From: a virus
Length of the DNA: 64,000 bases
IMG/VR virus record: IMGVR_UViG_3300033143_002274
Location: 1-64,000 of that record
Strand: one strand, 5' to 3'
Below, in pieces: positions 1 to 64,000 of this stretch. The position numbers and the translations under genes are program-made. Within the stretch, counting starts at the first letter, position 1. Each line of letters starts with the position of its first letter. The notes below the pieces were generated by a model, which saw nothing but the letters and a program-made list of their open reading frames with translations, was not told where the DNA came from and did not search any database.

Positions 1-19
1 CGTTTCTCTTTTAAAAGGC

Positions 20-89
20 GGGTGTAAGACAGGATTCGAACCTGCGTCTTCGATATCTCGATATTCTATCCACTGAACTACCAGCACCC
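20..89 (-). tRNA. tRNA-like sequence with truncated anticodon arm
   Basis: The minus strand carries a good D-arm (GTTCAGTGGATAGAAT) and a good T-arm (GCAGGTTCGAATCCTGT), and the outer ends GGGTG/CACCC pair. Between the D- and T-arms there are only about 17 nt, roughly six fewer than a normal anticodon arm plus variable loop. They fold as TCGA-GATA-TCGA with no seven-base loop and no clear anticodon. No CCA follows the acceptor. It is probably a degenerate tRNA, best resembling an Arg-type body. The amino acid cannot be assigned. Confidence 0.5.
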
Positions 90-97
90 ATTGTGTT

Positions 98-172
98 TGG
101 AGCAGGTAGGGATGGTCGAAATCCCCCATCTGACTTGGAAGGCCAGAGTCTACTCCGATGTAGCTTACCTGC
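98..172 (-). tRNA. tRNA-Gly (anticodon TCC)
   Basis: The acceptor GCAGGTA pairs perfectly with TACCTGC. The anticodon stem CTGGC/GTCAG encloses the loop CTTCCAA, giving anticodon TCC. The T-arm contains GGGGATTTCGACCATCCC. Discriminator T and an encoded CCA follow the acceptor, as for most tRNAs in this phage. It is co-directional with the truncated tRNA-like sequence 9 nt downstream. Confidence 0.9.
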
Positions 173-186
173 ATGTAGTTTATTTA

Positions 187-654
187 TTAAAGATCATTGA
201 ACCTTGTTGATTCTATATAGAACTTATCAATTGATTCATTCTCTTTCTTGTTCTTATTCCATTTCTTTAAAAATTTATAGGCACGTTTCATCCGTATGCG
301 TTCTTCCAATGTCATGTTGATGAATATTGAATGTTCTCTTGCTACATTGTCATCCCTATAACTTTTATCCATTAACTTATTGTGTATGAATGTTACACGT
401 ATATTACCACGCACCATATCAGAAAACATTGTTGTTTCGTTGTAATTAGCTACATCTAATTTCCATTCAATAGGATGTTCATAGGCACTTTCATAAATGA
501 AATTAAACATATCACGTCTGCGTTTGTCTGACGAAAACACCTTACACACACCAGCATCATACAACTGCTTTAATTTAACTACACCCATAATGAGTACCCA
601 CATTATCAATGAGAATATCATCAAAATCCAAAACGCTTTTTGCCCTTCAGTCAT
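187..654 (-). CDS. Hypothetical membrane-anchored protein (155 aa)
   Basis: Residues 8-27 form one hydrophobic helix (FWILMIFSLIMWVLIMGVV), followed by a basic and polar soluble domain rich in Arg and Lys. This predicts a single-pass inner-membrane protein with a cytoplasmic C-terminal domain. Its ATG overlaps the TAA of the RNA ligase gene (TAATG), so the two are translationally coupled. It is the last gene before the terminal tRNA pair. I do not recognise the family. Confidence 0.75.
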   Translation of the reverse strand: MTEGQKAFWILMIFSLIMWVLIMGVVKLKQLYDAGVCKVFSSDKRRRDMFNFIYESAYEHPIEWKLDVANYNETTMFSDMVRGNIRVTFIHNKLMDKSYRDDNVAREHSIFINMTLEERIRMKRAYKFLKKWNKNKKENESIDKFYIESTRFNDL

Positions 655-1646
655 TACAGTCCCACAATACTATCAATATGTTTAAAGTACCATACTCGTG
701 CTTTTTTACCAAGATCCCGACTGATATCTTTTTTGGTTAAACCAGATGCTTCTAACACATCAGATTCTTCTTTCATCACATCAGCGAACACCCAAGACAA
801 AAAAGTACCTGTTTCTTCTTGGGTAATGTTCATGTCCATTTCAACAAGGTAATCAATACCCTGACATAAACGATTGTCAGTTACTACTCTGTCGATAAAC
901 TCTGCAACAGATTTGAGTTTGACCACATCAACTTCCACTAACTTTTTCACTTTGCTAACAGAATGTTTTTCACCTTTCACTTTAAACCAGAAGTCAGATG
1001 ATTCATATCCTTCAGTAGTACATTTCCACACAACACCTTCGCCAATACCATTTTTGTTGAAGTGTTTGCCTACTGGACATTCTGCTTCAACTTCATTAGT
1101 TATAGTAACCAAATCATTAGTATGTAATGCAGGATTACTGAAATCAATTTCCATTTCATACGTTTCAAATGAATTGATGTCATATATACCAAGATGCTTT
1201 AGGTAATTGAAATCAATTACTTCATCCAGTTTAGTATGGTCTTGTCGTACTACAATTTCACCTTCACCATAAGATATGGCGAACACCACAAACATCTTAG
1301 AGAGTTGTGAGAGTGCCACACCTTTTTGTATACCTTCACCACACCACTCACCGTATATTGTTATAGGTGACATAGTATCAACAGGCACACTGACACTAAT
1401 TTGGATTGATAATATATGGTCTTTGATAAATTCAACAAATCCATAATGACCTTTATCAACAATATTATTGCGTGATTGTACCTGATAAGAACCATCACCA
1501 TGTAATACAACAGCCGCATTAGTACCATGAAGTTTCACAGTACCTCTGAAAGCTAACGTGGGGGGCAACTCGTTATGGTACTTTGCTCTGTCATTAACAT
1601 GTTTGCATGTGCTTCTGAACTGTTCGATACTTGGAAACTTTATCAT
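654..1646 (-). CDS. RNA ligase, T4 Rnl2-like family
   Basis: A nucleotidyltransferase that would seal nicked RNA using ATP. Motif I is KLHGTN at residues 38-43, with K38 the predicted AMP-accepting lysine. A motif III-like IYGEWCG lies at 97-103, motif IV EGVVWK at 203-208 and motif V FKVKGEKH at 221-228. The length (330 aa) matches T4 Rnl2 (334 aa). In T4-like phages such ligases repair host-cleaved tRNAs or act in RNA editing-type repair. The nearby tRNAs fit a repair role, but that is inference. It starts 1 nt downstream of the J-domain gene stop in the same operon. Confidence 0.9.
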   Translation of the reverse strand: MIKFPSIEQFRSTCKHVNDRAKYHNELPPTLAFRGTVKLHGTNAAVVLHGDGSYQVQSRNNIVDKGHYGFVEFIKDHILSIQISVSVPVDTMSPITIYGEWCGEGIQKGVALSQLSKMFVVFAISYGEGEIVVRQDHTKLDEVIDFNYLKHLGIYDINSFETYEMEIDFSNPALHTNDLVTITNEVEAECPVGKHFNKNGIGEGVVWKCTTEGYESSDFWFKVKGEKHSVSKVKKLVEVDVVKLKSVAEFIDRVVTDNRLCQGIDYLVEMDMNITQEETGTFLSWVFADVMKEESDVLEASGLTKKDISRDLGKKARVWYFKHIDSIVGL

Positions 1647-1647
1647 T

Positions 1648-1929
1648 TTATAATTCCTTTCGTAACACGATCAACTTCATAGTCATATTATTCGCTGATG
1701 GTTTGCCGTTATGTTTATCAGGATGGCACAGGTGGATTAACGTATTCAGATCAGATCTGTCGAACTGGTTGGGGTGATCCAGTGTTGCATTATTTAAGAA
1801 ATCTTCACCACCCAAACGATTAATACGATCTATCAATCTGTTGTACCTTTTCACTGCCCTTTCAAACTCCATTTCAGCCAGAACGCGCTTCCTGACTTCC
1901 TGATCATATGATGACTGACTCACAAACAT
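1648..1929 (-). CDS. Small J-domain-like protein (93 aa)
   Basis: The C-terminal part contains LIHLCHPDKHNGK with the J-domain signature HPDK at residues 69-72. A basic amphipathic helix region precedes it (residues 10-40) and a short helix follows. A canonical J-domain has HPD between helices II and III, so this is a minimal J-like protein that could engage host DnaK. Similar tiny HPD proteins are common in tailed phages. Function in infection is unknown. It lies in an operon with the RNA ligase. Confidence 0.65.
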   Translation of the reverse strand: MFVSQSSYDQEVRKRVLAEMEFERAVKRYNRLIDRINRLGGEDFLNNATLDHPNQFDRSDLNTLIHLCHPDKHNGKPSANNMTMKLIVLRKEL

Positions 1930-1930
1930 T

Positions 1931-2305
1931 TTATAACTCCTTCAGTAATTCTTTTGCAACAAATGCTTCAATGGTTTCAATACCATGTATTGATTCCATA
2001 ATTTCAAAAATATCATCAGGTGCAAACGTACACGCAAATTTGTATTGTTCACCGTTGTTAATACGTAATACACCATCCATTACCCCAGTGCTAGTAGCAT
2101 CACAAAACGTTCCTTCGAATGTATCTTCGAATGAATCTGTGGGTGCTTCGGTTTTCTTCCAATTGATACCATGAGTTAAAATGTCATGATATGCTTTCTG
2201 AGTTATATTCTTGTCGAAGTTATAACCACTATAAAAAGACCATTTACCCACACCACCTGTTTTAAGAAGGTAGATCCATGCAAAATGTTTAGCTTTAAGT
2301 TTCAT
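1931..2305 (-). CDS. Hypothetical protein (124 aa)
   Basis: A soluble, acidic protein with several aromatics (WSFYSGYNF near residue 22). No motif is recognised. Its start overlaps the stop of the upstream oxygenase gene by 4 nt, which supports expression as part of the same early operon. Confidence 0.7.
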   Translation of the reverse strand: MKLKAKHFAWIYLLKTGGVGKWSFYSGYNFDKNITQKAYHDILTHGINWKKTEAPTDSFEDTFEGTFCDATSTGVMDGVLRINNGEQYKFACTFAPDDIFEIMESIHGIETIEAFVAKELLKEL

Positions 2306-2811
2306 AATTTTATTAAAACCCCAATAGATATAATTATTCTGGGAGATTCGCCCCCAACAACATCAGTGTAATGTTCATATAGATCTGGACGGAAGTACCA
2401 TGCATCCCCATTACCTACCATTATCGTTTCTTCCTCTATGATAGGGTTTCCACCATCATCAGGCTTATTCAACATAATATTGCATCTTATGTGACCATAC
2501 CCTTCCTGTAGGTTATATGTATCAACATGCTTGTGAACAAATCCACCAGCTTCTATAAAACTCAAATAAGTTTTTAACACTGGTTCTTCAATATAATCAA
2601 CACCTATCAACGTACATAATCTTGTTTGTAGTTCATTGATAAGTTCATTTTCTTTTAACTTTTCAACTCTTGAAAAGAATCTGTGCTCACCATTTGTGTT
2701 TGGGTTTAGAAGTGGACGCTGTAAATGCGCCCACTCTAAAAGATTATCCCTTTCAGTTTCACTTATAAAATTATGAACTATAGTATGATTAGGCATATCA
2801 GGTAACTTCAA
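2302..2811 (-). CDS. 2OG-Fe(II) oxygenase (prolyl 4-hydroxylase-like)
   Basis: The double-stranded beta-helix iron site is visible: HKHVD gives H95 and D97, H147 lies in YEHYTD, and R158 in ESPRIIISIG is placed to bind 2-oxoglutarate. The length (169 aa) is typical of stand-alone phage oxygenases. It should hydroxylate a protein side chain or a nucleobase using O2 and 2-oxoglutarate; the substrate is unknown. It is one of three such enzymes in this window (others at 50662 and 51182) but sits in the early accessory operon rather than beside the fibres. Confidence 0.8.
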   Translation of the reverse strand: MKLPDMPNHTIVHNFISETERDNLLEWAHLQRPLLNPNTNGEHRFFSRVEKLKENELINELQTRLCTLIGVDYIEEPVLKTYLSFIEAGGFVHKHVDTYNLQEGYGHIRCNIMLNKPDDGGNPIIEEETIMVGNGDAWYFRPDLYEHYTDVVGGESPRIIISIGVLIKL

Positions 2812-2814
2812 GTT

Positions 2815-3222
2815 TCACTTGATTTCTTTCACCTTAGTAATGATACCGTCAAAATGCTCAACCAACTTATCTTTGATGAATGGTTTGATATACTTAAGAC
2901 CTTTCTCAGTAATATCAAATGCAATCAGATCCATTGATTTGAGTTGTTCCCATTGGTCTTCATCTTCTTTAAGTACATTGGAGTTCATCAGATGTCCTTC
3001 ATCTGTTGCTTGTCTGATCTGACCAATCAAGATGTCTTTGTCAACACCTTCACGATTGTGCAGCATTATAGAACTAGATAAGTTTTCATCCCAGAAATCA
3101 TCATCGAGTTCACCACCTTCTGAAAACGTTTTGTAAATGTTCCATGCAGTATTACTCATGAAAAAATCTGCGATTGCATCAATCAATCGACCTTTGATAC
3201 CAATAATTTTATCTTCTGACAT
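2815..3222 (-). CDS. Hypothetical protein (135 aa)
   Basis: A predicted mostly helical acidic protein. The C-terminal half (about residues 85-130, DLIAFDITEKGLKYIKPF) has the pattern of a winged-helix wing region (hydrophobic ITEKG turn), so a DNA-binding fold is possible but weakly supported. It lies 3 nt upstream of the oxygenase start within the operon. Confidence 0.65.
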   Translation of the reverse strand: MSEDKIIGIKGRLIDAIADFFMSNTAWNIYKTFSEGGELDDDFWDENLSSSIMLHNREGVDKDILIGQIRQATDEGHLMNSNVLKEDEDQWEQLKSMDLIAFDITEKGLKYIKPFIKDKLVEHFDGIITKVKEIK

Positions 3223-3231
3223 GCTACTCTC

Positions 3232-3555
3232 CTAATTTCTGAAACGTTTATGATATTTACCAATGACCATATTACTGAAGAATCCACTATGGTCAACATT
3301 GATAACGGTTGTAACAACTTCTTTTTTACATATGAACAACATGTTTTCGAATACTTTAAAAACAGGTTTGGTGTCATACCCATATGTCTCGTAACAATGA
3401 GTCATGAATCTGGTGTTGTTATAAATTGAATTACAATCTTTCGATCTATAAAACACTCGTGAGAATGATGCTGCCACATCCCCATTTTCTACCCGACTCT
3501 TAAACCGTTCTTTGAACCTTACAAGAGCATGGTGTGTAAACCTGTGTTTTTGCAT
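3232..3555 (-). CDS. Hypothetical protein (107 aa)
   Basis: A small basic protein beginning HRFTHHALVRFKERF, followed by beta-rich sequence. The H-x6-RF start is seen in small phage proteins of RelE/BrnT-like size, but no catalytic site can be argued. The start is supported by the strong ribosome site AGAAGGAG spaced before ATG. The gene overlaps the end of the HTH gene by 37 nt. Confidence 0.65.
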   Translation of the reverse strand: MQKHRFTHHALVRFKERFKSRVENGDVAASFSRVFYRSKDCNSIYNNTRFMTHCYETYGYDTKPVFKVFENMLFICKKEVVTTVINVDHSGFFSNMVIGKYHKRFRN

Positions 3556-3764
3556 TGCATTCTCCTTCTGGTTATTAAAACTGCTACCTGTAGTCTTGAA
3601 TCTACATTTAACTTTTTCAAAATACGATGTACATGTTTCTGTACTGTTCCAGTGGCGATACCTAATTGTTTTCCTATTGCTATATTTCCCTTACCTTCAC
3701 ATATGATATCACATATTTCATTTTCACGCTTGGTTAAATCTTTTACCAAAACTTCAAATTTCAT
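3519..3764 (-). CDS. LuxR/GerE-type HTH transcription regulator (81 aa)
   Basis: The protein is essentially one HTH domain: LTKRENEICDIICEGKGN followed by the turn and recognition helix GIATGTVQKHVHRILKKL, the standard LuxR C-terminal pattern with Glu in the first helix and TVxxH in the recognition helix. There is no receiver or autoinducer domain. I chose the ATG at 3764, preceded by TAGGAAC, because a longer frame would run into tRNA-Met. It probably regulates phage or host promoters early in infection. Confidence 0.8.
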   Translation of the reverse strand: MKFEVLVKDLTKRENEICDIICEGKGNIAIGKQLGIATGTVQKHVHRILKKLNVDSRLQVAVLITRRRMQCKNTGLHTMLL

Positions 3765-3778
3765 ACTTGTTCCTAAAA

Positions 3779-3855
3779 TGGTGGGTCTGGATGGACTTGA
3801 ACCATCGACCAATGAATTATGAGTTCACTGCTCTGACCATCTGAGCTACAGACCC
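3779..3855 (-). tRNA. tRNA-Met (anticodon CAT)
   Basis: The acceptor GGGTCTG pairs with CAGACCC, then discriminator A and encoded CCA, followed by a T-run. The anticodon stem GTGAA/TTCAT closes the loop CTCATAA, giving CAT. The D-arm is GCTCAGATGGTCAGAGC and the T-arm GATGGTTCAAGTCCATC. It could be elongator Met, or Ile after lysidine modification; sequence alone does not decide. It is embedded between protein genes of the same operon. Confidence 0.9.
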
Positions 3856-3862
3856 GTAAATG

Positions 3863-4042
3863 TTAGCTTCGTCTTCGTTTGATTCTGCGTTCACCTCTGA
3901 ATCGTCTTTCAGCTTTGTAATAATGTTTATCTGATGGATCATCATTCCTACGTTCTTCGCCGTCATACAGTTTGTACGAACAGATCCGTTTATCTTTTGT
4001 TGATTGTGCAACCTTCGGTAAATTTATTGGCAACCCTTCCAT
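3863..4042 (-). CDS. Small basic protein (59 aa)
   Basis: The ORF starts at an ATG inside the last codons of the upstream 53-aa gene, with AAGGAC seven bases upstream, and ends 7 nt before tRNA-Met. The C-terminal third is very basic (ERRFRGERRIKRRRS), suggesting nucleic-acid contact. No family is recognised. The tight packing and good ribosome site favour a real gene. Confidence 0.6.
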   Translation of the reverse strand: MEGLPINLPKVAQSTKDKRICSYKLYDGEERRNDDPSDKHYYKAERRFRGERRIKRRRS

Positions 4043-4185
4043 CGTATTGTCCTTAATGTAATTAAAAATTCAACATCGGAATCAAACCTTACTCTGTTTG
4101 ATGCTCTGAGATAACTGATGACATAATCATCAGGCTTATTCCATATCTTTTGAATACATTTTAAAAACGGTTTTCGTTCTAACAT
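4024..4185 (-). CDS. Small hypothetical protein (53 aa)
   Basis: The ATG at 4185 is preceded by an excellent ribosome site (TTGGGAGGGTAAT). The product is moderately basic and begins MLERKPFLKCIQKIWNKP. Its 3' end overlaps the start of the next small gene by 19 nt. No domain is recognised. Confidence 0.6.
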   Translation of the reverse strand: MLERKPFLKCIQKIWNKPDDYVISYLRASNRVRFDSDVEFLITLRTIRWKGCQ

Positions 4186-4209
4186 ATTACCCTCCCAAGG
4201 TAAGTTTTG

Positions 4210-4371
4210 TCAATCATCACTCTCACAATACTCATTATAAACATGAGAATCAACCAAATCAGTAGCATCAGCTAAATCCCATGAAGGTCTTTCTTCCATC
4301 ACAGTTTTAGCTTGTTCCAAAACTTCTGGATAATTATCTTCCAACCATTTTTTAAGTTTTGAGAAATTCAT
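4210..4371 (-). CDS. Small acidic protein (53 aa)
   Basis: The start overlaps the upstream stop as ATGA (4368-4371), a hallmark of coupled phage genes. The product is acidic, starts MNFSKLKKWLEDNYPEVL and ends with Asp-rich residues. No domain is recognised. Confidence 0.65.
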   Translation of the reverse strand: MNFSKLKKWLEDNYPEVLEQAKTVMEERPSWDLADATDLVDSHVYNEYCESDD

Positions 4372-4715
4372 AATTTACTCCACGTAACTTCGATTGGTTC
4401 AATAAGATATCCGTTAGTATACATCCACCCACCTGAAAACACAGACGGTGAATCGTCACCAACGAATTCGATTTGGACTCTGGTTCTGTAGCGACCATGA
4501 TAAAGGTCATGACTCTTACGACCTGTTATTTTGATGTTGACTGCAATTTCATAATCCATTGCACAATTAGAAGGAAGACGATACTGACAACCAGCAAATG
4601 AGGAATCAGAGAATCCATCAGATTTTACTAATGTAGAAGCGTACTCCCATTCATCAGGTTTAACATTCAGTCCAATGAAGTCATTAGTTACAGTGTTAAG
4701 GCCAATACCATTCAT
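4368..4715 (-). CDS. Hypothetical protein (115 aa)
   Basis: A beta-rich soluble protein with a predicted sandwich pattern (alternating hydrophobics in residues 48-110, for example YEIAVNIKITGRKS). No catalytic motif is visible. It is translationally coupled to the next gene through an ATGA overlap. Confidence 0.7.
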   Translation of the reverse strand: MNGIGLNTVTNDFIGLNVKPDEWEYASTLVKSDGFSDSSFAGCQYRLPSNCAMDYEIAVNIKITGRKSHDLYHGRYRTRVQIEFVGDDSPSVFSGGWMYTNGYLIEPIEVTWSKL

Positions 4716-4735
4716 AATCTTCCCCTAAGTTTCTA

Positions 4736-5029
4736 TTAACAAGTCCAACCGCGTGAATCCATTTCATCAAACTCAGGATCTTTTTTACGGGCTACATTGG
4801 TCACTGCGTCAACCATATCTACCGCTTCATGACCAATATTATATGCTTGATATAACTCCACACCCTTGTCTAATATTTTACGTGCTTCCTTCATATGAAA
4901 CATAGCACTTTTATAGTTGGCTGATTTGTTAGCTTCTTCTCTATCTGTTGTTTCTGTATTAGGCCAGTATTTCTTACCTGTGAATACTGCCCAGTTACCG
5001 TTTGGAAGTTGCTTTGCGTTATATTTCAT
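4736..5029 (-). CDS. Hypothetical protein (97 aa), first gene of an early operon
   Basis: The N-terminal residues LPNGNWAVFTGKKYWPNT form a small beta unit like those in short phage proteins that read out a residue context. The remainder is helical. The start is 23-30 nt downstream of a near-consensus sigma70 promoter and has CAGGGA as ribosome site, so this is probably expressed immediately after infection. Function is unknown. Confidence 0.7.
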   Translation of the reverse strand: MKYNAKQLPNGNWAVFTGKKYWPNTETTDREEANKSANYKSAMFHMKEARKILDKGVELYQAYNIGHEAVDMVDAVTNVARKKDPEFDEMDSRGWTC

Positions 5030-5058
5030 TTTTTTGTTTCCCTGAGTTGATGTAGGGA

Positions 5059-5087
5059 ATTATAGATTGAAAATATGGGGAAGTCAA
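5059..5087 (-). promoter_or_regulatory. Sigma70-type early promoter
   Basis: On the minus strand: TTGACT, a 17-nt spacer ending TTTTCAATC, then TATAAT. This near-consensus host promoter reads into the 4736-5029 gene and the operon down to the RNA ligase. The same spacer end and -10 are found at 23728 and 59972. Confidence 0.85.
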
Positions 5088-5099
5088 GGATTATTTTAG

Positions 5100-5980
5100 A
5101 TTGAAAAGAAAGAAGGTTGAGATTACGCCTTTTATAGTATACCTTTCATCGGATTACCATACATGGGCTACATATATGTTGCCGACTTATCCACAAACGA
5201 CCACATATAGTGCGCCGTTTGTAATATACCGTGATTGCCTTTTTGATGGTGGCGTTTCCATTTACACTCTAAACTACTCTAGCTTCGGACTACCGATTGG
5301 GTATGCCTACCTTCTCGTGCGCTTTCACTAAAATGCTAATCTCTTTGCGGGATCATAGCACCCTTCATTCTTACAAGTAAGTGAAGGTTTAAATCACTTT
5401 CGTTTAAAGCAGGACAACACTTTTGCTTTTGATCGGACTCGAACCGATGACACAAAGATTAAGAGTCTTTTGCTCTACCAACTGAGCTACTATTTTAAGT
5501 TCACGATTATGTGGTTGTCCAATAGCTTCATACTCTTTTGGAGCACAAAATACCAAACATAACCTGTCGTTCGTCTTAGTCAGACTAATAAACCGTACTT
5601 CAAGTGTTTTACCACTATGATACTATGCACCGCGCTTATCCACTATAGACTCGCACTTATGCACTACTGATTAACCGTATTGCTATGTAATATTAGTATG
5701 TAGTGAGTTGGGTACTACCCCAATCTCTGTATATTCGTGTTCCTTCACAACCGAAGTTAAATGAAGCACTTAAACATACAATTCGTTCCACTACTATTAC
5801 GTCAGCCTTTAGCTCCGTATCAATGAAGCACATCCTTTCAGATGCAGGTTTCAGCTTTTATGGATTGACTATCCGAAGATAGCGATAGCTTGTGAGACTA
5901 CCTTTACAGATGTTGCCACCTGCTGTCATTGCCATACCAAGAACCCGCATTATACAGATCGAAAACTGATTGTAAAGTTT
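5100..5980 (-). ncRNA. Large structured non-coding RNA candidate (GOLLD/ROOL-like) with embedded tRNA-like domain
   Basis: About 880 nt without a credible gene, co-directional with and adjoining the tRNA cluster. Perfect inverted repeats are dense: CAAACG/CGTTTG (5194-5221), TCGG/CCGA with a 4-nt loop (5284-5295), CCTTCA/TGAAGG (5362-5387), TTAGT/ACTAA (5576-5588), TTGGG/CCCAA (5708-5723) and CTATC/GATAG around CGAA (5868-5881). Long-range stems include AGAAGGT/ACCTTCT (5111-5117 with 5309-5315) and GGACAAC/GTTGTCC (5412-5418 with 5514-5520), the latter enclosing the tRNA-like domain. Length, phage context, position beside tRNAs and an internal tRNA match what is known of the giant ornate RNAs GOLLD and ROOL. 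The assignment is inference and the ends are approximate. Confidence 0.6.
5425..5496 (-). tRNA. tRNA-Lys-like domain (anticodon CTT) inside the large RNA
   Basis: The D-arm (GCTCAGTTGGTAGAGC), anticodon arm (AAAGA-CTCTTAA-TCTTT, anticodon CTT) and T-arm (ATCGGTTCGAGTCCGAT) are perfect. The acceptor is broken: the 3' strand CAAAAGC would need GCTTTTG, but the 5' strand is AAAATAG, and no CCA is encoded. It therefore cannot form a normal acceptor stem in cis. A flanking 7-bp stem GGACAAC/GTTGTCC encloses it, which suggests it is a structural module of the larger RNA rather than a free tRNA. Confidence 0.7.
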
Positions 5981-6001
5981 TATTTACAATTAATTTAAAA
6001 T

Positions 6002-6084
6002 TGGTACTCAGGGTGGGAGTCGAACCCACAAGGGTCTGGTTTCTAAAACCAGTAGCTGTGCCAATTTACATTAACCACCTGAGC
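6002..6084 (-). tRNA. tRNA-Leu (anticodon TAG), unusual arms
   Basis: The acceptor GCTCAGG pairs with CCTGAGT (one G-T), with A and encoded CCA. The anticodon stem CTGGT/ACCAG encloses TTTAGAA, so TAG reads CUA. The T-arm GTGGGTTCGACTCCCAC is perfect. The variable region is only about 6 nt, while Leu tRNAs normally have a long variable arm. The D-region is expanded instead. Confidence 0.75.
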
Positions 6085-6090
6085 ATAATT

Positions 6091-6178
6091 TGGTGCGAAA
6101 GGGGAGGATCGAACTCCCATGATCATTACAATCGGCAGATTTTAAGTCTGCTGCATATACCAATTTCGCCACAATCGC
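6091..6178 (-). tRNA. tRNA-Leu (anticodon TAA)
   Basis: The anticodon arm GCAGA-CTTAAAA-TCTGC gives TAA. There is a long class II variable arm and the T-arm is GGGAGTTCGATCCTCCC. The acceptor GCGATTG/CTTTCGC has two central T-T mismatches. Encoded CCA follows discriminator A. Confidence 0.8.
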
Positions 6179-6181
6179 ATT

Positions 6182-6274
6182 TGGTGGTTGTGGATGGAAT
6201 CGAACCATCACAGTGTCCAGCACCTGTACAGGATTACAATCTGTCTCCGCTTAACCAATATCGAACTCACAACC
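6182..6274 (-). tRNA. tRNA-Tyr (anticodon GTA)
   Basis: The acceptor GGTTGTG pairs perfectly with CACAACC, then A and encoded CCA. The loop TTGTAAT gives anticodon GTA. A class II variable arm is present, and the T-arm GATGGTTCGATTCCATC is perfect. Confidence 0.85.
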
Positions 6275-6279
6275 TTGTT

Positions 6280-6366
6280 TGGCAGAAAGCAGTGGTATCG
6301 AACCACAACCCTTTCGGATCTAACGACTTAGCAGGTCGCAGCAATCACCATCATGCTTTACTTTCT
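6280..6366 (-). tRNA. tRNA-Ser (anticodon GCT)
   Basis: The acceptor AGAAAGT pairs with GCTTTCT (one T-G), with G73 and encoded CCA. The anticodon arm GCGAC-CTGCTAA-GTCGT gives GCT. A long variable arm and the T-arm GTGGTTCGATACCAC are present. Confidence 0.85.
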
Positions 6367-6371
6367 ATAAT

Positions 6372-6494
6372 TTATTTTGGGATTCCTATCCCCCAGCTTC
6401 TACGACATGCTTTCATAGAATCACGTTTAACATCAGACACCCATTTGAGTGCTTTCTTTCTGGCAAATCTTTTATCACGTTTCATTTTTGTCAT
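6372..6494 (-). CDS. Very small basic protein (40 aa) nested between tRNAs
   Basis: The start at 6494 has a strong ribosome site (GAGGAAAGTGTTATG). The product is highly basic (MTKMKRDKRFARKKALKWVS at the N-terminus) with two Cys-free basic helices and one Cys near residue 32. It ends 5 nt from tRNA-Ser(GCT). It may bind RNA or DNA. No family is recognised. Confidence 0.5.
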   Translation of the reverse strand: MTKMKRDKRFARKKALKWVSDVKRDSMKACRRSWGIGIPK

Positions 6495-6515
6495 AACACT
6501 TTCCTCTATTAAATT

Positions 6516-6599
6516 TGGCAGAAGATAGAGTAATCGAAACCCCAACGTTTCCGTTGCCACAGGGTTCAAACCTGCTTTGCCACCTTGACGGTATCTTCT
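6516..6599 (-). tRNA. tRNA-Ser (anticodon TGA)
   Basis: The acceptor AGAAGAT/ATCTTCT, discriminator G and encoded CCA match the style of the Ser(GCT) gene. The loop TTTGAAC gives anticodon TGA. A long variable arm is present. The T-loop TTCGATT is normal. Confidence 0.8.
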
Positions 6600-6696
6600 T
6601 TAAACGCTAACTAAAAGTTAGCGGTACTTTTTCAGTACTACCACACCTTACAATTGGAGGTGGTGATCCAGTGACTGAGTGAGTCACACACTAAAC
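6600..6696 (-). other. Multi-hairpin spacer between tRNA genes
   Basis: This 97-nt spacer has no gene but several perfect inverted repeats: CGCTAAC/GTTAGCG (6605-6623), GTACT/AGTAC (6624-6638), CACC/GGTG around 6644-6664, and GTGACT/AGTCAC (6671-6687), the last nested in CCAG/CTGG. It could be tRNA-processing structure or a small RNA. Confidence 0.5.
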
Positions 6697-6768
6697 TGGC
6701 ACAAAGTATAGGAGTCGAACCCATCTTTTGAGTCTTGGAGGCTCATAGTTCCCACGAACAACAATGCA
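6697..6768 (-). tRNA. tRNA-Trp-like sequence (anticodon CCA), degenerate
   Basis: The anticodon loop CTCCAAG gives CCA, the T-arm is ATGGGTTCGACTCCTAT, and the 3' acceptor ACTTTGT is followed by G and encoded CCA. The expected 5' acceptor strand ACAAAGT is absent (TGCATTG instead) and the D-loop is only four bases. It is either a pseudo-tRNA or a tRNA-like element. The 5' end is approximate. Confidence 0.5.
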
Positions 6769-6773
6769 CTAAC

Positions 6774-6849
6774 TGGTCAGGGATACACGATTCGAACGTG
6801 TGAAACTCGCGTCCAAGGCGAGGACTTTACCAGACTAAGCTAATCCCTG
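6774..6849 (-). tRNA. tRNA-Pro (anticodon TGG)
   Basis: The acceptor CAGGGAT/ATCCCTG pairs perfectly, with A and encoded CCA. The anticodon arm CTCGC-CTTGGAC-GCGAG gives TGG. The T-arm CACACGTTCGAATCGTGT is intact. Confidence 0.9.
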
Positions 6850-6857
6850 TTAAAACT

Positions 6858-6932
6858 TGGCAGGAGTGGAAGGTATTGATCCCTCTCATGTCGGTTTCAA
6901 AAACCGATGCGTTCCCATTTCGCCACACTCCT
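6858..6932 (-). tRNA. tRNA-Gln (anticodon TTG)
   Basis: The acceptor AGGAGTG/CACTCCT pairs perfectly, with G and encoded CCA. The anticodon arm TCGGT-TTTTGAA-ACCGA gives TTG. The T-loop is ATCAATA rather than TTCGAAT, which is atypical. Confidence 0.8.
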
Positions 6933-6953
6933 ATATAACTTTTCTACTCCCAT

Positions 6954-6988
6954 AAAAAAAGGGTGAGTAAACTTTCGTCTACTCACCC
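6954..6988 (-). terminator. Strong intrinsic terminator
   Basis: On the minus strand the stem GGGTGAGTA/TACTCACCC is followed by seven T residues. It closes the transcript from the late promoter at 7104-7111 and separates the upstream protein genes from the tRNA cluster. Confidence 0.85.
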
Positions 6989-7098
6989 TGATAAAATTCT
7001 TAATGTTAATTTACATTAGCTCACAGGCAAGTAGTCCTCTCCGATAATAACGGATAAGATTGCGACCAACTAAGCTGTAGTGATGTAAATGTTTTCAT
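6954..7098 (-). ncRNA. Candidate late non-coding RNA
   Basis: A late promoter octamer (7104-7111) on the minus strand is followed by about 145 nt without a supported gene and then the intrinsic terminator. The segment is closed by a 10-bp stem with one G-U (7009-7018 with 7081-7090), so it is likely to fold. An ATG sits exactly at the expected start point and opens a 25-codon frame without a ribosome site, so a leaderless peptide cannot be excluded. Confidence 0.45.
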
Positions 7099-7103
7099 GT
7101 AGG

Positions 7104-7111
7104 TATTTATA
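7104..7111 (-). promoter_or_regulatory. Late promoter (TATAAATA)
   Basis: Perfect T4-type late octamer on the minus strand, oriented toward the candidate RNA and terminator at 6954-7098 rather than toward a protein gene. Confidence 0.65.
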
Positions 7112-7141
7112 CTCTTTCTTCTATTTAGTGTCAATCTTTTT

Positions 7142-7357
7142 CTAAAACCAATTTCCTTGTGAGTCCAGCATAACTTCTTTCCCGCATTTAGAGCAGGTAG
7201 CATGGATGCTGCACCCATCAAAACTCTTAGACCCACCATTACCGTTATGCCACCCAAACTGCTTACATGCGTAGGTAGTCCCCTTCCATCGGTCAATCAG
7301 TAATAAAACGAATGGGTACGCAAACATTATCACCAAAATAATTAAAACATACTCCAT
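7142..7357 (-). CDS. Small membrane protein with Cys pairs (71 aa)
   Basis: The N-terminal hydrophobic helix (MEYVLIILVIMFAYPFVLLL) predicts membrane insertion. The C-terminal part has CKQ..., C..HATCSKCG, a possible zinc ribbon. Its ATG overlaps the upstream stop as TAATG, so I prefer this frame to the longer overlapping one. Function is unknown. Confidence 0.7.
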   Translation of the reverse strand: MEYVLIILVIMFAYPFVLLLIDRWKGTTYACKQFGWHNGNGGSKSFDGCSIHATCSKCGKEVMLDSQGNWF

Positions 7358-8109
7358 TATTTTATCCTCTTTCCGTTTCTCTTTGTTGGAAATTTTTTGA
7401 AACTCATTTTATCAAATCCCTTTTGGTTAATCATATCTTTGTCACTGATATTGATAATTTCCTTTTCGGTACAACCAAGTACCCCAAAGTAATACATTTC
7501 AAGTTCTTGATAGGCAGTGTAAGTATCAATCACCTTATGAAATTTAAGAACACCTAATGGTGGATTCACTTCAAACTTAAAACCATTTTTACCACTTGCA
7601 TATGATGTAAACGTCAGAGTGAACATAGGTGACTTAAGTTTGATAAACAACTCAGCAAATTTATCTGTCCCATGCCATTCATCCAAGTAACTTGAAATGT
7701 ACTTGTCACTGTCATCCCATCTACGCCACGAATACTTACTACTGTGGTCTGTGAAATAATACTCTTTAAACTTCTTATCTGTTATTTTGGTGTTGATGAA
7801 TTTACGATACTGATCAACAGTGTAGAATGTATCTTCCTGTAGTGTTATACATTTGGGTTTATCATAGGTGACTCTCAGTGCAGGGTATACCTTCCCACAA
7901 AATCCAACTATGGTGACTTCTGTTGTGAATGGTCTGCTTTGATTAGGAGAATACCGTAATATACCTTTGATGTTGTCCATCATGCTATTCGATATTTCAT
8001 TAAACGGAAGGACAACCTCAGATACATTTCTGACGAACACATCAGGATCATCACCGACATACTTCATCACTGAATCATAGTAATCATGATACTTAGATAT
8101 TATTCTCAT
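7357..8109 (-). CDS. Conserved phage-type hypothetical protein (250 aa)
   Basis: A soluble protein starting MRIISKYHDYYDSVMKYV. The DYYDS start followed by the GFCGKVYPALRV region is a combination I associate with conserved hypothetical proteins of large tailed phages. It contains scattered Cys (CGK, CTEK) and many aromatic residues. No enzymatic motif is evident. It overlaps genes on both sides by 1-4 nt. Confidence 0.75.
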   Translation of the reverse strand: MRIISKYHDYYDSVMKYVGDDPDVFVRNVSEVVLPFNEISNSMMDNIKGILRYSPNQSRPFTTEVTIVGFCGKVYPALRVTYDKPKCITLQEDTFYTVDQYRKFINTKITDKKFKEYYFTDHSSKYSWRRWDDSDKYISSYLDEWHGTDKFAELFIKLKSPMFTLTFTSYASGKNGFKFEVNPPLGVLKFHKVIDTYTAYQELEMYYFGVLGCTEKEIINISDKDMINQKGFDKMSFKKFPTKRNGKRIK

Positions 8110-8294
8110 TTGTGAAATGCACTCTTAAGTTGACTTGTTAACATGGCAAGTGTTCTTCGTACAAAATTTTTGTCTTTTTCTGATTCATGTCGGTATTCAA
8201 AGTGATCATCAATACGATTTATCGCCTGTTCATATATGGTAAGGCGTGTTTCAATTTGCTTCAGGTATTTCTTTTCTGATTCAGTCACTTTCAA
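8106..8294 (-). CDS. Small coiled-coil protein (62 aa)
   Basis: Charged heptad-like helices throughout (KKYLKQIETRLTIYEQAINR) predict a short coiled coil. It overlaps the upstream lipoprotein gene and the downstream gene (ATGA). No family is recognised. Confidence 0.65.
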   Translation of the reverse strand: MKVTESEKKYLKQIETRLTIYEQAINRIDDHFEYRHESEKDKNFVRRTLAMLTSQLKSAFHK

Positions 8295-8442
8295 TCCTTA
8301 CTGGTGTATTAAGACTTTCACAGTCTACACATTCATTTTGTTCTTCTTGTTCGAAGTAACAACCTGATGACAACACATCAGATAAATTTTTACAATTACA
8401 ACCGGACAATAACAGTAATACAAGTACCATAAAATATTTCAT
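8281..8442 (-). CDS. Small lipoprotein (53 aa)
   Basis: The start at 8442 overlaps the upstream stop as ATGA. The N-terminus MKYFMVLVLLLLSGC is a lipoprotein signal with lipobox LSGC. The mature part is Cys-rich and acidic. It is probably attached to the outer or inner membrane. The adjacent TM protein gene suggests a membrane pair, possibly for superinfection exclusion or a second spanin-like unit; this is inference. Confidence 0.65.
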   Translation of the reverse strand: MKYFMVLVLLLLSGCNCKNLSDVLSSGCYFEQEEQNECVDCESLNTPVRIESD

Positions 8443-8621
8443 TCTTTTATACTCATAAGTAATACAATCAACGCAACTGGCAACCAAAAGATACCACCCA
8501 AAATACTTAGTATCACCCCAAGAATATATGAATCTGTGGTATTCATGCGATACACCCCAAACAACAATACCATTATGACAAGGGCAACGAAGCTGTAGAT
8601 AGATACGAAGAATAACATCAT
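8439..8621 (-). CDS. Small two-helix membrane protein (60 aa)
   Basis: Two hydrophobic segments (residues 2-22 and 33-57) with a short polar loop predict a two-pass membrane hairpin. It is coupled by ATGA overlaps to the zinc-binding gene upstream and the lipoprotein gene downstream. The size fits small phage membrane effectors or class II holin-like proteins, but the lysis cassette is elsewhere. Confidence 0.65.
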   Translation of the reverse strand: MMLFFVSIYSFVALVIMVLLFGVYRMNTTDSYILGVILSILGGIFWLPVALIVLLMSIKE

Positions 8622-8983
8622 AACATATTGAACTCATATTTTGCTTTCATTTCAGATATAGTTTCAGCACACAATTTCCAATCACCTTCTTCATCTTTCC
8701 ATGTGTTTAAAAAAGTAGTATCTTCAAATACGTAATCTATGGCTTCAGCTAACATACCATATGGTATGTAATCATCCCATGTACGACTGTATTCTGGCTC
8801 TATTAATCTGCGGAAGTCATGACAATCTTTATGGAACTTAAAACTGGAAAAGCTACCATCCCACAATCCCTTAACATCGTAATACTTCTCACCTTTGATT
8901 ATAGGTGAATAACACTCAACACATTTATGAGTCTTACGTGCCTTACGTATAACCTCACTATAAAGTGTCGGCATTTCGCTCAC
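8618..8983 (-). CDS. Putative zinc-binding protein (121 aa)
   Basis: The N-terminal half has a Cys/His pattern KARKTHKCVECYSPIIKGEK...HKDCHDF that could bind one zinc ion (two CxxC-type Cys plus His/Cys). This RK-x-H-x-C-x2-C signature recurs in small phage proteins. The C-terminal part is helical and acidic. Function is unknown. Confidence 0.7.
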   Translation of the reverse strand: MSEMPTLYSEVIRKARKTHKCVECYSPIIKGEKYYDVKGLWDGSFSSFKFHKDCHDFRRLIEPEYSRTWDDYIPYGMLAEAIDYVFEDTTFLNTWKDEEGDWKLCAETISEMKAKYEFNML

Positions 8984-9261
8984 AATGCTTCATACATGTT
9001 TTTGTTGTCAGTGTAATTCCTGTTGAGTTCTTCAATCTTCAATCTGGTGTCATTAACGAATCTCATGTATTCATCATGCTGGTATGAAGTATACGTACCA
9101 TAACTCACCGTAATCTCGTAACCAGCACCCATCATGAAGCATGAGTAAACGCCCGGCAACGAGTTAAACATAGTCTGAACAATACTATGTATGTCCGTAT
9201 GTATTGTCAATCCTGATTCAAAATCAACCTGAAACATAATTTTAGATGCATAAGTAGGCAT
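8980..9261 (-). CDS. Hypothetical protein (93 aa)
   Basis: I place the start at 9261 (MPTYASKIMFQVDFESG), preceded by AAAGGA, because the upstream in-frame ATG at 9309 lies within the promoter. The product is alpha/beta with no known motif. It is the first gene of the small operon 9261-7142. Confidence 0.65.
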   Translation of the reverse strand: MPTYASKIMFQVDFESGLTIHTDIHSIVQTMFNSLPGVYSCFMMGAGYEITVSYGTYTSYQHDEYMRFVNDTRLKIEELNRNYTDNKNMYEAL

Positions 9262-9293
9262 TAATATAGTGTCCTTTGTTAGTTTCAATTGAC

Positions 9294-9322
9294 AATATAG
9301 CACACCCATTTATTTTAGGCAA
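9294..9322 (-). promoter_or_regulatory. Sigma70-like promoter
   Basis: On the minus strand: TTGCCT, a 17-nt spacer, then TATATT, just downstream of the gp23 terminator and in front of the 9261-7142 operon. It is weaker than the three early promoters with the shared core. Confidence 0.55.
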
Positions 9323-9323
9323 C

Positions 9324-9353
9324 AAAAAAGGGATACCGAAGTATCCCTTTTTT
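9324..9353. terminator. Bidirectional intrinsic terminator after gp23
   Basis: Six A, stem GGGATAC, loop CGAA, stem GTATCCC, six T. It works on both strands. The same 30 bases occur exactly at 61918-61947. Confidence 0.85.
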
Positions 9354-9387
9354 ATGTTACGTCCTTGTAACTTTTTTTAGTTAAGGA

Positions 9388-10563
9388 TTAAAATCCACCT
9401 AAAGAAAGGTTACTAACAACCGCACGACCATAGTAGTCAGCAGAGTTGTTTAAATCTACTGATGAATCGTCAAACTTAGTGAACGCATAACGAGTCATTA
9501 AGCCCATACGTGGGTCAAAAGTAGTTGGGTCTGTTACAACGCCAGACTGCATTAAAGGAATGTAAGGTGAATATACGAAACCAGTATCAATCTCACTTGA
9601 ACCTTTATAACCCATAAGGATTGTATCAGTTGTAGCATAGATGTCTACGAATACACGTATAGAACCATTGAACGTTCCTGCGAACAAAGTGCTTGAAGGT
9701 GATAAATCACTTGAAGCAGTTGCAGACACGAATGAACCGTTGTTTGCATGACGCATTGCAGTAAGGATGTTTTGTGAAATTACCATCCAAGTTGCTCCAC
9801 CACGTTTTGACTTGATAGCGATTTGTGCTGACAAGTCAGACATACCGATAGAAAGTGCAGTGAATTTTTCAGATGCATAACGACCATCAGCTAATGAGAA
9901 GTCAAAAGACTTAACAGTACCAGCTAATGCTGTAAGTTCGTTGATTAACTCACGGTCAAGTTCACGAATTATTTCGTCAGAAAGAGCAGCAACTAATTCT
10001 TTTTCGATGTCGATACCATGCATAGCTTTAGCATCTTGATCAGATTCGATAGTCCATTTAGCTTGTAACTTACGAGTCTTAGCTTCAATCGCTTTCTTGA
10101 TGATTTCTAAGTTCATTTCGTTACCGCCGTCAGATTCTAAGGCAAGTGTGATTTGTGCTTCGGTACGTGCATCAGATGCAGTGTACGCTTCGCCAGCAGC
10201 AATTCCAGAATACTTGTCATAAACAATTACACCAGATGCTTCATCATCAGCTACCGGGCCACCACCAGCAATAGTATTCGCATAACGAACACGTAATGAT
10301 GTGATTTGTCCAACAGGTTGAGTCATAGGTTGAGTTCCAACCAATTCCATTGCGATAGTCGCAGGAGTAACACGTCTGATAAGAGGCATTACTAATTTTT
10401 CTAAACGTGCAACATTACCAGTGCCAGTAACACCAGCAGCAGCAGTTTCAGTTAAATATTTTTTTTGGTTTTCAAGAAGAACTGAAGTTACTTGTGTTTG
10501 CTTGTCATTAAGACCTTCAAGCAATACGCCTTTCATTTCTTCCCAATTCTGTGTAGTACTCAT
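9388..10563 (-). CDS. 23: Major capsid protein, gp23-like
   Basis: The HK97-fold shell protein. The region GVTGTGNVARLEKLVMPLIR followed by QPMTQPVGQI and LRVRYA matches the T4 gp23 core. At 391 aa it is shorter than T4 gp23 (521 aa), so insertion domains are missing. A candidate gp21 cleavage site YLTE/TAAAG lies near residue 40, matching the (L/I)xE rule, which would remove an N-terminal delta peptide. It sits downstream of gp22 and gp21 in T4 order, with its own late promoter and strong terminator. Confidence 0.95.
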   Translation of the reverse strand: MSTTQNWEEMKGVLLEGLNDKQTQVTSVLLENQKKYLTETAAAGVTGTGNVARLEKLVMPLIRRVTPATIAMELVGTQPMTQPVGQITSLRVRYANTIAGGGPVADDEASGVIVYDKYSGIAAGEAYTASDARTEAQITLALESDGGNEMNLEIIKKAIEAKTRKLQAKWTIESDQDAKAMHGIDIEKELVAALSDEIIRELDRELINELTALAGTVKSFDFSLADGRYASEKFTALSIGMSDLSAQIAIKSKRGGATWMVISQNILTAMRHANNGSFVSATASSDLSPSSTLFAGTFNGSIRVFVDIYATTDTILMGYKGSSEIDTGFVYSPYIPLMQSGVVTDPTTFDPRMGLMTRYAFTKFDDSSVDLNNSADYYGRAVVSNLSLGGF

Positions 10564-10601
10564 TATAATAATCTCCTAAGTAATTATCTTGTTTATAATT
10601 T

Positions 10602-10609
10602 TATTTATT
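10602..10609 (-). promoter_or_regulatory. Late promoter of gp23
   Basis: Octamer AATAAATA on the minus strand, about 40 nt upstream of the gp23 ATG, which has the ribosome site TAGGAG. Confidence 0.6.
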
Positions 10610-10624
10610 AAAATTGTTATTTTA

Positions 10625-11395
10625 TTATGCAATTAATGTTTTTAAACGTGCTTTTTGAGCAGCTTTTTCAGCATCAACTGATTCTTCGATAACTACTTCG
10701 TTATCTTCGCTAACTGATTCTTTAAGTACAGAATCAATTGTTTCTTGGTAACGTTGATCTAAATTGTCAGTATCTACACTTTCAAGGATAGTTCGCATTA
10801 CATCTTTCTTACTACCAGCTAAATTACCGAGTAAACCTTCAAGAACTTTTTCACGTTTAAATTCGATAACAGCAGATTCGCTTTCACTTAAAGCTGCTAC
10901 TGATGCTTCAAGTTTGTCTTGGATAGATTTCATATCTTCAGACACACCTAACTTATCAAAAGTAGATTTGAATGATTCATATAACTTCATACCAAAGTTG
11001 TTTTGTTTTGCTTCTAAAAGGTCATCATGTAATTCAGAAATTTCTTCTTTGACATGAGACTCAACTAAACCTTCGAAACTTTCAGAAAGTGTCTTAGCAT
11101 ATTGAACTTTGAATTCTTCAAGTTTCTTAGCATAAGTAGGTTCGATTGTTTTGTAGTGGTTAATATCTTCTTTCAGTTCAGCAATTTCTTGAGTTACTGC
11201 TTCATTGATAAGGTCAGTCATTTTAGCTAAAATGTCTTTCTTTTCAGTTAACATTTTCTTAGCATATTCAACTTCAAGTTGACCCTTTGCTTCTGTAATT
11301 GATTCTTCTTTGAAAGAGTTGATTGCTTCTTCCAATGCCACTTTTGTGTCATCGTTTAGTAATTCACTTTCAAGTAATTTTTTAAATGCGCTCAT
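10625..11395 (-). CDS. 22: Prohead core scaffolding protein, gp22-like
   Basis: A 256-aa, highly charged, nearly all-helical coiled-coil protein rich in Glu and Lys, lying immediately upstream of gp23 and downstream of gp21 as in T4. T4 gp22 forms the scaffold and is degraded by gp21; several LxE sites here fit that. It is identified by position and composition more than by motif. Confidence 0.8.
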   Translation of the reverse strand: MSAFKKLLESELLNDDTKVALEEAINSFKEESITEAKGQLEVEYAKKMLTEKKDILAKMTDLINEAVTQEIAELKEDINHYKTIEPTYAKKLEEFKVQYAKTLSESFEGLVESHVKEEISELHDDLLEAKQNNFGMKLYESFKSTFDKLGVSEDMKSIQDKLEASVAALSESESAVIEFKREKVLEGLLGNLAGSKKDVMRTILESVDTDNLDQRYQETIDSVLKESVSEDNEVVIEESVDAEKAAQKARLKTLIA

Positions 11396-11429
11396 TTGTA
11401 ATTCTCCAAAATATATTTTGTTATGTTAT

Positions 11430-11437
11430 TATTTATA
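11430..11437 (-). promoter_or_regulatory. Late promoter of gp22
   Basis: Perfect TATAAATA on the minus strand, 35 nt upstream of the gp22 start, which has the ribosome site TTGGAG. Confidence 0.75.
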
Positions 11438-11508
11438 TTACTTTAGGTTTTTGGGAGCAATGTTGTACTTAAATGACAACAAGTCACCACTTTCACCCTT
11501 ACCAGCTT

Positions 11509-11907
11509 TTATGTGAAATCCAGAATCTTTTCTAACTCAGTTGATTTAGATTTGATGTCTGCTGACAACTTGCTGATTGATTTGATTTGTTTTTCGGATG
11601 CTTCTTTTGAACTTTTGATTGTTGACATTAACTGGTCACGCTTCTTAACAAGTTTCAATATTGAATCATAAAGTGTACGCTGCTTACCTTTTGCGAATAT
11701 GGTAGCTACTCCACCCATGTACACTCCGTAAAGCGCACCTGATATGATTGCCAGAGGTAATGCTCCTGCTCCACCTATTGCAGTTAATGCAGCGTAAGAT
11801 GTTATGGTTGCACCAATCCCCAATATAGAACCTACTATTTTGAATACTTTGGATCTGGATGCTTCATCAAGTTGTTCTTCATATTCGTTAAGTTGTTGTA
11901 ACTTCAT
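11509..11907 (-). CDS. Hypothetical head-module protein with glycine-rich membrane hairpin (132 aa)
   Basis: The N-terminus MKLQQLNEYEEQLDEA resembles T4 capsid-targeting peptides, with a possible gp21 site QLDE/A near residue 15. Residues 24-70 form a hydrophobic Gly/Ala-rich hairpin, followed by a basic coiled-coil tail. A packaged protein that inserts into the host membrane at DNA ejection is a reasonable inference. No family is recognised. Confidence 0.65.
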   Translation of the reverse strand: MKLQQLNEYEEQLDEASRSKVFKIVGSILGIGATITSYAALTAIGGAGALPLAIISGALYGVYMGGVATIFAKGKQRTLYDSILKLVKKRDQLMSTIKSSKEASEKQIKSISKLSADIKSKSTELEKILDFT

Positions 11908-12204
11908 TTAGAATGCACCATGAAATGCTTTGAATTTGACACCCATACGTTTCTTGGCAAGATTCATCATCTTTTTCATGATGGCAGAACGACCACCCAT
12001 TAATTCCGGTGGCATATGACCTAACTTGTTGTGCTTGCTTATGATAACTTCCATTCTGTTAATCAGATCTTTTACCTGACTGTCATTACCTAACATCTTA
12101 AGACCAGCAAGTATTGAACCATTATGGTCATTGTTATCAGTTAACTGAGCAATCGCCTTAATGTTCTTGTCTATGCTACCTGCTTCTATCTGACTGAGTT
12201 TCAT
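11908..12204 (-). CDS. Hypothetical head-module protein (98 aa)
   Basis: A basic helical protein starting MKLSQIEAGS, again a MKL-type N-terminus with IEA. Its ATG overlaps the gp21 stop by 4 nt. It could be a minor core protein or packaged protein. No motif is recognised. Confidence 0.65.
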   Translation of the reverse strand: MKLSQIEAGSIDKNIKAIAQLTDNNDHNGSILAGLKMLGNDSQVKDLINRMEVIISKHNKLGHMPPELMGGRSAIMKKMMNLAKKRMGVKFKAFHGAF

Positions 12205-12815
12205 TTGAATGATTTTCCGATGAACTTAATCAGTTCTTTCTCGAAAAACTTCTGTGCAGATTTGTCATGTAGTACAGCATCAGATAAATCTTCAATGATG
12301 TATCCGCGTTTGTACATGTCGAGTGCTTCAGTGATACTTTGTGGGTATGCATTAATTGCGCTTGGATTGGCAACGATGTCTACTGTGATGAAGTTAAACC
12401 CTTCAACGATTCCAGTGTCTTCATTAACCTGACCTGATCCACGACTTGATACTCCAAGTTGTACACCTTCTTTGACTAAACCTTTTGCGATTTGACCTTT
12501 GGGAGTACTTTCCATGATTTGTGCTTTACCAATGGCATTGTTACCACTCATTTGCATTTCAAGGATTTTATGAGATACTTCAGACAGACTTACAACTAAG
12601 TCTTGAGGATGGTCTAATTGACCAAGTATATGCCGCCCAGCAGTAGCAGCTTCGTTAACTTGTTTAACTGCTTTTTCTATTTCAGGTTTGGCGTACACTC
12701 TGCCATTACGGTTTTTTTGTTCTGATTCCATAAAGATACCACTGAGGTACATCTTCTTAGATTCAGTGTTTGCTTCACAGATTATTCCGTTAAAATTTTC
12801 TTCTATTAAGATCAT
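12201..12815 (-). CDS. 21: Prohead protease, gp21-like
   Basis: The serine protease that matures the T4-like prohead by cutting after (L/I)xE. The catalytic His lies in QLDHP (H69) and the Ser in GVSSRGSG (residues 121-128). NRNGRVYAKP near residue 35 is typical of the U35-type fold. Its own N-terminus GIICE/AN contains a candidate autocleavage site. It has its own late promoter. Confidence 0.92.
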   Translation of the reverse strand: MILIEENFNGIICEANTESKKMYLSGIFMESEQKNRNGRVYAKPEIEKAVKQVNEAATAGRHILGQLDHPQDLVVSLSEVSHKILEMQMSGNNAIGKAQIMESTPKGQIAKGLVKEGVQLGVSSRGSGQVNEDTGIVEGFNFITVDIVANPSAINAYPQSITEALDMYKRGYIIEDLSDAVLHDKSAQKFFEKELIKFIGKSFK

Positions 12816-12840
12816 GTTAAATTCCTATAAGTCTTCATTG

Positions 12841-12848
12841 TATTTATA
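12841..12848 (-). promoter_or_regulatory. Late promoter of gp21
   Basis: Perfect TATAAATA on the minus strand, about 26 nt before the gp21 start codon. Confidence 0.75.
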
Positions 12849-12872
12849 AGACTTACAGGAATATTAGAAGGA

Positions 12873-13142
12873 TTAGTCTTCTGGTGGGACTACATCATCA
12901 TCTGGTGCAGGTGTTTCTGGCGTACCATTAACCACATCAGATACTGTTTTGATTACTTGATCTTGAATGGATTGCTTAACTGCATCCATATCACCAGCTA
13001 CAAATTGATCAACAATTGATAATTCTGGTTCTGGATCTGGTTCAGGGGGTAGATCGTCATCTGGTGCAGGGGTTATATCATCAAGATTATCTAAATCACC
13101 TAACAGATCGTCTTTTTTCTTATCATCTTTCTTTGGTGGCAT
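12873..13142 (-). CDS. Acidic prohead core protein, gp67-like
   Basis: A short, strongly acidic protein with Lys-rich start (MPPKKDDKKKDDLLGDLDNL), a Pro/Asp/Glu-rich middle and a central amphipathic helix around IVDQFVAGDMDAVKQSI. It lies between gp20 and gp21, where T4 has the acidic core protein gp67 (pip). Position and acidity suggest the same role; sequence identity to gp67 is not demonstrated. Confidence 0.55.
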   Translation of the reverse strand: MPPKKDDKKKDDLLGDLDNLDDITPAPDDDLPPEPDPEPELSIVDQFVAGDMDAVKQSIQDQVIKTVSDVVNGTPETPAPDDDVVPPED

Positions 13143-13154
13143 TGCGTTTCTCCT

Positions 13155-13421
13155 TTATTTTTTAAAAACTAATATGCTCCAATCCCAATAATCATTTGCT
13201 ATCAGGATGCTATCTGCGTTATCAACAGATTTAATCTTATTTATAATCTTTCTTAGCACACCCACCCCACGATTTCTCCAAGGGATGATTTGCATGATGT
13301 CTCCTGTTGTTGACATAACATAGAATGATAATGAACTGTTGACTGCACCTTTGAATTTCATTTCTTTGGTTGCACCCTCATTAAGTTCTTGTCTGAGAAC
13401 ATTTACTTTAATGGTGAACAT
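13155..13421 (-). CDS. Hypothetical head-module protein (88 aa)
   Basis: A small alpha/beta protein between the gp67-like gene and the glycine-zipper protein, in the position of T4 gp68. There is no convincing similarity to gp68. It overlaps the upstream stop by 1 nt. Confidence 0.6.
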   Translation of the reverse strand: MFTIKVNVLRQELNEGATKEMKFKGAVNSSLSFYVMSTTGDIMQIIPWRNRGVGVLRKIINKIKSVDNADSILIANDYWDWSILVFKK

Positions 13422-13909
13422 TATTTTTTAACTTTCTTTTGTAATTCAGCTATTTTCTTATCGCGTTTGGTTTTTTCTTTCTTGTAAAAATCTTCTGCTT
13501 TCTTTATCTTATCTTTAATTTTAGATTTGGCGTTATTGTCACTGGCCTTTGTTAGTTTGTTTTTTAGTTTGGTCAGTGTTTTTTTAAGCACTTCTTCTTC
13601 TGACTTATTAGTTGCTTCCAGTTTTTTAAGTTGTGCTGGATCACTCTTACCTGCACCAACCTTCCCACCAATTACAGCACCAGCAACCCCAGTAGGACTT
13701 GCAACTGCACTAATAGCACCAGCAACCCCACCAATACCAGTACCAATACCAGTAGCAGCACCCATAGCAGCACCAATCGCACCACCAGCAGTAGCAACAG
13801 TTAGTACACCTAAACCAACACCTAATGCTATACCTGCTGCTTTAGATAATTCATCTAACTTTTCATATTCTTCTGTTAGCAGTTCTTCAAAGTTTTTGTT
13901 ATTTTTCAT
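13421..13909 (-). CDS. Glycine-zipper protein with capsid-targeting-like N-terminus (162 aa)
   Basis: I place the start at 13909, overlapping the last codons of gp20. The N-terminus MKNNKNFEELLTEEYEKL carries an LxE site (LLTE/E). Residues 26-90 are a long Gly/Ala-rich hydrophobic stretch with repeated GxxxG (AAMGAATGIGTGIGGVAGAI). The C-terminal 65 residues are Lys-rich and helical. This is what one would expect of a packaged protein that forms a membrane-active element during ejection; that role is inferred. Confidence 0.65.
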   Translation of the reverse strand: MKNNKNFEELLTEEYEKLDELSKAAGIALGVGLGVLTVATAGGAIGAAMGAATGIGTGIGGVAGAISAVASPTGVAGAVIGGKVGAGKSDPAQLKKLEATNKSEEEVLKKTLTKLKNKLTKASDNNAKSKIKDKIKKAEDFYKKEKTKRDKKIAELQKKVKK

Positions 13910-15521
13910 TAGCCGGTACACTCCCTGTACTACTAGTTTCAGCAGGTGCAGATTCTTCAGCACCATCTTCTTCAGCCGCGCCAGCTTGTAGCGCAGTTGG
14001 AACAACATCACCAGTTTTGGTTAATTCTACTTCAATCCAATTACGTGCAGCTTCACCATCACCATATAAAAGATTCATTCGCATTTCTTCTGGCATACCG
14101 TTTACATCTTTTTCACTTAATCCCATTTCCATCAGTTTAGAACCTTCGTTCTCAACAATTTCATCTTCTTCCATCTGTAAATATTTCTTCATTGCTTCAC
14201 GTTTAGATATAGATTCCATACCTTCAGCAGATGAATATGCATTCAACAGAATGGTGTGTAATTCGTTTTGCTTATAGATAGCAAATGATTGTGGTGGTGC
14301 AATACTAAATTCTAAATCATCAGGTAATTCTGTTCCAAATTTCTTAGAGAACTTACGGAAGTTTGTAAAGATTTCTTTAGATATAAATTTCTGTAGACGT
14401 TTGACATACCCTGCATAACGTAGTTCAGCAATGTATGCTGTTCCTAATCTGCCATCATTGTTTTGTGCGCCTGATTCATTATCAGCAAAACTATCAAGGT
14501 ATGATGGTGGTATACGCATTGCCAATGCAAGTTTCTTATTGAAGAATTGCATGTCTTCTATTCGTCCCAGATTATCACCGCCCGGCAATGTCTCAACACG
14601 TGATCCACGACCTTCACCAGACTGAGCAAGGAAATAATCTTCTTGTGTTGATGCAGGATTGTAATCAGATTCAACCTGACCATTAGTAACAACCTGACGT
14701 TGACGCATTTTGTTCTTAACTTTTTCAATGTATGTTTCGGCTTTGTGTGCTGGCATCTTACCAATGTCAATGTAGAATACTCTACGTTCAGGAGCACGAA
14801 CAATCCTGTAGATAACAACAGCATCTTCAAGTAATTGTAATTGTTTCCATACACGATATACTTTCTCAAGTATTGATTCACCCATAGGAGCATCACATGT
14901 TTTAAGTATCATTAATTTCTTGGCAGGAATCTTTTCTAATTCTGTTGCGGCATTTGTTCTTGTTTGAGTTTTTGGTTTGAAAATTTCAGTGCCATTATCT
15001 GTCTTGTATGCACCTTCTCTGTCATATAAATAGAATTCAACTTTTTCATCGTCTTTCTTATCTAACATGTACCCTTTGATTCTGTCAGTCTTAAGTTTAG
15101 CTAAAGACCCATCAGCTTTTGATTCAAACAACACAATGCCATACTTCAACATTTCTCTGGCGTAATTATAGAATTTGTAATCAAGTTGAGTTTTCTTTTC
15201 CCAGATGTCTAACGTCTTATTGATAGTTTTCAATTGAGTTTCTTTGACATCATCTTCAAATCCAAGTTCGAATAACGAATCATCATCAGCATTCTCAGAT
15301 GAAATATCTTCTGCAATGATGTCAAGGGCGCGTGTGATATCGGTTGTCATGTCCATGTTACGGTATTTGTTGATACGTTCATCCCATTGACCACCAAACT
15401 CAACTAAGTTGTTATACCAAGAGTTGTTTCCTGTGGCAGATGACGCAGCAGGACTGTATGAACCTGAAGTTTTTACACCACCAGATACCGGACGCCATGT
15501 TCTTTCGAAATATGTAGACAT
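13899..15521 (-). CDS. 20: Portal protein, gp20-like
   Basis: A 540-aa portal (T4 gp20 is 524 aa). Recognisable stretches include IYRIVRAPERRVFYIDIG, followed by the RQRQVVTNGQ and DNLGRIEDMQFFNKKL regions shared by T4-type portals. It would form the dodecameric vertex for DNA packaging and neck attachment. A late promoter octamer lies 24 nt upstream. The C-terminus is an acidic Ala/Glu/Ser tail. Confidence 0.93.
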   Translation of the reverse strand: MSTYFERTWRPVSGGVKTSGSYSPAASSATGNNSWYNNLVEFGGQWDERINKYRNMDMTTDITRALDIIAEDISSENADDDSLFELGFEDDVKETQLKTINKTLDIWEKKTQLDYKFYNYAREMLKYGIVLFESKADGSLAKLKTDRIKGYMLDKKDDEKVEFYLYDREGAYKTDNGTEIFKPKTQTRTNAATELEKIPAKKLMILKTCDAPMGESILEKVYRVWKQLQLLEDAVVIYRIVRAPERRVFYIDIGKMPAHKAETYIEKVKNKMRQRQVVTNGQVESDYNPASTQEDYFLAQSGEGRGSRVETLPGGDNLGRIEDMQFFNKKLALAMRIPPSYLDSFADNESGAQNNDGRLGTAYIAELRYAGYVKRLQKFISKEIFTNFRKFSKKFGTELPDDLEFSIAPPQSFAIYKQNELHTILLNAYSSAEGMESISKREAMKKYLQMEEDEIVENEGSKLMEMGLSEKDVNGMPEEMRMNLLYGDGEAARNWIEVELTKTGDVVPTALQAGAAEEDGAEESAPAETSSTGSVPANEK

Positions 15522-15544
15522 TAATAATTCCTATTGTTATAACT

Positions 15545-15552
15545 TATTTATC
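15545..15552 (-). promoter_or_regulatory. Late promoter of gp20
   Basis: Octamer GATAAATA on the minus strand, overlapping the end of the ATP-grasp gene and directed at the portal gene. Confidence 0.7.
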
Positions 15553-16366
15553 TACGATTACTTTCGATAGATTTGATCAAGTCATGACTGATTGCTTTGT
15601 TTGACATTGATGGATAACTGTTGACCTCAAGTACAATCAAATGGTTATCTTTAATTAGTTCATCATGGTTCTTAATTCGTCCAATGAGTTTGGTTGCTTT
15701 ACTGGCAGTGAATCCCATGATACTTTCACCCATAACCATATCGTCAATTTGACCAGCAGATACTACTGCCACATCAACACCACTCAACCCATACCCAAGA
15801 ATTTCAGTTGCCTTAATTGCAATCTCAGCAACTGCTGATCCAACTGCTGAACTTTGGGATATCTGACTGATAGAAACATTCGCACCTGATTTCTTATAGA
15901 TACCAGATACATGGTACTGACCATTCATATAATAGACGATGACCCTAAATTCAGCTTCGATGTCAACCAAATGTTGAAAGATGTAATCTTCTGGGTTATC
16001 AGGAAGTTTGTTAATGAGTTGCCCTTGTTGTCTCATTCCGGTCTTACGTTTGGCAATCATTCTGTTGATGTCAACTTTGATGGCATCAGTGTACGTCTTA
16101 AGGGTATTCACTTTCTTTTTGAGTTTGTTGTATTGTTGTGCTTTATCAAAGTATCTGTTACCAACAAACACAACGTTGTTTGCTGGTGGTATTGTGTTCC
16201 TGCCAAATTCAATGAATACAGTATCAGGTGAATAGAATTCTTCTGGATCAAATATTTCAACTGAACTTGATCTCTTGACCAACTTGGGTACGGTAGTCTT
16301 GAATGCACCAGTTGCTCTGTCTAATCCTTTGACGATGATTGCTTCGAATAAGTTAGTTAGTTTCAT
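15548..16366 (-). CDS. ATP-grasp ligase-like protein with capsid-targeting-like N-terminus
   Basis: The C-terminal half has the ATP-grasp pattern: EAEFRVIVYYMNG, then ILGYGLSGVDVAVV, then LIVLEVNSYPSMSN with the metal-binding Glu/Asn. Such enzymes join a carboxylate to an amine or thiol using ATP (RimK or glutathione synthetase type). The first residues MKLTNLFEA match the T4 capsid-targeting style with a predicted gp21 cut LFE/A. It is packed between two GNAT genes and the portal. I infer a virion-packaged enzyme that would modify a host protein on entry; the substrate is unknown. Confidence 0.75.
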   Translation of the reverse strand: MKLTNLFEAIIVKGLDRATGAFKTTVPKLVKRSSSVEIFDPEEFYSPDTVFIEFGRNTIPPANNVVFVGNRYFDKAQQYNKLKKKVNTLKTYTDAIKVDINRMIAKRKTGMRQQGQLINKLPDNPEDYIFQHLVDIEAEFRVIVYYMNGQYHVSGIYKKSGANVSISQISQSSAVGSAVAEIAIKATEILGYGLSGVDVAVVSAGQIDDMVMGESIMGFTASKATKLIGRIKNHDELIKDNHLIVLEVNSYPSMSNKAISHDLIKSIESNRR

Positions 16367-16890
16367 TTTGGAATGATGCCATATAGTGAATGACGTTTTG
16401 CGTAATAAGTTAATTGTTTACTGGTGGGTGAATCATGTTTAGAACTTTCACTAAAATCACTGACACCATACCATTCACTGACACCCATCTTCTTCCAGAA
16501 GGACAGTGCAGAAGGTTTAATATCAAATATCTTCAGATCACCCTTGACGGTTTTCATCAATGATTTGATAATCATCTTTCCATAACCACCCTTACGAAAT
16601 TTAGGTTTCAACATGATGTTTACCAGACCATCAATCTCACCATTACTGTCTTTGACAAACACTTCAATGAATCCACGTTCATGTTCGTTTTGTTTTTCCT
16701 GAAATTCTTCTTTGGATAATCCCTTTATGTCATATACTATATATTTCAATCTGGTATGGTCTGCATCACTATTACCTGAACGTGTGCCACCTGCTAACAA
16801 GATGTCATCATTCTGATATGAGGTCATACCCATACCATGTTCTGCTTTTTCTAATTTGGCAATTGCCTCAAACAGTTGAACGAGAATCAT
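16363..16890 (-). CDS. GNAT acetyltransferase with capsid-targeting-like N-terminus
   Basis: GNAT motif A is visible as GLVNIMLKPKFRKGGYGKMI (acetyl-CoA loop RKGGYG), followed by a motif B-like region ending SALSFWKKMGV. The N-terminus MILVQLFEAIAKLEKA carries LFE/A, a predicted gp21 site, like its downstream neighbour. It overlaps the ATP-grasp gene by 4 nt. Possible roles are acylation of host proteins after ejection or of phage structural proteins. Confidence 0.78.
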   Translation of the reverse strand: MILVQLFEAIAKLEKAEHGMGMTSYQNDDILLAGGTRSGNSDADHTRLKYIVYDIKGLSKEEFQEKQNEHERGFIEVFVKDSNGEIDGLVNIMLKPKFRKGGYGKMIIKSLMKTVKGDLKIFDIKPSALSFWKKMGVSEWYGVSDFSESSKHDSPTSKQLTYYAKRHSLYGIIPK

Positions 16891-17450
16891 TAGAATTCCT
16901 TAATGACGTATTCATCAAAATATAAACTGATAATTTCTTTTGCTTCTTCACTCTTTCCAATCATCCATACATATAATTTGTTGTTGGTGAATGGTGATTT
17001 GATATGCAGGAACAAAGTTGACTTGGAATCTCTGTCAAGTAACTTGTTAATTTTCTTGTTCTTAACGTCTGTGGTCATGAATACTGCATCAAATGTCTTA
17101 ACACGTTTCAATGCTGCTTTATATAATTTAAGGACGTTAGGTAAGCTGCTGTGTTCTTTGGCAAGCATAAGATATCCCATTTCAGCAAGACTCGAACCTT
17201 CTTCATCTTTCAGCACCTTAAGACCAATACTTCCAACCATCTGATCAGAACCTTTGATGAACAATCCCCATAACCGTCCTCTGCTTCCCAATCTTTTGAT
17301 CAGACGTGCTGGTGTTAATTTCCACATCAATGTACCTGCTTCATTATAGAAATCAGAGAACATTTGTAATCCTGCTTTGTCTGAAATCTTAATGGGACGG
17401 ACTTCATATTGTTCTGATGCTTCTGTTACTATTGTTTGTTCAAATTTCAT
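16890..17450 (-). CDS. Second GNAT-fold protein with capsid-targeting-like N-terminus
   Basis: The middle region LWGLFIKGSDQMVGSIGLKV and AEMGYLML have the beta4-beta5 pattern of GNAT enzymes. The acetyl-CoA loop is less canonical than in the neighbouring gene, so activity is uncertain. It begins MKFEQTIVTEASE, close in style to the T4 peptide MKTYQEFITEA. The start shares one base with the upstream stop. Confidence 0.65.
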   Translation of the reverse strand: MKFEQTIVTEASEQYEVRPIKISDKAGLQMFSDFYNEAGTLMWKLTPARLIKRLGSRGRLWGLFIKGSDQMVGSIGLKVLKDEEGSSLAEMGYLMLAKEHSSLPNVLKLYKAALKRVKTFDAVFMTTDVKNKKINKLLDRDSKSTLFLHIKSPFTNNKLYVWMIGKSEEAKEIISLYFDEYVIKEF

Positions 17451-17755
17451 TAGTGACTGTTCCTTATTGCGACTAATTGTGCTTTGTATCTGTCAAGCAT
17501 TGCACGTTCTAATGGTGATGCTTTGCCACTGTTCACTTTAAATTGTAGTGAAAATATCTTGTTCTCAAGTTTGGTGATGCTTTTGTTTTTCTCAATTGCT
17601 TTGTAATCAGCAACATGCATGTACCTTGAATCTATTGTAATTGCTGCTTCAGCTATACCCCAGATGCCACCACTGATTGCGGTAAATGCACCTATAACCA
17701 ACATAATCTTTTTCAGATTGATGTTCATTGTAAATTGTACGTTATTATCTGGCAT
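17450..17755 (-). CDS. Single-pass membrane protein (101 aa)
   Basis: Residues 14-38 (KKIMLVIGAFTAISGGIWGI) form a hydrophobic helix followed by a charged coiled-coil tail. The arrangement resembles membrane-anchored phage proteins such as spanin or holin accessory proteins, but it sits in the head operon. Function is unknown. Confidence 0.6.
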   Translation of the reverse strand: MPDNNVQFTMNINLKKIMLVIGAFTAISGGIWGIAEAAITIDSRYMHVADYKAIEKNKSITKLENKIFSLQFKVNSGKASPLERAMLDRYKAQLVAIRNSH

Positions 17756-17765
17756 ATCCTTATCC

Positions 17766-18545
17766 TTAATGTCTGACGTAAGCTACTAATTCTTTGCCGT
17801 TCCAACAAGTACGACATTTCTTACAGTTACCAACCGCTTTAATGGATGGTTGATTTTTTGTCTTACTCTGTGGTACTTCTCCATCTACACTTAATGACGA
17901 TGGACATATCACTACACCTTTCGGTACACCAAATTTAACCCATTGTCTAGCAGTCTTAATATCAACAACGGTACTGCCATCACCTTTGACAAATGTGCCA
18001 TCTACCTGACCAGAACTACGTCTGACCTTCACATTCTTTAATTTGTCCATCTTGTCAATGACAACTGCCAGTTTGGGTATGTCATGCGACATAGTGGGAA
18101 ACCAATGAGTTACATGTTTAGTTTTCTTCATTACTTCTAATATCTTTTCAGCTAACTTAGGATGATAAACATCACCACTGTCAAACCAACGCATCTTTCT
18201 GACTTCTTCTAACACTTCAACCATGTCATCCACCCATCCACTACGTTTCCAATCTTTTTGATTGTGTGTACGAGGATCTTTTACGTTTGGTCTTATGAAA
18301 TTTCCCTTCTTTGCATAACATGATATGCATGATGGTTTTAGTTCACCTGTTGTTGGACACTTACTGCCGGGACAGGTAATCCCAGCATTCAGACTCCAAG
18401 ATGGTACATTTTTTGGCATCTTAGCACCCTGTGACATTTTGATATCTTCAGATGCTTCAGTAATAAAGTCACTGTCATTCCATGATACTGGAATGTTAGT
18501 GAGTGCTTCTTGTATTTCATGTTCAATTAAATGGTCAAGTTTCAT
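17766..18545 (-). CDS. GP88-like Cys-rich protein with capsid-targeting-like N-terminus
   Basis: Residues from about 45 have the pattern SWSLNAGITCPGSKCPTTG, then CISCYAKKG, and a C-terminal CKKCRTCW cluster. This matches my recollection of the phage GP88 family, whose conserved Cys suggest a metal or Fe-S site. The N-terminus MKLDHLIEHEIQEALT contains IQE/A, and a further FITE/AS lies near residue 30, both gp21-type sites. It starts just downstream of a late promoter that is shared back-to-back with the plus-strand gene at 18571. Confidence 0.65.
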   Translation of the reverse strand: MKLDHLIEHEIQEALTNIPVSWNDSDFITEASEDIKMSQGAKMPKNVPSWSLNAGITCPGSKCPTTGELKPSCISCYAKKGNFIRPNVKDPRTHNQKDWKRSGWVDDMVEVLEEVRKMRWFDSGDVYHPKLAEKILEVMKKTKHVTHWFPTMSHDIPKLAVVIDKMDKLKNVKVRRSSGQVDGTFVKGDGSTVVDIKTARQWVKFGVPKGVVICPSSLSVDGEVPQSKTKNQPSIKAVGNCKKCRTCWNGKELVAYVRH

Positions 18546-18550
18546 TTAAG

Positions 18551-18566
18551 TATTTATGATAAATAC
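18551..18566. promoter_or_regulatory. Overlapping divergent late promoters
   Basis: TATTTATGATAAATA contains the late octamer on both strands: GATAAATA for the plus-strand gene at 18571 and CATAAATA for the minus-strand gene at 18545. The two sites are almost superimposed. Confidence 0.7.
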
Positions 18567-18570
18567 CAAT

Positions 18571-19131
18571 ATGGCAGTAACCAGCGCACAAAGAAAGGAT
18601 TGGGAACAATTATATGATGGATTCGACACAAAAGATGTGGGTGCGGGTACGATAGACCCCAACATATATGCAACCGATTCCTATCGTAAAAAGAAAGTTA
18701 AGAAGATTATGATTGGGGGTCTGAACCGTATCGTTTATGGTGGTGCAGAACATGACAACAATCCATTGGCACTAACTATCTTTTACAATCCTAAGTATGG
18801 TGCTGTTCTTTCCTATAATCTTGATTATGCTCCTAAGAAAGTCCGTAAGGCAATGATTGATTTTGTGATTAAGTCTAATATCAAACGAATCAAGAAAGGC
18901 CAGCCGATGATCATAGATTATTACACCCTGAAGAAAGCAATCCCTGTATCAACAAAGATTGTAAGATTGTACAAAATACAATTGATTAGGGTAGTTGAAA
19001 CATTCCCATTGAACAGTTGGGGTACTGCTATTGGTCAAAAATCATCTTGGCAGAATCACTATAAGAAGTCTTCTGGCAACGATTCTTCAATCAAGAAATT
19101 TATAAAATCAGTGAAGGGATTCTTCAGTTAA
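18571..19131 (+). CDS. Hypothetical late protein (186 aa)
   Basis: I use the ATG at 18571 because the earlier in-frame ATG overlaps the late promoter. The protein is basic, with an N-terminal YDGFDTKDVGAGTIDPN segment and a central beta/helical domain (LALTIFYNPKYGAVLSYNLD). The late promoter indicates a structural or assembly role, possibly head completion or DNA-end binding. I do not recognise the family. Confidence 0.65.
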   Translation: MAVTSAQRKDWEQLYDGFDTKDVGAGTIDPNIYATDSYRKKKVKKIMIGGLNRIVYGGAEHDNNPLALTIFYNPKYGAVLSYNLDYAPKKVRKAMIDFVIKSNIKRIKKGQPMIIDYYTLKKAIPVSTKIVRLYKIQLIRVVETFPLNSWGTAIGQKSSWQNHYKKSSGNDSSIKKFIKSVKGFFS

Positions 19132-19463
19132 TAAGAATCACGTTTCTCAAAATCATTCTCTTTAAGAAGTGTAGTCAAATCTTGTCCGTCTGTTAGTTCA
19201 ACAGAGGCAATGTAACGTCCGTACTTACCTGTTTTAGATGTTCTGATGATAATGTAAGTATCTAACATCAATGCTGTCACAAACGCTTTAGCGGCGTTAC
19301 CATGAGTACGTTCAGCTTCATTTGTTGGTCTGTATGATTCAGGTGTGTCTATATCAGCTAATCTTAGCTTGGTTGTGATAGTCATTTGAAAACCAACATC
19401 AATTTCACATTCAAACGTATCACCATCTAAAATTCTTATAACTTTCGCTTTGTATGTATACAT
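19128..19463 (-). CDS. Thermonuclease (SNase) family nuclease
   Basis: A 111-aa OB-fold nuclease. VIRILDGDTFECEIDVGF gives the first catalytic Asp, and LRLADIDTPE gives the Arg/Asp/Glu set equivalent to staphylococcal R35, D40 and E43. KTGKYGRYIA supplies the second Arg (R87 equivalent). There is no signal peptide, so it acts inside the cell or virion. A late promoter lies upstream. It may process DNA during packaging or degrade host DNA. It converges with the plus-strand late gene with a 4-nt overlap. Confidence 0.85.
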   Translation of the reverse strand: MYTYKAKVIRILDGDTFECEIDVGFQMTITTKLRLADIDTPESYRPTNEAERTHGNAAKAFVTALMLDTYIIIRTSKTGKYGRYIASVELTDGQDLTTLLKENDFEKRDSY

Positions 19464-19468
19464 GGTTG

Positions 19469-19476
19469 TATTTATA
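19469..19476 (-). promoter_or_regulatory. Late promoter of the thermonuclease gene
   Basis: Perfect TATAAATA on the minus strand, 5 nt upstream of the start codon region and overlapping the end of the HUH Rep gene. The mRNA leader would be very short or absent. Confidence 0.6.
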
Positions 19477-19984
19477 TGAAATCAAACGTAACGTTATCCT
19501 TACCTAACAACCCAATATTGTTATACTCGTAATCGTACCCTTCTTTTGTTAAGTACCGTGACAAGTTACCTGAATCAGTCTCCGCAGCCCTTACGTCTAT
19601 ACCTTCATCACTAAATGGTCGGTACTTCTTACCACCAATCCCAGTATGCCAAACTTTAGCAAAAGCCTTATGAGTAATAGCATTTATGACTTCATCCGTT
19701 CTTTTAAGGTTAGTATCGTTTACAACCAAAATATGAAAATGTGGCGCACCTGATTTATGTCTTTCTAATACAACAACACCTTTCATATAATTAATCTTAT
19801 GTTTGGTGAAGCTATTACGATATAACATTCTATTACAATTGTATAACGCATGATTTAACTTATCCAAACATACCTTATCACTAAACTTATACTTAAATGT
19901 AACTGTGATCATTCTAACTACATCTAAATTATTCATAAACTCTATATAACTATTCTTTAACTTTAACTTATCTTCTTTAAACAT
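19472..19984 (-). CDS. HUH endonuclease, rolling-circle Rep-like (170 aa)
   Basis: The three Rep motifs can be followed: MITVTF (25-30) as motif I, PHFHILV (81-87) as the HUH motif with H82 and H84, and LSRYLTKEGY (141-150) with Y144 and K147 as the nicking motif III. The Glu at LERHKSGAPHFH is also typical. Such proteins nick ssDNA and stay bound through Tyr to start rolling-circle replication or transposition. It faces a ~700-nt non-coding segment with iteron-like repeats. A T4-like phage does not need it, so it is likely acquired from a small ssDNA phage, plasmid or satellite. An IS200-type transposase is less likely because motif III has the Rep spacing. Confidence 0.75.
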   Translation of the reverse strand: MFKEDKLKLKNSYIEFMNNLDVVRMITVTFKYKFSDKVCLDKLNHALYNCNRMLYRNSFTKHKINYMKGVVVLERHKSGAPHFHILVVNDTNLKRTDEVINAITHKAFAKVWHTGIGGKKYRPFSDEGIDVRAAETDSGNLSRYLTKEGYDYEYNNIGLLGKDNVTFDFI

Positions 19985-20681
19985 TGTATAACCTTATTAT
20001 AATTATTAGGTACTACTATGAAACCAAGACACCTAAATGTAATGATTTCATAACGCCTATAACTTAGTCCCAACACATTATGTTAAAGACCTTAATAAAT
20101 TACAGACGTAATTCTACCCCGTATAACTCCGATAAGGATAAACTTAATCGTAAATTATAATTAGATTTGAATAATATTTGAACAATAATATGAACTAACA
20201 CAGGTAAAATTAATCTTATGTTAGATTTTTGGCGCAAGCACCAAAAAAAAATGTTCAATCAAATCTAAGTAACTGTGAGTATTGCAAGCGTTCGTATCGT
20301 GAACCATTCGCTCCGACCTCACTTTATCAAAAAATCTGAATGGTAGAGAACACCAGACTTACATAAATCTTAAACTTATGTAAATCACATCGTCTGTTTT
20401 AAACATCCTTGTGCTTGTTTGTGATCGCTCTTGTTACTAGAGTTGGATCGGGGTAGGGTGTTAGACATTCATCCTGAAATGTCCCATAGTTTTTAGCCCC
20501 CTCACAGTATCCAAAGTTTTAAGTCTATGATTTTAATTTAGACTTTTGTTCTTATCATCTTCTTGTTTTTATTCGCGTGTAGTGGCAGCAATCAGAATCT
20601 CACAAATCCACTGTGCAGTAATCTTAAGTAATCTTGGTTATCTTATTTAGTAATCTTATTATTATCTTAATTATTATCAAT
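19985..20681. other. Gene-free structured region upstream of the HUH gene (possible origin)
   Basis: About 700 nt without a supported gene. Inverted repeats: TTAGATTT/AAATCTAA (20221-20268) with nested TTTTTGG/CCAAAAA, CAGAC/GTCTG with nested TTACATAA/TTATGTAA (20354-20396), GACATT/AATGTC (20464-20483), and AAGTCTA/TAGACTT (20521-20545). Iteron-like repeats close the region at 20618-20668. The layout resembles a Rep origin or a large untranslated RNA. Confidence 0.5.
20618..20668 (+). repeat. Iteron-like direct repeats GTAATCTT / TTATCTT
   Basis: GTAATCTT occurs at 20618, 20628 and 20650, and the shorter TTATCTT at 20638 and 20662, spaced 10-12 bp, close to one helical turn. Short phased AT-rich repeats of this kind are common Rep-binding iterons. 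Confidence 0.5.
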
Positions 20682-20987
20682 CTATAACAACCTGAAATGA
20701 ATCAGATCTATATTATCTTGTATGTATTTGTAGAAGAAGTCAAGTTCTATTCCAAATTTATCATTGTAAGAAGTACTTATGGGTTCATATAAAGGATCAT
20801 CTATACCCAGAACAGATATATAATCATCGTACTCCAAATCATTTATTATTACCACACACAATAAATGTATATCAAATACCAGATGACCCTCGCCAAATCT
20901 GTTATACAACTTATACTTACTCAGATAAGATGTATGTATCTCAGGAAAATTTTCTATTACTTGTTGGGTGAAGTATTCAGGGGTCAT
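20682..20987 (-). CDS. Small early protein with C-terminal hydrophobic tail (101 aa)
   Basis: An acidic, aromatic-rich protein, last gene of an early operon. It ends DNIDLIHFRLL, the shared C-terminal pattern (hydrophobic, F, x, L/I/M, L) also seen in five other proteins of this operon. It is coupled to the upstream gene by an ATGA overlap. Function is unknown. Confidence 0.65.
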   Translation of the reverse strand: MTPEYFTQQVIENFPEIHTSYLSKYKLYNRFGEGHLVFDIHLLCVVIINDLEYDDYISVLGIDDPLYEPISTSYNDKFGIELDFFYKYIQDNIDLIHFRLL

Positions 20988-21304
20988 AACATTTTGAATG
21001 CCATCAACTCATTTATGTTTGGTTCTTGGGCAACCCATTGGTATATTCGTTTGTTAAGTAATAACCAGTTACCATATTCCACTTTCATAGCATCGAAAGA
21101 ATCAACAATGTTATTTTGGTTCATCAACTTGTAAACGATACACCGTAATACAACTGTACTACAACTTGGCAAAACGTGTAAGGTTTCCCCAACATCAGCA
21201 TCAAGACCTTTGTTTATAGTATGCATGGCATATGCAACTACCGCAGGGAATTCCTGTTGTATTCTCTTAACCACCACTCTGGCATTCCATCTACTCTGGC
21301 TCAT
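20984..21304 (-). CDS. Small early protein with C-terminal hydrophobic tail (106 aa)
   Basis: N-terminal region RWNARVVVKRIQQEFPAVVA is helical. The C-terminus NINELMAFKML matches the tail pattern of its neighbours. It looks like a distant paralog of the 21675-21974 product: both have RIYxW before the tail. It follows an HTH gene, forming one of two HTH-partner cassettes. Confidence 0.65.
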   Translation of the reverse strand: MSQSRWNARVVVKRIQQEFPAVVAYAMHTINKGLDADVGETLHVLPSCSTVVLRCIVYKLMNQNNIVDSFDAMKVEYGNWLLLNKRIYQWVAQEPNINELMAFKML

Positions 21305-21678
21305 ACCTTGTACCCATTTTTTTTAAAATAGGCAATCGTCTTATTATCACAAGTAAATATGGCATCTTCTATTGCATACCCAACTTCTTTAGGGGTTCTG
21401 GTTTTACGTTTAGCCACATTGATCCATTTTACCCTTTGATCTTCACGTAAATCGTTTAGCATACGAAGAATCATAGCATGAGCATACGACAACACACCTT
21501 TATCAGATTCACATCTGGTGATCCAACCTCGACCTACGTTTAATACTTTTGCTAATCCCTCTTGGGTCAGCCTCAGATTTTCTCTGATGTTTTTCAATTC
21601 ATCTGATGTCATTGTTACAGTGTTATCCACGTAATCAATGAGTTCCAATGCAATACGATCTGAATGTGTAAGTATCAT
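21301..21678 (-). CDS. XRE/Cro-like HTH protein (125 aa)
   Basis: Residues 24-60 give an HTH: MTSDELKNIRENLRLTQEGL, then AKVLNVGRGWITRCESDKG with the TQEGLAKVL turn typical of XRE repressors. The C-terminal part ends NGYKV. It overlaps both neighbours by 4 nt. It could regulate the operon or pair with the adjacent small protein as in toxin-antitoxin modules; that is speculative. Confidence 0.75.
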   Translation of the reverse strand: MILTHSDRIALELIDYVDNTVTMTSDELKNIRENLRLTQEGLAKVLNVGRGWITRCESDKGVLSYAHAMILRMLNDLREDQRVKWINVAKRKTRTPKEVGYAIEDAIFTCDNKTIAYFKKNGYKV

Positions 21679-21974
21679 AACATCCTCATTTGAATAAGTT
21701 CTTGATGGGTATTAATCCAATTGTAAATTCTACGATAGAGTATTGAGTACTTGCCGCGTTTGACACCCATGTATTCAAATACTTTGTTAGTACCTTTATA
21801 TTCAACCACAACCAATCTATCAACTATACGAAAAATCATTTTTGGATTATCAGCAGCATAATGAAAAAACATTAAATCATTCGTATTCATCCAACTGATG
21901 ATGTATGGATACTCAGATTCAATCTTATCCATCAACTTAGTTGCAGTCATTCTTTTTTGGCGTTCTGAAATCAT
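21675..21974 (-). CDS. Small early protein with C-terminal hydrophobic tail (99 aa)
   Basis: I place the start at 21974 because it forms an ATGA overlap with the upstream HTH stop, as throughout this operon; an upstream ATG at 22004 is possible. The protein has YRRIYNWINTHQELIQMRML at its end, paralleling the 20984-21304 product. No domain is recognised. Confidence 0.65.
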   Translation of the reverse strand: MISERQKRMTATKLMDKIESEYPYIISWMNTNDLMFFHYAADNPKMIFRIVDRLVVVEYKGTNKVFEYMGVKRGKYSILYRRIYNWINTHQELIQMRML

Positions 21975-22276
21975 TTGAAATGATATTCTGATATTAGCTG
22001 ACACCCAGACTTCTTAACGTACTGTTTACGTTTGTCTATTGGCATTGATGCAACCTTACGTAAAAGTTTTGCATGTTTCTTATCAACTGTTAACGTTGGG
22101 TTAGTGGAAGTTTCGTATACACGAACAGCAGTTTTGTCACTCTTAAGGAAACATACCATACCTTCTCTGGTAAGATCCAAAGCTATTCTGATCTTCTTGA
22201 ATTCGAATTGTGTCATGCCAGCACCATCATCACGCCCGATACCGGCATGTATTCTTTCACACTGTGTTATCTTCAT
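21971..22276 (-). CDS. XRE-like HTH protein (101 aa)
   Basis: Contains MTQFEFKKIRIALDLTREGM followed by VCFLKSDKTAVRVYE, aligning with the HTH of the 21301-21678 product (same spacing of KIR-x5-LT-x-EG). The two HTH genes and their partners look like a duplicated two-gene cassette. Confidence 0.7.
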   Translation of the reverse strand: MKITQCERIHAGIGRDDGAGMTQFEFKKIRIALDLTREGMVCFLKSDKTAVRVYETSTNPTLTVDKKHAKLLRKVASMPIDKRKQYVKKSGCQLISEYHFK

Positions 22277-22485
22277 TTGTTCTTACCTTTCTGGAAGTAG
22301 TAATCAATTTTGTTTAAGAAACGTTCATCACAACTATGCATTGCAGCTTCCTTAGTGATGAATCCACCAATGGGATGCACATCACCATCATAACTTCTCA
22401 CGTAGTAATACCATTTGTTATCGGCAAAGAAGAATCTGTCTGATGAAAAATGTACATCATCATATTTGTCGGTCTGTCGCTTCAT
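22273..22485 (-). CDS. Small hypothetical protein (70 aa)
   Basis: Aromatic-rich beta protein (FFFADNKWYYYVRSYDGD) with a helix KEAAMHSCDERF, a layout seen in short phage domains that accompany regulatory proteins. It is coupled by 4-nt overlaps on both sides. Function is unknown. Confidence 0.65.
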   Translation of the reverse strand: MKRQTDKYDDVHFSSDRFFFADNKWYYYVRSYDGDVHPIGGFITKEAAMHSCDERFLNKIDYYFQKGKNK

Positions 22486-22832
22486 ACTTTAAATTCCCAC
22501 GATTTAAGTTTGGCCTTTAGCCTGTCTGCTGGATACGTCTGGATCACTCTGTCTAAATCATCAAATGATAATTCTTCATCGACATCCAATCTGAGAATAC
22601 GAGGGTACATGGCCTGATCCATTCGTATTCTTAATTCTGTATATTTTACGTAGTTGTTGATAAGTGAACGTTTACGTTCAACTTCTTCAGGGACATGTGA
22701 TAGTTCTTTGGCAGCATCATAAGTTTGTGTGTCCATCATAACCAACACATCACTGTCATCAATAACATACAATGAATCTACTGATGGGGGTTCGAACATT
22801 TCTGCCCTGATTGAAAATAAATGTATGAACAT
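22482..22832 (-). CDS. Hypothetical early protein (116 aa)
   Basis: N-terminal beta region (SLYVIDDSDVLVMMDTQTYD) followed by a charged helical part. It ends LKSWEFKV. No motif is recognised. It shares a base with the upstream gene. Confidence 0.65.
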   Translation of the reverse strand: MFIHLFSIRAEMFEPPSVDSLYVIDDSDVLVMMDTQTYDAAKELSHVPEEVERKRSLINNYVKYTELRIRMDQAMYPRILRLDVDEELSFDDLDRVIQTYPADRLKAKLKSWEFKV

Positions 22833-23089
22833 TATAACTCCCTCATTACTACCATTTCTTGAACGATATCTAATCCAGCATCAGTAAGATACCACCAGTA
22901 ATACTTTTGTTTAATTCTGTCACCTTTGTGACTTGTAAGTATGATACCCTTACGTTCCAGTTCCTGAAATTTGTTTGGTCTTCCCATACACGAAAACTTA
23001 TCATTACGATTACTCAGTCTTTTGTGTATTATGAATCTGTTAACCACATCATTTAACACAGTAATATCATCGTCAGTGAAGTCTATCAT
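22832..23089 (-). CDS. Winged-helix-like small protein (85 aa)
   Basis: FQELERKGIILTSHKGDRIK followed by YYWWYLTDAGLDIVQEM has the recognition helix, wing and C-terminal helix pattern of a winged HTH. It is a possible DNA-binding regulator within the early operon. Confidence 0.6.
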   Translation of the reverse strand: MIDFTDDDITVLNDVVNRFIIHKRLSNRNDKFSCMGRPNKFQELERKGIILTSHKGDRIKQKYYWWYLTDAGLDIVQEMVVMREL

Positions 23090-23283
23090 AGCAGAAAAAA
23101 CTCAATTTTAGTAATGTTATTTCTGATGAATTCCAGATATGTTATCCGAAAATAATTAACTGGTTTATTTCTGGTATTAGTAGGAGGTATAAATCCTGCT
23201 TTACGCGCAGCCCTATAACGGTCATTACCATTTTTTATAGGCATCAATCTGTTAAGTACTCGTATGTATTTTTCATCTGTCAT
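23086..23283 (-). CDS. Tandem paralog 3 of a small early family (65 aa)
   Basis: Shares with the next two genes the layout MT-x-E/T-K/R-Y-x-R start, a middle RAARKAGFIPP segment, and the end TYLEFIRNNITKIEFFLL. Similarity to the 23280 gene is clear (xxYLEFIRxN). It is one unit of a local gene triplication with ATGA overlaps. Confidence 0.7.
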   Translation of the reverse strand: MTDEKYIRVLNRLMPIKNGNDRYRAARKAGFIPPTNTRNKPVNYFRITYLEFIRNNITKIEFFLL

Positions 23284-23489
23284 AATATTTCAAACTCAAT
23301 TCTGGCAACGTTGTATCTGATGAATTCCAGATATGCCACATGAAACTCGTGAGTAGCTGAATACTCAGTAACATACTTGTGTTGTGGGGGTACAAACCCA
23401 GCAGCCCTTACAATATCAAATCGTTCATTACCTCTTTCAAAATTCGGCAATAATTTCTTGATTGCTCGTTGATATTTTTCAAGTGTCAT
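23280..23489 (-). CDS. Tandem paralog 2 of a small early family (69 aa)
   Basis: Starts MTLEKYQRAIKKLLPNF, has RAAGFVPP in the middle and ends AYLEFIRYNVARIEFEIL, clearly paralogous to its downstream neighbour. The compact size and hydrophobic C-terminal tail suggest a protein-binding adaptor. No known family is assigned. Confidence 0.7.
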   Translation of the reverse strand: MTLEKYQRAIKKLLPNFERGNERFDIVRAAGFVPPQHKYVTEYSATHEFHVAYLEFIRYNVARIEFEIL

Positions 23490-23698
23490 AATAAATGGAA
23501 CGCCACTAACTCTTTGTTGTATCTGAGGAATTCAATTGCAATAATTCTGGCATAATTTGACCTTGCTTTGCCACAACTTCTATCTGGAATGGATGAATCA
23601 TTCATCCCCAATGTCTGAAGAAATTGATACATTTCCGTAAATTTTTGAGGCATTGGGTAATGTCTGTTAACCAACCGTTTGTATCTTGTAAGTGTCAT
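23486..23698 (-). CDS. Tandem paralog 1 of a small early family (70 aa), first gene of the operon
   Basis: Starts MTLTRYKRLVNRHYPM and ends AIEFLRYNKELVAFHLL, matching paralogs 2 and 3. It has the ribosome site GGGAATG and lies about 23 nt after the expected transcription start of the 23728-23756 promoter, so it heads an immediate-early operon. Confidence 0.7.
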   Translation of the reverse strand: MTLTRYKRLVNRHYPMPQKFTEMYQFLQTLGMNDSSIPDRSCGKARSNYARIIAIEFLRYNKELVAFHLL

Positions 23699-23727
23699 AA
23701 TCTACATTCCCAATTTCAATACGGGGA

Positions 23728-23756
23728 ATTATAGATTGAAAACAAAATTAAGTCAA
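23728..23756 (-). promoter_or_regulatory. Sigma70-type early promoter
   Basis: TTGACT, 17-nt spacer ending TTTTCAATC, TATAAT on the minus strand. It drives the eleven-gene operon 23698-20682. The 15-base core TTTTCAATCTATAAT is identical at 5059 and 59972. Confidence 0.88.
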
Positions 23757-23762
23757 GCGGTA

Positions 23763-24041
23763 TTAGCCTAGATATTCTCTGGTTGTTTCCCAGACTGCTT
23801 TAGATTTGAGTGATGCCTTGAGTGTTCCATGAACGTCCTTACCCAGATGGCGTATGATACCATTAATCTGATCTTCCAGACGTTGTTTAGCCCAAGTTTT
23901 TTCTTCTGGTGTGCCGTACATCTGGTCAATACTCCAATACTGGTTAATCAATCTGATAACCTTCTGTAATGGGTTAGATCGTTCTTGTCTGTATGTTTTG
24001 CGCTCTTTCGAGTTAGCAGTGTTGAGTGTATGAGTTGTCAT
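23763..24041 (-). CDS. Hypothetical late protein (92 aa)
   Basis: A basic, helical protein (RQERSNPLQKVIRLINQYWS). A late promoter lies upstream (24070-24077). It ends just before the early promoter of the next operon. No family is recognised. Confidence 0.6.
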   Translation of the reverse strand: MTTHTLNTANSKERKTYRQERSNPLQKVIRLINQYWSIDQMYGTPEEKTWAKQRLEDQINGIIRHLGKDVHGTLKASLKSKAVWETTREYLG

Positions 24042-24069
24042 AATTATCTTCTTTTACTTTTGATACTGG

Positions 24070-24089
24070 TATTTATCATGGCATAAATA
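24070..24089. promoter_or_regulatory. Divergent late promoters
   Basis: TATTTATCATGGCATAAATA: GATAAATA on the minus strand (24070-24077) for the 23763 gene and CATAAATA on the plus strand (24082-24089) for the GIY-YIG gene. Confidence 0.7.
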
Positions 24090-24094
24090 CGAGT

Positions 24095-24550
24095 ATGGAA
24101 TTAGATATTGGACATTGGGAAACCGAGTTAAACGAATTTGACCCAGAAGATTTTTATGGGTTTGTGTACAGGATTATTAATGTTGTTACAAATCAAGAGT
24201 ACATCGGAAAAAAACAATTGAAATCAAGGAACAGAGTCAAGGTTGCTGGACGCAAAAATCGTAAGATTGTTTTCAGGAATACCAATTGGAAGAAGTACAC
24301 ATCAAGCAGTAAACGAATCAATGAAGAAATAGAAGAACATGGTAAGGAACGATTCAGATTTATTATCATATCCTTACACGTCAGTAAGGGATCACTTGTC
24401 TACAAAGAAATCTTTCTTCAGATAACAGAGAATGTGATGCGTGAGAAGTTACCTGATGGTACACGTAAGTACTACAATGGAAACATTGGCAGCGTTAAAT
24501 TTTTACCACCTGATGAAACATTACTCGAATCACAATTCAAAGTTTGTTAA
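24095..24550 (+). CDS. GIY-YIG endonuclease-like protein (SegE-type)
   Basis: YGFVYRI (residues 21-27) and EYIGKKQL (35-42) are the GIY and YIG elements. They are followed by an Arg/Lys-rich region and VYKEIFLQ with the conserved Glu. T4-like phages carry many such free-standing endonucleases (Seg family), which spread by cutting related genomes. A late promoter is unusual for a homing enzyme, so a structural or packaging use of the nuclease is possible. Its 3' end overlaps the opposing gene by 4 nt. Confidence 0.75.
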   Translation: MELDIGHWETELNEFDPEDFYGFVYRIINVVTNQEYIGKKQLKSRNRVKVAGRKNRKIVFRNTNWKKYTSSSKRINEEIEEHGKERFRFIIISLHVSKGSLVYKEIFLQITENVMREKLPDGTRKYYNGNIGSVKFLPPDETLLESQFKVC

Positions 24551-24903
24551 AGTTTATCCATAAGTTGTTTCTGTTTATCAAAATTACGATATTTTATAAA
24601 AAAATATAGGGAAAACGCGCATAATATCAGTTGAACAATTGATGATATTGTATTACGTCCATCAAAAAACCATACAAAAGATATAAAAAACACATTGTAC
24701 AGATTCAATATCCACATACTAAGATGAAATTTATTCGCAATGATGCTGCTGCCCCACTTGAATGATCTTCTGGCACGTTTCATATGGAACTTATAATCAT
24801 CAATATTATTAGGTTGCCATTCCGCATTCCTAATAGCATACTTAATGGGACTGTGCTTATCATACAGACGTTTGGCAAAGTTAAATGATATGAGTGAACC
24901 CAT
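24547..24903 (-). CDS. Two-pass membrane protein (118 aa)
   Basis: Two hydrophobic segments (about residues 62-80 and 84-106), preceded by a basic amphipathic N-terminal region. It starts inside the end of gene 46. Function is unknown; an early membrane effector or superinfection protein is possible. Confidence 0.6.
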   Translation of the reverse strand: MGSLISFNFAKRLYDKHSPIKYAIRNAEWQPNNIDDYKFHMKRARRSFKWGSSIIANKFHLSMWILNLYNVFFISFVWFFDGRNTISSIVQLILCAFSLYFFIKYRNFDKQKQLMDKL

Positions 24904-27139
24904 TTTCTTTTACGACCTTCATGATGTTGTCAACTTCTGTTACAAGATCATCCCTGTGTGATATCAGGAATACGTTTTCATTTTTGTGTTCTTTAAGTAA
25001 TTTGAAGATTGCATGGAAACCACTTGCGTCAATTCCGTTATCAAGCAATTCATCAATACCCAAGAAGTTAAACTTAAACCCAGACACACTCATTAAGTCC
25101 CTGAATGCCATACTCACTGAGAAGTCTAACCGGCCTCGTTCGCCATTAGAAAGATTACCGTAGCTCACTGAGTTCTGCATGTAATCTATATCAACTGTCA
25201 GATCATTATTGATAGTAACAATATGAGGCAATTCCAACTTCATTGTGTACTCGGCAATCTTCTGATTGATATAAGGGATGTATTGGTCTAACAAATTCTT
25301 TCTGATGAATGATTTGTTATCAGTCAACATCTTAATCAATAATTTGTAATGTGATTCCTTTTCTTTCAAATTGAAAAGCACAGATTCATCATACTCAACC
25401 AACTCAGCTTTAGATCGTATCAACTGGTCAACATATGGGTTAGTTTCTTCATTGACTTTTATCAATTGTTTACGAAGATTCTTCAGTGTGGAAATAATTT
25501 CAATACACTCAGCATCAGTATAAACTTCTTTGGGGAGTGAGGTTGACAAATTGCCAACTTCAACTTCATAAGATATTTTGCTTTCGTTTGCGTCTACTCC
25601 AATACTGGTAACGGAAGCATCATATTCTTCATTAAGACTTTCTTTTTCTTTGTTGGTATCAGCAGTTATTTTGAGAAGTTCATCTTCTAACTTACCTTCT
25701 AGTTCCCGTTGCTTATCGCCCTGTTCCCGTTGAGAGACAACCAATAACTTATTCAATTCAGAATGAATGTTGTCTGTCAATTTAGTAAGTTCGGTAAGTT
25801 CATCTTCTGCTGTTGAAATTTCAGCTTTGAGATCGTGAACGCCAGCACCAACACTCTCGTTGTTTTTGCCTACTTCAATAGCATCTTCGTCAATGTGTTG
25901 TAGCTCACTATTTATTAAATCAATCTTATCATTATCAACATGCGTTTGTTTACAGTAAGGACATATGCCATCCATAAGATTCTTAAGTTCACCACGTAAT
26001 TTTTCTTCACTGTCAACCATAACTCTGAGTTGTTTGGCGTTATCAGTCAGGTAAGCAAGTGATTCTTTCAGGAGTGCTTTCTTTTCAATCAGACTTTTTT
26101 CAAGATTGCTTTTCTTGGTAATCAGATCTATTGATTTATCACTTGAATCAGATTCAAATTGACTACGTTCTTTTTGATATGATAAGGTTAGGTTAGATGA
26201 TTCTTCTTTATGGGCAGATTCAAATTCTGCAAAGATTTTAGCACCATCATTAGTAATCTTTTCCAATAACTGTACATGGATAGATGTAGCTTTAGCCATA
26301 TCTTGATCCTTAGTTTTATCTATGTCATCTATTGAAAGTTTGATTTTGGTGATAGCTTCTATCTGGTCACGGATTATCTGATTAGTCTTTTGTGTTGCCT
26401 CAACATCAATGAGTGACAACCCTTCAATCTCAGTCTCAGTATCCTTAACTTCATCCATATGACTTTGATTCCAGCTTTTAGACTGAGCATCCAATGATTC
26501 AATACGTGCAGTCACCTTATCAAAGTTACTGATGATATGACTTTTGTTCTGTTCTTCAAGTTTGATTTCAACAATCACATCTTTGTTTTTTGATTTGAGT
26601 GTGTTGGCACGTTCTGAGAGTACATCTAACCCCACCATTTTTTCCATGAAGTCACGTTGTGGTGATGGTTTCATCCCCATGAACGGAATTGTGGTGGTGT
26701 TTAACATAATGGTATTACAGAATGTATCAAAATTAATACCAATCAATTTCTCAATAGTTTCATCGACTGTCGCAGCAGAATGCATGGTGTAAGGTTCACC
26801 ATCTTTCAATACTTCACACACAGCAGGTTTACGCCCACGTCTGATGACGAATTCAATATCGTCCACAACCATTTCAATTTCAACAACCATTTTCTTTTTG
26901 TTGATGACATTGACAAATGCATCTTGTCTGATGTTACTGATACCTTCATTGAACAGTACCCATGATATTGCTTGGAATATGGTAGACTTACCAACACCAT
27001 TTCTGCTGTACCCTTCAGTACCCACATCTTTGTTGACACCAAGTATTAAGGTGGTGTCATGTTCATTCAATTGAATGGTAATGGGTTTATGACCGAACGA
27101 CAGAAAATTTTGAATGGTTATTTTTTTGAACTCAATCAT
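24881..27139 (-). CDS. 46: Recombination endonuclease subunit gp46 (Rad50/SbcC-like)
   Basis: SMC-type ATPase that partners gp47 to resect double-strand breaks and support recombination-dependent replication. Walker A is NGVGKST (47-53), preceded by NFLSFG. A long coiled coil contains a zinc hook CPYC (393-396). The signature YGNLSNGERGRLDFSVS and Walker B FLGIDELLDNG lie near the C-terminus. At 752 aa it is much longer than T4 gp46 (560 aa), mostly in the coiled coil. Confidence 0.95.
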   Translation of the reverse strand: MIEFKKITIQNFLSFGHKPITIQLNEHDTTLILGVNKDVGTEGYSRNGVGKSTIFQAISWVLFNEGISNIRQDAFVNVINKKKMVVEIEMVVDDIEFVIRRGRKPAVCEVLKDGEPYTMHSAATVDETIEKLIGINFDTFCNTIMLNTTTIPFMGMKPSPQRDFMEKMVGLDVLSERANTLKSKNKDVIVEIKLEEQNKSHIISNFDKVTARIESLDAQSKSWNQSHMDEVKDTETEIEGLSLIDVEATQKTNQIIRDQIEAITKIKLSIDDIDKTKDQDMAKATSIHVQLLEKITNDGAKIFAEFESAHKEESSNLTLSYQKERSQFESDSSDKSIDLITKKSNLEKSLIEKKALLKESLAYLTDNAKQLRVMVDSEEKLRGELKNLMDGICPYCKQTHVDNDKIDLINSELQHIDEDAIEVGKNNESVGAGVHDLKAEISTAEDELTELTKLTDNIHSELNKLLVVSQREQGDKQRELEGKLEDELLKITADTNKEKESLNEEYDASVTSIGVDANESKISYEVEVGNLSTSLPKEVYTDAECIEIISTLKNLRKQLIKVNEETNPYVDQLIRSKAELVEYDESVLFNLKEKESHYKLLIKMLTDNKSFIRKNLLDQYIPYINQKIAEYTMKLELPHIVTINNDLTVDIDYMQNSVSYGNLSNGERGRLDFSVSMAFRDLMSVSGFKFNFLGIDELLDNGIDASGFHAIFKLLKEHKNENVFLISHRDDLVTEVDNIMKVVKENGFTHII

Positions 27140-27299
27140 TGGTGAAATCTCTCCATATATCTTTGTATGCTGGAATCACATGGTCAACAATATAATCTTT
27201 CAAGGAACAAGGGATAGCACATACCATTTCAACTACACCAAATATGATAGAAACCACAGTTGCCACGATTAATCTGTATATCAATGTTATAAATTTCAT
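27132..27299 (-). CDS. Small membrane protein between genes 47 and 46 (55 aa)
   Basis: The start overlaps the gp47 stop (TAATG) and its stop overlaps the gp46 start (ATGATTGA), so it is translationally coupled to both. Residues 4-28 (ITLIYRLIVATVVSIIFGVV) form a membrane helix. It is similar in position to the small gene often found between T4 47 and 46 (47.1 type), but without established homology. Confidence 0.7.
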   Translation of the reverse strand: MKFITLIYRLIVATVVSIIFGVVEMVCAIPCSLKDYIVDHVIPAYKDIWRDFTND

Positions 27300-28315
27300 T
27301 ATAGTATCTCCTGATAAAGTTCTTCTAATAGATCTTTGTTAATAGATTCATTGTCGGTCATTCCCTTAATATGAGTGACCACTGCTTCATCAATAGACAT
27401 AAGATGATTGATGTCTGTGACTTCAGCAATTACCTTATTGTCAGTTTTTGGTTTGTAAACCAATTTGTTGGTTCTGAAATCGTTGTCTTCCAGTATAGCA
27501 GATATCGTATCCAAAGTTTCACGTGATACGTCATCTTCCACTACGACTCTGACAGTGACATCATTCAAGTCGAATTGTGACCAATCTGTTTCAAGTATTT
27601 CTGCTGGGGTTAATGTCAGCACATGAACCTTTTCATAATTGACGAATTCATACTTACCAGTGTCTGTATCAAATACACAGAACCCTTTGTTGGGGTCGTT
27701 ATCATCATTGAAGTCGAACGGCAGTGGATTACCAATGTACACAACATTATCAGTGAATTGTCTTCCATGATAGTGACCAGAAAAAACAACATCTAAATGT
27801 TTGAGTTCCCTGTGAGACTGACCACTTTCCATAATGTAATGATCATTCAATTGAAAATTAGAGAATTCAAAATGACCCATCATGTACTTAACTTTCTTTT
27901 CTTTGGATATTTTGATAATGTCATCGTATTCTTCTGGGGTGCATAACCATGACACCAGCATCACATCACCAATAATTTTATAATAATCAACAACTTCTGT
28001 GACATATGGTTTGAACATATGTGTGGAGCAGACATCACGATTGTCTCTGAAATAGATATCATGATTACCCTTCAACATATAAGTTGATTCGAAGGTGTTG
28101 GTAATCCTTGAAACAGTTTCATTTGCATATTCGATGGTATTAAGATCGAGTTTCGCCCTGTTGTGAAAGAAATCACCCAGATGAACGAATGTCGATATTT
28201 CATTTTCTTCAGCGTAATTACACATCCAATCAGTGAAATCCACTAAGTCTTGGTTGTGTATAACTGAATCACCAGCATTACCATGATGCCAATCAGTTGA
28301 TAGGATCATCTTCAT
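27299..28315 (-). CDS. 47: Recombination endonuclease subunit gp47 (Mre11/SbcD-like)
   Basis: Calcineurin-like phosphoesterase: STDWHHG (D8, H10), HLGDFFHNR (46-53), KGNHD (82-86), MGHFEFS and SGHYHGR metal-binding motifs appear in order. The length (338 aa) matches T4 gp47 (339 aa). It forms the nuclease complex with gp46. Confidence 0.95.
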   Translation of the reverse strand: MKMILSTDWHHGNAGDSVIHNQDLVDFTDWMCNYAEENEISTFVHLGDFFHNRAKLDLNTIEYANETVSRITNTFESTYMLKGNHDIYFRDNRDVCSTHMFKPYVTEVVDYYKIIGDVMLVSWLCTPEEYDDIIKISKEKKVKYMMGHFEFSNFQLNDHYIMESGQSHRELKHLDVVFSGHYHGRQFTDNVVYIGNPLPFDFNDDNDPNKGFCVFDTDTGKYEFVNYEKVHVLTLTPAEILETDWSQFDLNDVTVRVVVEDDVSRETLDTISAILEDNDFRTNKLVYKPKTDNKVIAEVTDINHLMSIDEAVVTHIKGMTDNESINKDLLEELYQEIL

Positions 28316-28358
28316 ATGTCATTCCTCTTAAATTTAACTTGTTACTATATCACATGTT

Positions 28359-28784
28359 TCAATCTAAATCATCATTATTGCTGTGTTTGTCTGTGAAAGT
28401 GTACGATGGATTGTACAAATTATCAATCAATAATCTGTCACGTATTTCTTGTTGACGTTTTTCTTTGTTCAAGATTTGGATGAATGAATTGTGAATGACT
28501 GAGGTATAGTAAGCAAATGGATTCTCACTTTTGGCAGAATCGAATTTATGTAATGCGCCAACACAGGCAACGATGCCACTGTTGATCATTTCACTCTTGT
28601 AACTATACCCAGAGAAATTAGGTTTGGATGCGTATCGTGTGGCAAGTATCATGAACATTCGTCCCAGTTTGTCTGATACTCTATTTTTTTTCTGGCAGTA
28701 TATCAGTTCTGCAAACATTTCCTTGTTGCTCAAATATCCTTCTTCTTTCGTTTTTTTTGTTCTTCTTGTTTTCTTATCTGTCAT
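28359..28784 (-). CDS. 55: Late-transcription sigma factor gp55
   Basis: A small sigma factor that directs host RNA polymerase to NATAAATA late promoters. ATRYASKPNFSGYSYKSEMI is the conserved region 2-like segment of T4-type gp55, followed by the KFDSAKSENPFAYYTSV core-binding and -10 reading region. At 141 aa it is shorter than T4 gp55 (185 aa). The C-terminus ends NNDDLD without an obvious hydrophobic clamp-binding tail (see findings). Confidence 0.92.
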   Translation of the reverse strand: MTDKKTRRTKKTKEEGYLSNKEMFAELIYCQKKNRVSDKLGRMFMILATRYASKPNFSGYSYKSEMINSGIVACVGALHKFDSAKSENPFAYYTSVIHNSFIQILNKEKRQQEIRDRLLIDNLYNPSYTFTDKHSNNDDLD

Positions 28785-28828
28785 TTTTACCCCTTGTGAC
28801 CTATGTAGAGATCATCTTAGCACACTGA

Positions 28829-28836
28829 GATAAATA
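28829..28836 (+). promoter_or_regulatory. Late promoter
   Basis: GATAAATA 25 nt upstream of the 28861 gene, at the left edge of the tail module. Confidence 0.7.
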
Positions 28837-28860
28837 AGTATACATAAACAGGAAATAATT

Positions 28861-29085
28861 ATGAAAAAATATACAAATATCACAAATGCAATGGTATGTG
28901 TTGAATTCGAAGGAGTTGCACAATTTTTACGCAGGGGTCAATCGGTTACTAATGATTTGAAAGTAATCAAACTACCAAAGAGTGTTCTGGTAGAAGATTT
29001 AACCCCAACTAAGGTCATTAAAACTAAGACTGCGGTTAAGAAAACCACTGAAACCAAACCAAAAAGCATCAAAAAAGCAAAGTAG
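28861..29085 (+). CDS. Small late protein (74 aa)
   Basis: An N-terminal beta domain (TNAMVCVEFEGVAQFLRRGQ) is followed by a Lys/Thr-rich basic tail. Composition suggests a small virion or DNA-binding protein. First gene of the tail transcription unit. No family is recognised. Confidence 0.65.
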   Translation: MKKYTNITNAMVCVEFEGVAQFLRRGQSVTNDLKVIKLPKSVLVEDLTPTKVIKTKTAVKKTTETKPKSIKKAK

Positions 29086-29093
29086 CATAATAT

Positions 29094-29111
29094 TTTAGGA
29101 AATTTCCTAAA
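29094..29111. promoter_or_regulatory. 18-bp perfect palindrome overlapping a late-promoter-like site
   Basis: TTTAGGAAATTTCCTAAA is a perfect 18-bp inverted repeat. It is followed by TAAGATTA, and its right half runs into CCTAAATA (29106-29113), a weak late octamer upstream of gp18. It could be an operator for a dimeric protein. Confidence 0.5.
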
Positions 29112-29152
29112 TAAGATTATAAGAGAATAATATTATTTAGGAGATATTAATA

Positions 29153-30625
29153 ATGACATACCCTATATCGGCAGGGGTTTACCCACGTGAAGTTGATCAG
29201 AGTTTTATAGTACCAGCAGTAGCAAATAGCATTGGTGGTATAGTGATTTCGTCTGACAAAGGTAATACGGGCGAACTTAACCTTGTAACAAGTAACAAAG
29301 AATTTTTGGACACTTATGGTGATCCAGTTCCAGACAATCCATCAATGTATGCTGCTTTAGCATTCTTAGAGAAAGGCAATCGTTTATTAGTTGCACGTGC
29401 AATCAATGATGCGATAGTTGCTACCTCACCAGTATTAGACACTGATGGTACACCAACACTTGCATTCACAGTAAACGCGAAGAACGAAGGACTTTGGGGT
29501 AACAGTTTAACTGTTACAACTTCTGCTTCTGTCAACGACATTTTTACTCTGACTATTTTATTAGACGCAGTTATAGTTGAAACTTTTGAAGTGACTCGTA
29601 ATCCATTAGCAAAAAATGGTTTCGGACAAAGTATCTTCATCGAAGACGTAATTGACAAAAACTCAATATATGTTTCTGTTGTTGATAATGCTGCTAACCC
29701 ATACACTGTTGCCGATGTTGCTACAGTAACCGCACAAGCATTTACTGCTGGTGCTGATGATACTCTTGCACCAGATGATACAGATATCAATGCTGAGTGG
29801 GATCGCTTCGCAGTCAAAGAAGACGTTGAAGTAAGTCTGTTAATTAATGGTGGTTGGGCAACAATTGCTGTCCATGCAAAAATGATTGCAATAGCAGAAG
29901 CACGTAAAGATTGTTTTGCAATTCTTGATTTTCTTGAAGCTGACGATACCGTTGCTGAAATGGTTACTTATACTGGTACTACTTTAAATGCGAACACTTC
30001 ATACGCTGCAATCTATGCAGGTTGGGTTTACATTTATGACCAATACAATGACAAATATTTATATGTTCCACCTTCAGGTTATGTCGCAGGTGTATACGCT
30101 AATACTGCAAACGTAAGCGAAGTATGGTATGCACCAGCAGGTGTAAGACGTGGCGTGATGAATGTACTGGGGGTTCAAACAGTATGGTCAGAAGGTGACA
30201 GAGACACTTTATACACTGCCAAAATTAACCCAATCCAGAATTTCACCGGAGAAGGTATTCAAGTATATGGTCAGAAGACACTTCAGACTGCTGCATCTGC
30301 ATTAGATCGTGTAAACGTTCGTATGCTTATGATAACAATTGAAAAAGCACTTGAAAAAGCATTACGTCCATTTGTGTTCGAATTTAACGATACGTTCACC
30401 AGAGACAATATTGCTTCTATCATCAATTCTTATATGGAAGACATCAAAGTAAGACGTGGTGTTTATGATTACTTGGCAGTTGTGGATGAAACCAATAACA
30501 CTGCAATAGTCATTGACCAAAATAAATTGATTGTTGATTTGTATGTTAAGCCAACACGAGTAGCGGAATTCATTCAGATGAATGCTGTTATTACTGCAAC
30601 TGGCGCAAGTTTTACAACGTCATAA
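29153..30625 (+). CDS. 18: Tail sheath protein, gp18-like
   Basis: The contractile sheath subunit. The N-terminus MTYPISAGVYPREVDQSF and the DPVPDNPSMYAALAFLEKGN region match T4-type sheaths, and the C-terminal domain contains QNFTGEGIQVYGQKTLQ, the conserved sheath core. It has 490 aa versus 659 in T4, so outer domains are reduced. The ribosome site TTAGGAG precedes the ATG. Confidence 0.95.
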   Translation: MTYPISAGVYPREVDQSFIVPAVANSIGGIVISSDKGNTGELNLVTSNKEFLDTYGDPVPDNPSMYAALAFLEKGNRLLVARAINDAIVATSPVLDTDGTPTLAFTVNAKNEGLWGNSLTVTTSASVNDIFTLTILLDAVIVETFEVTRNPLAKNGFGQSIFIEDVIDKNSIYVSVVDNAANPYTVADVATVTAQAFTAGADDTLAPDDTDINAEWDRFAVKEDVEVSLLINGGWATIAVHAKMIAIAEARKDCFAILDFLEADDTVAEMVTYTGTTLNANTSYAAIYAGWVYIYDQYNDKYLYVPPSGYVAGVYANTANVSEVWYAPAGVRRGVMNVLGVQTVWSEGDRDTLYTAKINPIQNFTGEGIQVYGQKTLQTAASALDRVNVRMLMITIEKALEKALRPFVFEFNDTFTRDNIASIINSYMEDIKVRRGVYDYLAVVDETNNTAIVIDQNKLIVDLYVKPTRVAEFIQMNAVITATGASFTTS

Positions 30626-30643
30626 GATTAGGAGAAATATAAA

Positions 30644-31144
30644 ATGGCAAATATACAAGATATCCGCGCAATCAATACTCCACAAAAATCATATTTGTGG
30701 GAAGTTGATGTACAGGGTTTATCTACGGGTGGTGTTCAAAATATGTCTTTCTTTGCAAAGACTATTTCTATACCTCAAATTGCGGTAGAGCAAATCATAA
30801 TCAACTACAAAGGGTTAAAGACTCACCACGCTGGTCGTGATGCATCTGGTCATACTGTGACTATCTCTTTCTGGGATGATGAAGCACAGACCATTCATAA
30901 GTTTTTTGATGATTGGTTTAACCTAGTTCTTAATCAAGAAAATGGTGCAAGTGCTGGACGTGATATATACTCTGCTGATTTGGTAATCCGGTTGATGGAT
31001 TCTGCTGATGAAAATATTACAAGTACTATCAAGTTAACAAAAGTATTTCCAACCGATATGGCTGAAATTGCTTTAAGTTATGATAGTTCAGAACCAGTTG
31101 AACACAGTATCACATTATCATTTGATGCTAAAATAATCGAGTAA
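30644..31144 (+). CDS. 19: Tail tube protein, gp19-like
   Basis: 166 aa, the same size as T4 gp19 (163 aa). RAINTPQKSYLWEVDVQGLS, HHAGRDASG and TISFWDDEA are typical tube features. It lies directly after the sheath gene and before a strong terminator, ensuring high expression of the sheath-tube pair. Confidence 0.95.
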   Translation: MANIQDIRAINTPQKSYLWEVDVQGLSTGGVQNMSFFAKTISIPQIAVEQIIINYKGLKTHHAGRDASGHTVTISFWDDEAQTIHKFFDDWFNLVLNQENGASAGRDIYSADLVIRLMDSADENITSTIKLTKVFPTDMAEIALSYDSSEPVEHSITLSFDAKIIE

Positions 31145-31172
31145 CAACATCCTTACAATGTAGGATATATTT

Positions 31173-31199
31173 GGGGAACAGCAATGTTCCCCTTTTTTT
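31173..31199 (+). terminator. Intrinsic terminator after the tube gene
   Basis: GGGGAACA-GCAA-TGTTCCCC followed by seven T. A weaker hairpin ATCCT/AGGAT precedes it. The next late promoter starts 4 nt downstream. Confidence 0.88.
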
Positions 31200-31202
31200 A
31201 TG

Positions 31203-31210
31203 GATAAATA
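31203..31210 (+). promoter_or_regulatory. Late promoter
   Basis: GATAAATA immediately after the terminator; it restarts transcription for the tube-like and baseplate genes. Confidence 0.7.
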
Positions 31211-31215
31211 TAGTT

Positions 31216-31782
31216 ATGGGTTTCGACATACAAAATATCAGAGAAAAAGCACACAAGTTACGTGGACTGAGGGATGCAGTTGGAAGCGCATTGTCTGGTG
31301 CAGTCAGTGACTTCTTACCAAAAAATCCACAGAAAAGTTATCTGTGGGATATTTCTATAGTGGGTAATCAAACTGACATACAAACATTTGCCAAATCAGT
31401 TTCTATACCACAATCTTCAATTGATCCTATTTTAATGAGTTACATGGGTGAGAAAGTTTTTTACGCAGGGAAGGAATCATCACCAAAAACAATCACCATT
31501 ACATTCTGGGATGATGAACGTACAACCATATTGAACTATCTTGATAATTGGTTCACAGAAGTTCATGAAAATAAAACAGGTCATATGTTGTCTGAGAGTG
31601 GATATAGAAGAACCATAAGGTTAAATTTAACAGACAGTACCGATTTATCAAACACATCCATAACAACGTTGTCTGGGGCATTCATTATAGACATAGCAGA
31701 AACACCATTATCTTATGAGAATTCTGATGCGGTTGAAGTGACTGCAACGTTCCAATACGAATTAAAGGAAATAGATGTATGA
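31216..31782 (+). CDS. Tail tube-like protein (gp19 paralog, tube initiator candidate)
   Basis: The start at 31216 follows the late promoter; an upstream in-frame ATG would lie inside the terminator. Residues after 36 repeat the gp19 pattern: NPQKSYLWDISIVG, FYAGKESSPKTITITFWDDE, SYENSD. The N-terminus adds a basic helical extension. A tube-fold protein next to gp19 could be the baseplate-tube initiator, the role of T4 gp54. Confidence 0.7.
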   Translation: MGFDIQNIREKAHKLRGLRDAVGSALSGAVSDFLPKNPQKSYLWDISIVGNQTDIQTFAKSVSIPQSSIDPILMSYMGEKVFYAGKESSPKTITITFWDDERTTILNYLDNWFTEVHENKTGHMLSESGYRRTIRLNLTDSTDLSNTSITTLSGAFIIDIAETPLSYENSDAVEVTATFQYELKEIDV

Positions 31783-32474
31783 CATATAATATAGCAGATG
31801 TCATAACACAAAAACAATCTGAATCACCAATGCGTAGTTACTTGTGGCGAGTGCTATTACCCGATCTTACTGTTGGGTTACAAAACTCAGGTGCGGTATA
31901 TGGTGATGGTGTTCGTGATGCCGAGATATTATTTGCTACTACCTCTAATATTAATCAAGATTTGAGTACACGTGTAACAAACATAACAATACCATTCAGC
32001 AATATTGAAACTGACAAGGCCATAAAAGGAAACTCCTTTTGGTATTATGCCAAACAGAATGATATCGGTAATATCAGTTTTGAAATACACGAACATGAAG
32101 ATGGCAAAACATTACAGTACTTTGAAGCATGGCAAAACTTAATGGGGAATACTGATGGTACATATAACGCGCCTGTCATATACAAACAGAATGTTAAATT
32201 CTATCGTCTGAGTTCCAACAAGCAAGACATTGTTGTACATACTTATGCTGGGTATTTCGTAAGTGGTATTGCTGATCTAAGTAATGATTATGAATCTAAT
32301 GATATTGTAAAATATGCTATAAACCTAACAGGTGATTCAGTAAAACATGAGACATTTAGTGTTGCAGGACTCAAAACCGTCACAACCAAAGAGAACACAC
32401 TTTTAGATTTGGGTACTATATTGGATGCAGGGAACATTGCACTTGGAACAGGGGAACTAAATTTACCCTTCTAA
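31779..32474 (+). CDS. Tube-fold tail protein (231 aa)
   Basis: SPMRSYLWRVLLPDL and the later GNISFEIHEHEDGKTLQYF follow the tube pattern (SYLW ... F-x-H-x-D), with extra N- and C-terminal segments. A third tube-like protein in a row suggests a tube initiator or terminator ring. It overlaps the preceding gene by 4 nt. Confidence 0.65.
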   Translation: MTYNIADVITQKQSESPMRSYLWRVLLPDLTVGLQNSGAVYGDGVRDAEILFATTSNINQDLSTRVTNITIPFSNIETDKAIKGNSFWYYAKQNDIGNISFEIHEHEDGKTLQYFEAWQNLMGNTDGTYNAPVIYKQNVKFYRLSSNKQDIVVHTYAGYFVSGIADLSNDYESNDIVKYAINLTGDSVKHETFSVAGLKTVTTKENTLLDLGTILDAGNIALGTGELNLPF

Positions 32475-32481
32475 ATAACAA

Positions 32482-32489
32482 CATAAATA
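32482..32489 (+). promoter_or_regulatory. Late promoter
   Basis: CATAAATA 19 nt upstream of the gp26-like gene. Confidence 0.65.
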
Positions 32490-32507
32490 AGAATAAAGGG
32501 GAATCAA

Positions 32508-33341
32508 ATGTTTGAAGAAGAAAACCAAGACGAAGTTACCAAAAAAGAAAAACCAAAAAAGAAAGCATCAAAACCAAAAGAAGATCTGAGTGTGAAGTAT
32601 TACTCTGTGGATCTTCCATCTAAAGGTATGCTTGATTATCCAGAAGAAGTTGAATACAGGGACATCCTTGTACGTGATGAAAAAATCTTATCTGCTGCCA
32701 CTTCAGTAAATTTTCAATCTATAATTAACAAAGTACTGAAATCATTATTAAAAGACGATGAAGTGTTTGACCAACTTACGATCTATGATCGTGATTACCT
32801 TATGTTGTGGGTATGGGCAAACAACTATACAACCACCAAAGATTTCGATGTAACATGTGATTACTGTACGAATGTAGATCATATTACAGTTGATGTTACC
32901 AAAACTGATATTACAGAATTATCTGACGAATATGAAAATCCATTTGAATATACATTAAGTAATGGTTCGGCAGTGAACCTAAGACTGCTCACTGTTAAAG
33001 ATGAAGAAATTGCAGAAAATTTTACTAAAAAGAATAAAAAAGATTCAGTGGAATCCGTCTTATTCGCCATGAGTATTGACATAGGCAAAGTAATGATGCT
33101 CCCCCAAAAGTTGAAATGGATCGAAGATAACATCAACGGACATGACATGGGGATGATCAGGGGATTCCAAGAGTATTTCAAATATGGTATTGATGATAAA
33201 GTTGAACATACCTGTACATCGTGCGGTGAGGTCACGACTCACACTATACCCTTTTCTCTCGAATTCTTTATGCCAACCTTACGAAACGATTTTGCGAAAA
33301 TGCTTCGAACTAACAAGCGGTCTAAGCATAAGTCCACTTGA
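32508..33341 (+). CDS. Baseplate hub assembly protein, gp26-like, with zinc site
   Basis: Lys-rich N-terminus, then VDLPSKGMLDYPEEVEYRDI and FDQLTIYDRDYLMLWVWANN, typical of the T4 gp26 family. Two CxxC pairs (TCDYCTN and TCTSCGE) could bind zinc. In T4, gp26 belongs to the baseplate hub. Its last 50 codons overlap another frame that continues 94 nt further. Confidence 0.78.
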   Translation: MFEEENQDEVTKKEKPKKKASKPKEDLSVKYYSVDLPSKGMLDYPEEVEYRDILVRDEKILSAATSVNFQSIINKVLKSLLKDDEVFDQLTIYDRDYLMLWVWANNYTTTKDFDVTCDYCTNVDHITVDVTKTDITELSDEYENPFEYTLSNGSAVNLRLLTVKDEEIAENFTKKNKKDSVESVLFAMSIDIGKVMMLPQKLKWIEDNINGHDMGMIRGFQEYFKYGIDDKVEHTCTSCGEVTTHTIPFSLEFFMPTLRNDFAKMLRTNKRSKHKST

Positions 33342-33435
33342 TGTAGACTTGATGACAGTCACAGAGGTAAGATATTACCTTAAGTGGTTGAATGAAAAAA
33401 TAAAACGTGAGAACGATGCTATTCGTAATTCGTAA
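33184..33435 (+). CDS. Overlapping-frame extension of the gp26-like gene (gp51-like or frameshift product)
   Basis: A +1 frame relative to the gp26-like gene runs past its stop and ends ...TVTEVRYYLKWLNEKIKRENDA. The part after 33290 (RKCFELTSGLSISPLDVDL) looks like a real helical domain rather than noise. It may be read by ribosomal frameshifting or from an internal start; the N-terminal limit is uncertain. T4 has a small hub assembly catalyst (gp51) acting with gp26, and tail chaperones often use frameshifts. Confidence 0.45.
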   Translation: MVLMIKLNIPVHRAVRSRLTLYPFLSNSLCQPYETILRKCFELTSGLSISPLDVDLMTVTEVRYYLKWLNEKIKRENDAIRNS

Positions 33436-33438
33436 TTG

Positions 33439-33446
33439 TATAAATA
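33439..33446 (+). promoter_or_regulatory. Late promoter
   Basis: Perfect TATAAATA, 32 nt upstream of the 33478 gene. Confidence 0.75.
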
Positions 33447-33477
33447 CCATATATAAATTACAAATTAAGGATAGCAT

Positions 33478-34422
33478 ATGTTTGATCACCAAGCAGTAGT
33501 AGAAGAAGCATACAACTTACTGACAAATAACAGTATTTTAACTGAAGCACAAGATATTTTTAAAGGATACGTCTACAAGGACAAATCACGTTTAGCTGGT
33601 GGTCGTTTAAAAAGAAACATTTTTGATTTCAGGAAACATCTTACGAGTACGATTGACAAGTTACAACCACTCTTTATTGTGGGGTACAACCTTGAAGACA
33701 GTCACTTATTCTATGAAATTTGGTATCTTCCATTTGACGGTGAATACATTATCGTAGACAAATTTGGCAAGCGTACTACCAAGTTTAAAAAACATTCAAC
33801 TATAACCAAAGCAGTAGATGAACTTGTGGATATGATTAGTACAATCGACCCAGAAGATCTGTACGACCTTGATGAATTAGAACTTGACGTTGATGATTTG
33901 GAAGACGAATTGGATGACGCGAAAAAACGTGTGGAATTCAAAAAACTTGAGAAAGAATTTGGTAAAGCATCACGTGGTGCTATCAAGCAGTTCGAATGCA
34001 AATCTTATGAAGAAATCGAAACACTACTTGAACAAAATATAACCTCACGTGGGTTACTTGCAGATTTGATTAATGCCAGTGTTGTTGAATACAAAGAAAC
34101 CAGAATGAATCGTAATAAGATTAATTCTGCATGGAAGTTCTTATTGGGGCGAGACATTACATACCCAACCAAATATCTTGGTGGTGGAATCAAAAACGCA
34201 GTACTCAAATTGATAGGCAAAGATCGTGAAGCATCATTTGTTGTAGGATACTCATTAGCTGATAAACTCAACTTCGAAATCTGGTTTGTCAAATCAATTA
34301 ATTCTGGTAAAGGTAGCTTCTATGTATTTGATATCACATCAGCTAAAGTTTTAGCCAAAAATCTACCCAATATGCGTCAGGCATATGCACACATTGCAAA
34401 GAAAATTACAACTAAGGTCTAA
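33478..34422 (+). CDS. Hypothetical protein with internal duplication and gp21-type site (314 aa)
   Basis: Two related domains: residues 28-125 (RLAGGRLKRNIFDFRKHL ... FIVGYNLEDSHLFYEIWYLP) and 220-312 (KYLGGGIKNAVLKL ... FVVGYSLADKLNFEIWFVK), linked by an acidic segment (LYDLDELELDVDDLEDELDD). The N-terminus contains NSILTE/AQD, an LxE/A motif at residue 23, so it may be packaged and processed. It has its own late promoter. No known family is assigned. Confidence 0.7.
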   Translation: MFDHQAVVEEAYNLLTNNSILTEAQDIFKGYVYKDKSRLAGGRLKRNIFDFRKHLTSTIDKLQPLFIVGYNLEDSHLFYEIWYLPFDGEYIIVDKFGKRTTKFKKHSTITKAVDELVDMISTIDPEDLYDLDELELDVDDLEDELDDAKKRVEFKKLEKEFGKASRGAIKQFECKSYEEIETLLEQNITSRGLLADLINASVVEYKETRMNRNKINSAWKFLLGRDITYPTKYLGGGIKNAVLKLIGKDREASFVVGYSLADKLNFEIWFVKSINSGKGSFYVFDITSAKVLAKNLPNMRQAYAHIAKKITTKV

Positions 34423-34426
34423 GTAA

Positions 34427-36640
34427 ATGCCTATTGATGAAGATATAAATAAGCAACATCTTAAGGACTTTGTTGGTGAAATTGAGAAGATAAGATTTGA
34501 TATACGTAAGAGTGCGATACTTAACAAAGGTAGCGACAAATACATACGTAACCTTGAAAGGCTAATCAAGACCTCAAAAGAAATCATTGGTGGCACTGCT
34601 TCCAAAAACGCCGATAAAAAGTTTGAAAAATTAGTTCGTGATACCGATCTGTCTTTACGTATGCTTCGTAAAAAGAATCGTAAGGATGAAGAATTCCAAG
34701 AAGAATTTACTAATGTATTTGGTGACATAAAAGAATCACAAGACGCATCTGTTGGTGTGTTCAAGAAGATTAATTCATCACTGAAGAACATGACAAGCAA
34801 TATTGCTCTTATGTCAGAGGCTTCAGCTAAGGACGTTGAAGACACCGGATTAAGTTTCCTTACTGGCGCATTTGGCGCAATAGCAAAAGAAACTGCTGGC
34901 ATAGATAAAGTATCTGATATAGGTGGTAAAATCACTGGTATGTTTGGCAGTGATATTAAAGGTCAGGCACATGATGGCATGACTTCTATACCAAGTGAAG
35001 GTACGTATAACCTTGATGGTGGTGAGCGCGTTCTTGCCCCTGAACAAAATAAAGATTTAAGTTCATTCCTTCAGAACGATGGGGGTGGGGGTGTATCATC
35101 TACCTTCCTTAAAAACATTGAAGAAAATACTGAAATATTATCAAATGGTAAACCAATAGACGTATTCAACAAAGATCATAATCCAGCATATTTTAATTCT
35201 ATTATTGATAATGATGACAGACTCAGTATTGAAAATGAAACTATTGAAAAGAAACGTCATAAAGAAGTTAAGACTAAGTTTGAAATTTTGGGTGATATCC
35301 TCACACGTGTGGGGGATTCATGGTTAACTGATTTTGTTATCGGCATACAGATATGGAGTAAACGGTTTGCGCGTCACCCAATACTATCAACAATGGGATT
35401 GTTGTTAAAAACATTCACTAAGTTCAGTGGTATAGGATTTCTATTAAAGAAACTTGGTGGGTTCTTTTTTGGTAAAAAAGCTAAAACTGATACTGACAGA
35501 ATCGTTCATGCAAATGAAGATATCATAAGTGCTATTAAAGGTGAGGCAGCAGAAGACCGTAGAGGTATTTTTGGGAAAGCGTTTGATGCCATAACGGGAA
35601 TTATTGGAAGAAAAAAAGATCAAGTTAAAGAGAAAGCAATAACTCTTGGTAAATCTGCACTAAAAGATATGGGTGGTATGTTCAGTAAGGGATTGAAGTC
35701 TTCCAAATTTGGTAAAATGTTCAGTGGTATTGGTAAGAAGTTTGATAAGGGTTTCAAAAATCTTAACAAACAGTTACCAAGAAAACGTGATGCCAAAGGA
35801 CGATTTGCTAAACGTGACAAGACTGAAATCTTAATTGAAACAATGAAACGTATGTCTCAAGGCGTATGGGGTATTCTTAAGGTCAATGAAGATGCTGCTG
35901 ATGAAGCTAAGAAAGGCAAAGGTGGTGGTGGTATATTTGGTAAGCTATTAGGTGGTGCAAAAGGTTTTGCTAAATTTGGTAAAAGAATAGTGATGATGAT
36001 TGGACTTGGTTTGATGACCGGACTAAAAGTTTTTGGGGCAAAAATGTTTGCAGTTGTTGGAACAAAAATGTTTGGAATGTTGGGACTTGCATTAGCTGGT
36101 GGTGGTCTGATTGGAACATACTTAATTAACCCATTACTCAACTGGATTGATAGTACTTTCGGCACAAGTATCGTCAGTATGATTGGTGGGTTGATGACTA
36201 AAATTATAGCAGGTCTTGAAAACTTACCTGTGATTGGTGGTCTGATATCAAGTATTACGGGTGGTGCAGCAACCCAAGCATTAGCAGTTAATAAATCTAA
36301 TGCACCATCAGAAAACCAAGTTAGTGGTATGCAAAATGTTGCAGCACGTGTTAAGTCAGGTGAACTCGAAAAAGGGTCTGCTGAAGTACTTGCCTTTTTT
36401 GACCAAATCAAAAAAGGTGATTATCAAATTGTACCTGTTACACAACAAGGTGAAAGCATAATCGACAAAACACAAATTGTAACTCAAAAAATAGAAAAGA
36501 AAATGTCAGAAGCTGCAATGTTCATGAAGCAACAAGCTGCTGCCGTTACAAACAATGTGGTAAATAATACACAACAGGTAATGAAAACATTACCGGCAGT
36601 AAGAGATTTAGATACAGTAGCAGCATCATTCAGAGGATAA
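34427..36640 (+). CDS. Tail tape measure protein (gp29 role)
   Basis: A 737-aa helical protein with Gly/Lys-rich middle, a hydrophobic segment around residues 515-570 (GLGLMTGLKVFGAKMFAVV), and the motif GTYNLDGGERVLAPEQN seen in many tape measure proteins. It is the longest helical tail protein here and lies between hub genes, as expected. Length sets the tail length; a hydrophobic stretch may insert into the host membrane at ejection. Confidence 0.82.
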   Translation: MPIDEDINKQHLKDFVGEIEKIRFDIRKSAILNKGSDKYIRNLERLIKTSKEIIGGTASKNADKKFEKLVRDTDLSLRMLRKKNRKDEEFQEEFTNVFGDIKESQDASVGVFKKINSSLKNMTSNIALMSEASAKDVEDTGLSFLTGAFGAIAKETAGIDKVSDIGGKITGMFGSDIKGQAHDGMTSIPSEGTYNLDGGERVLAPEQNKDLSSFLQNDGGGGVSSTFLKNIEENTEILSNGKPIDVFNKDHNPAYFNSIIDNDDRLSIENETIEKKRHKEVKTKFEILGDILTRVGDSWLTDFVIGIQIWSKRFARHPILSTMGLLLKTFTKFSGIGFLLKKLGGFFFGKKAKTDTDRIVHANEDIISAIKGEAAEDRRGIFGKAFDAITGIIGRKKDQVKEKAITLGKSALKDMGGMFSKGLKSSKFGKMFSGIGKKFDKGFKNLNKQLPRKRDAKGRFAKRDKTEILIETMKRMSQGVWGILKVNEDAADEAKKGKGGGGIFGKLLGGAKGFAKFGKRIVMMIGLGLMTGLKVFGAKMFAVVGTKMFGMLGLALAGGGLIGTYLINPLLNWIDSTFGTSIVSMIGGLMTKIIAGLENLPVIGGLISSITGGAATQALAVNKSNAPSENQVSGMQNVAARVKSGELEKGSAEVLAFFDQIKKGDYQIVPVTQQGESIIDKTQIVTQKIEKKMSEAAMFMKQQAAAVTNNVVNNTQQVMKTLPAVRDLDTVAASFRG

Positions 36641-36641
36641 G

Positions 36642-37343
36642 ATGGCAAAACATTTACATATAAACGAAAACGACCCCAGACAACTTATTCATTTCATAGA
36701 TAATATTCATGGTCTGACTGTTCGGGCAAATATGCCTGAAACAATGACTGTGGGTGTTGCAAGTGATATCGGTTCACCTTTTGCTGGATATGCCAGTGAA
36801 GGTACTGCTGCCAAAGTGTTAGCGTTAACAACGGGCGCATCAAGTAAAATTGGTATCGTAACCAAAAAACTATTCATGGGGGTAGATCAACCTGATATAA
36901 GTGTAGATATAAAATTTGAGGCATATTATTCTGCACTTGATGAAGTAGTAATACCTGCGATAAAACTTATGATGATCGGTACAGCCGAAGAAAAAAGTCT
37001 TGAAGGTGCGGTAAAAGATTTCGCAAAACTAATGGAAGCAGGTGAAACAGCTTTTGCTGATGTATCAGCAAGGATAGTAAGGGCAAAAAGAGTTGATACT
37101 GATAAACTGATTAACTACCTGAAAACACCAGCAGTAATCAAAGTAAAATTTGGTGATATTTTTACAGTACGTAATGCGTTCTTGTCAAGTGTATCTGTTT
37201 CGTTCAGTAATGTACTTGACAGTGACTTTCTTCCTATGGAAGCAACTGTGTCAGTGACAATAACACCACAAGATCCATTTACTAAAAATGAAGTTATCAC
37301 GATGTTCGCCAATCGTATTCAGAAGAAAAAGGCCAAAAAATAA
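36642..37343 (+). CDS. Baseplate tube cap protein, gp48/gp54-like
   Basis: VSVSFSNVLDSDFLPMEATV followed by SVTITPQDPFTK is the C-terminal tube-fold strand pattern of T4-type gp48/gp54 proteins. It lies directly after the tape measure gene and before the gp53-like gene. It probably forms the ring on which the tube polymerises. Confidence 0.65.
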   Translation: MAKHLHINENDPRQLIHFIDNIHGLTVRANMPETMTVGVASDIGSPFAGYASEGTAAKVLALTTGASSKIGIVTKKLFMGVDQPDISVDIKFEAYYSALDEVVIPAIKLMMIGTAEEKSLEGAVKDFAKLMEAGETAFADVSARIVRAKRVDTDKLINYLKTPAVIKVKFGDIFTVRNAFLSSVSVSFSNVLDSDFLPMEATVSVTITPQDPFTKNEVITMFANRIQKKKAKK

Positions 37344-37690
37344 TGCTTACTGAAAGAAAAGATTTGTATAGTAAAGTTATGGTTGATGACAACAAAGAAT
37401 TGGATTTACTTGATTCAAAGATACCTAATTTTGAATTTAACAGTTACACAACATTTACTGTGCCACAATTTGCCGAAGGAAGAATCGACATAATATCTTT
37501 TATAAAATACGATAATGTTAATCTGTGGTGGATGATAGCTCAAGCAAATGAAATCATAGACCCATTAACAGAATTATATATGGGGAGAGTGTTACTTATA
37601 CCAGATTTGTCAGAGTACTACACATTTTATAATGCTAATTCTTCGTTAGATGAAATAGAAGAAGTGTTCGACAAAAGAATCATAACTTAA
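37343..37690 (+). CDS. Baseplate wedge protein, gp53-like
   Basis: IISFIKYDNVNLWWMIAQAN and MGRVLLIPDLSEYYTFY form the LysM-like core shared by gp53-type wedge proteins (nLWW-x-IA-x-AN ... G-x-x-LxIP). The size of 115 aa is smaller than T4 gp53 (196 aa). The gene shares bases with both neighbours. Confidence 0.78.
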   Translation: MLTERKDLYSKVMVDDNKELDLLDSKIPNFEFNSYTTFTVPQFAEGRIDIISFIKYDNVNLWWMIAQANEIIDPLTELYMGRVLLIPDLSEYYTFYNANSSLDEIEEVFDKRIIT

Positions 37691-38904
37691 TGGCTGAAAC
37701 TAAAAATATAGTTTTATTTGAAGAAAATTGGGTAGATAATTTTTACATAAAGTTAGAATCAACCCATGATACTGCCGCGTCTGGATTACAGATAAGCAGT
37801 ATTGGAGTCACCGAAACCCTGTCATCAGGATCACCCTTCTTGGTTATGTATATACAAGACGCATTTGGTGATTTGATTAACCATACTTATATTTCTCCTG
37901 ATGCGGTTTATGATTTATACATAGGGAAAGACAAAGATGATAATACAAAAAGTTCATTTTCTATGTCAGTTAATAATATGGAGAATGTCCATGTTGGTAA
38001 GACTGAAACGATTGCATTAGATTTAACATTCATGAGTGACAAGTGGAATAAATTTATAAGAGAAGCACATTCGCGCTCATGGAAAGACACATCATATAGT
38101 GATGTTGTAAAAGACATAATTACTGAAAATGAATTTAGTGATGTGGACGTGGAAACTACCCAAGGTAGGTATGATGTAATTCAGCCTAATTGGAGTAACA
38201 TGAAATTTGTAAAATGGTTATCACAGCAAGCGGTTAACACTGAGGGTAACACCGGATATGATTTCGGAGTTACATTGGACAACAGAATGATTTTTAAATC
38301 ACTGGATACTCTATACAAAAGTAAACCGAAAAGATCAGTGATACTTGCTGCTCCTAACAATGAATTTGAATTTTCATTTCATAATTTTTCAATCAAACAA
38401 AATTATGCTCCTATGATAATTCAGGGTGCAGGTGGATTGACCTATACGTATTTTGATTATGATACTAAAACATATATCACTGACACAAAAACCGTTGAAG
38501 ATTCTGGCACAAGACAATTATCCGATTGGGCATTCATAGCAGAAAGTCACAATACTGCAACAAAAATACATGATGGGGGGCGTGATATTGATACCCCGAC
38601 AGTAGCAGAATCAAAGATAACATCTGTTGCTAACTCTATACAGAAGGTATCTATCAATATGGTAGGTGATTTTGACCTGCATATAGGGGATGTCATCAAT
38701 ATTTTAATTCCGTCATCTGAATTTTCAACAACATTATTGAATGAAAAGTATTCTGGGTACTGGTTGATTGGTGAGATATTACAAGATGTTGATTTTGTTA
38801 ACAAAACATTTCAATCTAATATTACTCTTATTCGTGCTGGGATAAACGGAACAGAACTAAAAGGATTAGTTAAGACTACTAAAGGAAAACAGTTAGGTAA
38901 ATAA
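37690..38904 (+). CDS. Baseplate hub protein, gp27/gpD-like
   Basis: The central region SYSDVVKDIITENEFSDVDV, followed by QPNWSNMKFVKWLSQQA, is the hub domain helix pattern of gp27/gpD/VgrG proteins. LHIGDVINILIPSSE near the C-terminus is also typical. It should form the trimeric hub that carries the spike encoded downstream at 39634. Confidence 0.78.
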   Translation: MAETKNIVLFEENWVDNFYIKLESTHDTAASGLQISSIGVTETLSSGSPFLVMYIQDAFGDLINHTYISPDAVYDLYIGKDKDDNTKSSFSMSVNNMENVHVGKTETIALDLTFMSDKWNKFIREAHSRSWKDTSYSDVVKDIITENEFSDVDVETTQGRYDVIQPNWSNMKFVKWLSQQAVNTEGNTGYDFGVTLDNRMIFKSLDTLYKSKPKRSVILAAPNNEFEFSFHNFSIKQNYAPMIIQGAGGLTYTYFDYDTKTYITDTKTVEDSGTRQLSDWAFIAESHNTATKIHDGGRDIDTPTVAESKITSVANSIQKVSINMVGDFDLHIGDVINILIPSSEFSTTLLNEKYSGYWLIGEILQDVDFVNKTFQSNITLIRAGINGTELKGLVKTTKGKQLGK

Positions 38905-38908
38905 GGAT

Positions 38909-39634
38909 ATGAAACTAGATGTATTAATGGAACGTATCAGCCTCAGTGGAGCAAATGATGATATTGATGAAATGGATGATGCCTATGATGAATTGGCATT
39001 GCTTAATCTTGCGTTCAAAAAAAATGATTTGGGCATTTTGATAAACAAACAGGGTGACAACCTTGATATGAATGATGTCCGTGAAATCAAACGAAAACTT
39101 GCAGGTATAATACGTAGCAATCCAATCATTGATGGGTCAGATGTTAAACGTGGTCGTGATGGATATGAAAAATTAAGATTGATTGGTCGTGGGGTTGGTC
39201 ATGGATTAGAACTTACGGCAACAGCAGCATTGACCGGAGCATTAGGAGCACTAACCGTTACGTCTGTGGGTGTACCCATTGTATCAATATTAAGCGGTAC
39301 AGCAGCAGTAGGCGCAGCAGCATTAGCAAAACACCAGTTCGGCATTCTTGGTAGCTTAAAAGCAACGTCACGTCTTATAGATGCTCTGGATGCGTATGAA
39401 GACTTGAACCCCAAAGCACGAAAGCGGTCTTTCTTGAAACGGTTGGTTGATAAACTTACATTCAAATCTAAAGATGAAATCAAAAAAGACACACTTAAAC
39501 AAATAAAGAATGCAAGCAAAAAAGCACAACGTAAATTTGAAAAAAGTATGAAGGGATTCCCGCGATACATTGAATACCACGAAGGTGGCGAAGTTAAGAA
39601 GATAGCAGTTGCAACCTTATTTAAAGATTTATAA
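38909..39634 (+). CDS. Hypothetical protein with glycine/alanine-rich hydrophobic core (241 aa)
   Basis: Starts MKLDVLMERISL, a MKL-type N-terminus with an LME site. Residues 92-138 are hydrophobic and small (AATAALTGALGALTVTSVGV), followed by a basic coiled-coil tail. The architecture resembles the 11509 and 13421 products. It lies between hub and spike genes, so it may be a tail-lumen or ejected membrane-active protein. Confidence 0.6.
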   Translation: MKLDVLMERISLSGANDDIDEMDDAYDELALLNLAFKKNDLGILINKQGDNLDMNDVREIKRKLAGIIRSNPIIDGSDVKRGRDGYEKLRLIGRGVGHGLELTATAALTGALGALTVTSVGVPIVSILSGTAAVGAAALAKHQFGILGSLKATSRLIDALDAYEDLNPKARKRSFLKRLVDKLTFKSKDEIKKDTLKQIKNASKKAQRKFEKSMKGFPRYIEYHEGGEVKKIAVATLFKDL

Positions 39635-40407
39635 TGTACAACCAATTAGTTGACAGAGAATTAACATCTGATAAGTTTGATGGTTTTTACAGGGGAATTG
39701 TAAAAGATGTCAGTGATCCTAAAGAAAGTGGTCGGATTCGCATTCAGGTTTTTCCTATGTTTGCTGGTGTTACTGATGATGTTCTCCCTTGGGCTATCCC
39801 TGCTGATTCAACATTTGGTGGATCGGCAAATGTAGGCAGCATTAATGTCCCTATTGTTGGGAGTCATGTATTCTGCTTCTTTGAGAATGGTGATTTCCGT
39901 TTCCCTGTCTATTTTGCGTCTGCTCCCGCCATACAAAACGATGTCCCAGATGTTCCTACATTATCACGTGAAGACGATGGTACTGTTGCGGCAATCAACA
40001 CAACACGTTCTCAGGGAGTTTCAACTGCATTTGGTGGAACATGGGATGAACCAGCAAGCGCATATGCTGCGGTATATCCACAAAATAAAGTATTCAGATC
40101 TGAAAAAGGTATTGTGATTGAGATTGATGACACCACTGATAATGTCAGATTTCATGTGTATCATCCAAGCGGAACACGCATAGAAACAGATGATGACGGG
40201 AATGTGACAGAACATGTTTCCGCTATCAAAACCACTGTCGTAATCAACGACAACAACATTGAAGTAAAGGGAAACCAGAATACCACTACAGGTGGGAGTC
40301 ATGGTGTCAAGATTGGTACTAACGGCAAAATTACTGTTGGTGGGAATTATGATATCGTTGTCAGTGGTGTTTGTAATGTTACTGCTACCACAATCAATCT
40401 AAATTAA
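39634..40407 (+). CDS. Baseplate central spike protein, gp5-like without lysozyme domain
   Basis: N-terminal OB fold (FYRGIVKDVSDPKESGRIRI, then VGSHVFCFFENGDFRFPVYF), a linker, and a C-terminal beta-helix of short repeats (VVINDNNIEVKGNQNTTTGG). The middle lysozyme domain of T4 gp5 is absent. The gene shares its first base with the end of the upstream gene. Confidence 0.85.
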   Translation: MYNQLVDRELTSDKFDGFYRGIVKDVSDPKESGRIRIQVFPMFAGVTDDVLPWAIPADSTFGGSANVGSINVPIVGSHVFCFFENGDFRFPVYFASAPAIQNDVPDVPTLSREDDGTVAAINTTRSQGVSTAFGGTWDEPASAYAAVYPQNKVFRSEKGIVIEIDDTTDNVRFHVYHPSGTRIETDDDGNVTEHVSAIKTTVVINDNNIEVKGNQNTTTGGSHGVKIGTNGKITVGGNYDIVVSGVCNVTATTINLN

Positions 40408-40411
40408 AATA

Positions 40412-40419
40412 GATAAATA
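40412..40419 (+). promoter_or_regulatory. Late promoter
   Basis: GATAAATA 7 nt before the gp25-like start codon. Confidence 0.65.
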
Positions 40420-40425
40420 CTGTTT

Positions 40426-40845
40426 ATGGCGATTGATCCTAACAGTAAACTAAATCTTTATAAAAATGAAATCAGTGAATTATACAGTGATCTTGATTTT
40501 AGTTTGTCAAGAAACACAGCAGGTAATGTTGTTATTGTAAAAAATATTGATTGTATTTCTCAATCTATTAAAACAATTTTATCAACCACGCCGGGCGAAC
40601 GCTTAATGCTCCCTGAATTTGGCAGCAATCTTAAAGAGTATGTGTTTGAACAGTTGGACAGTGGCACAACAGAATTAATTATATCCGAAGTAGAAACAGC
40701 ACTAGAACGTTGGGAAGACAGAATTGCGGTTATAGATGTGGCAGTGGAAGAAGATCCAGATGGTAATACTATTATACTTACCGTTGAATATTCTATAAAC
40801 GCCACAGGTGAAGTGGATAACTTCATCGGGAAAATAAAAACATAA
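40426..40845 (+). CDS. 25: Baseplate wedge protein, gp25-like
   Basis: The GPW/gp25 family core is clear: SIKTILSTTPGERLMLPEFG, then SNLKEYVFEQLD and a C-terminal ILTVEYSI strand. The length of 139 aa matches T4 gp25 (132 aa). It nucleates the wedge-sheath connection. It is followed by gp6, the usual partner. Confidence 0.93.
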   Translation: MAIDPNSKLNLYKNEISELYSDLDFSLSRNTAGNVVIVKNIDCISQSIKTILSTTPGERLMLPEFGSNLKEYVFEQLDSGTTELIISEVETALERWEDRIAVIDVAVEEDPDGNTIILTVEYSINATGEVDNFIGKIKT

Positions 40846-40857
40846 TGGAAAAAAGTA

Positions 40858-43800
40858 ATGCCTTTTGATTATACAGATTATTCATATGATGAATTAGTAC
40901 AAGAAGTAACACGTCTTGTGTCGGATAAAGATGAATGGAAGGATGCTTACCAATCATCTACTGGTCAAGTATTGATTCAGGTTGTTGCGGCAATAACAGA
41001 TCAACTACATTATATGTTAGAACGTAGGTCACAAGAGAATTTCTTACCGACTGCCAGATTACAAACCTCTGTTAATGCCATTGTTAACATGATGGGCTAC
41101 AGACCCCAACGTAAGATATCTTCATCTGGAACATTAACATTGACGTTGGTTGATGGTAATGGAGTCCCTGTTCAGAACACCGACACAATTGTTATTCCGA
41201 AGTATTCTAAACTGACATTTGATGATGATGTTTTTGTTAATGTTGAAGATATCACATTACTCCCAACACAAACATACCCGTACACTTTCTCTATTAAAGA
41301 AGGTACTGCCATAGCAACAACATTTGATCCATCAGATATTACTGGTACGTTATACCTAAGTAATTATGTTGAGATTGATGATTATCTTAGTATTGAAAAT
41401 ACCAGTTTTTATATTTTCACAGCAACACAAACATTCATTGATGTGATTGAACGGGTGGGTACAGATGCACCCATTGATTCTTTGAGTTTCGCAAATGCAA
41501 CAGACAAAGTATATGATGTTAATAACACCAACAGTGGATTAAGATTATTGTTTGGTGATGGTTCTTCAGGAGAAAAACCAACAGGAACTCTAAATGTGAA
41601 ATACATAGAATCTACTGGTGATGCGGTTGCGGTTGTTACCACAGGTAATGATTTTTTGTTTGATGATTTCCCAACTGAGTTAGTAGATGACTCAGCAGCA
41701 ACATACAAATACACATTGTCAAATACCACTAATATAGATGGTGGCTCAAACGAAGAAACAATCGAAAGTGTTAAACTGAATGCACCTGCCTACGTTAGAA
41801 CTGCCAACAGAGCAGCATCGAAAGATGATTATGTTTTTTGGGTTAACCAATCAAACATAGGAAGTATTGTTGGTGCTAATGCCTATGGCGAAGAAGAAAT
41901 TGGTATATCAGTAATTAATGCCAACAACGTATACATAGTTTATCTGACTACTAATGGACTTCCAATGAATTCTACTGACTTGGCGTTATTAGATAGTTAT
42001 ATGGATAATTATAAAATCATAACGGCACAGACTATATATGAAGCCGCAACCGTAATACCATTACAAATCAAATTTAAAGTTAAACGTGACTTAACATTAT
42101 CTGCATCAAACGCTGAAATTTATGATGTTATATCCAATGAGCTAATTAACTATTTTGCTTTTTGTGATCAATCATTAGATAAGGATGTTAATCATTCTGA
42201 ACTGATTGATCATTTCCATGATTTTACCATTGTCAAGAGTGGTGTAAACAAACTAATAGCAGATTATATCAACATAGATATCAAAGCACTTTATGCTTTT
42301 TCTGTGGCATGGGAATCAGTTAATGATATTGATGTTACCTTTACATATGGTGTTGATACTGATGTGTACACAATACTTATAAATGACATTCCTTATTCTT
42401 ATACTGCACAAGGTGGTGATACAGTAACTGAAGTTGTTGGGAAGATGCATCAACTCCTTTCATTAGATTTGAACGTTGATTCTTCAGTTGCATCTAATGT
42501 TATTACTTTGTCGCGTAACACGTCAACTACCGAAAACTTATTAATCTATAGTGAAGATTTAACAAATGCTGCATGGGTAACAACCGGAACAATCACTGTT
42601 ACTGATGATGCTGTGGAAGCACCTAATGGTCTTACCGCAGCAACAACTTTAAATGATACTGATGCTGGGGTAGCATCTTTCATAAAACAAACTGCTTCGA
42701 TGGCACAAGACAGTGATATCAAATCAGTTTCAGTATATGCTAAGAAAGATGCAGACACCAGTAGATTCCCTGCAATATACTTTGCACACAGTGGTGGAAC
42801 ACCTGTCAGTAGTTTTGTTTCTGTTAATACTCAGACAGGAGCAACATCGGTAATTTCTGGTGCTACCCCTACTATCGTCACTGAAAGTTTTGAAGACTAT
42901 TGGAGAATAAGTCTGTCATTACAGAACAACTCAACAAATGACACCATTGAACTTGGTCTTTATCCTGCATACTCAACCACATTAGGTGGTGCAGTAGATG
43001 TGACACTAACTGGATCTGTTGATATGTTTGGAACACAAGCAGAAAACAAAGCAACAGTTGGTAAGTACATAAGAACAACAACAAAACCAATTACACTTGC
43101 TTATGCTGAGAATGCTATAGAAAATAGATTGATATTCAATGAAGAATTGGATAACAGTGCATGGGTTAAAACTGGTACAACCATCACAAGTAATTCTCTT
43201 AATGATAGTGATGGTTATGCAACGGTAGATACTGTTACGTTTGCCGGTTCAGCTTCTGCTGAGACTGTTTCACAGACTGTGGCGAACGTTCACTCAGGTG
43301 AAACCTATACGTTTAAATGGAGAGCACAGCAAGGTACATTAAGCACAGCAGCATTTGGTGTGTATGATGTGACTAACAGTGCATGGATTGTTGACCCTGC
43401 AACCAACACAAAAACATTAACTGCCACTTTAGATTCTTTTGAGACTTCATTCATTGTTCCAGACACATGTACTTCAGTCAGAGTACATCCTGTTCAAAAT
43501 GATAATACAGCAGGAACAGTATATGTTGGGCAATCACATTTATTCCTGATTGGTAATTCAATGGATTACATAATGAGTCATGAGAAGCAAGCATTCTATT
43601 TTGATGATAGCTTCTTCGTCACCAACACAGGAACAACAACCGTTGCCAATGCGTTGATTAACATTCCAATTCAATTACCACTACCAGTACTTGATAATTC
43701 AGAAAACGATCAGTTGTTCTACCCAACCAGTATTGAAATTATCGAAAGTGATGGAACTATAATTGCAACTGATAATGGTTCTGGTGTTATATATGGTGGC

Positions 43801-43989
43801 ACAGTTGATTATGCATCAGGAGTCATAGACATACCTATCTTACCAGACAAAGATTATTACATAAGATATATGCAAAACGTTGACCAGAATTTTAACGCCA
43901 ACGAGAAACAAGCGTTTACTTACTCATTACCAAAGACAAGTTATACAACAGTAACTGAATTATTATCTACCATTGAGATTATAAGTTAA
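40858..43989 (+). CDS. 6: Baseplate wedge protein, gp6/gpJ-like, with two inserted carbohydrate-binding-like domains
   Basis: N-terminal region LERRSQENFLPTARLQTSVN followed by IVNMMGYRPQRKISSSG, and RAASKDDYVFWVNQSNIGSI, are standard gp6/gpJ. At 1043 aa it exceeds T4 gp6 (660 aa). The excess is two related domains starting near residues 560 (NLLIYSEDLTNAAWVTTG) and 754 (NRLIFNEELDNSAWVKTG), a jelly-roll type common in phage tail adhesins. These may bind host surface glycans from the baseplate. Confidence 0.88.
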   Translation: MPFDYTDYSYDELVQEVTRLVSDKDEWKDAYQSSTGQVLIQVVAAITDQLHYMLERRSQENFLPTARLQTSVNAIVNMMGYRPQRKISSSGTLTLTLVDGNGVPVQNTDTIVIPKYSKLTFDDDVFVNVEDITLLPTQTYPYTFSIKEGTAIATTFDPSDITGTLYLSNYVEIDDYLSIENTSFYIFTATQTFIDVIERVGTDAPIDSLSFANATDKVYDVNNTNSGLRLLFGDGSSGEKPTGTLNVKYIESTGDAVAVVTTGNDFLFDDFPTELVDDSAATYKYTLSNTTNIDGGSNEETIESVKLNAPAYVRTANRAASKDDYVFWVNQSNIGSIVGANAYGEEEIGISVINANNVYIVYLTTNGLPMNSTDLALLDSYMDNYKIITAQTIYEAATVIPLQIKFKVKRDLTLSASNAEIYDVISNELINYFAFCDQSLDKDVNHSELIDHFHDFTIVKSGVNKLIADYINIDIKALYAFSVAWESVNDIDVTFTYGVDTDVYTILINDIPYSYTAQGGDTVTEVVGKMHQLLSLDLNVDSSVASNVITLSRNTSTTENLLIYSEDLTNAAWVTTGTITVTDDAVEAPNGLTAATTLNDTDAGVASFIKQTASMAQDSDIKSVSVYAKKDADTSRFPAIYFAHSGGTPVSSFVSVNTQTGATSVISGATPTIVTESFEDYWRISLSLQNNSTNDTIELGLYPAYSTTLGGAVDVTLTGSVDMFGTQAENKATVGKYIRTTTKPITLAYAENAIENRLIFNEELDNSAWVKTGTTITSNSLNDSDGYATVDTVTFAGSASAETVSQTVANVHSGETYTFKWRAQQGTLSTAAFGVYDVTNSAWIVDPATNTKTLTATLDSFETSFIVPDTCTSVRVHPVQNDNTAGTVYVGQSHLFLIGNSMDYIMSHEKQAFYFDDSFFVTNTGTTTVANALINIPIQLPLPVLDNSENDQLFYPTSIEIIESDGTIIATDNGSGVIYGGTVDYASGVIDIPILPDKDYYIRYMQNVDQNFNANEKQAFTYSLPKTSYTTVTELLSTIEIIS

Positions 43990-45494
43990 TGGCACTGAAG
44001 GATGATCTTAAGAAGTATCTCCCACAATCACAACAAGGTAAATTAAGTCTTGATGAATTTATGGATGCTGTCGGTGAGTTACTTGATAACTTCAAAGACT
44101 CTATTGATGATTTTCAGACGTATAATGATTTTGAAAAAGTAAAAGAATCACAACTTGATAATCTGGCACAACAATTTGACATAGTTTATCCACGTAATAT
44201 GTCTGATGAACGCAAACGTAATTACTTACGTGATGTTGTAACCCTTTACAGATCTAAAGGTACTACCAAGTCAGTAGAACGTGTGTTCAAATTGATTGGT
44301 TGGCAAGTTTTAATTAAAGAATACTGGATTGTTAATCCTGATTGGTACACAAACCCAACTGACATATACACTATCACAAATGAAAGTGGGGCAACTTTCG
44401 ACTTGGGGTTATACGATACAATCAATGGTGATGATGAATTTTATCGAAATGATAAAATCTATATTGACTTGGTTGATGTATCAGGAAACGTTTATCCAAA
44501 GAGACAAATATATGGTGAACCATATCAGGCAACAGCCGATGTTAATTTCATCAAAGTACCCTACATCAAAATTATTGTTACGTCTGAAGATTTTGATTTG
44601 TTTACACAACCTTATACAGAAAATGGAAACACATATACTTACGACACCACAGAAGAATTCGAGATTCTTACTTATATTCGTAATTACTTCTTGGATGTTA
44701 TTCGTCCTGCTAATGTGGCAATACTTGAAATTTCAACTCCATTCCAGTTATCTGATACCTTTGTGTTTTTTGTTCATAGTGATACAGGTGGTGCAAGTAT
44801 AAGTGGTACACCAAATATATCTTTTAACAATGCTGACCCATATACAATAACTCGTGATGTCGGTGATTTTGTTGCTGATGGATTCTTAATTGAATCTTAC
44901 ATTAATGTCACCGGATCAACTAACAACAATAACAGATTCAAGATAAGATTGGTTACTGCTACCCAATTGACTTTGTACTATGAAACTCCATTAGTGACAG
45001 AATTGACAGTAAGTGGTGTGTCTATAATAGATGAAGGTCAAACTTTATCAACTATTAACAATGGGGCTACATATGATGGTACATCAATGTATGGTGCATA
45101 CAATATAGATCGATACATTATGGGTGAGACAATGGGTAATTTCCAATATGGTACTTCCCAAATAGATTATTATGGGGTGAAAGAAGACGCACCTGATCAA
45201 AATATTGCGACTAATTACGCCATTGGTACAGTTGGAAATCAAAAAAGAATATTGTTACGCAAGAACTCTGATATTGTGGTTACAGTACCTGCTGATGCAT
45301 CTATCACAATTTATGCAACAAGAGACTCACACGACACTGTGATAAACGGTTCTCCTGTATGGGCAGTAATTGCCATTGGAGTCACTAATGTCACTGCTCA
45401 AACTCATGTGATAACAGGGTACTTCTCGTTATTTGTTAAAATTGACACAGCATCTTCCACCGGAACAATCGACACCACCGTTAATTTGTATTGA
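43989..45494 (+). CDS. Baseplate protein, gpI-like N-terminus, with beta domain
   Basis: LDNLAQQFDIVYPRNMSDER followed by YRSKGTTKSVERVFKLIGW is the tail protein I pattern, which ties wedge to fibres. Residues about 273-355 (FNNADPYTITRDVGDFVADG onward) are a beta domain also found in the 45509 and 58055 products. It sits between gp6 and fibre genes, like T4 gp7/gp8 or P2 gpI. Confidence 0.78.
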   Translation: MALKDDLKKYLPQSQQGKLSLDEFMDAVGELLDNFKDSIDDFQTYNDFEKVKESQLDNLAQQFDIVYPRNMSDERKRNYLRDVVTLYRSKGTTKSVERVFKLIGWQVLIKEYWIVNPDWYTNPTDIYTITNESGATFDLGLYDTINGDDEFYRNDKIYIDLVDVSGNVYPKRQIYGEPYQATADVNFIKVPYIKIIVTSEDFDLFTQPYTENGNTYTYDTTEEFEILTYIRNYFLDVIRPANVAILEISTPFQLSDTFVFFVHSDTGGASISGTPNISFNNADPYTITRDVGDFVADGFLIESYINVTGSTNNNNRFKIRLVTATQLTLYYETPLVTELTVSGVSIIDEGQTLSTINNGATYDGTSMYGAYNIDRYIMGETMGNFQYGTSQIDYYGVKEDAPDQNIATNYAIGTVGNQKRILLRKNSDIVVTVPADASITIYATRDSHDTVINGSPVWAVIAIGVTNVTAQTHVITGYFSLFVKIDTASSTGTIDTTVNLY

Positions 45495-45500
45495 TAAATA
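45493..45500 (+). promoter_or_regulatory. Late promoter
   Basis: GATAAATA 9 nt before the 45509 start, overlapping the stop of the gpI-like gene. Confidence 0.65.
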
Positions 45501-45508
45501 CAACCATG

Positions 45509-46264
45509 ATTAATAAATTTATAGATAATATTCCAACCAATATACATGGTGAGTTCGAACTAAAAATAATTGAAAAATCGACAGGTAATGTTATTGATTC
45601 ATATGAAGACAAAAATATCATTGTACTTGATTCAAAATCAGCAATTATAAGTGCAATATCAACCACTAACAACAATGGGGTTATTGAGGTATTGAAAGTG
45701 GGGAGTGATGTGGGTGATCCAGTATCAATGACCGGAACACCAAATCTTAATTTTGTTGATTCAAATCCAGATACAATAGTTCGTACCACTGGTAGTTGGG
45801 TGACTGATGGTTTCATAGATGAAATGGTAATAACCATAACAAGTTCAACCAGTAATAATACAACGTATACTATTGATTCTGTTACTGCAACCACACTCAC
45901 CTTAATTAGTGGTGACACAATTGTAGTTGAAACTGGTAGTTCTGGTGTATCAGTTTCTGGCGCACCTTCCTTAGATAATCCAATACCACCATCAGACACA
46001 TATAACGCAAGTACAATGTCTATTATATATACTGATCCCGACCCATTCACTGTTGGGTATTCTAATTCTACATCAGTTACATTCAGTTCAACTATATCGG
46101 GTGTAGACGTAATGACTTATTACCCACTTGATATAACTAAAATAATCACAAGTGCTGCATTACATACTGGTAATACTAATGTGTTTGCCTATAAACGATT
46201 CCCCCAAAAATCAATATCCAAATTAGTTGATATATTGGTTAACTGGACGATAAAATTTGATTGA
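45509..46264 (+). CDS. Beta-rich tail structural protein (251 aa)
   Basis: I use the ATG at 45509, downstream of the late promoter. Residues about 74-150 (NFVDSNPDTIVRTTGSWVTD, then VTATTLTLISGD) repeat the beta domain of the preceding baseplate protein. The N-terminal FELKIIEKSTGNVIDSYEDK looks like a fibre or baseplate adaptor. Function is unknown. Confidence 0.68.
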   Translation: MNKFIDNIPTNIHGEFELKIIEKSTGNVIDSYEDKNIIVLDSKSAIISAISTTNNNGVIEVLKVGSDVGDPVSMTGTPNLNFVDSNPDTIVRTTGSWVTDGFIDEMVITITSSTSNNTTYTIDSVTATTLTLISGDTIVVETGSSGVSVSGAPSLDNPIPPSDTYNASTMSIIYTDPDPFTVGYSNSTSVTFSSTISGVDVMTYYPLDITKIITSAALHTGNTNVFAYKRFPQKSISKLVDILVNWTIKFD

Positions 46265-46270
46265 TAAATA
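46263..46270 (+). promoter_or_regulatory. Late promoter
   Basis: GATAAATA 20 nt upstream of the 46290 gene. Confidence 0.65.
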
Positions 46271-46289
46271 AATTAAAAGGGGACATAGG

Positions 46290-46652
46290 ATGATTAAAGT
46301 AACGATAGATACTATTTTGAAAAGTGTGGGCGCATTAAAAGATTTGTCTGACAAAGATATAAGTATCAATATCAGTATAAAATTAGTTAAGGCGTTAAAA
46401 GAACTTAATACAGTAATAGAAGTTTTTGAACAAAGTCGTAATGGGCTTTTTAAAAAGTATGGTGGTGAAGAAAATGATGATGGCACTATTACCATATTAG
46501 AAGAACACAGTAAAACCTTTAATCAGGAATACAATAATTTAACCAAAGAAATAGTAGAAGTAGATTTTGATAAGTTTGATATTGAAGTGTTTGGTGAGGT
46601 CAATATCAAAACATCTACATTACTGTTGTTAGATTGGTTAATCGAAATTTAA
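46290..46652 (+). CDS. Hypothetical late protein (120 aa)
   Basis: A helical acidic protein. The section FEQSRNGLFKKYGGEENDDG followed by a hydrophobic pattern resembles small phage proteins of the DUF1617 type, but this is only a hint. It sits between tail structural genes. Confidence 0.65.
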   Translation: MIKVTIDTILKSVGALKDLSDKDISINISIKLVKALKELNTVIEVFEQSRNGLFKKYGGEENDDGTITILEEHSKTFNQEYNNLTKEIVEVDFDKFDIEVFGEVNIKTSTLLLLDWLIEI

Positions 46653-46665
46653 CAGGAATAAGCAA

Positions 46666-47715
46666 ATGGCATTACTAATAAAAACCGCAATAACACCTAT
46701 CATATCAGGAGACATAGTTGAACCTACTGTTGCTAATGAACCTCATGATGATTTGGAAACAAACATTGATACGTTGATTGATTATATAAAAAACACACCA
46801 AGTGGTTGGTTTGAATATGATGATGTCAACAGTACCGGATTAACATTTAATTATGATGGTGGTGTGTATAATAACCAAAATGTCCCATATGATATTTCTG
46901 CGGGGACTCGTTCTTTGGGTGCATCAGTAACAAGTTATGTTGAGATAGATTCTTCTACGAATACAATATCACATAACACATCAAGTTTTAGTGCGGCTAA
47001 CATTCCTTTATGGGAAGTAGTCACAGACGGAAGCAGTATCACAGGAACTACTGACAGACGTTCTCCTTTCTTTTTGAGAACTACGCGGGGGGTTACTGAT
47101 ACAGCAACAACAGTACAGGTGGCAATTACTGATACCAATGTAACATTCAGTAATGATATTGTGTACACTAACGCATCTATATCTGGTGCAGTAACTTATG
47201 CTATCCGTCCTGCGTTTGATGGGGGTACATCAGGATCAACATCACCATTCACTGTAGACAGTACACAAGTCGTAACTAACTTAAATGCAGATTTACTTGA
47301 TGGTTTAGATCAAGGTGATTTTATTCGAAGTAATTTAGCAGATACTATAAGTGGTGTACTTACTTTTAATGCAATACCACTTTTCAATGGTGGTACATCA
47401 GGAGCATCATCACCGTTCACTGTAGACAGTACACAAGTCGTAACTAACTTAAATGCAGATTTACTTGATGACATTCAAGGAGCATCATATGCACGAAGTG
47501 ATGCTGCTGATACTATATCTGCGATACATACACACACAGCAAGACCAGCATTCAATGGTGGTACATCAGGATCAACATCACCATTCACTGTAGACAGTAC
47601 ACAAGTCGTAACTAACTTAAATGCAGATAGATGGGATGGTGGACATAAAACTGTATCTACCGCAGCACCCACAGGCGGCACAGACCTTGATGTATGGTTT
47701 GAGTACACTGTCTAA
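46666..47715 (+). CDS. Tail fibre protein with 56-residue repeats
   Basis: Low-complexity beta-rich protein. From residue about 185 it contains three near-identical repeats of FNGGTSGSTSPFTVDSTQVV followed by TNLNADLLD, the NADLLDG motif typical of phage fibres. The C-terminus DVWFEYTV may lock the trimer. Fibre genes vary by gain or loss of such repeats. Confidence 0.8.
   Translation: MALLIKTAITPIISGDIVEPTVANEPHDDLETNIDTLIDYIKNTPSGWFEYDDVNSTGLTFNYDGGVYNNQNVPYDISAGTRSLGASVTSYVEIDSSTNTISHNTSSFSAANIPLWEVVTDGSSITGTTDRRSPFFLRTTRGVTDTATTVQVAITDTNVTFSNDIVYTNASISGAVTYAIRPAFDGGTSGSTSPFTVDSTQVVTNLNADLLDGLDQGDFIRSNLADTISGVLTFNAIPLFNGGTSGASSPFTVDSTQVVTNLNADLLDDIQGASYARSDAADTISAIHTHTARPAFNGGTSGSTSPFTVDSTQVVTNLNADRWDGGHKTVSTAAPTGGTDLDVWFEYTV
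47224..47628 (+). repeat. Three 69-bp direct repeats, 168-bp period, within the fibre gene
   Basis: Near-identical units at 47224-47292, 47392-47460 and 47560-47628, each beginning GGTACATCAGGA and ending AAATGCAGAT. The exact 168-bp spacing keeps the 56-codon frame, so recombination would change fibre length without a frameshift. Confidence 0.9.
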
Positions 47716-48944
47716 TGGCAATTAAAACTTATTTGAAGGTTTCTGCCATATGGAAAGAAGCTAAAAAAATATATGTTAATGTTTCTGGTTCATGGAAAAG
47801 TGTCAGAAAAATTTGGGCAAATGTATCAGGTACATGGGAACAAGTATTTGGTAGTCCTGATATACCTGCTGGTGCTATAGTGTTATTCACTGGCGGCACA
47901 ACACCTACAGGTTGGACAGACATCAGTTCTGCAACTGGTACAAGATTTATTATGGGATCAGGAACAACTTATCTTTGGCCGGTAGTAGGTGGAAGTGACA
48001 CAGTAGCTTTGTCCGGTACTACTACTAATATTGGTAGTCATGGTGCTACTAATCCAGAAGAAGGACGAGCATGGGCATTTGGAATTAATGCAGGTTCATG
48101 TTATCCAACAAAACGTGGGACGGAGTTTCTTAGTTGTGGTGGACACGAACACACTCATTCAAAAACTGTCACACTTACCCCCCAATATCAAAATTATAAA
48201 TTAATACAAAATGATGCTGTTACTGCTCATTTACCAATAGGTGCTATATTATTATCTGAAGCTACATTAGATGGATCATGGGGATTATCACAGATAACAG
48301 CACCAGAAAGACTTGTAAGAGTGAATACTGCTTCTGGTGGTACTGGTGGTGTGGTGGAAACTTCAGCGACTGCTGATACAGTTGTCACATCGTCTAATGG
48401 TTCTCATGGACATCATGCCGGGCCACTAATAATAACAGTACCAGATACCGAGAATTATTGTTATGAAGCTAATGTTAGTGCTCCCTTAGCACAGTATGCA
48501 GGTTCACACAGCCATACACTAAGTTATATTTATACCAGAGACTTAGCAAAGTATAAATTATGTGGATGGGACTCAACAACTATTGCTGGTGTAGTTCCTA
48601 ATTCTATAATAATGTATGACTCTGGTACTGCTCCAACAGGATGGGCAATGTGTGATGGCACAAATGGCACACCTGATATGAGAGACAAGATGCTTTATTT
48701 ATCTAGTTTAGCTAATGCAGGATCATCTGGTACTGATTCTTTAACAGTAACTTATAGTACTGACAGTCAAGGGGCACATCAACATGAGGGTGCAGATGAA
48801 ACGGGTGGGGATATATATGGTATCAACAATGATTTATGGCATAAAACGGTTAAAAACGCTCACACCCACACTGGGAGTGTCAGTTCTACTTTTACTCAAC
48901 CAGAATTTAAAGCAATATATTTTATAATGTATGTAGGAGCTTAA
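47715..48944 (+). CDS. Receptor-binding fibre tip with tail-collar-type domains
   Basis: Three copies of a tail-collar-like unit: IPAGAIVLFTGGTTPTGWTD, LPIGAILLSEATLDGSWGLS, and VPNSIIMYDSGTAPTGWAMC. HxH pairs occur repeatedly (GGHEHTHS, GSHGHH, GSHSHT, GAHQHE, NAHTHT), recalling the metal-coordinating HxH of T4 gp37 and gp12. The N-terminal WKSVRKIWANVSGTWEQV repeats probably attach it to the preceding fibre. Confidence 0.82.
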   Translation: MAIKTYLKVSAIWKEAKKIYVNVSGSWKSVRKIWANVSGTWEQVFGSPDIPAGAIVLFTGGTTPTGWTDISSATGTRFIMGSGTTYLWPVVGGSDTVALSGTTTNIGSHGATNPEEGRAWAFGINAGSCYPTKRGTEFLSCGGHEHTHSKTVTLTPQYQNYKLIQNDAVTAHLPIGAILLSEATLDGSWGLSQITAPERLVRVNTASGGTGGVVETSATADTVVTSSNGSHGHHAGPLIITVPDTENYCYEANVSAPLAQYAGSHSHTLSYIYTRDLAKYKLCGWDSTTIAGVVPNSIIMYDSGTAPTGWAMCDGTNGTPDMRDKMLYLSSLANAGSSGTDSLTVTYSTDSQGAHQHEGADETGGDIYGINNDLWHKTVKNAHTHTGSVSSTFTQPEFKAIYFIMYVGA

Positions 48945-48946
48945 TA

Positions 48947-49288
48947 ATGATAATTAATATATCTAAGATGGATGGCGTATTACAAGTTGCTTGTATTGAT
49001 TACACAGTGGATATTGGAAACACGTACCATTTGGAAATGGTTTGGACTGTACCAGATTTTTTAGAAATTTTTCCAGATTTACCATTAACGCCAGATATTG
49101 AATCTGTATCTTATGAAACACACAGTAGCATATACCATGTGTGTACTGTCGATGGAGGGGTAAAAGCATTCCCTACACCCGTAGGACATGTGTTGTTGGA
49201 ATGGATACATACCCATTCTGAACAAATCATACAAGATGGTACGGTAAGAGCAGCATTGGGAGCAGGAGAACCAGATGATAACTTATAA
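48947..49288 (+). CDS. Hypothetical fibre-locus protein (113 aa)
   Basis: An acidic beta-rich protein with TVDGGVKAFPTPVGHVLLEW near the C-terminus. It lies between the fibre tip and the assembly-type protein, so a fibre accessory or chaperone role is likely. No family is recognised. Confidence 0.6.
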   Translation: MIINISKMDGVLQVACIDYTVDIGNTYHLEMVWTVPDFLEIFPDLPLTPDIESVSYETHSSIYHVCTVDGGVKAFPTPVGHVLLEWIHTHSEQIIQDGTVRAALGAGEPDDNL

Positions 49289-50150
49289 CAACAACACAGG
49301 AATTATTCACAAAAATGGCAGAATAGTTCTTTTGACACGAAAACCACTTAATTTGGACATAGTTTATGATTCTTTATACTATGAACCAGAAACGAATAAC
49401 AAGGTTAAAGTAATTGGTAACGTAACTACACCTTTAACAGAAAAGGAATGTGCCAAAATTGCCAAATTTATAAAAAATTATGAACTACCAAAAGAAACCC
49501 ATCTTGTCACACCTGAAGGTGTGTATGCGGGGTTTGGTATAAATGAAGATTTTACGAAGATAGATAGTGCTCCACCTTCAGGTGGTAATTATTATCTGGT
49601 AGATGGTGTATGGACTTGGGTGTTAGCAGTTGATAGTGGTGGTAGATTCTTAGGTAATATACCCATTGATACAACTGGGGTTACAGCAGTAGATTCCACA
49701 CCTGAAAACGAATTCCAGTTATGGGATTTTAGTAATAACAAATGGAAAGATATCAGATCAATAGAACAATATTTGGTAGCAGCTTATATCGACATTAACA
49801 AAGCAGTAAGTGACGCACGTATCAGATATACAACAGATATTGTCGGTCAGGAAAATATCTATAAGTTAAAATTACAAGAAGTTGACAAGTATATAACTGC
49901 GTCAGGCAAAAAAAGTAAAAAAATTAAGGAAACTGATTTTCCTTTGACCAATGCTTATGCTTTGGCTAATGGTATTGATTTAGATTCAGCTATATCTTTG
50001 ACTAACAAAAAATCAGTAGAATGGTTAAGCAAGGAACAAGAGATTGAAATTTTACGGATTAATGTCAAAGCCAAACTTACTAACACCGAAACTATAACAG
50101 AAGCAAAAATCATAGTCACAAAGGTTATTGCTGAGTTAAGCGTATTGTAA
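49275..50150 (+). CDS. Tail fibre assembly-like protein (291 aa)
   Basis: Middle segment SAPPSGGNYYLVDGVWTWVL and a helical C-terminus (GKKSKKIKETDFPLTNAYAL) resemble fibre assembly/DUF4376-type proteins encoded next to fibre tips. It is probably a fibre chaperone or a cleaved fibre component. It overlaps the previous gene by 14 nt. Confidence 0.65.
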   Translation: MITYNNNTGIIHKNGRIVLLTRKPLNLDIVYDSLYYEPETNNKVKVIGNVTTPLTEKECAKIAKFIKNYELPKETHLVTPEGVYAGFGINEDFTKIDSAPPSGGNYYLVDGVWTWVLAVDSGGRFLGNIPIDTTGVTAVDSTPENEFQLWDFSNNKWKDIRSIEQYLVAAYIDINKAVSDARIRYTTDIVGQENIYKLKLQEVDKYITASGKKSKKIKETDFPLTNAYALANGIDLDSAISLTNKKSVEWLSKEQEIEILRINVKAKLTNTETITEAKIIVTKVIAELSVL

Positions 50151-50662
50151 TGAACACTAATCAAAAATTATGGTTAGCTGATTTCATATTATCTAACACT
50201 TTTGAAAACGTGTTACCAATCATTAAAGCAGTCAAAGATAATGTTGAATTTGAAGTATTAACTAAAATTGCTGAGTTTGGTATAGCTGAAGGTTACAGAA
50301 AAGAAGAAGGTGTGGTTGATACTCCCAAATTTAAAACGGAAGATATCGGTGTTGTTGGTAATGTCTGGGTCAGAGTACAATACTATCCTACGATTAATGA
50401 TAAGCATGATGGACATAAACACCATCACGATCATTTATCACTGCTTGCCAAAGGGTCATTACGAGTAAAAGTAGAAGGATGTAAGCCTGTTATTTACAAT
50501 GCACCTTGCTTCTTCAGTGTAAAAGCAGAACACCATCATGAATTAATCCCTCTTGAAGATGACACAATTGCCTATTGTATATTTGCCTTACGTAATGATA
50601 AAGGTGAAGTTGTTGATGATTTTGATGGTAACACTTCACATTATGAAATGATTAAAGACTAA
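50150..50662 (+). CDS. Cupin-like metal-binding protein (170 aa)
   Basis: DGHKHHHDHLSLLAKGSLRV followed by FFSVKAEHHHELIPLEDD gives the two cupin motifs, with His-rich metal site (HxHHHDH and HHHE). It is likely a small-molecule binding or dioxygenase-like beta-barrel. It is coupled to the oxygenase gene downstream. Confidence 0.72.
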   Translation: MNTNQKLWLADFILSNTFENVLPIIKAVKDNVEFEVLTKIAEFGIAEGYRKEEGVVDTPKFKTEDIGVVGNVWVRVQYYPTINDKHDGHKHHHDHLSLLAKGSLRVKVEGCKPVIYNAPCFFSVKAEHHHELIPLEDDTIAYCIFALRNDKGEVVDDFDGNTSHYEMIKD

Positions 50663-51207
50663 TGGATTTTGACAGTAACTATAAATTTTTAGGTGAAGTT
50701 GATGTCACATCATTAATTGAAACTATTTCATCACTGTCTGATGAATGGTTAGAAGATACTGAGGTTTCTGATAGATACCGAACTCATAGAGAGACTGAAA
50801 TAATCAGACTTAAATGGCCTACCGACTTAGGTGTATTTGAGTCTGCCACGAAAACTGCTAACTGGGATAAGTTTGGATATTTAGTTGAACCAGTAATAGA
50901 TATTATATCCGAAATTTATGGTGAGGGGTATCCAACCAGAGTAATGTTCAATAATCTAAATCCTGATGCTACAATTTCCAGACATACTGATAATGGTTCA
51001 CTTTTAACACAGATACACAGAATACATTTACCTATCTTGACGAATGATGATGTTCACTTTGTTATTAATGATGAACGCATCATAATGCCTGTTGGAAAGT
51101 TATGCGAGATTAACAATCAACGATATCATTCTGTGGTAAATAAGGGAACAACTGGCAGGGTTCATTTACTAATAGATTACTATGCACCAAAAACAAATAT
51201 TCTATAA
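50662..51207 (+). CDS. Aspartyl/asparaginyl beta-hydroxylase-like 2OG oxygenase
   Basis: ATISRHTDNGSLLTQIHRIH gives H108 and D110; NQRYHSVVNKGTTGRVHLL gives H156 and R166, the metal and 2-oxoglutarate site. Family members hydroxylate Asp or Asn in proteins. The gene starts at the stop of the cupin gene. A fibre protein as substrate is an attractive inference from the context. Confidence 0.78.
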   Translation: MDFDSNYKFLGEVDVTSLIETISSLSDEWLEDTEVSDRYRTHRETEIIRLKWPTDLGVFESATKTANWDKFGYLVEPVIDIISEIYGEGYPTRVMFNNLNPDATISRHTDNGSLLTQIHRIHLPILTNDDVHFVINDERIIMPVGKLCEINNQRYHSVVNKGTTGRVHLLIDYYAPKTNIL

Positions 51208-51781
51208 AAATCTTATTGACCGCGATACATGTAACGAAATTTGCCTGTGGGCGAAAGAGTTACGTTCTAAAAATATCCTTAAACTAAGAAGTAAAAAAGA
51301 TCATAACCAAGTAGAACACGAAGGACAGTTTGCTGGTATGAGATACGGAACAAAAATTAAGGATTTGGGGGTAGAACCTCATTCAGCTTATCTAAGATTA
51401 TTCAATACCGTTGCAAACGAAGTGCGAGATATCATTGGTGATGAACCTGAAGAATCAACATCTGTAGGACATTCCATAATGTACCATGAATATGGTGTCA
51501 CCATATTAAACCATTATGACAATGGCACTAAATATGGAGATACCGTGTACAGATGTAATGTGATGATAAATAAGTCTATGGAAGGTGGTGAACCCACCTT
51601 TGAAAACGTTAAGTACTCTGTTGATGTAGGTGACATGTGGACGAACTGGGGAGATCAGTTTATACATGGTACTGAAATGACATCAGGTGATGAACCAAGA
51701 ATACTAATATCTTTGGCATTCAAAGTTAAAAGAAACAAAGAAAACACTTTTAAGGAACAAGATAAAACATTATGGAACTAA
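51182..51781 (+). CDS. 2OG-Fe(II) oxygenase (199 aa)
   Basis: TILNHYDNGTKYGDTVYRCN gives H111 and D113; DQFIHGTEMTSGDEPRILIS gives H162 and R173. It is close in pattern to the early oxygenase at 2302 (RCNVMINK versus RCNIMLNK), so the two may be paralogs. It overlaps the preceding oxygenase gene by 26 nt. Confidence 0.8.
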   Translation: MHQKQIFYKNLIDRDTCNEICLWAKELRSKNILKLRSKKDHNQVEHEGQFAGMRYGTKIKDLGVEPHSAYLRLFNTVANEVRDIIGDEPEESTSVGHSIMYHEYGVTILNHYDNGTKYGDTVYRCNVMINKSMEGGEPTFENVKYSVDVGDMWTNWGDQFIHGTEMTSGDEPRILISLAFKVKRNKENTFKEQDKTLWN

Positions 51782-52152
51782 CACTAGAATACTTTTTATA
51801 CTTTAACATATCATTCTTTGTAAGAATGGTATTAATTTTCACCTTGATGATGAAGTTTTACAATCAGGTAGATAAAGAAGGTGACATATGGTTGATAGTC
51901 GAATGGCCTTGGAAAGCAGTAGCAGTCGTATTCTTTGTCGTTGATATCATATATAACTGGTACTCAACCTTAACTTTCTGGGATAAACCAGCATCATATG
52001 ACGAAACGTTCTCATGGAGAATGGACAGGTACATCACAGCATACAAAGGCAAAGATAATCTGACCTTACTGGAAAAATGGCGTTACTATTTCGCAATCGG
52101 AACATGTAAAGTTCTGAGTTGGAGTGATCCAAAGCACTGCGGTGGCATCTAA
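51772..52152 (+). CDS. Membrane protein (126 aa)
   Basis: Hydrophobic segments at residues 7-27 and 40-62, then an amphipathic aromatic region (FWDKPASYDETFSWRMDRYI) and a C-terminal amphipathic part. The protein looks like a phage-conserved inner-membrane protein; I do not know its role. Confidence 0.65.
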   Translation: MELTLEYFLYFNISFFVRMVLIFTLMMKFYNQVDKEGDIWLIVEWPWKAVAVVFFVVDIIYNWYSTLTFWDKPASYDETFSWRMDRYITAYKGKDNLTLLEKWRYYFAIGTCKVLSWSDPKHCGGI

Positions 52153-52154
52153 AT

Positions 52155-52162
52155 CATAAATA
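52155..52162 (+). promoter_or_regulatory. Late promoter
   Basis: CATAAATA 28 nt upstream of the secreted-protein gene at 52190. Confidence 0.7.
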
Positions 52163-52189
52163 CTCTTATATACATATAGGAGTTTTAGG

Positions 52190-52543
52190 ATGTTCAAATA
52201 TTTAGTTTTACTGGTAATCCCATTTAGTGTTATGGCAAGTGATCCACATCACGATCATGATCATGACGGTGGTGGTACTACAACCAACACAACACAAATC
52301 ACAAACATATACAATACCACAAGTGTTGCTATTGCAGGTGCAGTTGCACATGCAGCAAAATGTGATTCAACTACATTTTCACTACAGGGTTCTGTTGGAC
52401 TCAGTAATTATAAAGGTACTAATGCCGCAGCATTTGGTTTATGTCAACGGTATGATGATTTGACTGCCGGTCTATCTATTGCCCACCAAGAAGGTGATAA
52501 AGATCCGATGGTAAGTGTTGGTATTCATTGGAGATTCCCATAA
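52190..52543 (+). CDS. Secreted His-rich protein with YadA-anchor-like C-terminus (117 aa)
   Basis: A signal peptide (MFKYLVLLVIPFSVMA) precedes a His/Asp-rich stretch (DPHHDHDHDGGG), a Thr/Asn-rich linker and a C-terminal set of four beta strands ending VSVGIHWRF with terminal aromatic. This resembles the trimeric autotransporter anchor. It may insert into the host outer membrane late in infection and block superinfection or aid lysis; this is inference. Confidence 0.6.
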   Translation: MFKYLVLLVIPFSVMASDPHHDHDHDGGGTTTNTTQITNIYNTTSVAIAGAVAHAAKCDSTTFSLQGSVGLSNYKGTNAAAFGLCQRYDDLTAGLSIAHQEGDKDPMVSVGIHWRFP

Positions 52544-52794
52544 TGGCAAAGGATATTTACGACAAGATACAAATAATGTCTGGTGTGTGTAAGGACAACT
52601 GGAAACTGTTAGTGATAATTTTCGCAAGTTTGACAGGTAATATATTACAGGCAACGTGGACTGACAACATCAAGAAAGTTACTGAGTCTAAACCTGCACA
52701 GACAATCACCATCAAAGAAAAATGTAAACCACAAGTATGTGTATGCAAGTGTGAAATACCAATAGGCAAACATGTACGCAAGTATCACGAGTAA
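52543..52794 (+). CDS. Small membrane protein with Cys-rich tail (83 aa)
   Basis: I use the ATG overlapping the upstream stop (TAATG). Residues 16-36 form a hydrophobic helix (KLLVIIFASLTGNILQATW). The C-terminal part CKPQVCVCKCE has four closely spaced Cys, suggesting disulfides in the periplasm. It overlaps the lipoprotein gene, as an i-spanin/o-spanin pair would, but a spanin pair exists at 55539-56226. Confidence 0.62.
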   Translation: MAKDIYDKIQIMSGVCKDNWKLLVIIFASLTGNILQATWTDNIKKVTESKPAQTITIKEKCKPQVCVCKCEIPIGKHVRKYHE

Positions 52795-53104
52795 ATTACT
52801 CGTACTGTTACTTTTGTTTGGTCTTGTTGGGTGTGATTCTAATCCGAAGATTAAGATGACTCATTTTGATACAGCACCTGAAATCTTTATTGTATTCACA
52901 GAAGATTTTACTGATATCAGAAACAAATATGACAACCAATTAATAGTTGGATTGACTGAGTGGAAAGACGGTGTGTGTTATATATACGTCCCCCCATTAA
53001 AAGATGTGTATGACAGTATCAGTATGTGTGTTATCGGTCATGAAATTATGCATTGTGTTCTGGGATACTTCCATAATGAAGATGAAGGTAATAGTTGTTA
53101 TTGA
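52772..53104 (+). CDS. Lipoprotein with HExxH metalloprotease motif (110 aa)
   Basis: Lipoprotein signal LLVLLLLFGLVGC with lipobox LVGC (C21). Residues 90-101 are HEIMHCVLGYFH: a gluzincin-type HExxH with a third His seven residues later, near but not identical to the metzincin spacing. It is probably a membrane-tethered zinc protease or a binding-only relative. Position next to a Cys-rich membrane protein suggests action in the periplasm. Confidence 0.68.
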   Translation: MYASITSKLLVLLLLFGLVGCDSNPKIKMTHFDTAPEIFIVFTEDFTDIRNKYDNQLIVGLTEWKDGVCYIYVPPLKDVYDSISMCVIGHEIMHCVLGYFHNEDEGNSCY

Positions 53105-53127
53105 CAATTTTCATTTGATAATATAGT
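53101..53127 (+). promoter_or_regulatory. Possible sigma70 promoter
   Basis: TTGACA and TATAGT separated by 15 nt, two less than optimal, just upstream of the 53149 gene. Treated as tentative. Confidence 0.35.
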
Positions 53128-53148
53128 ATCTGCTCAGGGGTACTAATT

Positions 53149-53415
53149 ATGTATGATAAATTGTTCGATGTATTACAGGCTAACTACAATCTTCCGGTTA
53201 CACCAAAGATGATGGAAGATATGGGTATGAAGTTGGTGGAAGGTGCGTTAAATATACCAAACGTTTGGTGGACTAATTCATATCAATCCGGTTATATAGT
53301 AATAAACCTCAGTGGTAATGAATCAATCTTTGATGTGGTTAAATCAATCATTAATGAAGATGCTGCTGCTTACGAAACCGAAGTTGCAGAAGAACGTGCT
53401 GGTATAGATATTTAG
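53149..53415 (+). CDS. Hypothetical protein (88 aa)
   Basis: A soluble acidic protein (MYDKLFDVLQANYNLPVTPK start, C-terminal AAYETEVAEERAGIDI). It converges with gp17. No family is recognised. Confidence 0.65.
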   Translation: MYDKLFDVLQANYNLPVTPKMMEDMGMKLVEGALNIPNVWWTNSYQSGYIVINLSGNESIFDVVKSIINEDAAAYETEVAEERAGIDI

Positions 53416-54911
53416 AATATTACTGGCAAGGGATCAAACTCACTGTCATCAAGTTCCCCTATTAACTCAACACTGTTCAATGTGTCGTAAACATCTGCTT
53501 CCCATTGAGCAAGTTCCTCAATCATATTACAAAACAGTACAACACCCATTACCAAGTCATCTGTCTTACCAGTTTCAGCAGCGAACGATGCACCTTTCTT
53601 AATAAAGAATTTCAATTCACTTATCAGAAACTTACTGTTAATTTTCATACGATCAGATTCAATTAAGTCCTTCATACGAGTACATCCCTTCATCTTGGTT
53701 TTGTTGGTTGTAAGGATACCATCATGCTTCCCTATGCTGACCATTTCAGCCTTATCCAGAATCTTATCAGTTGTATTACGAAGTAATTGTGTTACCCCCA
53801 TACCGATACTGTTTGCTTCCACGGTGTAATAGATTTGACCTGCACCCTTATCATATAAATTTTTGAGTATCTTCAGAAAGACTTTGGTGAAATCTGTGAT
53901 GTTCAATAAGTTGTTTCTGAACTCAGCAAGTTGTTCAAATGTTTCTAAATCGAATACTTGTACGGTGGTATAATCTTGTCCTGTACCTGTACCAACATCA
54001 ACACTTACGCCTAAGTTTCTTTTGGATACTGATTTGAAATATCTTAAATCACCAAACGTAGTCATGACATCTTTAGGTACTAATGCTTCGAGTATAGGCG
54101 AATAAATTAATGTTCCTGATGATGACAAGAATGCATTCTCATACTCTTGTGCATACTCAGTTGCTGACATATCCTTCAGCATCATTTCTTTAAAATTTTC
54201 GTCCCTATCAGGTACTTGACTGTTGACTACTTCAATCGGGTTATAATCGTTTGTTCCTTGTAATGCTCTGAACCATAACTCAGCAAACTTTCCTTCTGAA
54301 CCATTAGGTGTGCTGGTTGCAATCATTCTGCTGTTGGGTGCTGACAATGATGGCAGAATTGCTTTCCACCATTCTTCCATGATGTTAGGTTTGATGAACG
54401 CCATTTCATCCACATAGAGTATTGATAATGACATACCACGATATGTACTTTCTGTGGTTGTCTGTGACATAATTTTAGAGTTATTACTGAATACAATATC
54501 GAATACGTTATAACTTGTTACGGCAGGTTTGATCCATGTAGGTAAATTTTCATATGCATATCTGAATCTGGATATAATTTCTTTTGCACCACTACCTTTG
54601 TGGGCTGTTACCCCAATGATAACATCAGGAAAGAAAATTGCCTGATGTAAAAGGTATGCAACGATTGTTGTGGTCTTACCGGATTGTCTTACCTGACATA
54701 AGATAGTCTTATTGTATTCTTGTAAATCTTCAATAACTTGTAATTGGTAATCATATAGATCGAAAAGAACTGCACCACGTGTGGGATGCTGTATGTACAC
54801 ATAATTTCTGATGAAGTATTCAATGTCACCAATACATTTTGCCATTTCAATTGCTTGTTTTTTGGTTATGTTATTATCATCTGTTAATAACTTGACCCCA
54901 AGTTTAGGCAT
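53412..54911 (-). CDS. 17: Terminase large subunit, gp17-like
   Basis: DNA packaging motor. Walker A-like VRQSGKTT (74-81), Walker B ILYVDEM (164-170, D168/E169), coupling motif ATSTPNG (198-204), then the RNase H-like nuclease domain beginning LGVSVDVGTGTGQDYTTVQV. It has 499 aa versus 610 in T4. It overlaps the ClpP-like gene by one base. Confidence 0.95.
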   Translation of the reverse strand: MPKLGVKLLTDDNNITKKQAIEMAKCIGDIEYFIRNYVYIQHPTRGAVLFDLYDYQLQVIEDLQEYNKTILCQVRQSGKTTTIVAYLLHQAIFFPDVIIGVTAHKGSGAKEIISRFRYAYENLPTWIKPAVTSYNVFDIVFSNNSKIMSQTTTESTYRGMSLSILYVDEMAFIKPNIMEEWWKAILPSLSAPNSRMIATSTPNGSEGKFAELWFRALQGTNDYNPIEVVNSQVPDRDENFKEMMLKDMSATEYAQEYENAFLSSSGTLIYSPILEALVPKDVMTTFGDLRYFKSVSKRNLGVSVDVGTGTGQDYTTVQVFDLETFEQLAEFRNNLLNITDFTKVFLKILKNLYDKGAGQIYYTVEANSIGMGVTQLLRNTTDKILDKAEMVSIGKHDGILTTNKTKMKGCTRMKDLIESDRMKINSKFLISELKFFIKKGASFAAETGKTDDLVMGVVLFCNMIEELAQWEADVYDTLNSVELIGELDDSEFDPLPVIF

Positions 54912-55558
54912 TACTCATACCCTTCTCTAATTTCATCTGCGAATCCATACTTGACTGCTTCTTCTGCGGTCAAATAGAATTCTTCTTTTTCACTCATGTT
55001 CTTCACTAACCATTTGGTTATGTGTTTGATTGTTTTACCTTTCCAGAAACTTTGTTTACGTAGATGACTGACGTACACAGCAATCATTTGCTCAGATGCT
55101 TTTTCGTTTTGCTCATATTCAGTTCTGAATTGTTTGATTGTTCCACCTGTATGAATACTCCCTTCATGAATCATATAGGTACTGTGAGGCATCATGATGC
55201 GTTTGTCTGCGGCAAGGTATATCAAAGATGACATACTTCGCGCATGGGTGTAGTTTATGATGGTTACGGTGTTGTTACATGCTTTGATTGCATCATAGAT
55301 TGCCATACCTTCAGTCCATTCACCACCACATGTTTTCATATGAATAGTAATGGGTTCATCAGAATTATTAGACAGGATGTTCAGGTTTTTGATGAATCTG
55401 TTTGCCATAAGAAATTCGACACCGGGTTCACCAGTTTCCTCGACACCAATACCAGAAACATAAGTTTCTTCGCCTATCAGATAAATTTCATTATTGACAA
55501 CATCTATTCCACTGATGTGGATGTCGTGGATTACATCATTACTTACTATTTTTGTCAT
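54911..55558 (-). CDS. ClpP-like protease
   Basis: Serine protease of the ClpP/crotonase fold: the nucleophile lies in ARSMSSLIYLAADKR (S110) and the His in YMIHEGS (H131); GGEWTEGMAIYDAIKA is the oxyanion-hole region. Many T4-like and other phages carry a ClpP-like gene near the terminase. Because gp21 is also encoded, its role is not simply prohead maturation. Confidence 0.85.
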   Translation of the reverse strand: MTKIVSNDVIHDIHISGIDVVNNEIYLIGEETYVSGIGVEETGEPGVEFLMANRFIKNLNILSNNSDEPITIHMKTCGGEWTEGMAIYDAIKACNNTVTIINYTHARSMSSLIYLAADKRIMMPHSTYMIHEGSIHTGGTIKQFRTEYEQNEKASEQMIAVYVSHLRKQSFWKGKTIKHITKWLVKNMSEKEEFYLTAEEAVKYGFADEIREGYE

Positions 55559-55859
55559 TCTTGTTCACACAATCTTTGTAGTAACGAATAATTGCATTTT
55601 TCTTTTTGATGTGTTCCAAAATCTCAGCAGTGTTAATTGACATCTTCTCATAACCAGTTGGTGTCACCGATACCCATAACACTCCATTCACATCTTTGAC
55701 AACATAGAACGTTGGAGTACGCATTACAATCTGCCCAGCTTTAGGTGGTGTCAGACACGTGTTCACATGTTCAGTAGACACATTGACCACGTTAGGTTTT
55801 ACCCCGCTACATGCGCTCATAAGCAGTCCCATGAGTAGTAATACTATTAGTTTATTCAT
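55539..55859 (-). CDS. Outer-membrane spanin (o-spanin) lipoprotein
   Basis: The start at 55859 gives a clean lipoprotein signal, MNKLIVLLLMGLLMSAC with lipobox MSAC (C17). The gene overlaps the i-spanin end by 8 nt, as in the Rz/Rz1-type arrangement. It would join the inner-membrane spanin to fuse the membranes in the last step of lysis. A longer upstream start would bury the signal and is rejected. Confidence 0.75.
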   Translation of the reverse strand: MNKLIVLLLMGLLMSACSGVKPNVVNVSTEHVNTCLTPPKAGQIVMRTPTFYVVKDVNGVLWVSVTPTGYEKMSINTAEILEHIKKKNAIIRYYKDCVNKNDKNSK

Positions 55860-56226
55860 TGCGACTTGCTTCCTCGATTTCTTTAAAAATCTTCTTTGTG
55901 GCAGCATTCATCTTCTTTGTGATCCATGCAGGTTTAGCATTATAAAGTTTGGTGAAATTGTGATCAGCGAATAATTTGATGACTGCATTTTTTGATTCAA
56001 CTGCTTTAAAGAATTTGACGTTTAGCTCACCATTGAGCACTTGAGTTCGGGCAAGGTCTTCTTTAAATTGTGATTTTTCAGCAGAAAGGACATCGTTAGC
56101 AAGCTGAAGTTTGCCTACATTAGCAGTAAGTGTTGCATTATCTTGTTGAAGATTGGTTACGTATGTGTAACCTAAGTAGATTATCAGTAGTACCGCAGCA
56201 CCACCAATCATTTTTGCATATAACAT
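55852..56226 (-). CDS. Inner-membrane spanin (i-spanin)
   Basis: An N-terminal TM helix (residues 6-23, MIGGAAVLLIIYLGYTYV) followed by a long periplasmic coiled coil (QQDNATLTANVGKLQLANDV and after). Size, topology and overlap with a lipoprotein gene identify the Rz role. Confidence 0.75.
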   Translation of the reverse strand: MLYAKMIGGAAVLLIIYLGYTYVTNLQQDNATLTANVGKLQLANDVLSAEKSQFKEDLARTQVLNGELNVKFFKAVESKNAVIKLFADHNFTKLYNAKPAWITKKMNAATKKIFKEIEEASRNE

Positions 56227-56262
56227 ATATCCCCCTATATGAGTCTATATGTATTTAGGGAG

Positions 56263-56538
56263 TTAAATTTGTCTGGTGAAAATAGAATCAGCAGTATATC
56301 CAGCAAGCAGTGCTGCAATATATGAGATTTCGCCAGTTGATATCATCAAGAAGAATCCAGCAATACCACCCAACACAGATAATGTCGTTTGATAAGGGAA
56401 TTTCATGAAGTAATCTTTCGGTGAAATTAGTGTGCCTTGCTTGTTTAGTTCAGCAAGTTTTTTAACCATATGAGCAATAACGCCCATTGCCATTGCACCA
56501 AAGTAAAGTCCGTATTGTAAGTAGTTAATATCTTCCAT
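56263..56538 (-). CDS. Holin-like membrane protein (91 aa)
   Basis: Three hydrophobic segments (about residues 7-25, 50-66 and 70-86) with short charged loops. It is located between endolysin and spanins, so a holin role is likely. A late promoter lies directly upstream. Confidence 0.68.
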   Translation of the reverse strand: MEDINYLQYGLYFGAMAMGVIAHMVKKLAELNKQGTLISPKDYFMKFPYQTTLSVLGGIAGFFLMISTGEISYIAALLAGYTADSIFTRQI

Positions 56539-56543
56539 AGTAG

Positions 56544-56551
56544 TATTTATA
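56544..56551 (-). promoter_or_regulatory. Late promoter
   Basis: Perfect TATAAATA on the minus strand, 6 nt upstream of the holin-like start codon and overlapping the endolysin stop. Confidence 0.65.
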
Positions 56552-56999
56552 ATTTTAGTTCAATATGTGGGAGGTCATGAAACTTTTGGTCAAGTAAGTT
56601 CTTATCAGAATCCCAATCTGCACCCATACGAATAGGTATATCCAATTCTTCTGCAATACGTTTTACATACCCAAGAAACATATAGAATGCACCGATAGTT
56701 CTAAGATATTCTTCTGAGGTTTGTGTGTCAGGATTAGGCCAGATTTGACCACCCATTTCGGGTATATATGGAACAATATCTACCGCAGTAGAAAGTGCTG
56801 GGGGAATTGCGTTATGCTTTGAGTTAGGCCATTTAACCGTAGTTACCTTACGTTCAAAATATTCATCTTGTATATATCTGGGTCTGCGTCCTTCTATAAT
56901 AGAACAATCAAACCCCTTCACAACTTCTTCCATAAGACGTTGTAAACTTGGATGACAAGTTTCCAATCTGGATCTTGATTTGCTGCCGAAGCTAGGCAT
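56547..56999 (-). CDS. Endolysin, M15 peptidase (D-Ala-D-Ala type)
   Basis: SKHNAIPPALSTAVDIVPY provides the zinc ligands His and Asp (SxHxxxxAxD style), and FHDLPHIEL the catalytic/third ligand His. T5 and other phage L-alanoyl-D-glutamate endopeptidases share this pattern. The length of 150 aa fits. There is no signal peptide, so it needs the holin. Confidence 0.85.
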   Translation of the reverse strand: MPSFGSKSRSRLETCHPSLQRLMEEVVKGFDCSIIEGRRPRYIQDEYFERKVTTVKWPNSKHNAIPPALSTAVDIVPYIPEMGGQIWPNPDTQTSEEYLRTIGAFYMFLGYVKRIAEELDIPIRMGADWDSDKNLLDQKFHDLPHIELKL

Positions 57000-57259
57000 T
57001 ATGGTTTTTTGTCTGACTTTCTGTCTAACTTTTCATCAATACGATCTAACTTAGTGAAAAGGTTATCAATTATGTATTGGAAATCTGTCTTCCCTACATA
57101 ACGGTTACTTAAGTTCGATATCAAATCGTAATGATTATCTTTTAGTTTTTCGTGCTTGTCGCTCATTTCTTTAATTCTCCCAAGAATTATTCTTATGAAT
57201 GCTGACAGGATAATACCTGATAGACCTAACGCCCAATTTAATAGTTCTGCTGTTGACAT
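56999..57259 (-). CDS. Membrane-anchored coiled-coil protein of the lysis cassette (86 aa)
   Basis: An N-terminal helix (LNWALGLSGIILSAFIRIIL) is followed by a charged coiled coil ending in Lys-rich residues. It directly precedes the endolysin gene, with one shared base. It is probably a lysis regulator or second holin-like protein. Confidence 0.62.
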   Translation of the reverse strand: MSTAELLNWALGLSGIILSAFIRIILGRIKEMSDKHEKLKDNHYDLISNLSNRYVGKTDFQYIIDNLFTKLDRIDEKLDRKSDKKP

Positions 57260-57275
57260 GTTTTACCCTAATTTT

Positions 57276-57283
57276 CATAAATA
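57276..57283 (+). promoter_or_regulatory. Late promoter in antisense orientation
   Basis: CATAAATA on the plus strand inside a minus-strand gene block. The expected transcription start, 6-8 nt downstream, coincides with the first base of the hairpin RNA at 57290-57350. Confidence 0.6.
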
Positions 57284-57289
57284 CTTACT

Positions 57290-57350
57290 AGACTGAGTTG
57301 TAGAAGTTTCGTTTTTCCTCCTTTTAACGTTGCTTCTCGCTCAGTTTTTT
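57290..57350 (+). ncRNA. Candidate 60-nt late small RNA with exposed CCUCC loop and U-tract
   Basis: Nested inverted repeats form one long hairpin: ACTGAG/CTCAG(T) (57292-57297 with 57340-57345), AGAAG/CTTCT (57302-57306 with 57333-57337) and CGTT/AACG (57310-57313 with 57326-57329), followed by six T. The 12-base loop reads TTTCCTCCTTTT, the anti-Shine-Dalgarno sequence. No gene on the plus strand follows. It could act as a regulator of translation or simply be a terminator hairpin; the matched late promoter argues for a discrete RNA. Confidence 0.55.
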
Positions 57351-57687
57351 AATTTCTTAATGGAACAATCCCATCATTTGTTATACCCCATTGCTTCAAC
57401 AGGGAACTTATATTCTGTGATACCGTTTTCTTTCCGCTTACTGGTGATTTGATGTTAGCAAGATGACCAAAATGTTCATTGCCTAATCCTTTCCAATCAG
57501 ATGTTGTGACAAAACGCCACCCATCACTATTCTTACGTTTAATTTTTGCAACACATTTGGCACAACCAAGTGAATCTCTTTTGTATAATTCTACGCGGTC
57601 AGGCCAAGCAGCAAATTCAACTTTACCAATGGAAGCAACTGAGGTCATACCTGTTGCTGCGGTTTCAAATATATCGTTTATTTTCAT
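57349..57687 (-). CDS. Hypothetical protein with capsid-targeting-like N-terminus (112 aa)
   Basis: Starts MKINDIFETAATG, an IFE/T site close in style to the T4 targeting peptide, followed by a compact beta/alpha domain (IGKVEFAAWPDRVELYKRDS) with CAKC. It lies in the packaging-lysis module. It could be a small ejected protein. No family is recognised. Confidence 0.62.
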   Translation of the reverse strand: MKINDIFETAATGMTSVASIGKVEFAAWPDRVELYKRDSLGCAKCVAKIKRKNSDGWRFVTTSDWKGLGNEHFGHLANIKSPVSGKKTVSQNISSLLKQWGITNDGIVPLRN

Positions 57688-58055
57688 GATTTGTTCTTCT
57701 TAACTAATTCAACTAAAAATTCATCACGGTCAAATGGTTTGTCTTCAGTTTTCTTACCAGTATCTTCTGGGGTTTTTGATTGGTTTTGTTTTTCTTCTTT
57801 AAGACGTAAATCTTCATCTTTGGCAAGAGCGTCTTTTGCAAGAACAAGGAATGTTTGAGCAACTTCAATATTACGTGCTCTGTATTTTGCATCAAAGTTG
57901 GCAATGTCAAGCATCTGTTCTTTGTATGCTTTAAGTGCAAGTTGTGCAACTTCATTCAGATTGGGATTATCTGAAAAATTATAACGTTCTTCCAATTCTT
58001 TTAACATAGGATCATCAGATGCTGGAAGTCCGAAAGTGTCTTCTAACTTAGACAT
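57684..58055 (-). CDS. 16: Terminase small subunit, gp16-like
   Basis: A 123-aa helical protein: NEVAQLALKAYKEQMLDIAN followed by AKYRARNIEVAQTFLVLAK is the central helical hairpin pattern of T4-like gp16, with an acidic, charged C-terminal tail. It lies within the terminase module. It is shorter than T4 gp16 (164 aa). Confidence 0.7.
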   Translation of the reverse strand: MSKLEDTFGLPASDDPMLKELEERYNFSDNPNLNEVAQLALKAYKEQMLDIANFDAKYRARNIEVAQTFLVLAKDALAKDEDLRLKEEKQNQSKTPEDTGKKTEDKPFDRDEFLVELVKKNKS

Positions 58056-58579
58056 TAGCTTTGTGTCCAGATGTCCACAGTACCAGAGCCAGTTTTAACG
58101 AATTGTAGACCAGTACCAGAACCTTCAACGAAAGTAAATTTAGATAGACCTGCGCCAATAACTTCATATGATACGAAATTACCTACGTCAATTGCACCAT
58201 CAATTGTGACAGTATCATCTGTGATAACTTCAGCAGTTACAGTAGCAGTGGCAAATGTTAATGCTAATGCGGTAACACCAGTTATGACATATGCAGAACC
58301 ATCATTGCTTGCAGTGTTAGCAATAGTCAGTGTCATACCAACACCAAAACCATCATCAATCCAACTGCCTCGGTTACGAGTAAGTGAATCATCACCACCT
58401 GCACCATCAACGAATTCCAACGAAACATTATCACCAACATATGCTCCGATAACTTGTTCCTTTAGTGTTATCCTTACGTCAACTGTTGCTGTGCCACCAC
58501 ATTTTATGATGTATGAAACATCTTGTGGTGTCTTTATAACGATAGTGCCTGTGTTAAGATATTCTCTGATCGCGCTCAT
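58055..58579 (-). CDS. Beta-rich structural protein sharing the tail beta domain (174 aa)
   Basis: Residues about 48-125 (LEFVDGAGGDDSLTRNRGSW, then VTALALTFATAT) match the beta domain of the 43989 and 45509 products. The N- and C-terminal strands suggest a head decoration or neck protein. A late promoter is upstream. It overlaps gp16 by one base. Confidence 0.68.
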   Translation of the reverse strand: MSAIREYLNTGTIVIKTPQDVSYIIKCGGTATVDVRITLKEQVIGAYVGDNVSLEFVDGAGGDDSLTRNRGSWIDDGFGVGMTLTIANTASNDGSAYVITGVTALALTFATATVTAEVITDDTVTIDGAIDVGNFVSYEVIGAGLSKFTFVEGSGTGLQFVKTGSGTVDIWTQS

Positions 58580-58606
58580 TTGTATAAATCTCCAATAATA
58601 TCTTAG

Positions 58607-58614
58607 TATTTATC
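58607..58614 (-). promoter_or_regulatory. Late promoter
   Basis: GATAAATA on the minus strand, 28 nt upstream of the 58579 start; the ATG has a TTGGAGA ribosome site. Confidence 0.65.
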
Positions 58615-59080
58615 AATTTACGTAAACATCTACATAAGTTTGACCAAAATCGTCAATTGTTATGTCATTATTTTCGTTGTAATGGTTTTTGTAAAATCTG
58701 GCGAGTACAACTAAGTCATCATCAATCACATCTTCACCACGACTATCGTAATATGCATACAACATAGCAACCATGAATGCGATATTATGATCAAGTTCAT
58801 CTTTGATTGTATTGAATGTTTCAATTGAAACATCTATACCTGATGCAGCATGTACAGCTTCTTTAAGATTGGATTTGAATCTGATGTATTCTTTGGCAGT
58901 GTAGTCGATGCGTTCTTCGTCCATCATCATAAACCCATGTTTACTGCCATCAAACAAATCGGTGTTGTATGATTCGACTGCAAACGTTGCCTTGATTAAC
59001 TTAACCATTGCAGGTTCATTTACGTCCATCACGGACAAAGTTCGTTTTACTATCTCAGAAAGGTTTTCTGGATTAATCAT
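58613..59080 (-). CDS. Lysozyme-like-fold protein (155 aa), tentative
   Basis: LIKATFAVESYNTDLFDGSK followed by HGFMMMDEERI has the Glu-Ser ... Gly-x-MMM pattern of transglycosylase-type domains, and a later FMVAMLYAYYDSRG resembles the domain's final helix. Key Gln/Asn residues are unclear, so activity is doubtful. A late promoter lies upstream. It could be a virion-associated murein hydrolase or an unrelated helical protein. Confidence 0.5.
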   Translation of the reverse strand: MINPENLSEIVKRTLSVMDVNEPAMVKLIKATFAVESYNTDLFDGSKHGFMMMDEERIDYTAKEYIRFKSNLKEAVHAASGIDVSIETFNTIKDELDHNIAFMVAMLYAYYDSRGEDVIDDDLVVLARFYKNHYNENNDITIDDFGQTYVDVYVN

Positions 59081-59104
59081 TTTGGTTCTCCTTCTATTTA
59101 GTGT

Positions 59105-59112
59105 TATTTATC
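59105..59112 (-). promoter_or_regulatory. Late promoter
   Basis: GATAAATA on the minus strand, 25 nt upstream of the 59080 start with GAAGGAGAA as ribosome site. Confidence 0.65.
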
Positions 59113-59191
59113 GTTTTTAAATGCAGATGATTTCGTTTAATTTTGGATGATGTTGTGTAAATAATTATATGAATAACCAGAAGGAAACACA

Positions 59192-59944
59192 ATGTCTAAG
59201 AAAAACAAACGTAACAAATTAACTGTAATATCGAACGACCAACAAGCATCTTCACACGGTGCTGACCACAAAAAATCATTTCATAAGAAGGATGTCAAAT
59301 TCATAACCCCAATCACAGACACACAGAAGACCGCTATGGACTGCTACCGTGATGGTGATAACATGTTTATGTATGGGTCAGCAGGGTGTGGTAAGACGTT
59401 CTTGGGAATGTACATGGCACTCAATGATGTTCTTGATGAACGTACTGAATACCACAAACTTATCATTGTCAGAAGTGCTGTTGCTACCCGCGACATTGGG
59501 TTTTTGCCGGGCACTGAGGAAGAAAAACTGGCGATCTTTGAACAACCATATACATCAATCTGTAATGAGTTATTCAAGTTTGGGAAGTCATATGAGAATC
59601 TGAAGAAGTTAAATTATGTTGATTTTGTAAGCAGTTCATTCCTACGTGGATTGACCTTCGACCACTCAATTATACTGGTAGATGAAGTACAAAACTTTAA
59701 TGCAGATGAACTCAATACTGTGATGACCCGCATAGGTTATCAATCTAAAATTATCTTCAGTGGTGACTTAGCACAATCAGATTTGATGAAGACAAACAGG
59801 GACAAATCTGGTATGGGTGATTTCCTCAACATCATCAGGACTCTGGATGAATTCGCAATGATCAAGTTCACAACTGATGATATCGTCCGGTCTGACCTTG
59901 TAAAACGCTATATTATCGCAAAAGAAAAATACGAAAAGTTGTAA
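59192..59944 (+). CDS. phoH: PhoH-like ATPase
   Basis: P-loop NTPase: GSAGCGKTFLG (Walker A), SIILVDEVQNF (Walker B), FSGDLAQSDL (sensor). The length of 250 aa is typical of phage PhoH, which is widespread in marine T4-like phages. Its exact role (possible RNA helicase or ribonuclease-linked activity) is not settled. It has a Lys-rich N-terminal extension. Confidence 0.92.
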   Translation: MSKKNKRNKLTVISNDQQASSHGADHKKSFHKKDVKFITPITDTQKTAMDCYRDGDNMFMYGSAGCGKTFLGMYMALNDVLDERTEYHKLIIVRSAVATRDIGFLPGTEEEKLAIFEQPYTSICNELFKFGKSYENLKKLNYVDFVSSSFLRGLTFDHSIILVDEVQNFNADELNTVMTRIGYQSKIIFSGDLAQSDLMKTNRDKSGMGDFLNIIRTLDEFAMIKFTTDDIVRSDLVKRYIIAKEKYEKL

Positions 59945-59971
59945 GTTGTTGTTTTAAAAGGAGATATAAAT

Positions 59972-60000
59972 TTGACAGCAGGAAGTTTTCAATCTATAAT
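59972..60000 (+). promoter_or_regulatory. Sigma70-type early promoter
   Basis: TTGACA, 17-nt spacer ending TTTTCAATC, TATAAT on the plus strand. It drives the 60026-60753 pair. It carries the same 15-base core as the other two early promoters. Confidence 0.88.
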
Positions 60001-60025
60001 AGTTCCATCAACTGAGGGAAAGATT

Positions 60026-60388
60026 ATGAAAACTCGTACAGCACATGATACAGCTTGGGATACACTGTCTGACTTACACAAAGATGTTTATGGATTCCGT
60101 CCACGTGGTGTATACGATTTCGACTCAATGTCTACTGATGATATTGAAGACGAGATTGAACGTCTTATTCCTGCTTTGAATGAAGTTGTCGCAGCAGAAC
60201 AAGCACGTGAACGAGCAGCGATTGTAGCATTCGAACAGGTTATCACTGAAACCATTGCTAATGGTGCAGGTACTCGTGCCAATGCAATCAACTGGTTGCG
60301 TGATGCAGAAGAAGACGATTTTATGACTGATGGTTACTTCGGTTTTCTTTACGGTCTTCCTCACAACTACTTTGAGAAAGCAGCATAA
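60026..60388 (+). CDS. Conserved phage-type hypothetical protein (120 aa)
   Basis: Starts MKTRTAHDTAWDTLSDLHKD followed by VYGFRPRG, a combination I associate with a widespread tailed-phage protein of unknown function. I use the ATG at 60026 (ribosome site GAGGGAAAG), because the earlier TTG frame start is part of the -35 box. The C-terminus is helical and acidic. Confidence 0.78.
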   Translation: MKTRTAHDTAWDTLSDLHKDVYGFRPRGVYDFDSMSTDDIEDEIERLIPALNEVVAAEQARERAAIVAFEQVITETIANGAGTRANAINWLRDAEEDDFMTDGYFGFLYGLPHNYFEKAA

Positions 60389-60753
60389 TGGAGAAGGTAA
60401 CTAATTACGGATACTCTAAGAGGGCGGGTAAACCCCCTAAGATGTATAAGATCATTATAAACAATAGTGCCAATAGGATTGATGGGTTTGATATGGTTCG
60501 TACAAAAACTGGAAAAATTGTACGTCTGGGTAATAACATGGAGGTAAGTTTGCTTAATGAATACAGCTTCTATTATGCTGCAACACATGGTGAGAATGGA
60601 TCGCCTATATTTATTGTTAATGATGGCAGTCTATATCTGAGTTGTTATTGGGGTGACATAATGGAACACAAAGAATTATTTGCAGATCTTAGCAAGAAAG
60701 TTTACAGAAAAGAGTTAACAGCATTTGACTTACTAGGATTCTTAGTGTTATAG
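60388..60753 (+). CDS. Hypothetical early protein (121 aa)
   Basis: Basic N-terminal region (YSKRAGKPPKMYKIIINNS) and a beta-rich middle (GKIVRLGNNMEV). The start overlaps the preceding stop (TAATG). No family is recognised. A structured 3' region and terminator follow. Confidence 0.68.
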   Translation: MEKVTNYGYSKRAGKPPKMYKIIINNSANRIDGFDMVRTKTGKIVRLGNNMEVSLLNEYSFYYAATHGENGSPIFIVNDGSLYLSCYWGDIMEHKELFADLSKKVYRKELTAFDLLGFLVL

Positions 60754-60756
60754 TGT

Positions 60757-60846
60757 ATTCCTCCCAAGTCGTGAACCCTTTAGTTCACGCAACATTTAGC
60801 CCATTTGGGCAGAAGGTAACATACTTGTTGTGTTACCTTTTTTTTT
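60757..60846 (+). terminator. Structured 3' region: three hairpins ending in a strong terminator
   Basis: An unpaired TTCCTCCCAAG is followed by CGTGAAC/GTTCACG, GCCC/GGGC, and AAGGTAACA/TGTTACCTT with a 9-T run (60813-60846). The last is an intrinsic terminator. The extra hairpins and CCTCC segment suggest that the RNA end may have a separate function. Confidence 0.75.
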
Positions 60847-60856
60847 GTTTTATACT
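60828..60856 (+). promoter_or_regulatory. Possible sigma70-like promoter of uvsX
   Basis: TTGTGT, 17-nt spacer, TATACT, overlapping the end of the preceding terminator and 30 nt upstream of the uvsX ribosome site. Confidence 0.45.
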
Positions 60857-60887
60857 CCACGAAAATAAGAAGAAGGAGAAAAAAATA

Positions 60888-61916
60888 ATGAGTGCAAATT
60901 TAGACACAACTAAGGTTATGAAAAACCTCAAGAAAGCCAAAATATCGTTGGGTATATCTGACCCCGATAAATGGTTGACCAGTGGTAATTATGGGTTAAA
61001 TTTTAAGTTAACAGGAGACTTCAACAGAGCATACCCCAATAAACGTTCTGTTATGTTTTGGGGGGAGTCTGGTACTGGTAAGACATTTCTTGCATGTTTG
61101 GCAGCAGTAGAAGCACAAAAAAATGGATACCATGTTGTGTACATTGATACTGAGAATGGTATTGATACTGGTTACTTGAGTAAGATTGGTATGGATATGT
61201 CAACAGGTGCGTTCAGTGTGATACGAATTAACACATTAAAAGAATGTATGGCAACTATGTTTGAATGGTTTGATGGATATGATCCTGATGTTAAATTATG
61301 TTTTGTAATTGATTCATTGACAAATATGAAAACAGAATCAGCGAATGAAAATGCTACTAAGGGTAAACTGTCAAATGATTTTGGTTTATTTGCTAAGAAG
61401 GTAAAAGAACTTGTAAGTCATCTTACTACCAAAATTGGAGACAGAGATAATTTCTTGTTTATGGTAAGTCACGCATATGCCAACCAAGATGTATTAAACG
61501 GAAAAGGTACACACTTACCGAGTGGTGGCGGTGGAATGATTTATGCTCCGTCAATGAGTATTTTTGTGTCTAAACTTAAATTAAAGGACACAACAACTAA
61601 ACAAGTGGTCGGTGTCAAGATAACGGCTGAAGCAAGTAAGACACGCTTTACTCAACTTGGTGGCAGAATCAGACTTGAAGTCCCATACTCAACTGGGCTT
61701 GATCCTATTGATGGCCTATTGGATTTAGCAGTTGAAGCTGATCTTGTTGATAACACAACTAAAGGTTGGTATAGCTTTGGTGATCCTGAAACGGGTGAAC
61801 TCATAAAATTCCGTAAGAAAGATTTTGGCGATCATTATAAGAAACTTTTTGATTTCGATGAAGCTACTGAAATCAAAGAAGGTGCTGATTACGAAGATAA
61901 GGATGGAGCATCATAA
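60888..61916 (+). CDS. uvsX: RecA-like recombinase UvsX
   Basis: RecA-family strand-exchange ATPase: Walker A GESGTGKT (59-66), YIDTENGID and LCFVIDSL (Walker B, 137-144), DNA-binding loop region around LPSGGGGMIY. The start at 60888 has AGAAGGAGAA; an upstream frame would cover the terminator. The length of 342 aa is slightly below T4 UvsX (391 aa). Confidence 0.94.
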   Translation: MSANLDTTKVMKNLKKAKISLGISDPDKWLTSGNYGLNFKLTGDFNRAYPNKRSVMFWGESGTGKTFLACLAAVEAQKNGYHVVYIDTENGIDTGYLSKIGMDMSTGAFSVIRINTLKECMATMFEWFDGYDPDVKLCFVIDSLTNMKTESANENATKGKLSNDFGLFAKKVKELVSHLTTKIGDRDNFLFMVSHAYANQDVLNGKGTHLPSGGGGMIYAPSMSIFVSKLKLKDTTTKQVVGVKITAEASKTRFTQLGGRIRLEVPYSTGLDPIDGLLDLAVEADLVDNTTKGWYSFGDPETGELIKFRKKDFGDHYKKLFDFDEATEIKEGADYEDKDGAS

Positions 61917-61917
61917 T

Positions 61918-61947
61918 AAAAAAGGGATACCGAAGTATCCCTTTTTT
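61918..61947. terminator. Bidirectional intrinsic terminator (second copy of the gp23 terminator)
   Basis: The same 30 bases as at 9324-9353: six A, GGGATAC-CGAA-GTATCCC, six T. It serves uvsX (plus) and the opposing gene at 61969 (minus). Confidence 0.88.
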
Positions 61948-61968
61948 CATTTCATAAACTAAGTAAGA

Positions 61969-62619
61969 TTACTTAGCGTTTAAGCGAGTATTAGTGTCAT
62001 TAACTGCTGCAATGATTTCAGCTTCAAGATCTAAATCACCAGTAGTGTAATCTACTTTTGCAAGAGCAGCAGAATCATATGATTCTTCAGCAGGTTCATA
62101 TGCAGATAAAGCATTTGCGCCATTGTCTAAAGTACGTACTGCAAGTTGTCCAAAAAGACCACCATCAACAGGTGAAAGTAAACCAGCATAACCAGACATA
62201 CCCACGAACAGATCAACATCAGTGATTACAACGTAAGAAGCAAGACCAGTTGTAGGACTTGTTACTACTAAGTTACCACCTGCAATTGCAAGTTCAGTGC
62301 CGGGCAAATCAGCATTGATAAGACCAAGAACAGTAGTGAAAGTATCAGCAGTAGTTACGTCAACTGAGATAGGGTAAGCAGTGCCATCAAGATTAATTGA
62401 AGCAGTATAAGTAGCAGTTACTAAACCAGCATCATTACCACCAACAGCAGACGCATCAAAGTCTACAGTTTGAACACCAGCAGCAGAACCACCAGCAGTT
62501 TCGTCTGTGTCCATACCTGCTACATCAGCAGTATTTACGACAGCAACACGAATGAAAGATTGTACCGTACCACGAGTTTTAGTAGCGTAAACTGTTTCGC
62601 CATTTATAGTTGTAGACAT
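61969..62619 (-). CDS. Putative abundant virion protein (216 aa), possibly head decoration
   Basis: Beta-rich, Ala/Thr/Gly-rich composition without Cys (TVQSFIRVAVVNTADVAGMD; later VLGLINADLPGTELAIAGGN). It has its own late promoter, a strong ribosome site (AGGAGAAATA) and the duplicated terminator, like gp23, implying strong late expression. Decoration protein is inferred. Confidence 0.6.
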   Translation of the reverse strand: MSTTINGETVYATKTRGTVQSFIRVAVVNTADVAGMDTDETAGGSAAGVQTVDFDASAVGGNDAGLVTATYTASINLDGTAYPISVDVTTADTFTTVLGLINADLPGTELAIAGGNLVVTSPTTGLASYVVITDVDLFVGMSGYAGLLSPVDGGLFGQLAVRTLDNGANALSAYEPAEESYDSAALAKVDYTTGDLDLEAEIIAAVNDTNTRLNAK

Positions 62620-62659
62620 TATTATTTCTCCTATGTTTGAATAATTTTGTTTGTAAAAG

Positions 62660-62673
62660 TATTTATATAAATA
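62660..62673. promoter_or_regulatory. Overlapping divergent late promoters
   Basis: TATTTATATAAATA contains TATAAATA on both strands (minus 62660-62667, plus 62666-62673), sharing two bases. It serves the 62619 (minus) and 62681 (plus) genes. Confidence 0.72.
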
Positions 62674-62680
62674 GTTATTT

Positions 62681-62905
62681 ATGATAGAAGATAAAATGAC
62701 ACCCTTAAACTTTCAACCACATAGCAGACCTGTGGTGAAAATGAGTATTACCGGAAGGTATCTTGGGGTGTATGACTCAGTGTCAGAAGCTGCCAGAGAG
62801 TCTAATCTGTCAAGGACAGCAATCACTAATGCTTTGAATAAGAAAGCAGGGGTGCAGCGTTCAGGAGGTTACGTTTGGAAGTATGTATCGGACTTAGCTA
62901 GATAA
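62681..62905 (+). CDS. Stand-alone NUMOD1-like DNA-binding domain (74 aa)
   Basis: VVKMSITGRYLGVYDSVSEA followed by ARESNLSRTAITNALN is the NUMOD1/IENR1 HTH found in HNH homing endonucleases. The nuclease domain is absent. It is either a relic of a homing endonuclease or a small regulator. It has its own late promoter. Confidence 0.72.
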   Translation: MIEDKMTPLNFQPHSRPVVKMSITGRYLGVYDSVSEAARESNLSRTAITNALNKKAGVQRSGGYVWKYVSDLAR

Positions 62906-63169
62906 AGATACGGTATAGAGTACAGCACCACGATGTGATATATCGAATTTTCCGGTCAGACTACTGTAGTTGTCATTGATCCATGCAACGATAGAATCCC
63001 ATCTGCCACTTTTGATGACTTGTGCATTTTGGATAACGTCTACCATAGTGTCATCTGAAATGTTAACTCCCACAGGGTTAAATCGCATTTCATCAAATGC
63101 TTCAAAATCTGCATTGACGAAATCAAAATCTTCTTCATCTACTGCGGTAAATATATCTTTACTTATCAT
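62894..63169 (-). CDS. Hypothetical late protein (91 aa)
   Basis: Acidic protein (AVDEEDFDFVNADFEAFDEM near the N-terminus) with a helical middle and beta end. A late promoter (63194-63201) and a weak ribosome site precede it. Its 3' end overlaps the NUMOD1-like gene. No family is recognised. Confidence 0.62.
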   Translation of the reverse strand: MISKDIFTAVDEEDFDFVNADFEAFDEMRFNPVGVNISDDTMVDVIQNAQVIKSGRWDSIVAWINDNYSSLTGKFDISHRGAVLYTVSLSS

Positions 63170-63193
63170 TTATAAAACTCCATACTATCAATG

Positions 63194-63201
63194 TATTTAT
63201 G
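63194..63201 (-). promoter_or_regulatory. Late promoter
   Basis: CATAAATA on the minus strand, 25 nt upstream of the 63169 start. Confidence 0.62.
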
Positions 63202-63214
63202 AAGGATAACCAAA

Positions 63215-63661
63215 ATGACAGACATACAAGCAGAACTAGATAAATTTCAAATAAGATTCGATGAACTTGAGAAAACTGCTGAAGCAGACTTAGCACTTCA
63301 GGGTAAGAGATTGGAACAGGCACAGACACCACACCCAACATTACAACACAATTGGGGTAAGTTGGGAGCAGGATTATCTTGGTTATATGAAGAAGCAAAG
63401 AATGATGCAGACACTGCATTTGGGCAAGCATACACCAATGCCCAGAATGACAGTTACAAAACACGTTCTTCAACTGATGCTAAATGGATAGCAGAAAAGG
63501 ATGACAGGTATAACAAAGCAGTCAGAATCAAGAACAAGGTTTATAGATTGAAAAAAGAAGTGGATAATGTCACTGATGTTATTGAAAGTCGTAAGTACAT
63601 CTTGAAGGACTTGACTAACAGCATAATCCACTCAGTGAATAATTCTAAACTATACATATGA
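63215..63661 (+). CDS. UvsY-like recombination mediator (tentative)
   Basis: A 148-aa helical protein. Layout matches UvsY: an N-terminal helix, then a W/L-rich region (LQHNWGKLGAGLSWLYEEAK), a basic segment and a long helix ending VIESRKYILKDLTNSI. T4 UvsY has 137 aa and the same R-x-x-x-I/L-x-x ending. Proximity to uvsX supports this. Identity is not proven. Confidence 0.55.
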   Translation: MTDIQAELDKFQIRFDELEKTAEADLALQGKRLEQAQTPHPTLQHNWGKLGAGLSWLYEEAKNDADTAFGQAYTNAQNDSYKTRSSTDAKWIAEKDDRYNKAVRIKNKVYRLKKEVDNVTDVIESRKYILKDLTNSIIHSVNNSKLYI

Positions 63662-63888
63662 TGCCGTTGAAACACATGCGTAACCGTGAAGATTTCTTCA
63701 AGGCGTTATTGCACTATACTGTGGTCGAATATGACAATACTTCTGATGTTGATAATTACATCCTTTGGGGGATTGGTTCAGAATTAATCAACGTAACAAA
63801 TGATAAGCACACATCAGATTACCACCATCATGCTAATCTTGAGTTGACTGACAGTGGCAAAGCATACGTGGCTTTTTTAACATTATGA
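63658..63888 (+). CDS. Hypothetical protein (76 aa)
   Basis: Small protein with a His-rich segment (NDKHTSDYHHHANLELTDSG) near the C-terminus. It overlaps the UvsY-like gene (ATGATG) and the next gene (ATGA). Function is unknown. Confidence 0.62.
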   Translation: MMPLKHMRNREDFFKALLHYTVVEYDNTSDVDNYILWGIGSELINVTNDKHTSDYHHHANLELTDSGKAYVAFLTL

Positions 63889-64000
63889 AACTGTTTCCTC
63901 ATAGACATATGAAACTGTTCCCTCATATTGATGGCAGGGTGATTGAACGTTGGAAGGTCATATACCAACACCAAAGTGACCCACATGAAATTTTACATAT
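63885..64000 (+). CDS. Partial gene cut by the window end
   Basis: Starts with an ATGA overlap and reads MKLFPHRHMKLFPHIDGRVI. The first eight codons are a near-perfect tandem duplication (24 nt), giving two possible starts (63885 and 63909). The remainder lies outside the window. Confidence 0.55.
   Translation, partial: MKLFPHRHMKLFPHIDGRVIERWKVIYQHQSDPHEILH

Follow-up and report, generated by a model that had tools for sequence, protein, structure and literature searches.

A GOLLD RNA almost certainly fills the non-coding gap between a 97-aa open reading frame (4736-5029, minus strand) and a tRNA gene at about 6005 (minus strand) of the window, by which we mean the whole 64,000-nucleotide stretch analysed. 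Its variable linker carries a tRNA-Lys(CUU)-like core with intact D, anticodon and T arms and without an acceptor stem. We consider it likely that this RNA combines a covarying 5′ domain, a promoter-like site and a clamped acceptorless core that would act as a captive tRNA mimic inside an RNA cage. The novel element, a modest one that we read from sequence comparison, is a pattern at the level of the family: the acceptor appears to have been lost repeatedly while the tRNA core stayed.

GOLLD identity and extent of the RNA

The minus strand from 5565 to 5114 matches the Rfam GOLLD model RF02032 with 174.3 bits (cmscan, E = 2.9e-47), above the gathering score of 150 bits, and the match is complete over model positions 1-416. 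The assignment to GOLLD rests on this passage of a curated Rfam threshold over the complete model; none of 14 control genomes gave a GOLLD match. The initial annotation had proposed a new member of GOLLD or ROOL, or a related new class: membership of GOLLD is supported, and a new class is not required. ROOL is likewise a giant phage or prophage RNA that occurs near tRNAs and forms an RNA cage (PMC12286853), but it differs in sequence and secondary structure. The ROOL reading was rejected because the window holds no match at the ROOL gathering score; within 5000-6100 there was none up to an E-value of 5. A permissive search of the stretch returned no Rfam family over its cut-off besides GOLLD and tRNA.

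Table 1. Features of the GOLLD locus, in window coordinates
Feature	Position	Strand	Basis
GOLLD RNA gene	5100..5948	-	~840 nt; both ends inferred from promoter-like site, 3′-domain Rfam match and homology of 5873-5270 to the nearest relative
Sigma-70-type promoter-like site of the GOLLD gene, TTTACA-16-TATAAT	5949..5976	-	11/12 consensus bases; consensus match only
5′ domain, 384 nt, outside the Rfam model	5565..5948	-	Covariation with the nearest relative
3′ domain, RF02032 model 1-416	5114..5565	-	174.3 bits, E 2.9e-47
First stem of 3′ domain, 5′ strand GGUUAUGU	5557..5564	-	Pairs with 5512-5505; Rfam structure line and sequence
First stem of 3′ domain, 3′ strand ACAUAAUC	5505..5512	-	Rfam structure line and sequence
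Linker clamp helix, 5′ strand GGACAAC	5514..5520	-	7 pairs with 5418-5412
tRNA-Lys(CUU)-like core in linker	5431..5490	-	RF00005, 50.5 bits, model 7-64 of 71
Conserved GOLLD motif AAAAGCAAAAGU	5419..5430	-	Follows the linker in nearly all GOLLDs examined
Linker clamp helix, 3′ strand GUUGUCC	5412..5418	-	Pairs with 5520-5514
Next promoter-like site, TTGACT-17-TATAAT, before the 97-aa ORF	5059..5087	-	11/12 consensus bases

The layout is that of known GOLLD RNAs. A 5′ domain, the less conserved of the two, precedes a 3′ domain that matches the complete model, the RNA would measure about 840 nt from the promoter to the end of the match (833 nt in the env-38 GOLLD), and a variable linker of the kind that can hold a tRNA (5504-5431) is followed by AAAAGCAAAAGU and accompanied by the clamp helix. 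The gene is borne by a phage, and tRNA genes adjoin it. Its sequence is distant from that of its family: identity over the 3′ domain columns is at most 54% to the other full-length GOLLDs examined, as against about 79% to the nearest relative. That relative has TTGACA-16-TATAAT at the place matching the promoter-like site, and the next promoter-like site (5087-5059, minus strand) marks the 3′ side of the GOLLD unit.

The nearest relative and covariation of the 5′ domain

The only close relative found is IMGVR_UViG_3300033143_001340 (hereafter L136; its GOLLD region is L223), whose GOLLD lies at 11767-12505 and aligns with window positions 5873-5270 at 79% over 622 nt. The L136 contig terminates within the 3′ domain, and ARAGORN called no tRNA in the record. 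At the DNA level the two records have this RNA in common and nothing else. That two otherwise unlike records share a promoter-like site points to a unit that is either conserved or mobile as such, and this GOLLD RNA may be transferred between phages independently. Two clade-specific motifs led to no relative beyond L136; L415-L418 were rejected as chance matches on inspection, and a GOLLD was found in none of the 15 scored records that share the capsid protein (at most 96% capsid identity; mostly fragments).

RF02032 models the 3′ domain only. The 5′ domain was assessed by comparison of the window with L136, to which its 384 nt are 73% identical. The consensus fold of the two sequences reaches -96 kcal/mol. 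Its 111 consensus pairs comprise 70 that are unchanged, 15 with one-sided changes and 26 with double compensatory changes; none is broken. As a neutral control, 200 simulations were run with an equal number of substitutions and folded identically; their means were 78 pairs, 6.9 double changes and -46 kcal/mol, and the best fold reached -60.5 kcal/mol. The 26 double changes with no broken pair thus stand against a neutral maximum of 16, which answers, in a comparison of two sequences, the covariation check that the initial annotation had proposed. A profile built from the two 5′ domains and run over the collected GOLLDs matched only the window and L136 (L223).

The Rfam match and the covariation bear out the many stems that the initial annotation had noticed in the gap, with the refinement that everything lies on the minus strand. 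The stretch folds with an energy of -240.2 kcal/mol, compared with -217.1 ± 7.9 kcal/mol for 20 shuffles (z = -2.9). We set this value aside because it is weaker evidence than covariation: the Rfam hit and the covariation are the stronger evidence for a structure beyond chance.

The linker clamp is a general GOLLD helix

In the 3′ domain, the loop closed by the first stem contains the strand GGACAAC, whose partner GUUGUCC lies downstream of the linker. The clamp helix thus crosses the first stem as a pseudoknot at the linker base; it is missing from the nested Rfam structure line. We collected 93 GOLLD sequences, and 87 of them have the clamp with seven perfect pairs, compared with a mean of 20.7 and a maximum of 28 of the 93 when partners were shuffled. 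Because near-duplicates are frequent among the 93, the number of distinct helices, 34, is the better measure. The 7-bp stem described initially as enclosing a tRNA-like part is therefore real, but it is a general GOLLD helix and not a private lock. Two papers already report tRNAs in GOLLD linkers (PMC12286853, PMC6582537), and with the clamp being general the arrangement is less novel than the initial annotation implied.

A tRNA-Lys(CUU)-like core without an acceptor stem

The core corresponds to nucleotides 7-66 of a tRNA-Lys(CUU). Its D stem (4/4), anticodon stem (5/5) and T stem (5/5) are fully paired, 14 of 14 pairs in all; U33 is present and the T loop reads TTCGA. The would-be acceptor strands AAAATAG/CAAAAGC form only two of seven pairs, no CCA is encoded at the core, and the restriction of the RF00005 match to model positions 7-64 likewise indicates that the acceptor is absent. 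Addition of a CCA by an enzyme would depend on the acceptor end that is missing. The description of a tRNA-Lys-like element with perfect arms, an unpaired acceptor and no CCA has thus held on every point. As a candidate functional tRNA the core was rejected, with arms that pass and a 7-bp acceptor stem that fails; ARAGORN did not call it. The position of the acceptor 3′ strand is filled by AAAAGCAAAAGU.

The linker core of L136 is built alike, with the anticodon CUU and without an acceptor. Between the window and L136 the anticodon stem changes from AAAGA/TCTTT to ATTGA/TCAAT and the T stem from ATCGG/CCGAT to GTGGG/CCCAC, which amounts to four double compensatory changes with none of the 14 pairs broken. 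The odds that eight random stem substitutions land as four whole pairs are about 3e-4, complementarity not yet required. Both acceptorless cores meet the linker at the identical nucleotide. Over 58 nt, the window core shares 93% identity with the complete tRNA-Lys(CUU) of Streptomyces phage BillNye, from which it differs in having neither acceptor stem nor CCA; its identity to the L136 core is 80%. Being nearer to a free tRNA than to its counterpart in L136, it leaves room for an origin of the compensatory changes in recaptured free tRNAs.

Linker tRNAs across the GOLLD family

Most viral GOLLDs examined have a linker without a tRNA. Where a tRNA is present, its state is graded. A full acceptor with CCA occurs in L441-L443 (GCCA) and L377 (ACCA); five to six acceptor pairs remain in L220, L221, L222, L434, L436-L439, L444, L445, L447, L448, L450 and L451; and the acceptor is absent from L001, L223, L414 and the mycobacteriophages Aziz (L435), MrMagoo (L440) and PegLeg (L449). 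In Nanosmite (L452) the linker tRNA has been lost, so it is dispensable there. Anticodons vary widely among linkers. Arms were assigned by eye in L414, L377, L436-L439, L442, L443, L445, L448, L449 and L451. The mycobacterial and mycobacteriophage linker tRNAs (PMC6582537; Rey, Estes, Aziz, MrMagoo, PegLeg, prophi86-1) resemble the window in that the tRNA stands right before the conserved GCAAAAG motif, and those of Aziz, MrMagoo and PegLeg also in the missing acceptor. They differ in their anticodons, and several, with five to six pairs left in the acceptor, carry a tRNA gene annotation. Scanning bacterial genomes for the linker pattern returned mostly chance matches, with Mycobacterium alsense the sole GOLLD among 15 scored genomes; a loose pattern of a tRNA plus GCAAAAGT likewise gave mostly chance hits among the matches listed.

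These states were mapped onto a 3′-domain tree built without the linker. Presence or absence of a tRNA requires two changes on this tree. In the subset gathered without selection for tRNAs, two changes compare with at least 8 (mean 11) for shuffled labels. The tRNA-bearing linker thus appears to be an inherited trait that is stable on the tree, with deep placements made unsure by the long branches of the window, L377, L445 and L441. With the acceptorless form as an extra state the count rises to five, that is, at least three further state changes; we read these as about three separate acceptor losses, in a count that cannot tell gain from loss. Repeated loss of the acceptor with retention of the core argues against the release of a usable tRNA as the purpose of the insert. 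Together with the long inheritance of linker tRNAs in part of the family, this pattern opens to test whether the form of the tRNA is what counts.

Several of these linkers also appear in genome annotations. A tRNA-Gln, tRNA-Ser, tRNA-Leu or 'tRNA-OTHER' is annotated within an unannotated GOLLD in the mycobacteriophage records L447 (1585-1658), L448 (1565-1638), L450 (1586-1659) and L451 (1565-1636), and these genes may be captive or pseudo-tRNAs. The same caution applies to tRNA genes called within GOLLDs more generally, for example in mycobacteriophages.

A proposed captive tRNA mimic and its alternatives

Cryo-EM resolved the env-38 GOLLD as a 14-mer RNA cage with the linker in the lumen, and the authors of that structure consider it possible that the cage encloses linker tRNAs (PMC12286853). 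By analogy with env-38 (PMC12286853), the window RNA would be produced during infection and some 12-14 copies would close into a hollow cage; given membership of GOLLD, cage formation is very probable. For expression, which in GOLLD rises during phage lysis, the sequence offers the promoter-like site. The window RNA differs in that its linker tRNA has neither acceptor nor CCA. Closure of the cage would turn the linkers, with their tRNA-like cores, towards the lumen (PMC12286853). From what holds for tRNAs in general, a core without acceptor stem and CCA would be unchargeable and a poor RNase P substrate, which would make it something other than a tRNA for translation. It would most likely be a permanently tethered, folded tRNA mimic within the cage, either a structural insert or a bait for tRNA-binding factors. 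Among the few hints at a function of GOLLD cages, for which we know of none, is the lumenal linker with its tRNAs. According to work cited in PMC7567579, the GOLLD of a Lactobacillus brevis prophage is dispensable for phage production. A bolder and rather improbable extension is that one GOLLD lineage keeps its tRNA core for a use free of charging, in which many acceptorless elbows displayed in the lumen would sequester tRNA-binding factors, or sense them, for instance modification enzymes or anticodon nucleases; the tRNA-Lys here would be a case that dropped its acceptor.

We regard the balance as even on whether the core is a selected captive mimic rather than a relic. As a decaying relic, it would descend from a phage tRNA gene that fell into the variable linker, lost an acceptor it did not need and drifts towards loss, with the GOLLD scaffold alone functional. 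This possibility is a serious one, if somewhat less than even: the series that runs from CCA-bearing (L441-L443, L377) through shortened (L222) to acceptorless tRNAs (L435, L440, L449) and on to the loss in Nanosmite would be its expected course, a pseudo-tRNA with undetectable expression is reported within a mycobacterial GOLLD (PMC6582537), and most GOLLDs go without a linker tRNA. It fits poorly with arms that are intact in all 14 pairs in both the window and L136 despite four double compensatory changes, and with retention of the core in its lineage across large divergence. The intact arms, the L136 counterpart and the long inheritance weakly favour the tethered mimic over the relic. Repeated exchange, by which tRNA genes of the neighbouring array would be captured through recombination so that each linker holds a recent tRNA, would explain the widely differing anticodons and the closeness of the window core to a free phage tRNA-Lys. 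We think it doubtful: the window and L136 cores share the junction nucleotide and the anticodon CUU, every capture would have had to come without the acceptor, and tRNA presence tracks the scaffold tree.

Two further readings were rejected. A functional tRNA-Lys cut out of the GOLLD transcript to serve translation could draw on the perfect arms, on complete CCA-bearing tRNAs in some other linkers (L441-L443) and on the 75-kb record, which may be incomplete and in which no second tRNA-Lys was found. The acceptor with two of seven pairs, the missing CCA and the partial Rfam match, all paralleled in L136, make such a releasable tRNA very improbable. That the gap is instead an unannotated protein-coding or unstructured region has a negligible chance. 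Open reading frames of up to 76 aa are present, but they are short and overlapping, and no credible gene was found among them, as the initial annotation had held. The longer ones mostly differ between the window and L136, the alignment of the two contains indels of 1, 2, 3, 6 and 8 nt, and no credible reading frame common to both was found. The Rfam match and the covariation account for the stretch.

Genomic setting

The GOLLD RNA gene is hosted by a T4-like phage. The virus record encodes a Gp23 major capsid protein (PF07068, 281.7 bits), whose closest named relatives come from Alishewanella phages (46% identity) and from large Pseudomonas, Vibrio and Xanthomonas myoviruses, among others. Near the GOLLD gene, tRNAs on the same (minus) strand extend over 6005-6932. 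Two tRNA-like genes there were missed by ARAGORN: one at 6005-6075 (minus strand; 26 bits, just under the Rfam cut-off), read by eye as a Leu tRNA (anticodon UAG) with a long variable arm, and one at 6185-6274 (minus strand; 31.7 bits, over the cut-off), by eye a Tyr with anticodon GUA.

A 330-aa RNA ligase (654-1646, minus strand; PF09414, 53.9 bits) is encoded a few kilobases away from the GOLLD gene and the tRNA island. Phage enzymes of this type can repair tRNAs cleaved by anticodon nucleases. A 97-aa protein at 3519-3812 (minus strand) has a LuxR-family DNA-binding domain (GerE, PF00196, 57.4 bits), and its first codons overlap a tRNA-Met gene (3779-3855). Directly upstream of the Gln and Pro tRNAs, a strong terminator-like hairpin of 13 pairs followed by a T run (6960-6989, minus strand) may form the upstream border of the tRNA/GOLLD block.
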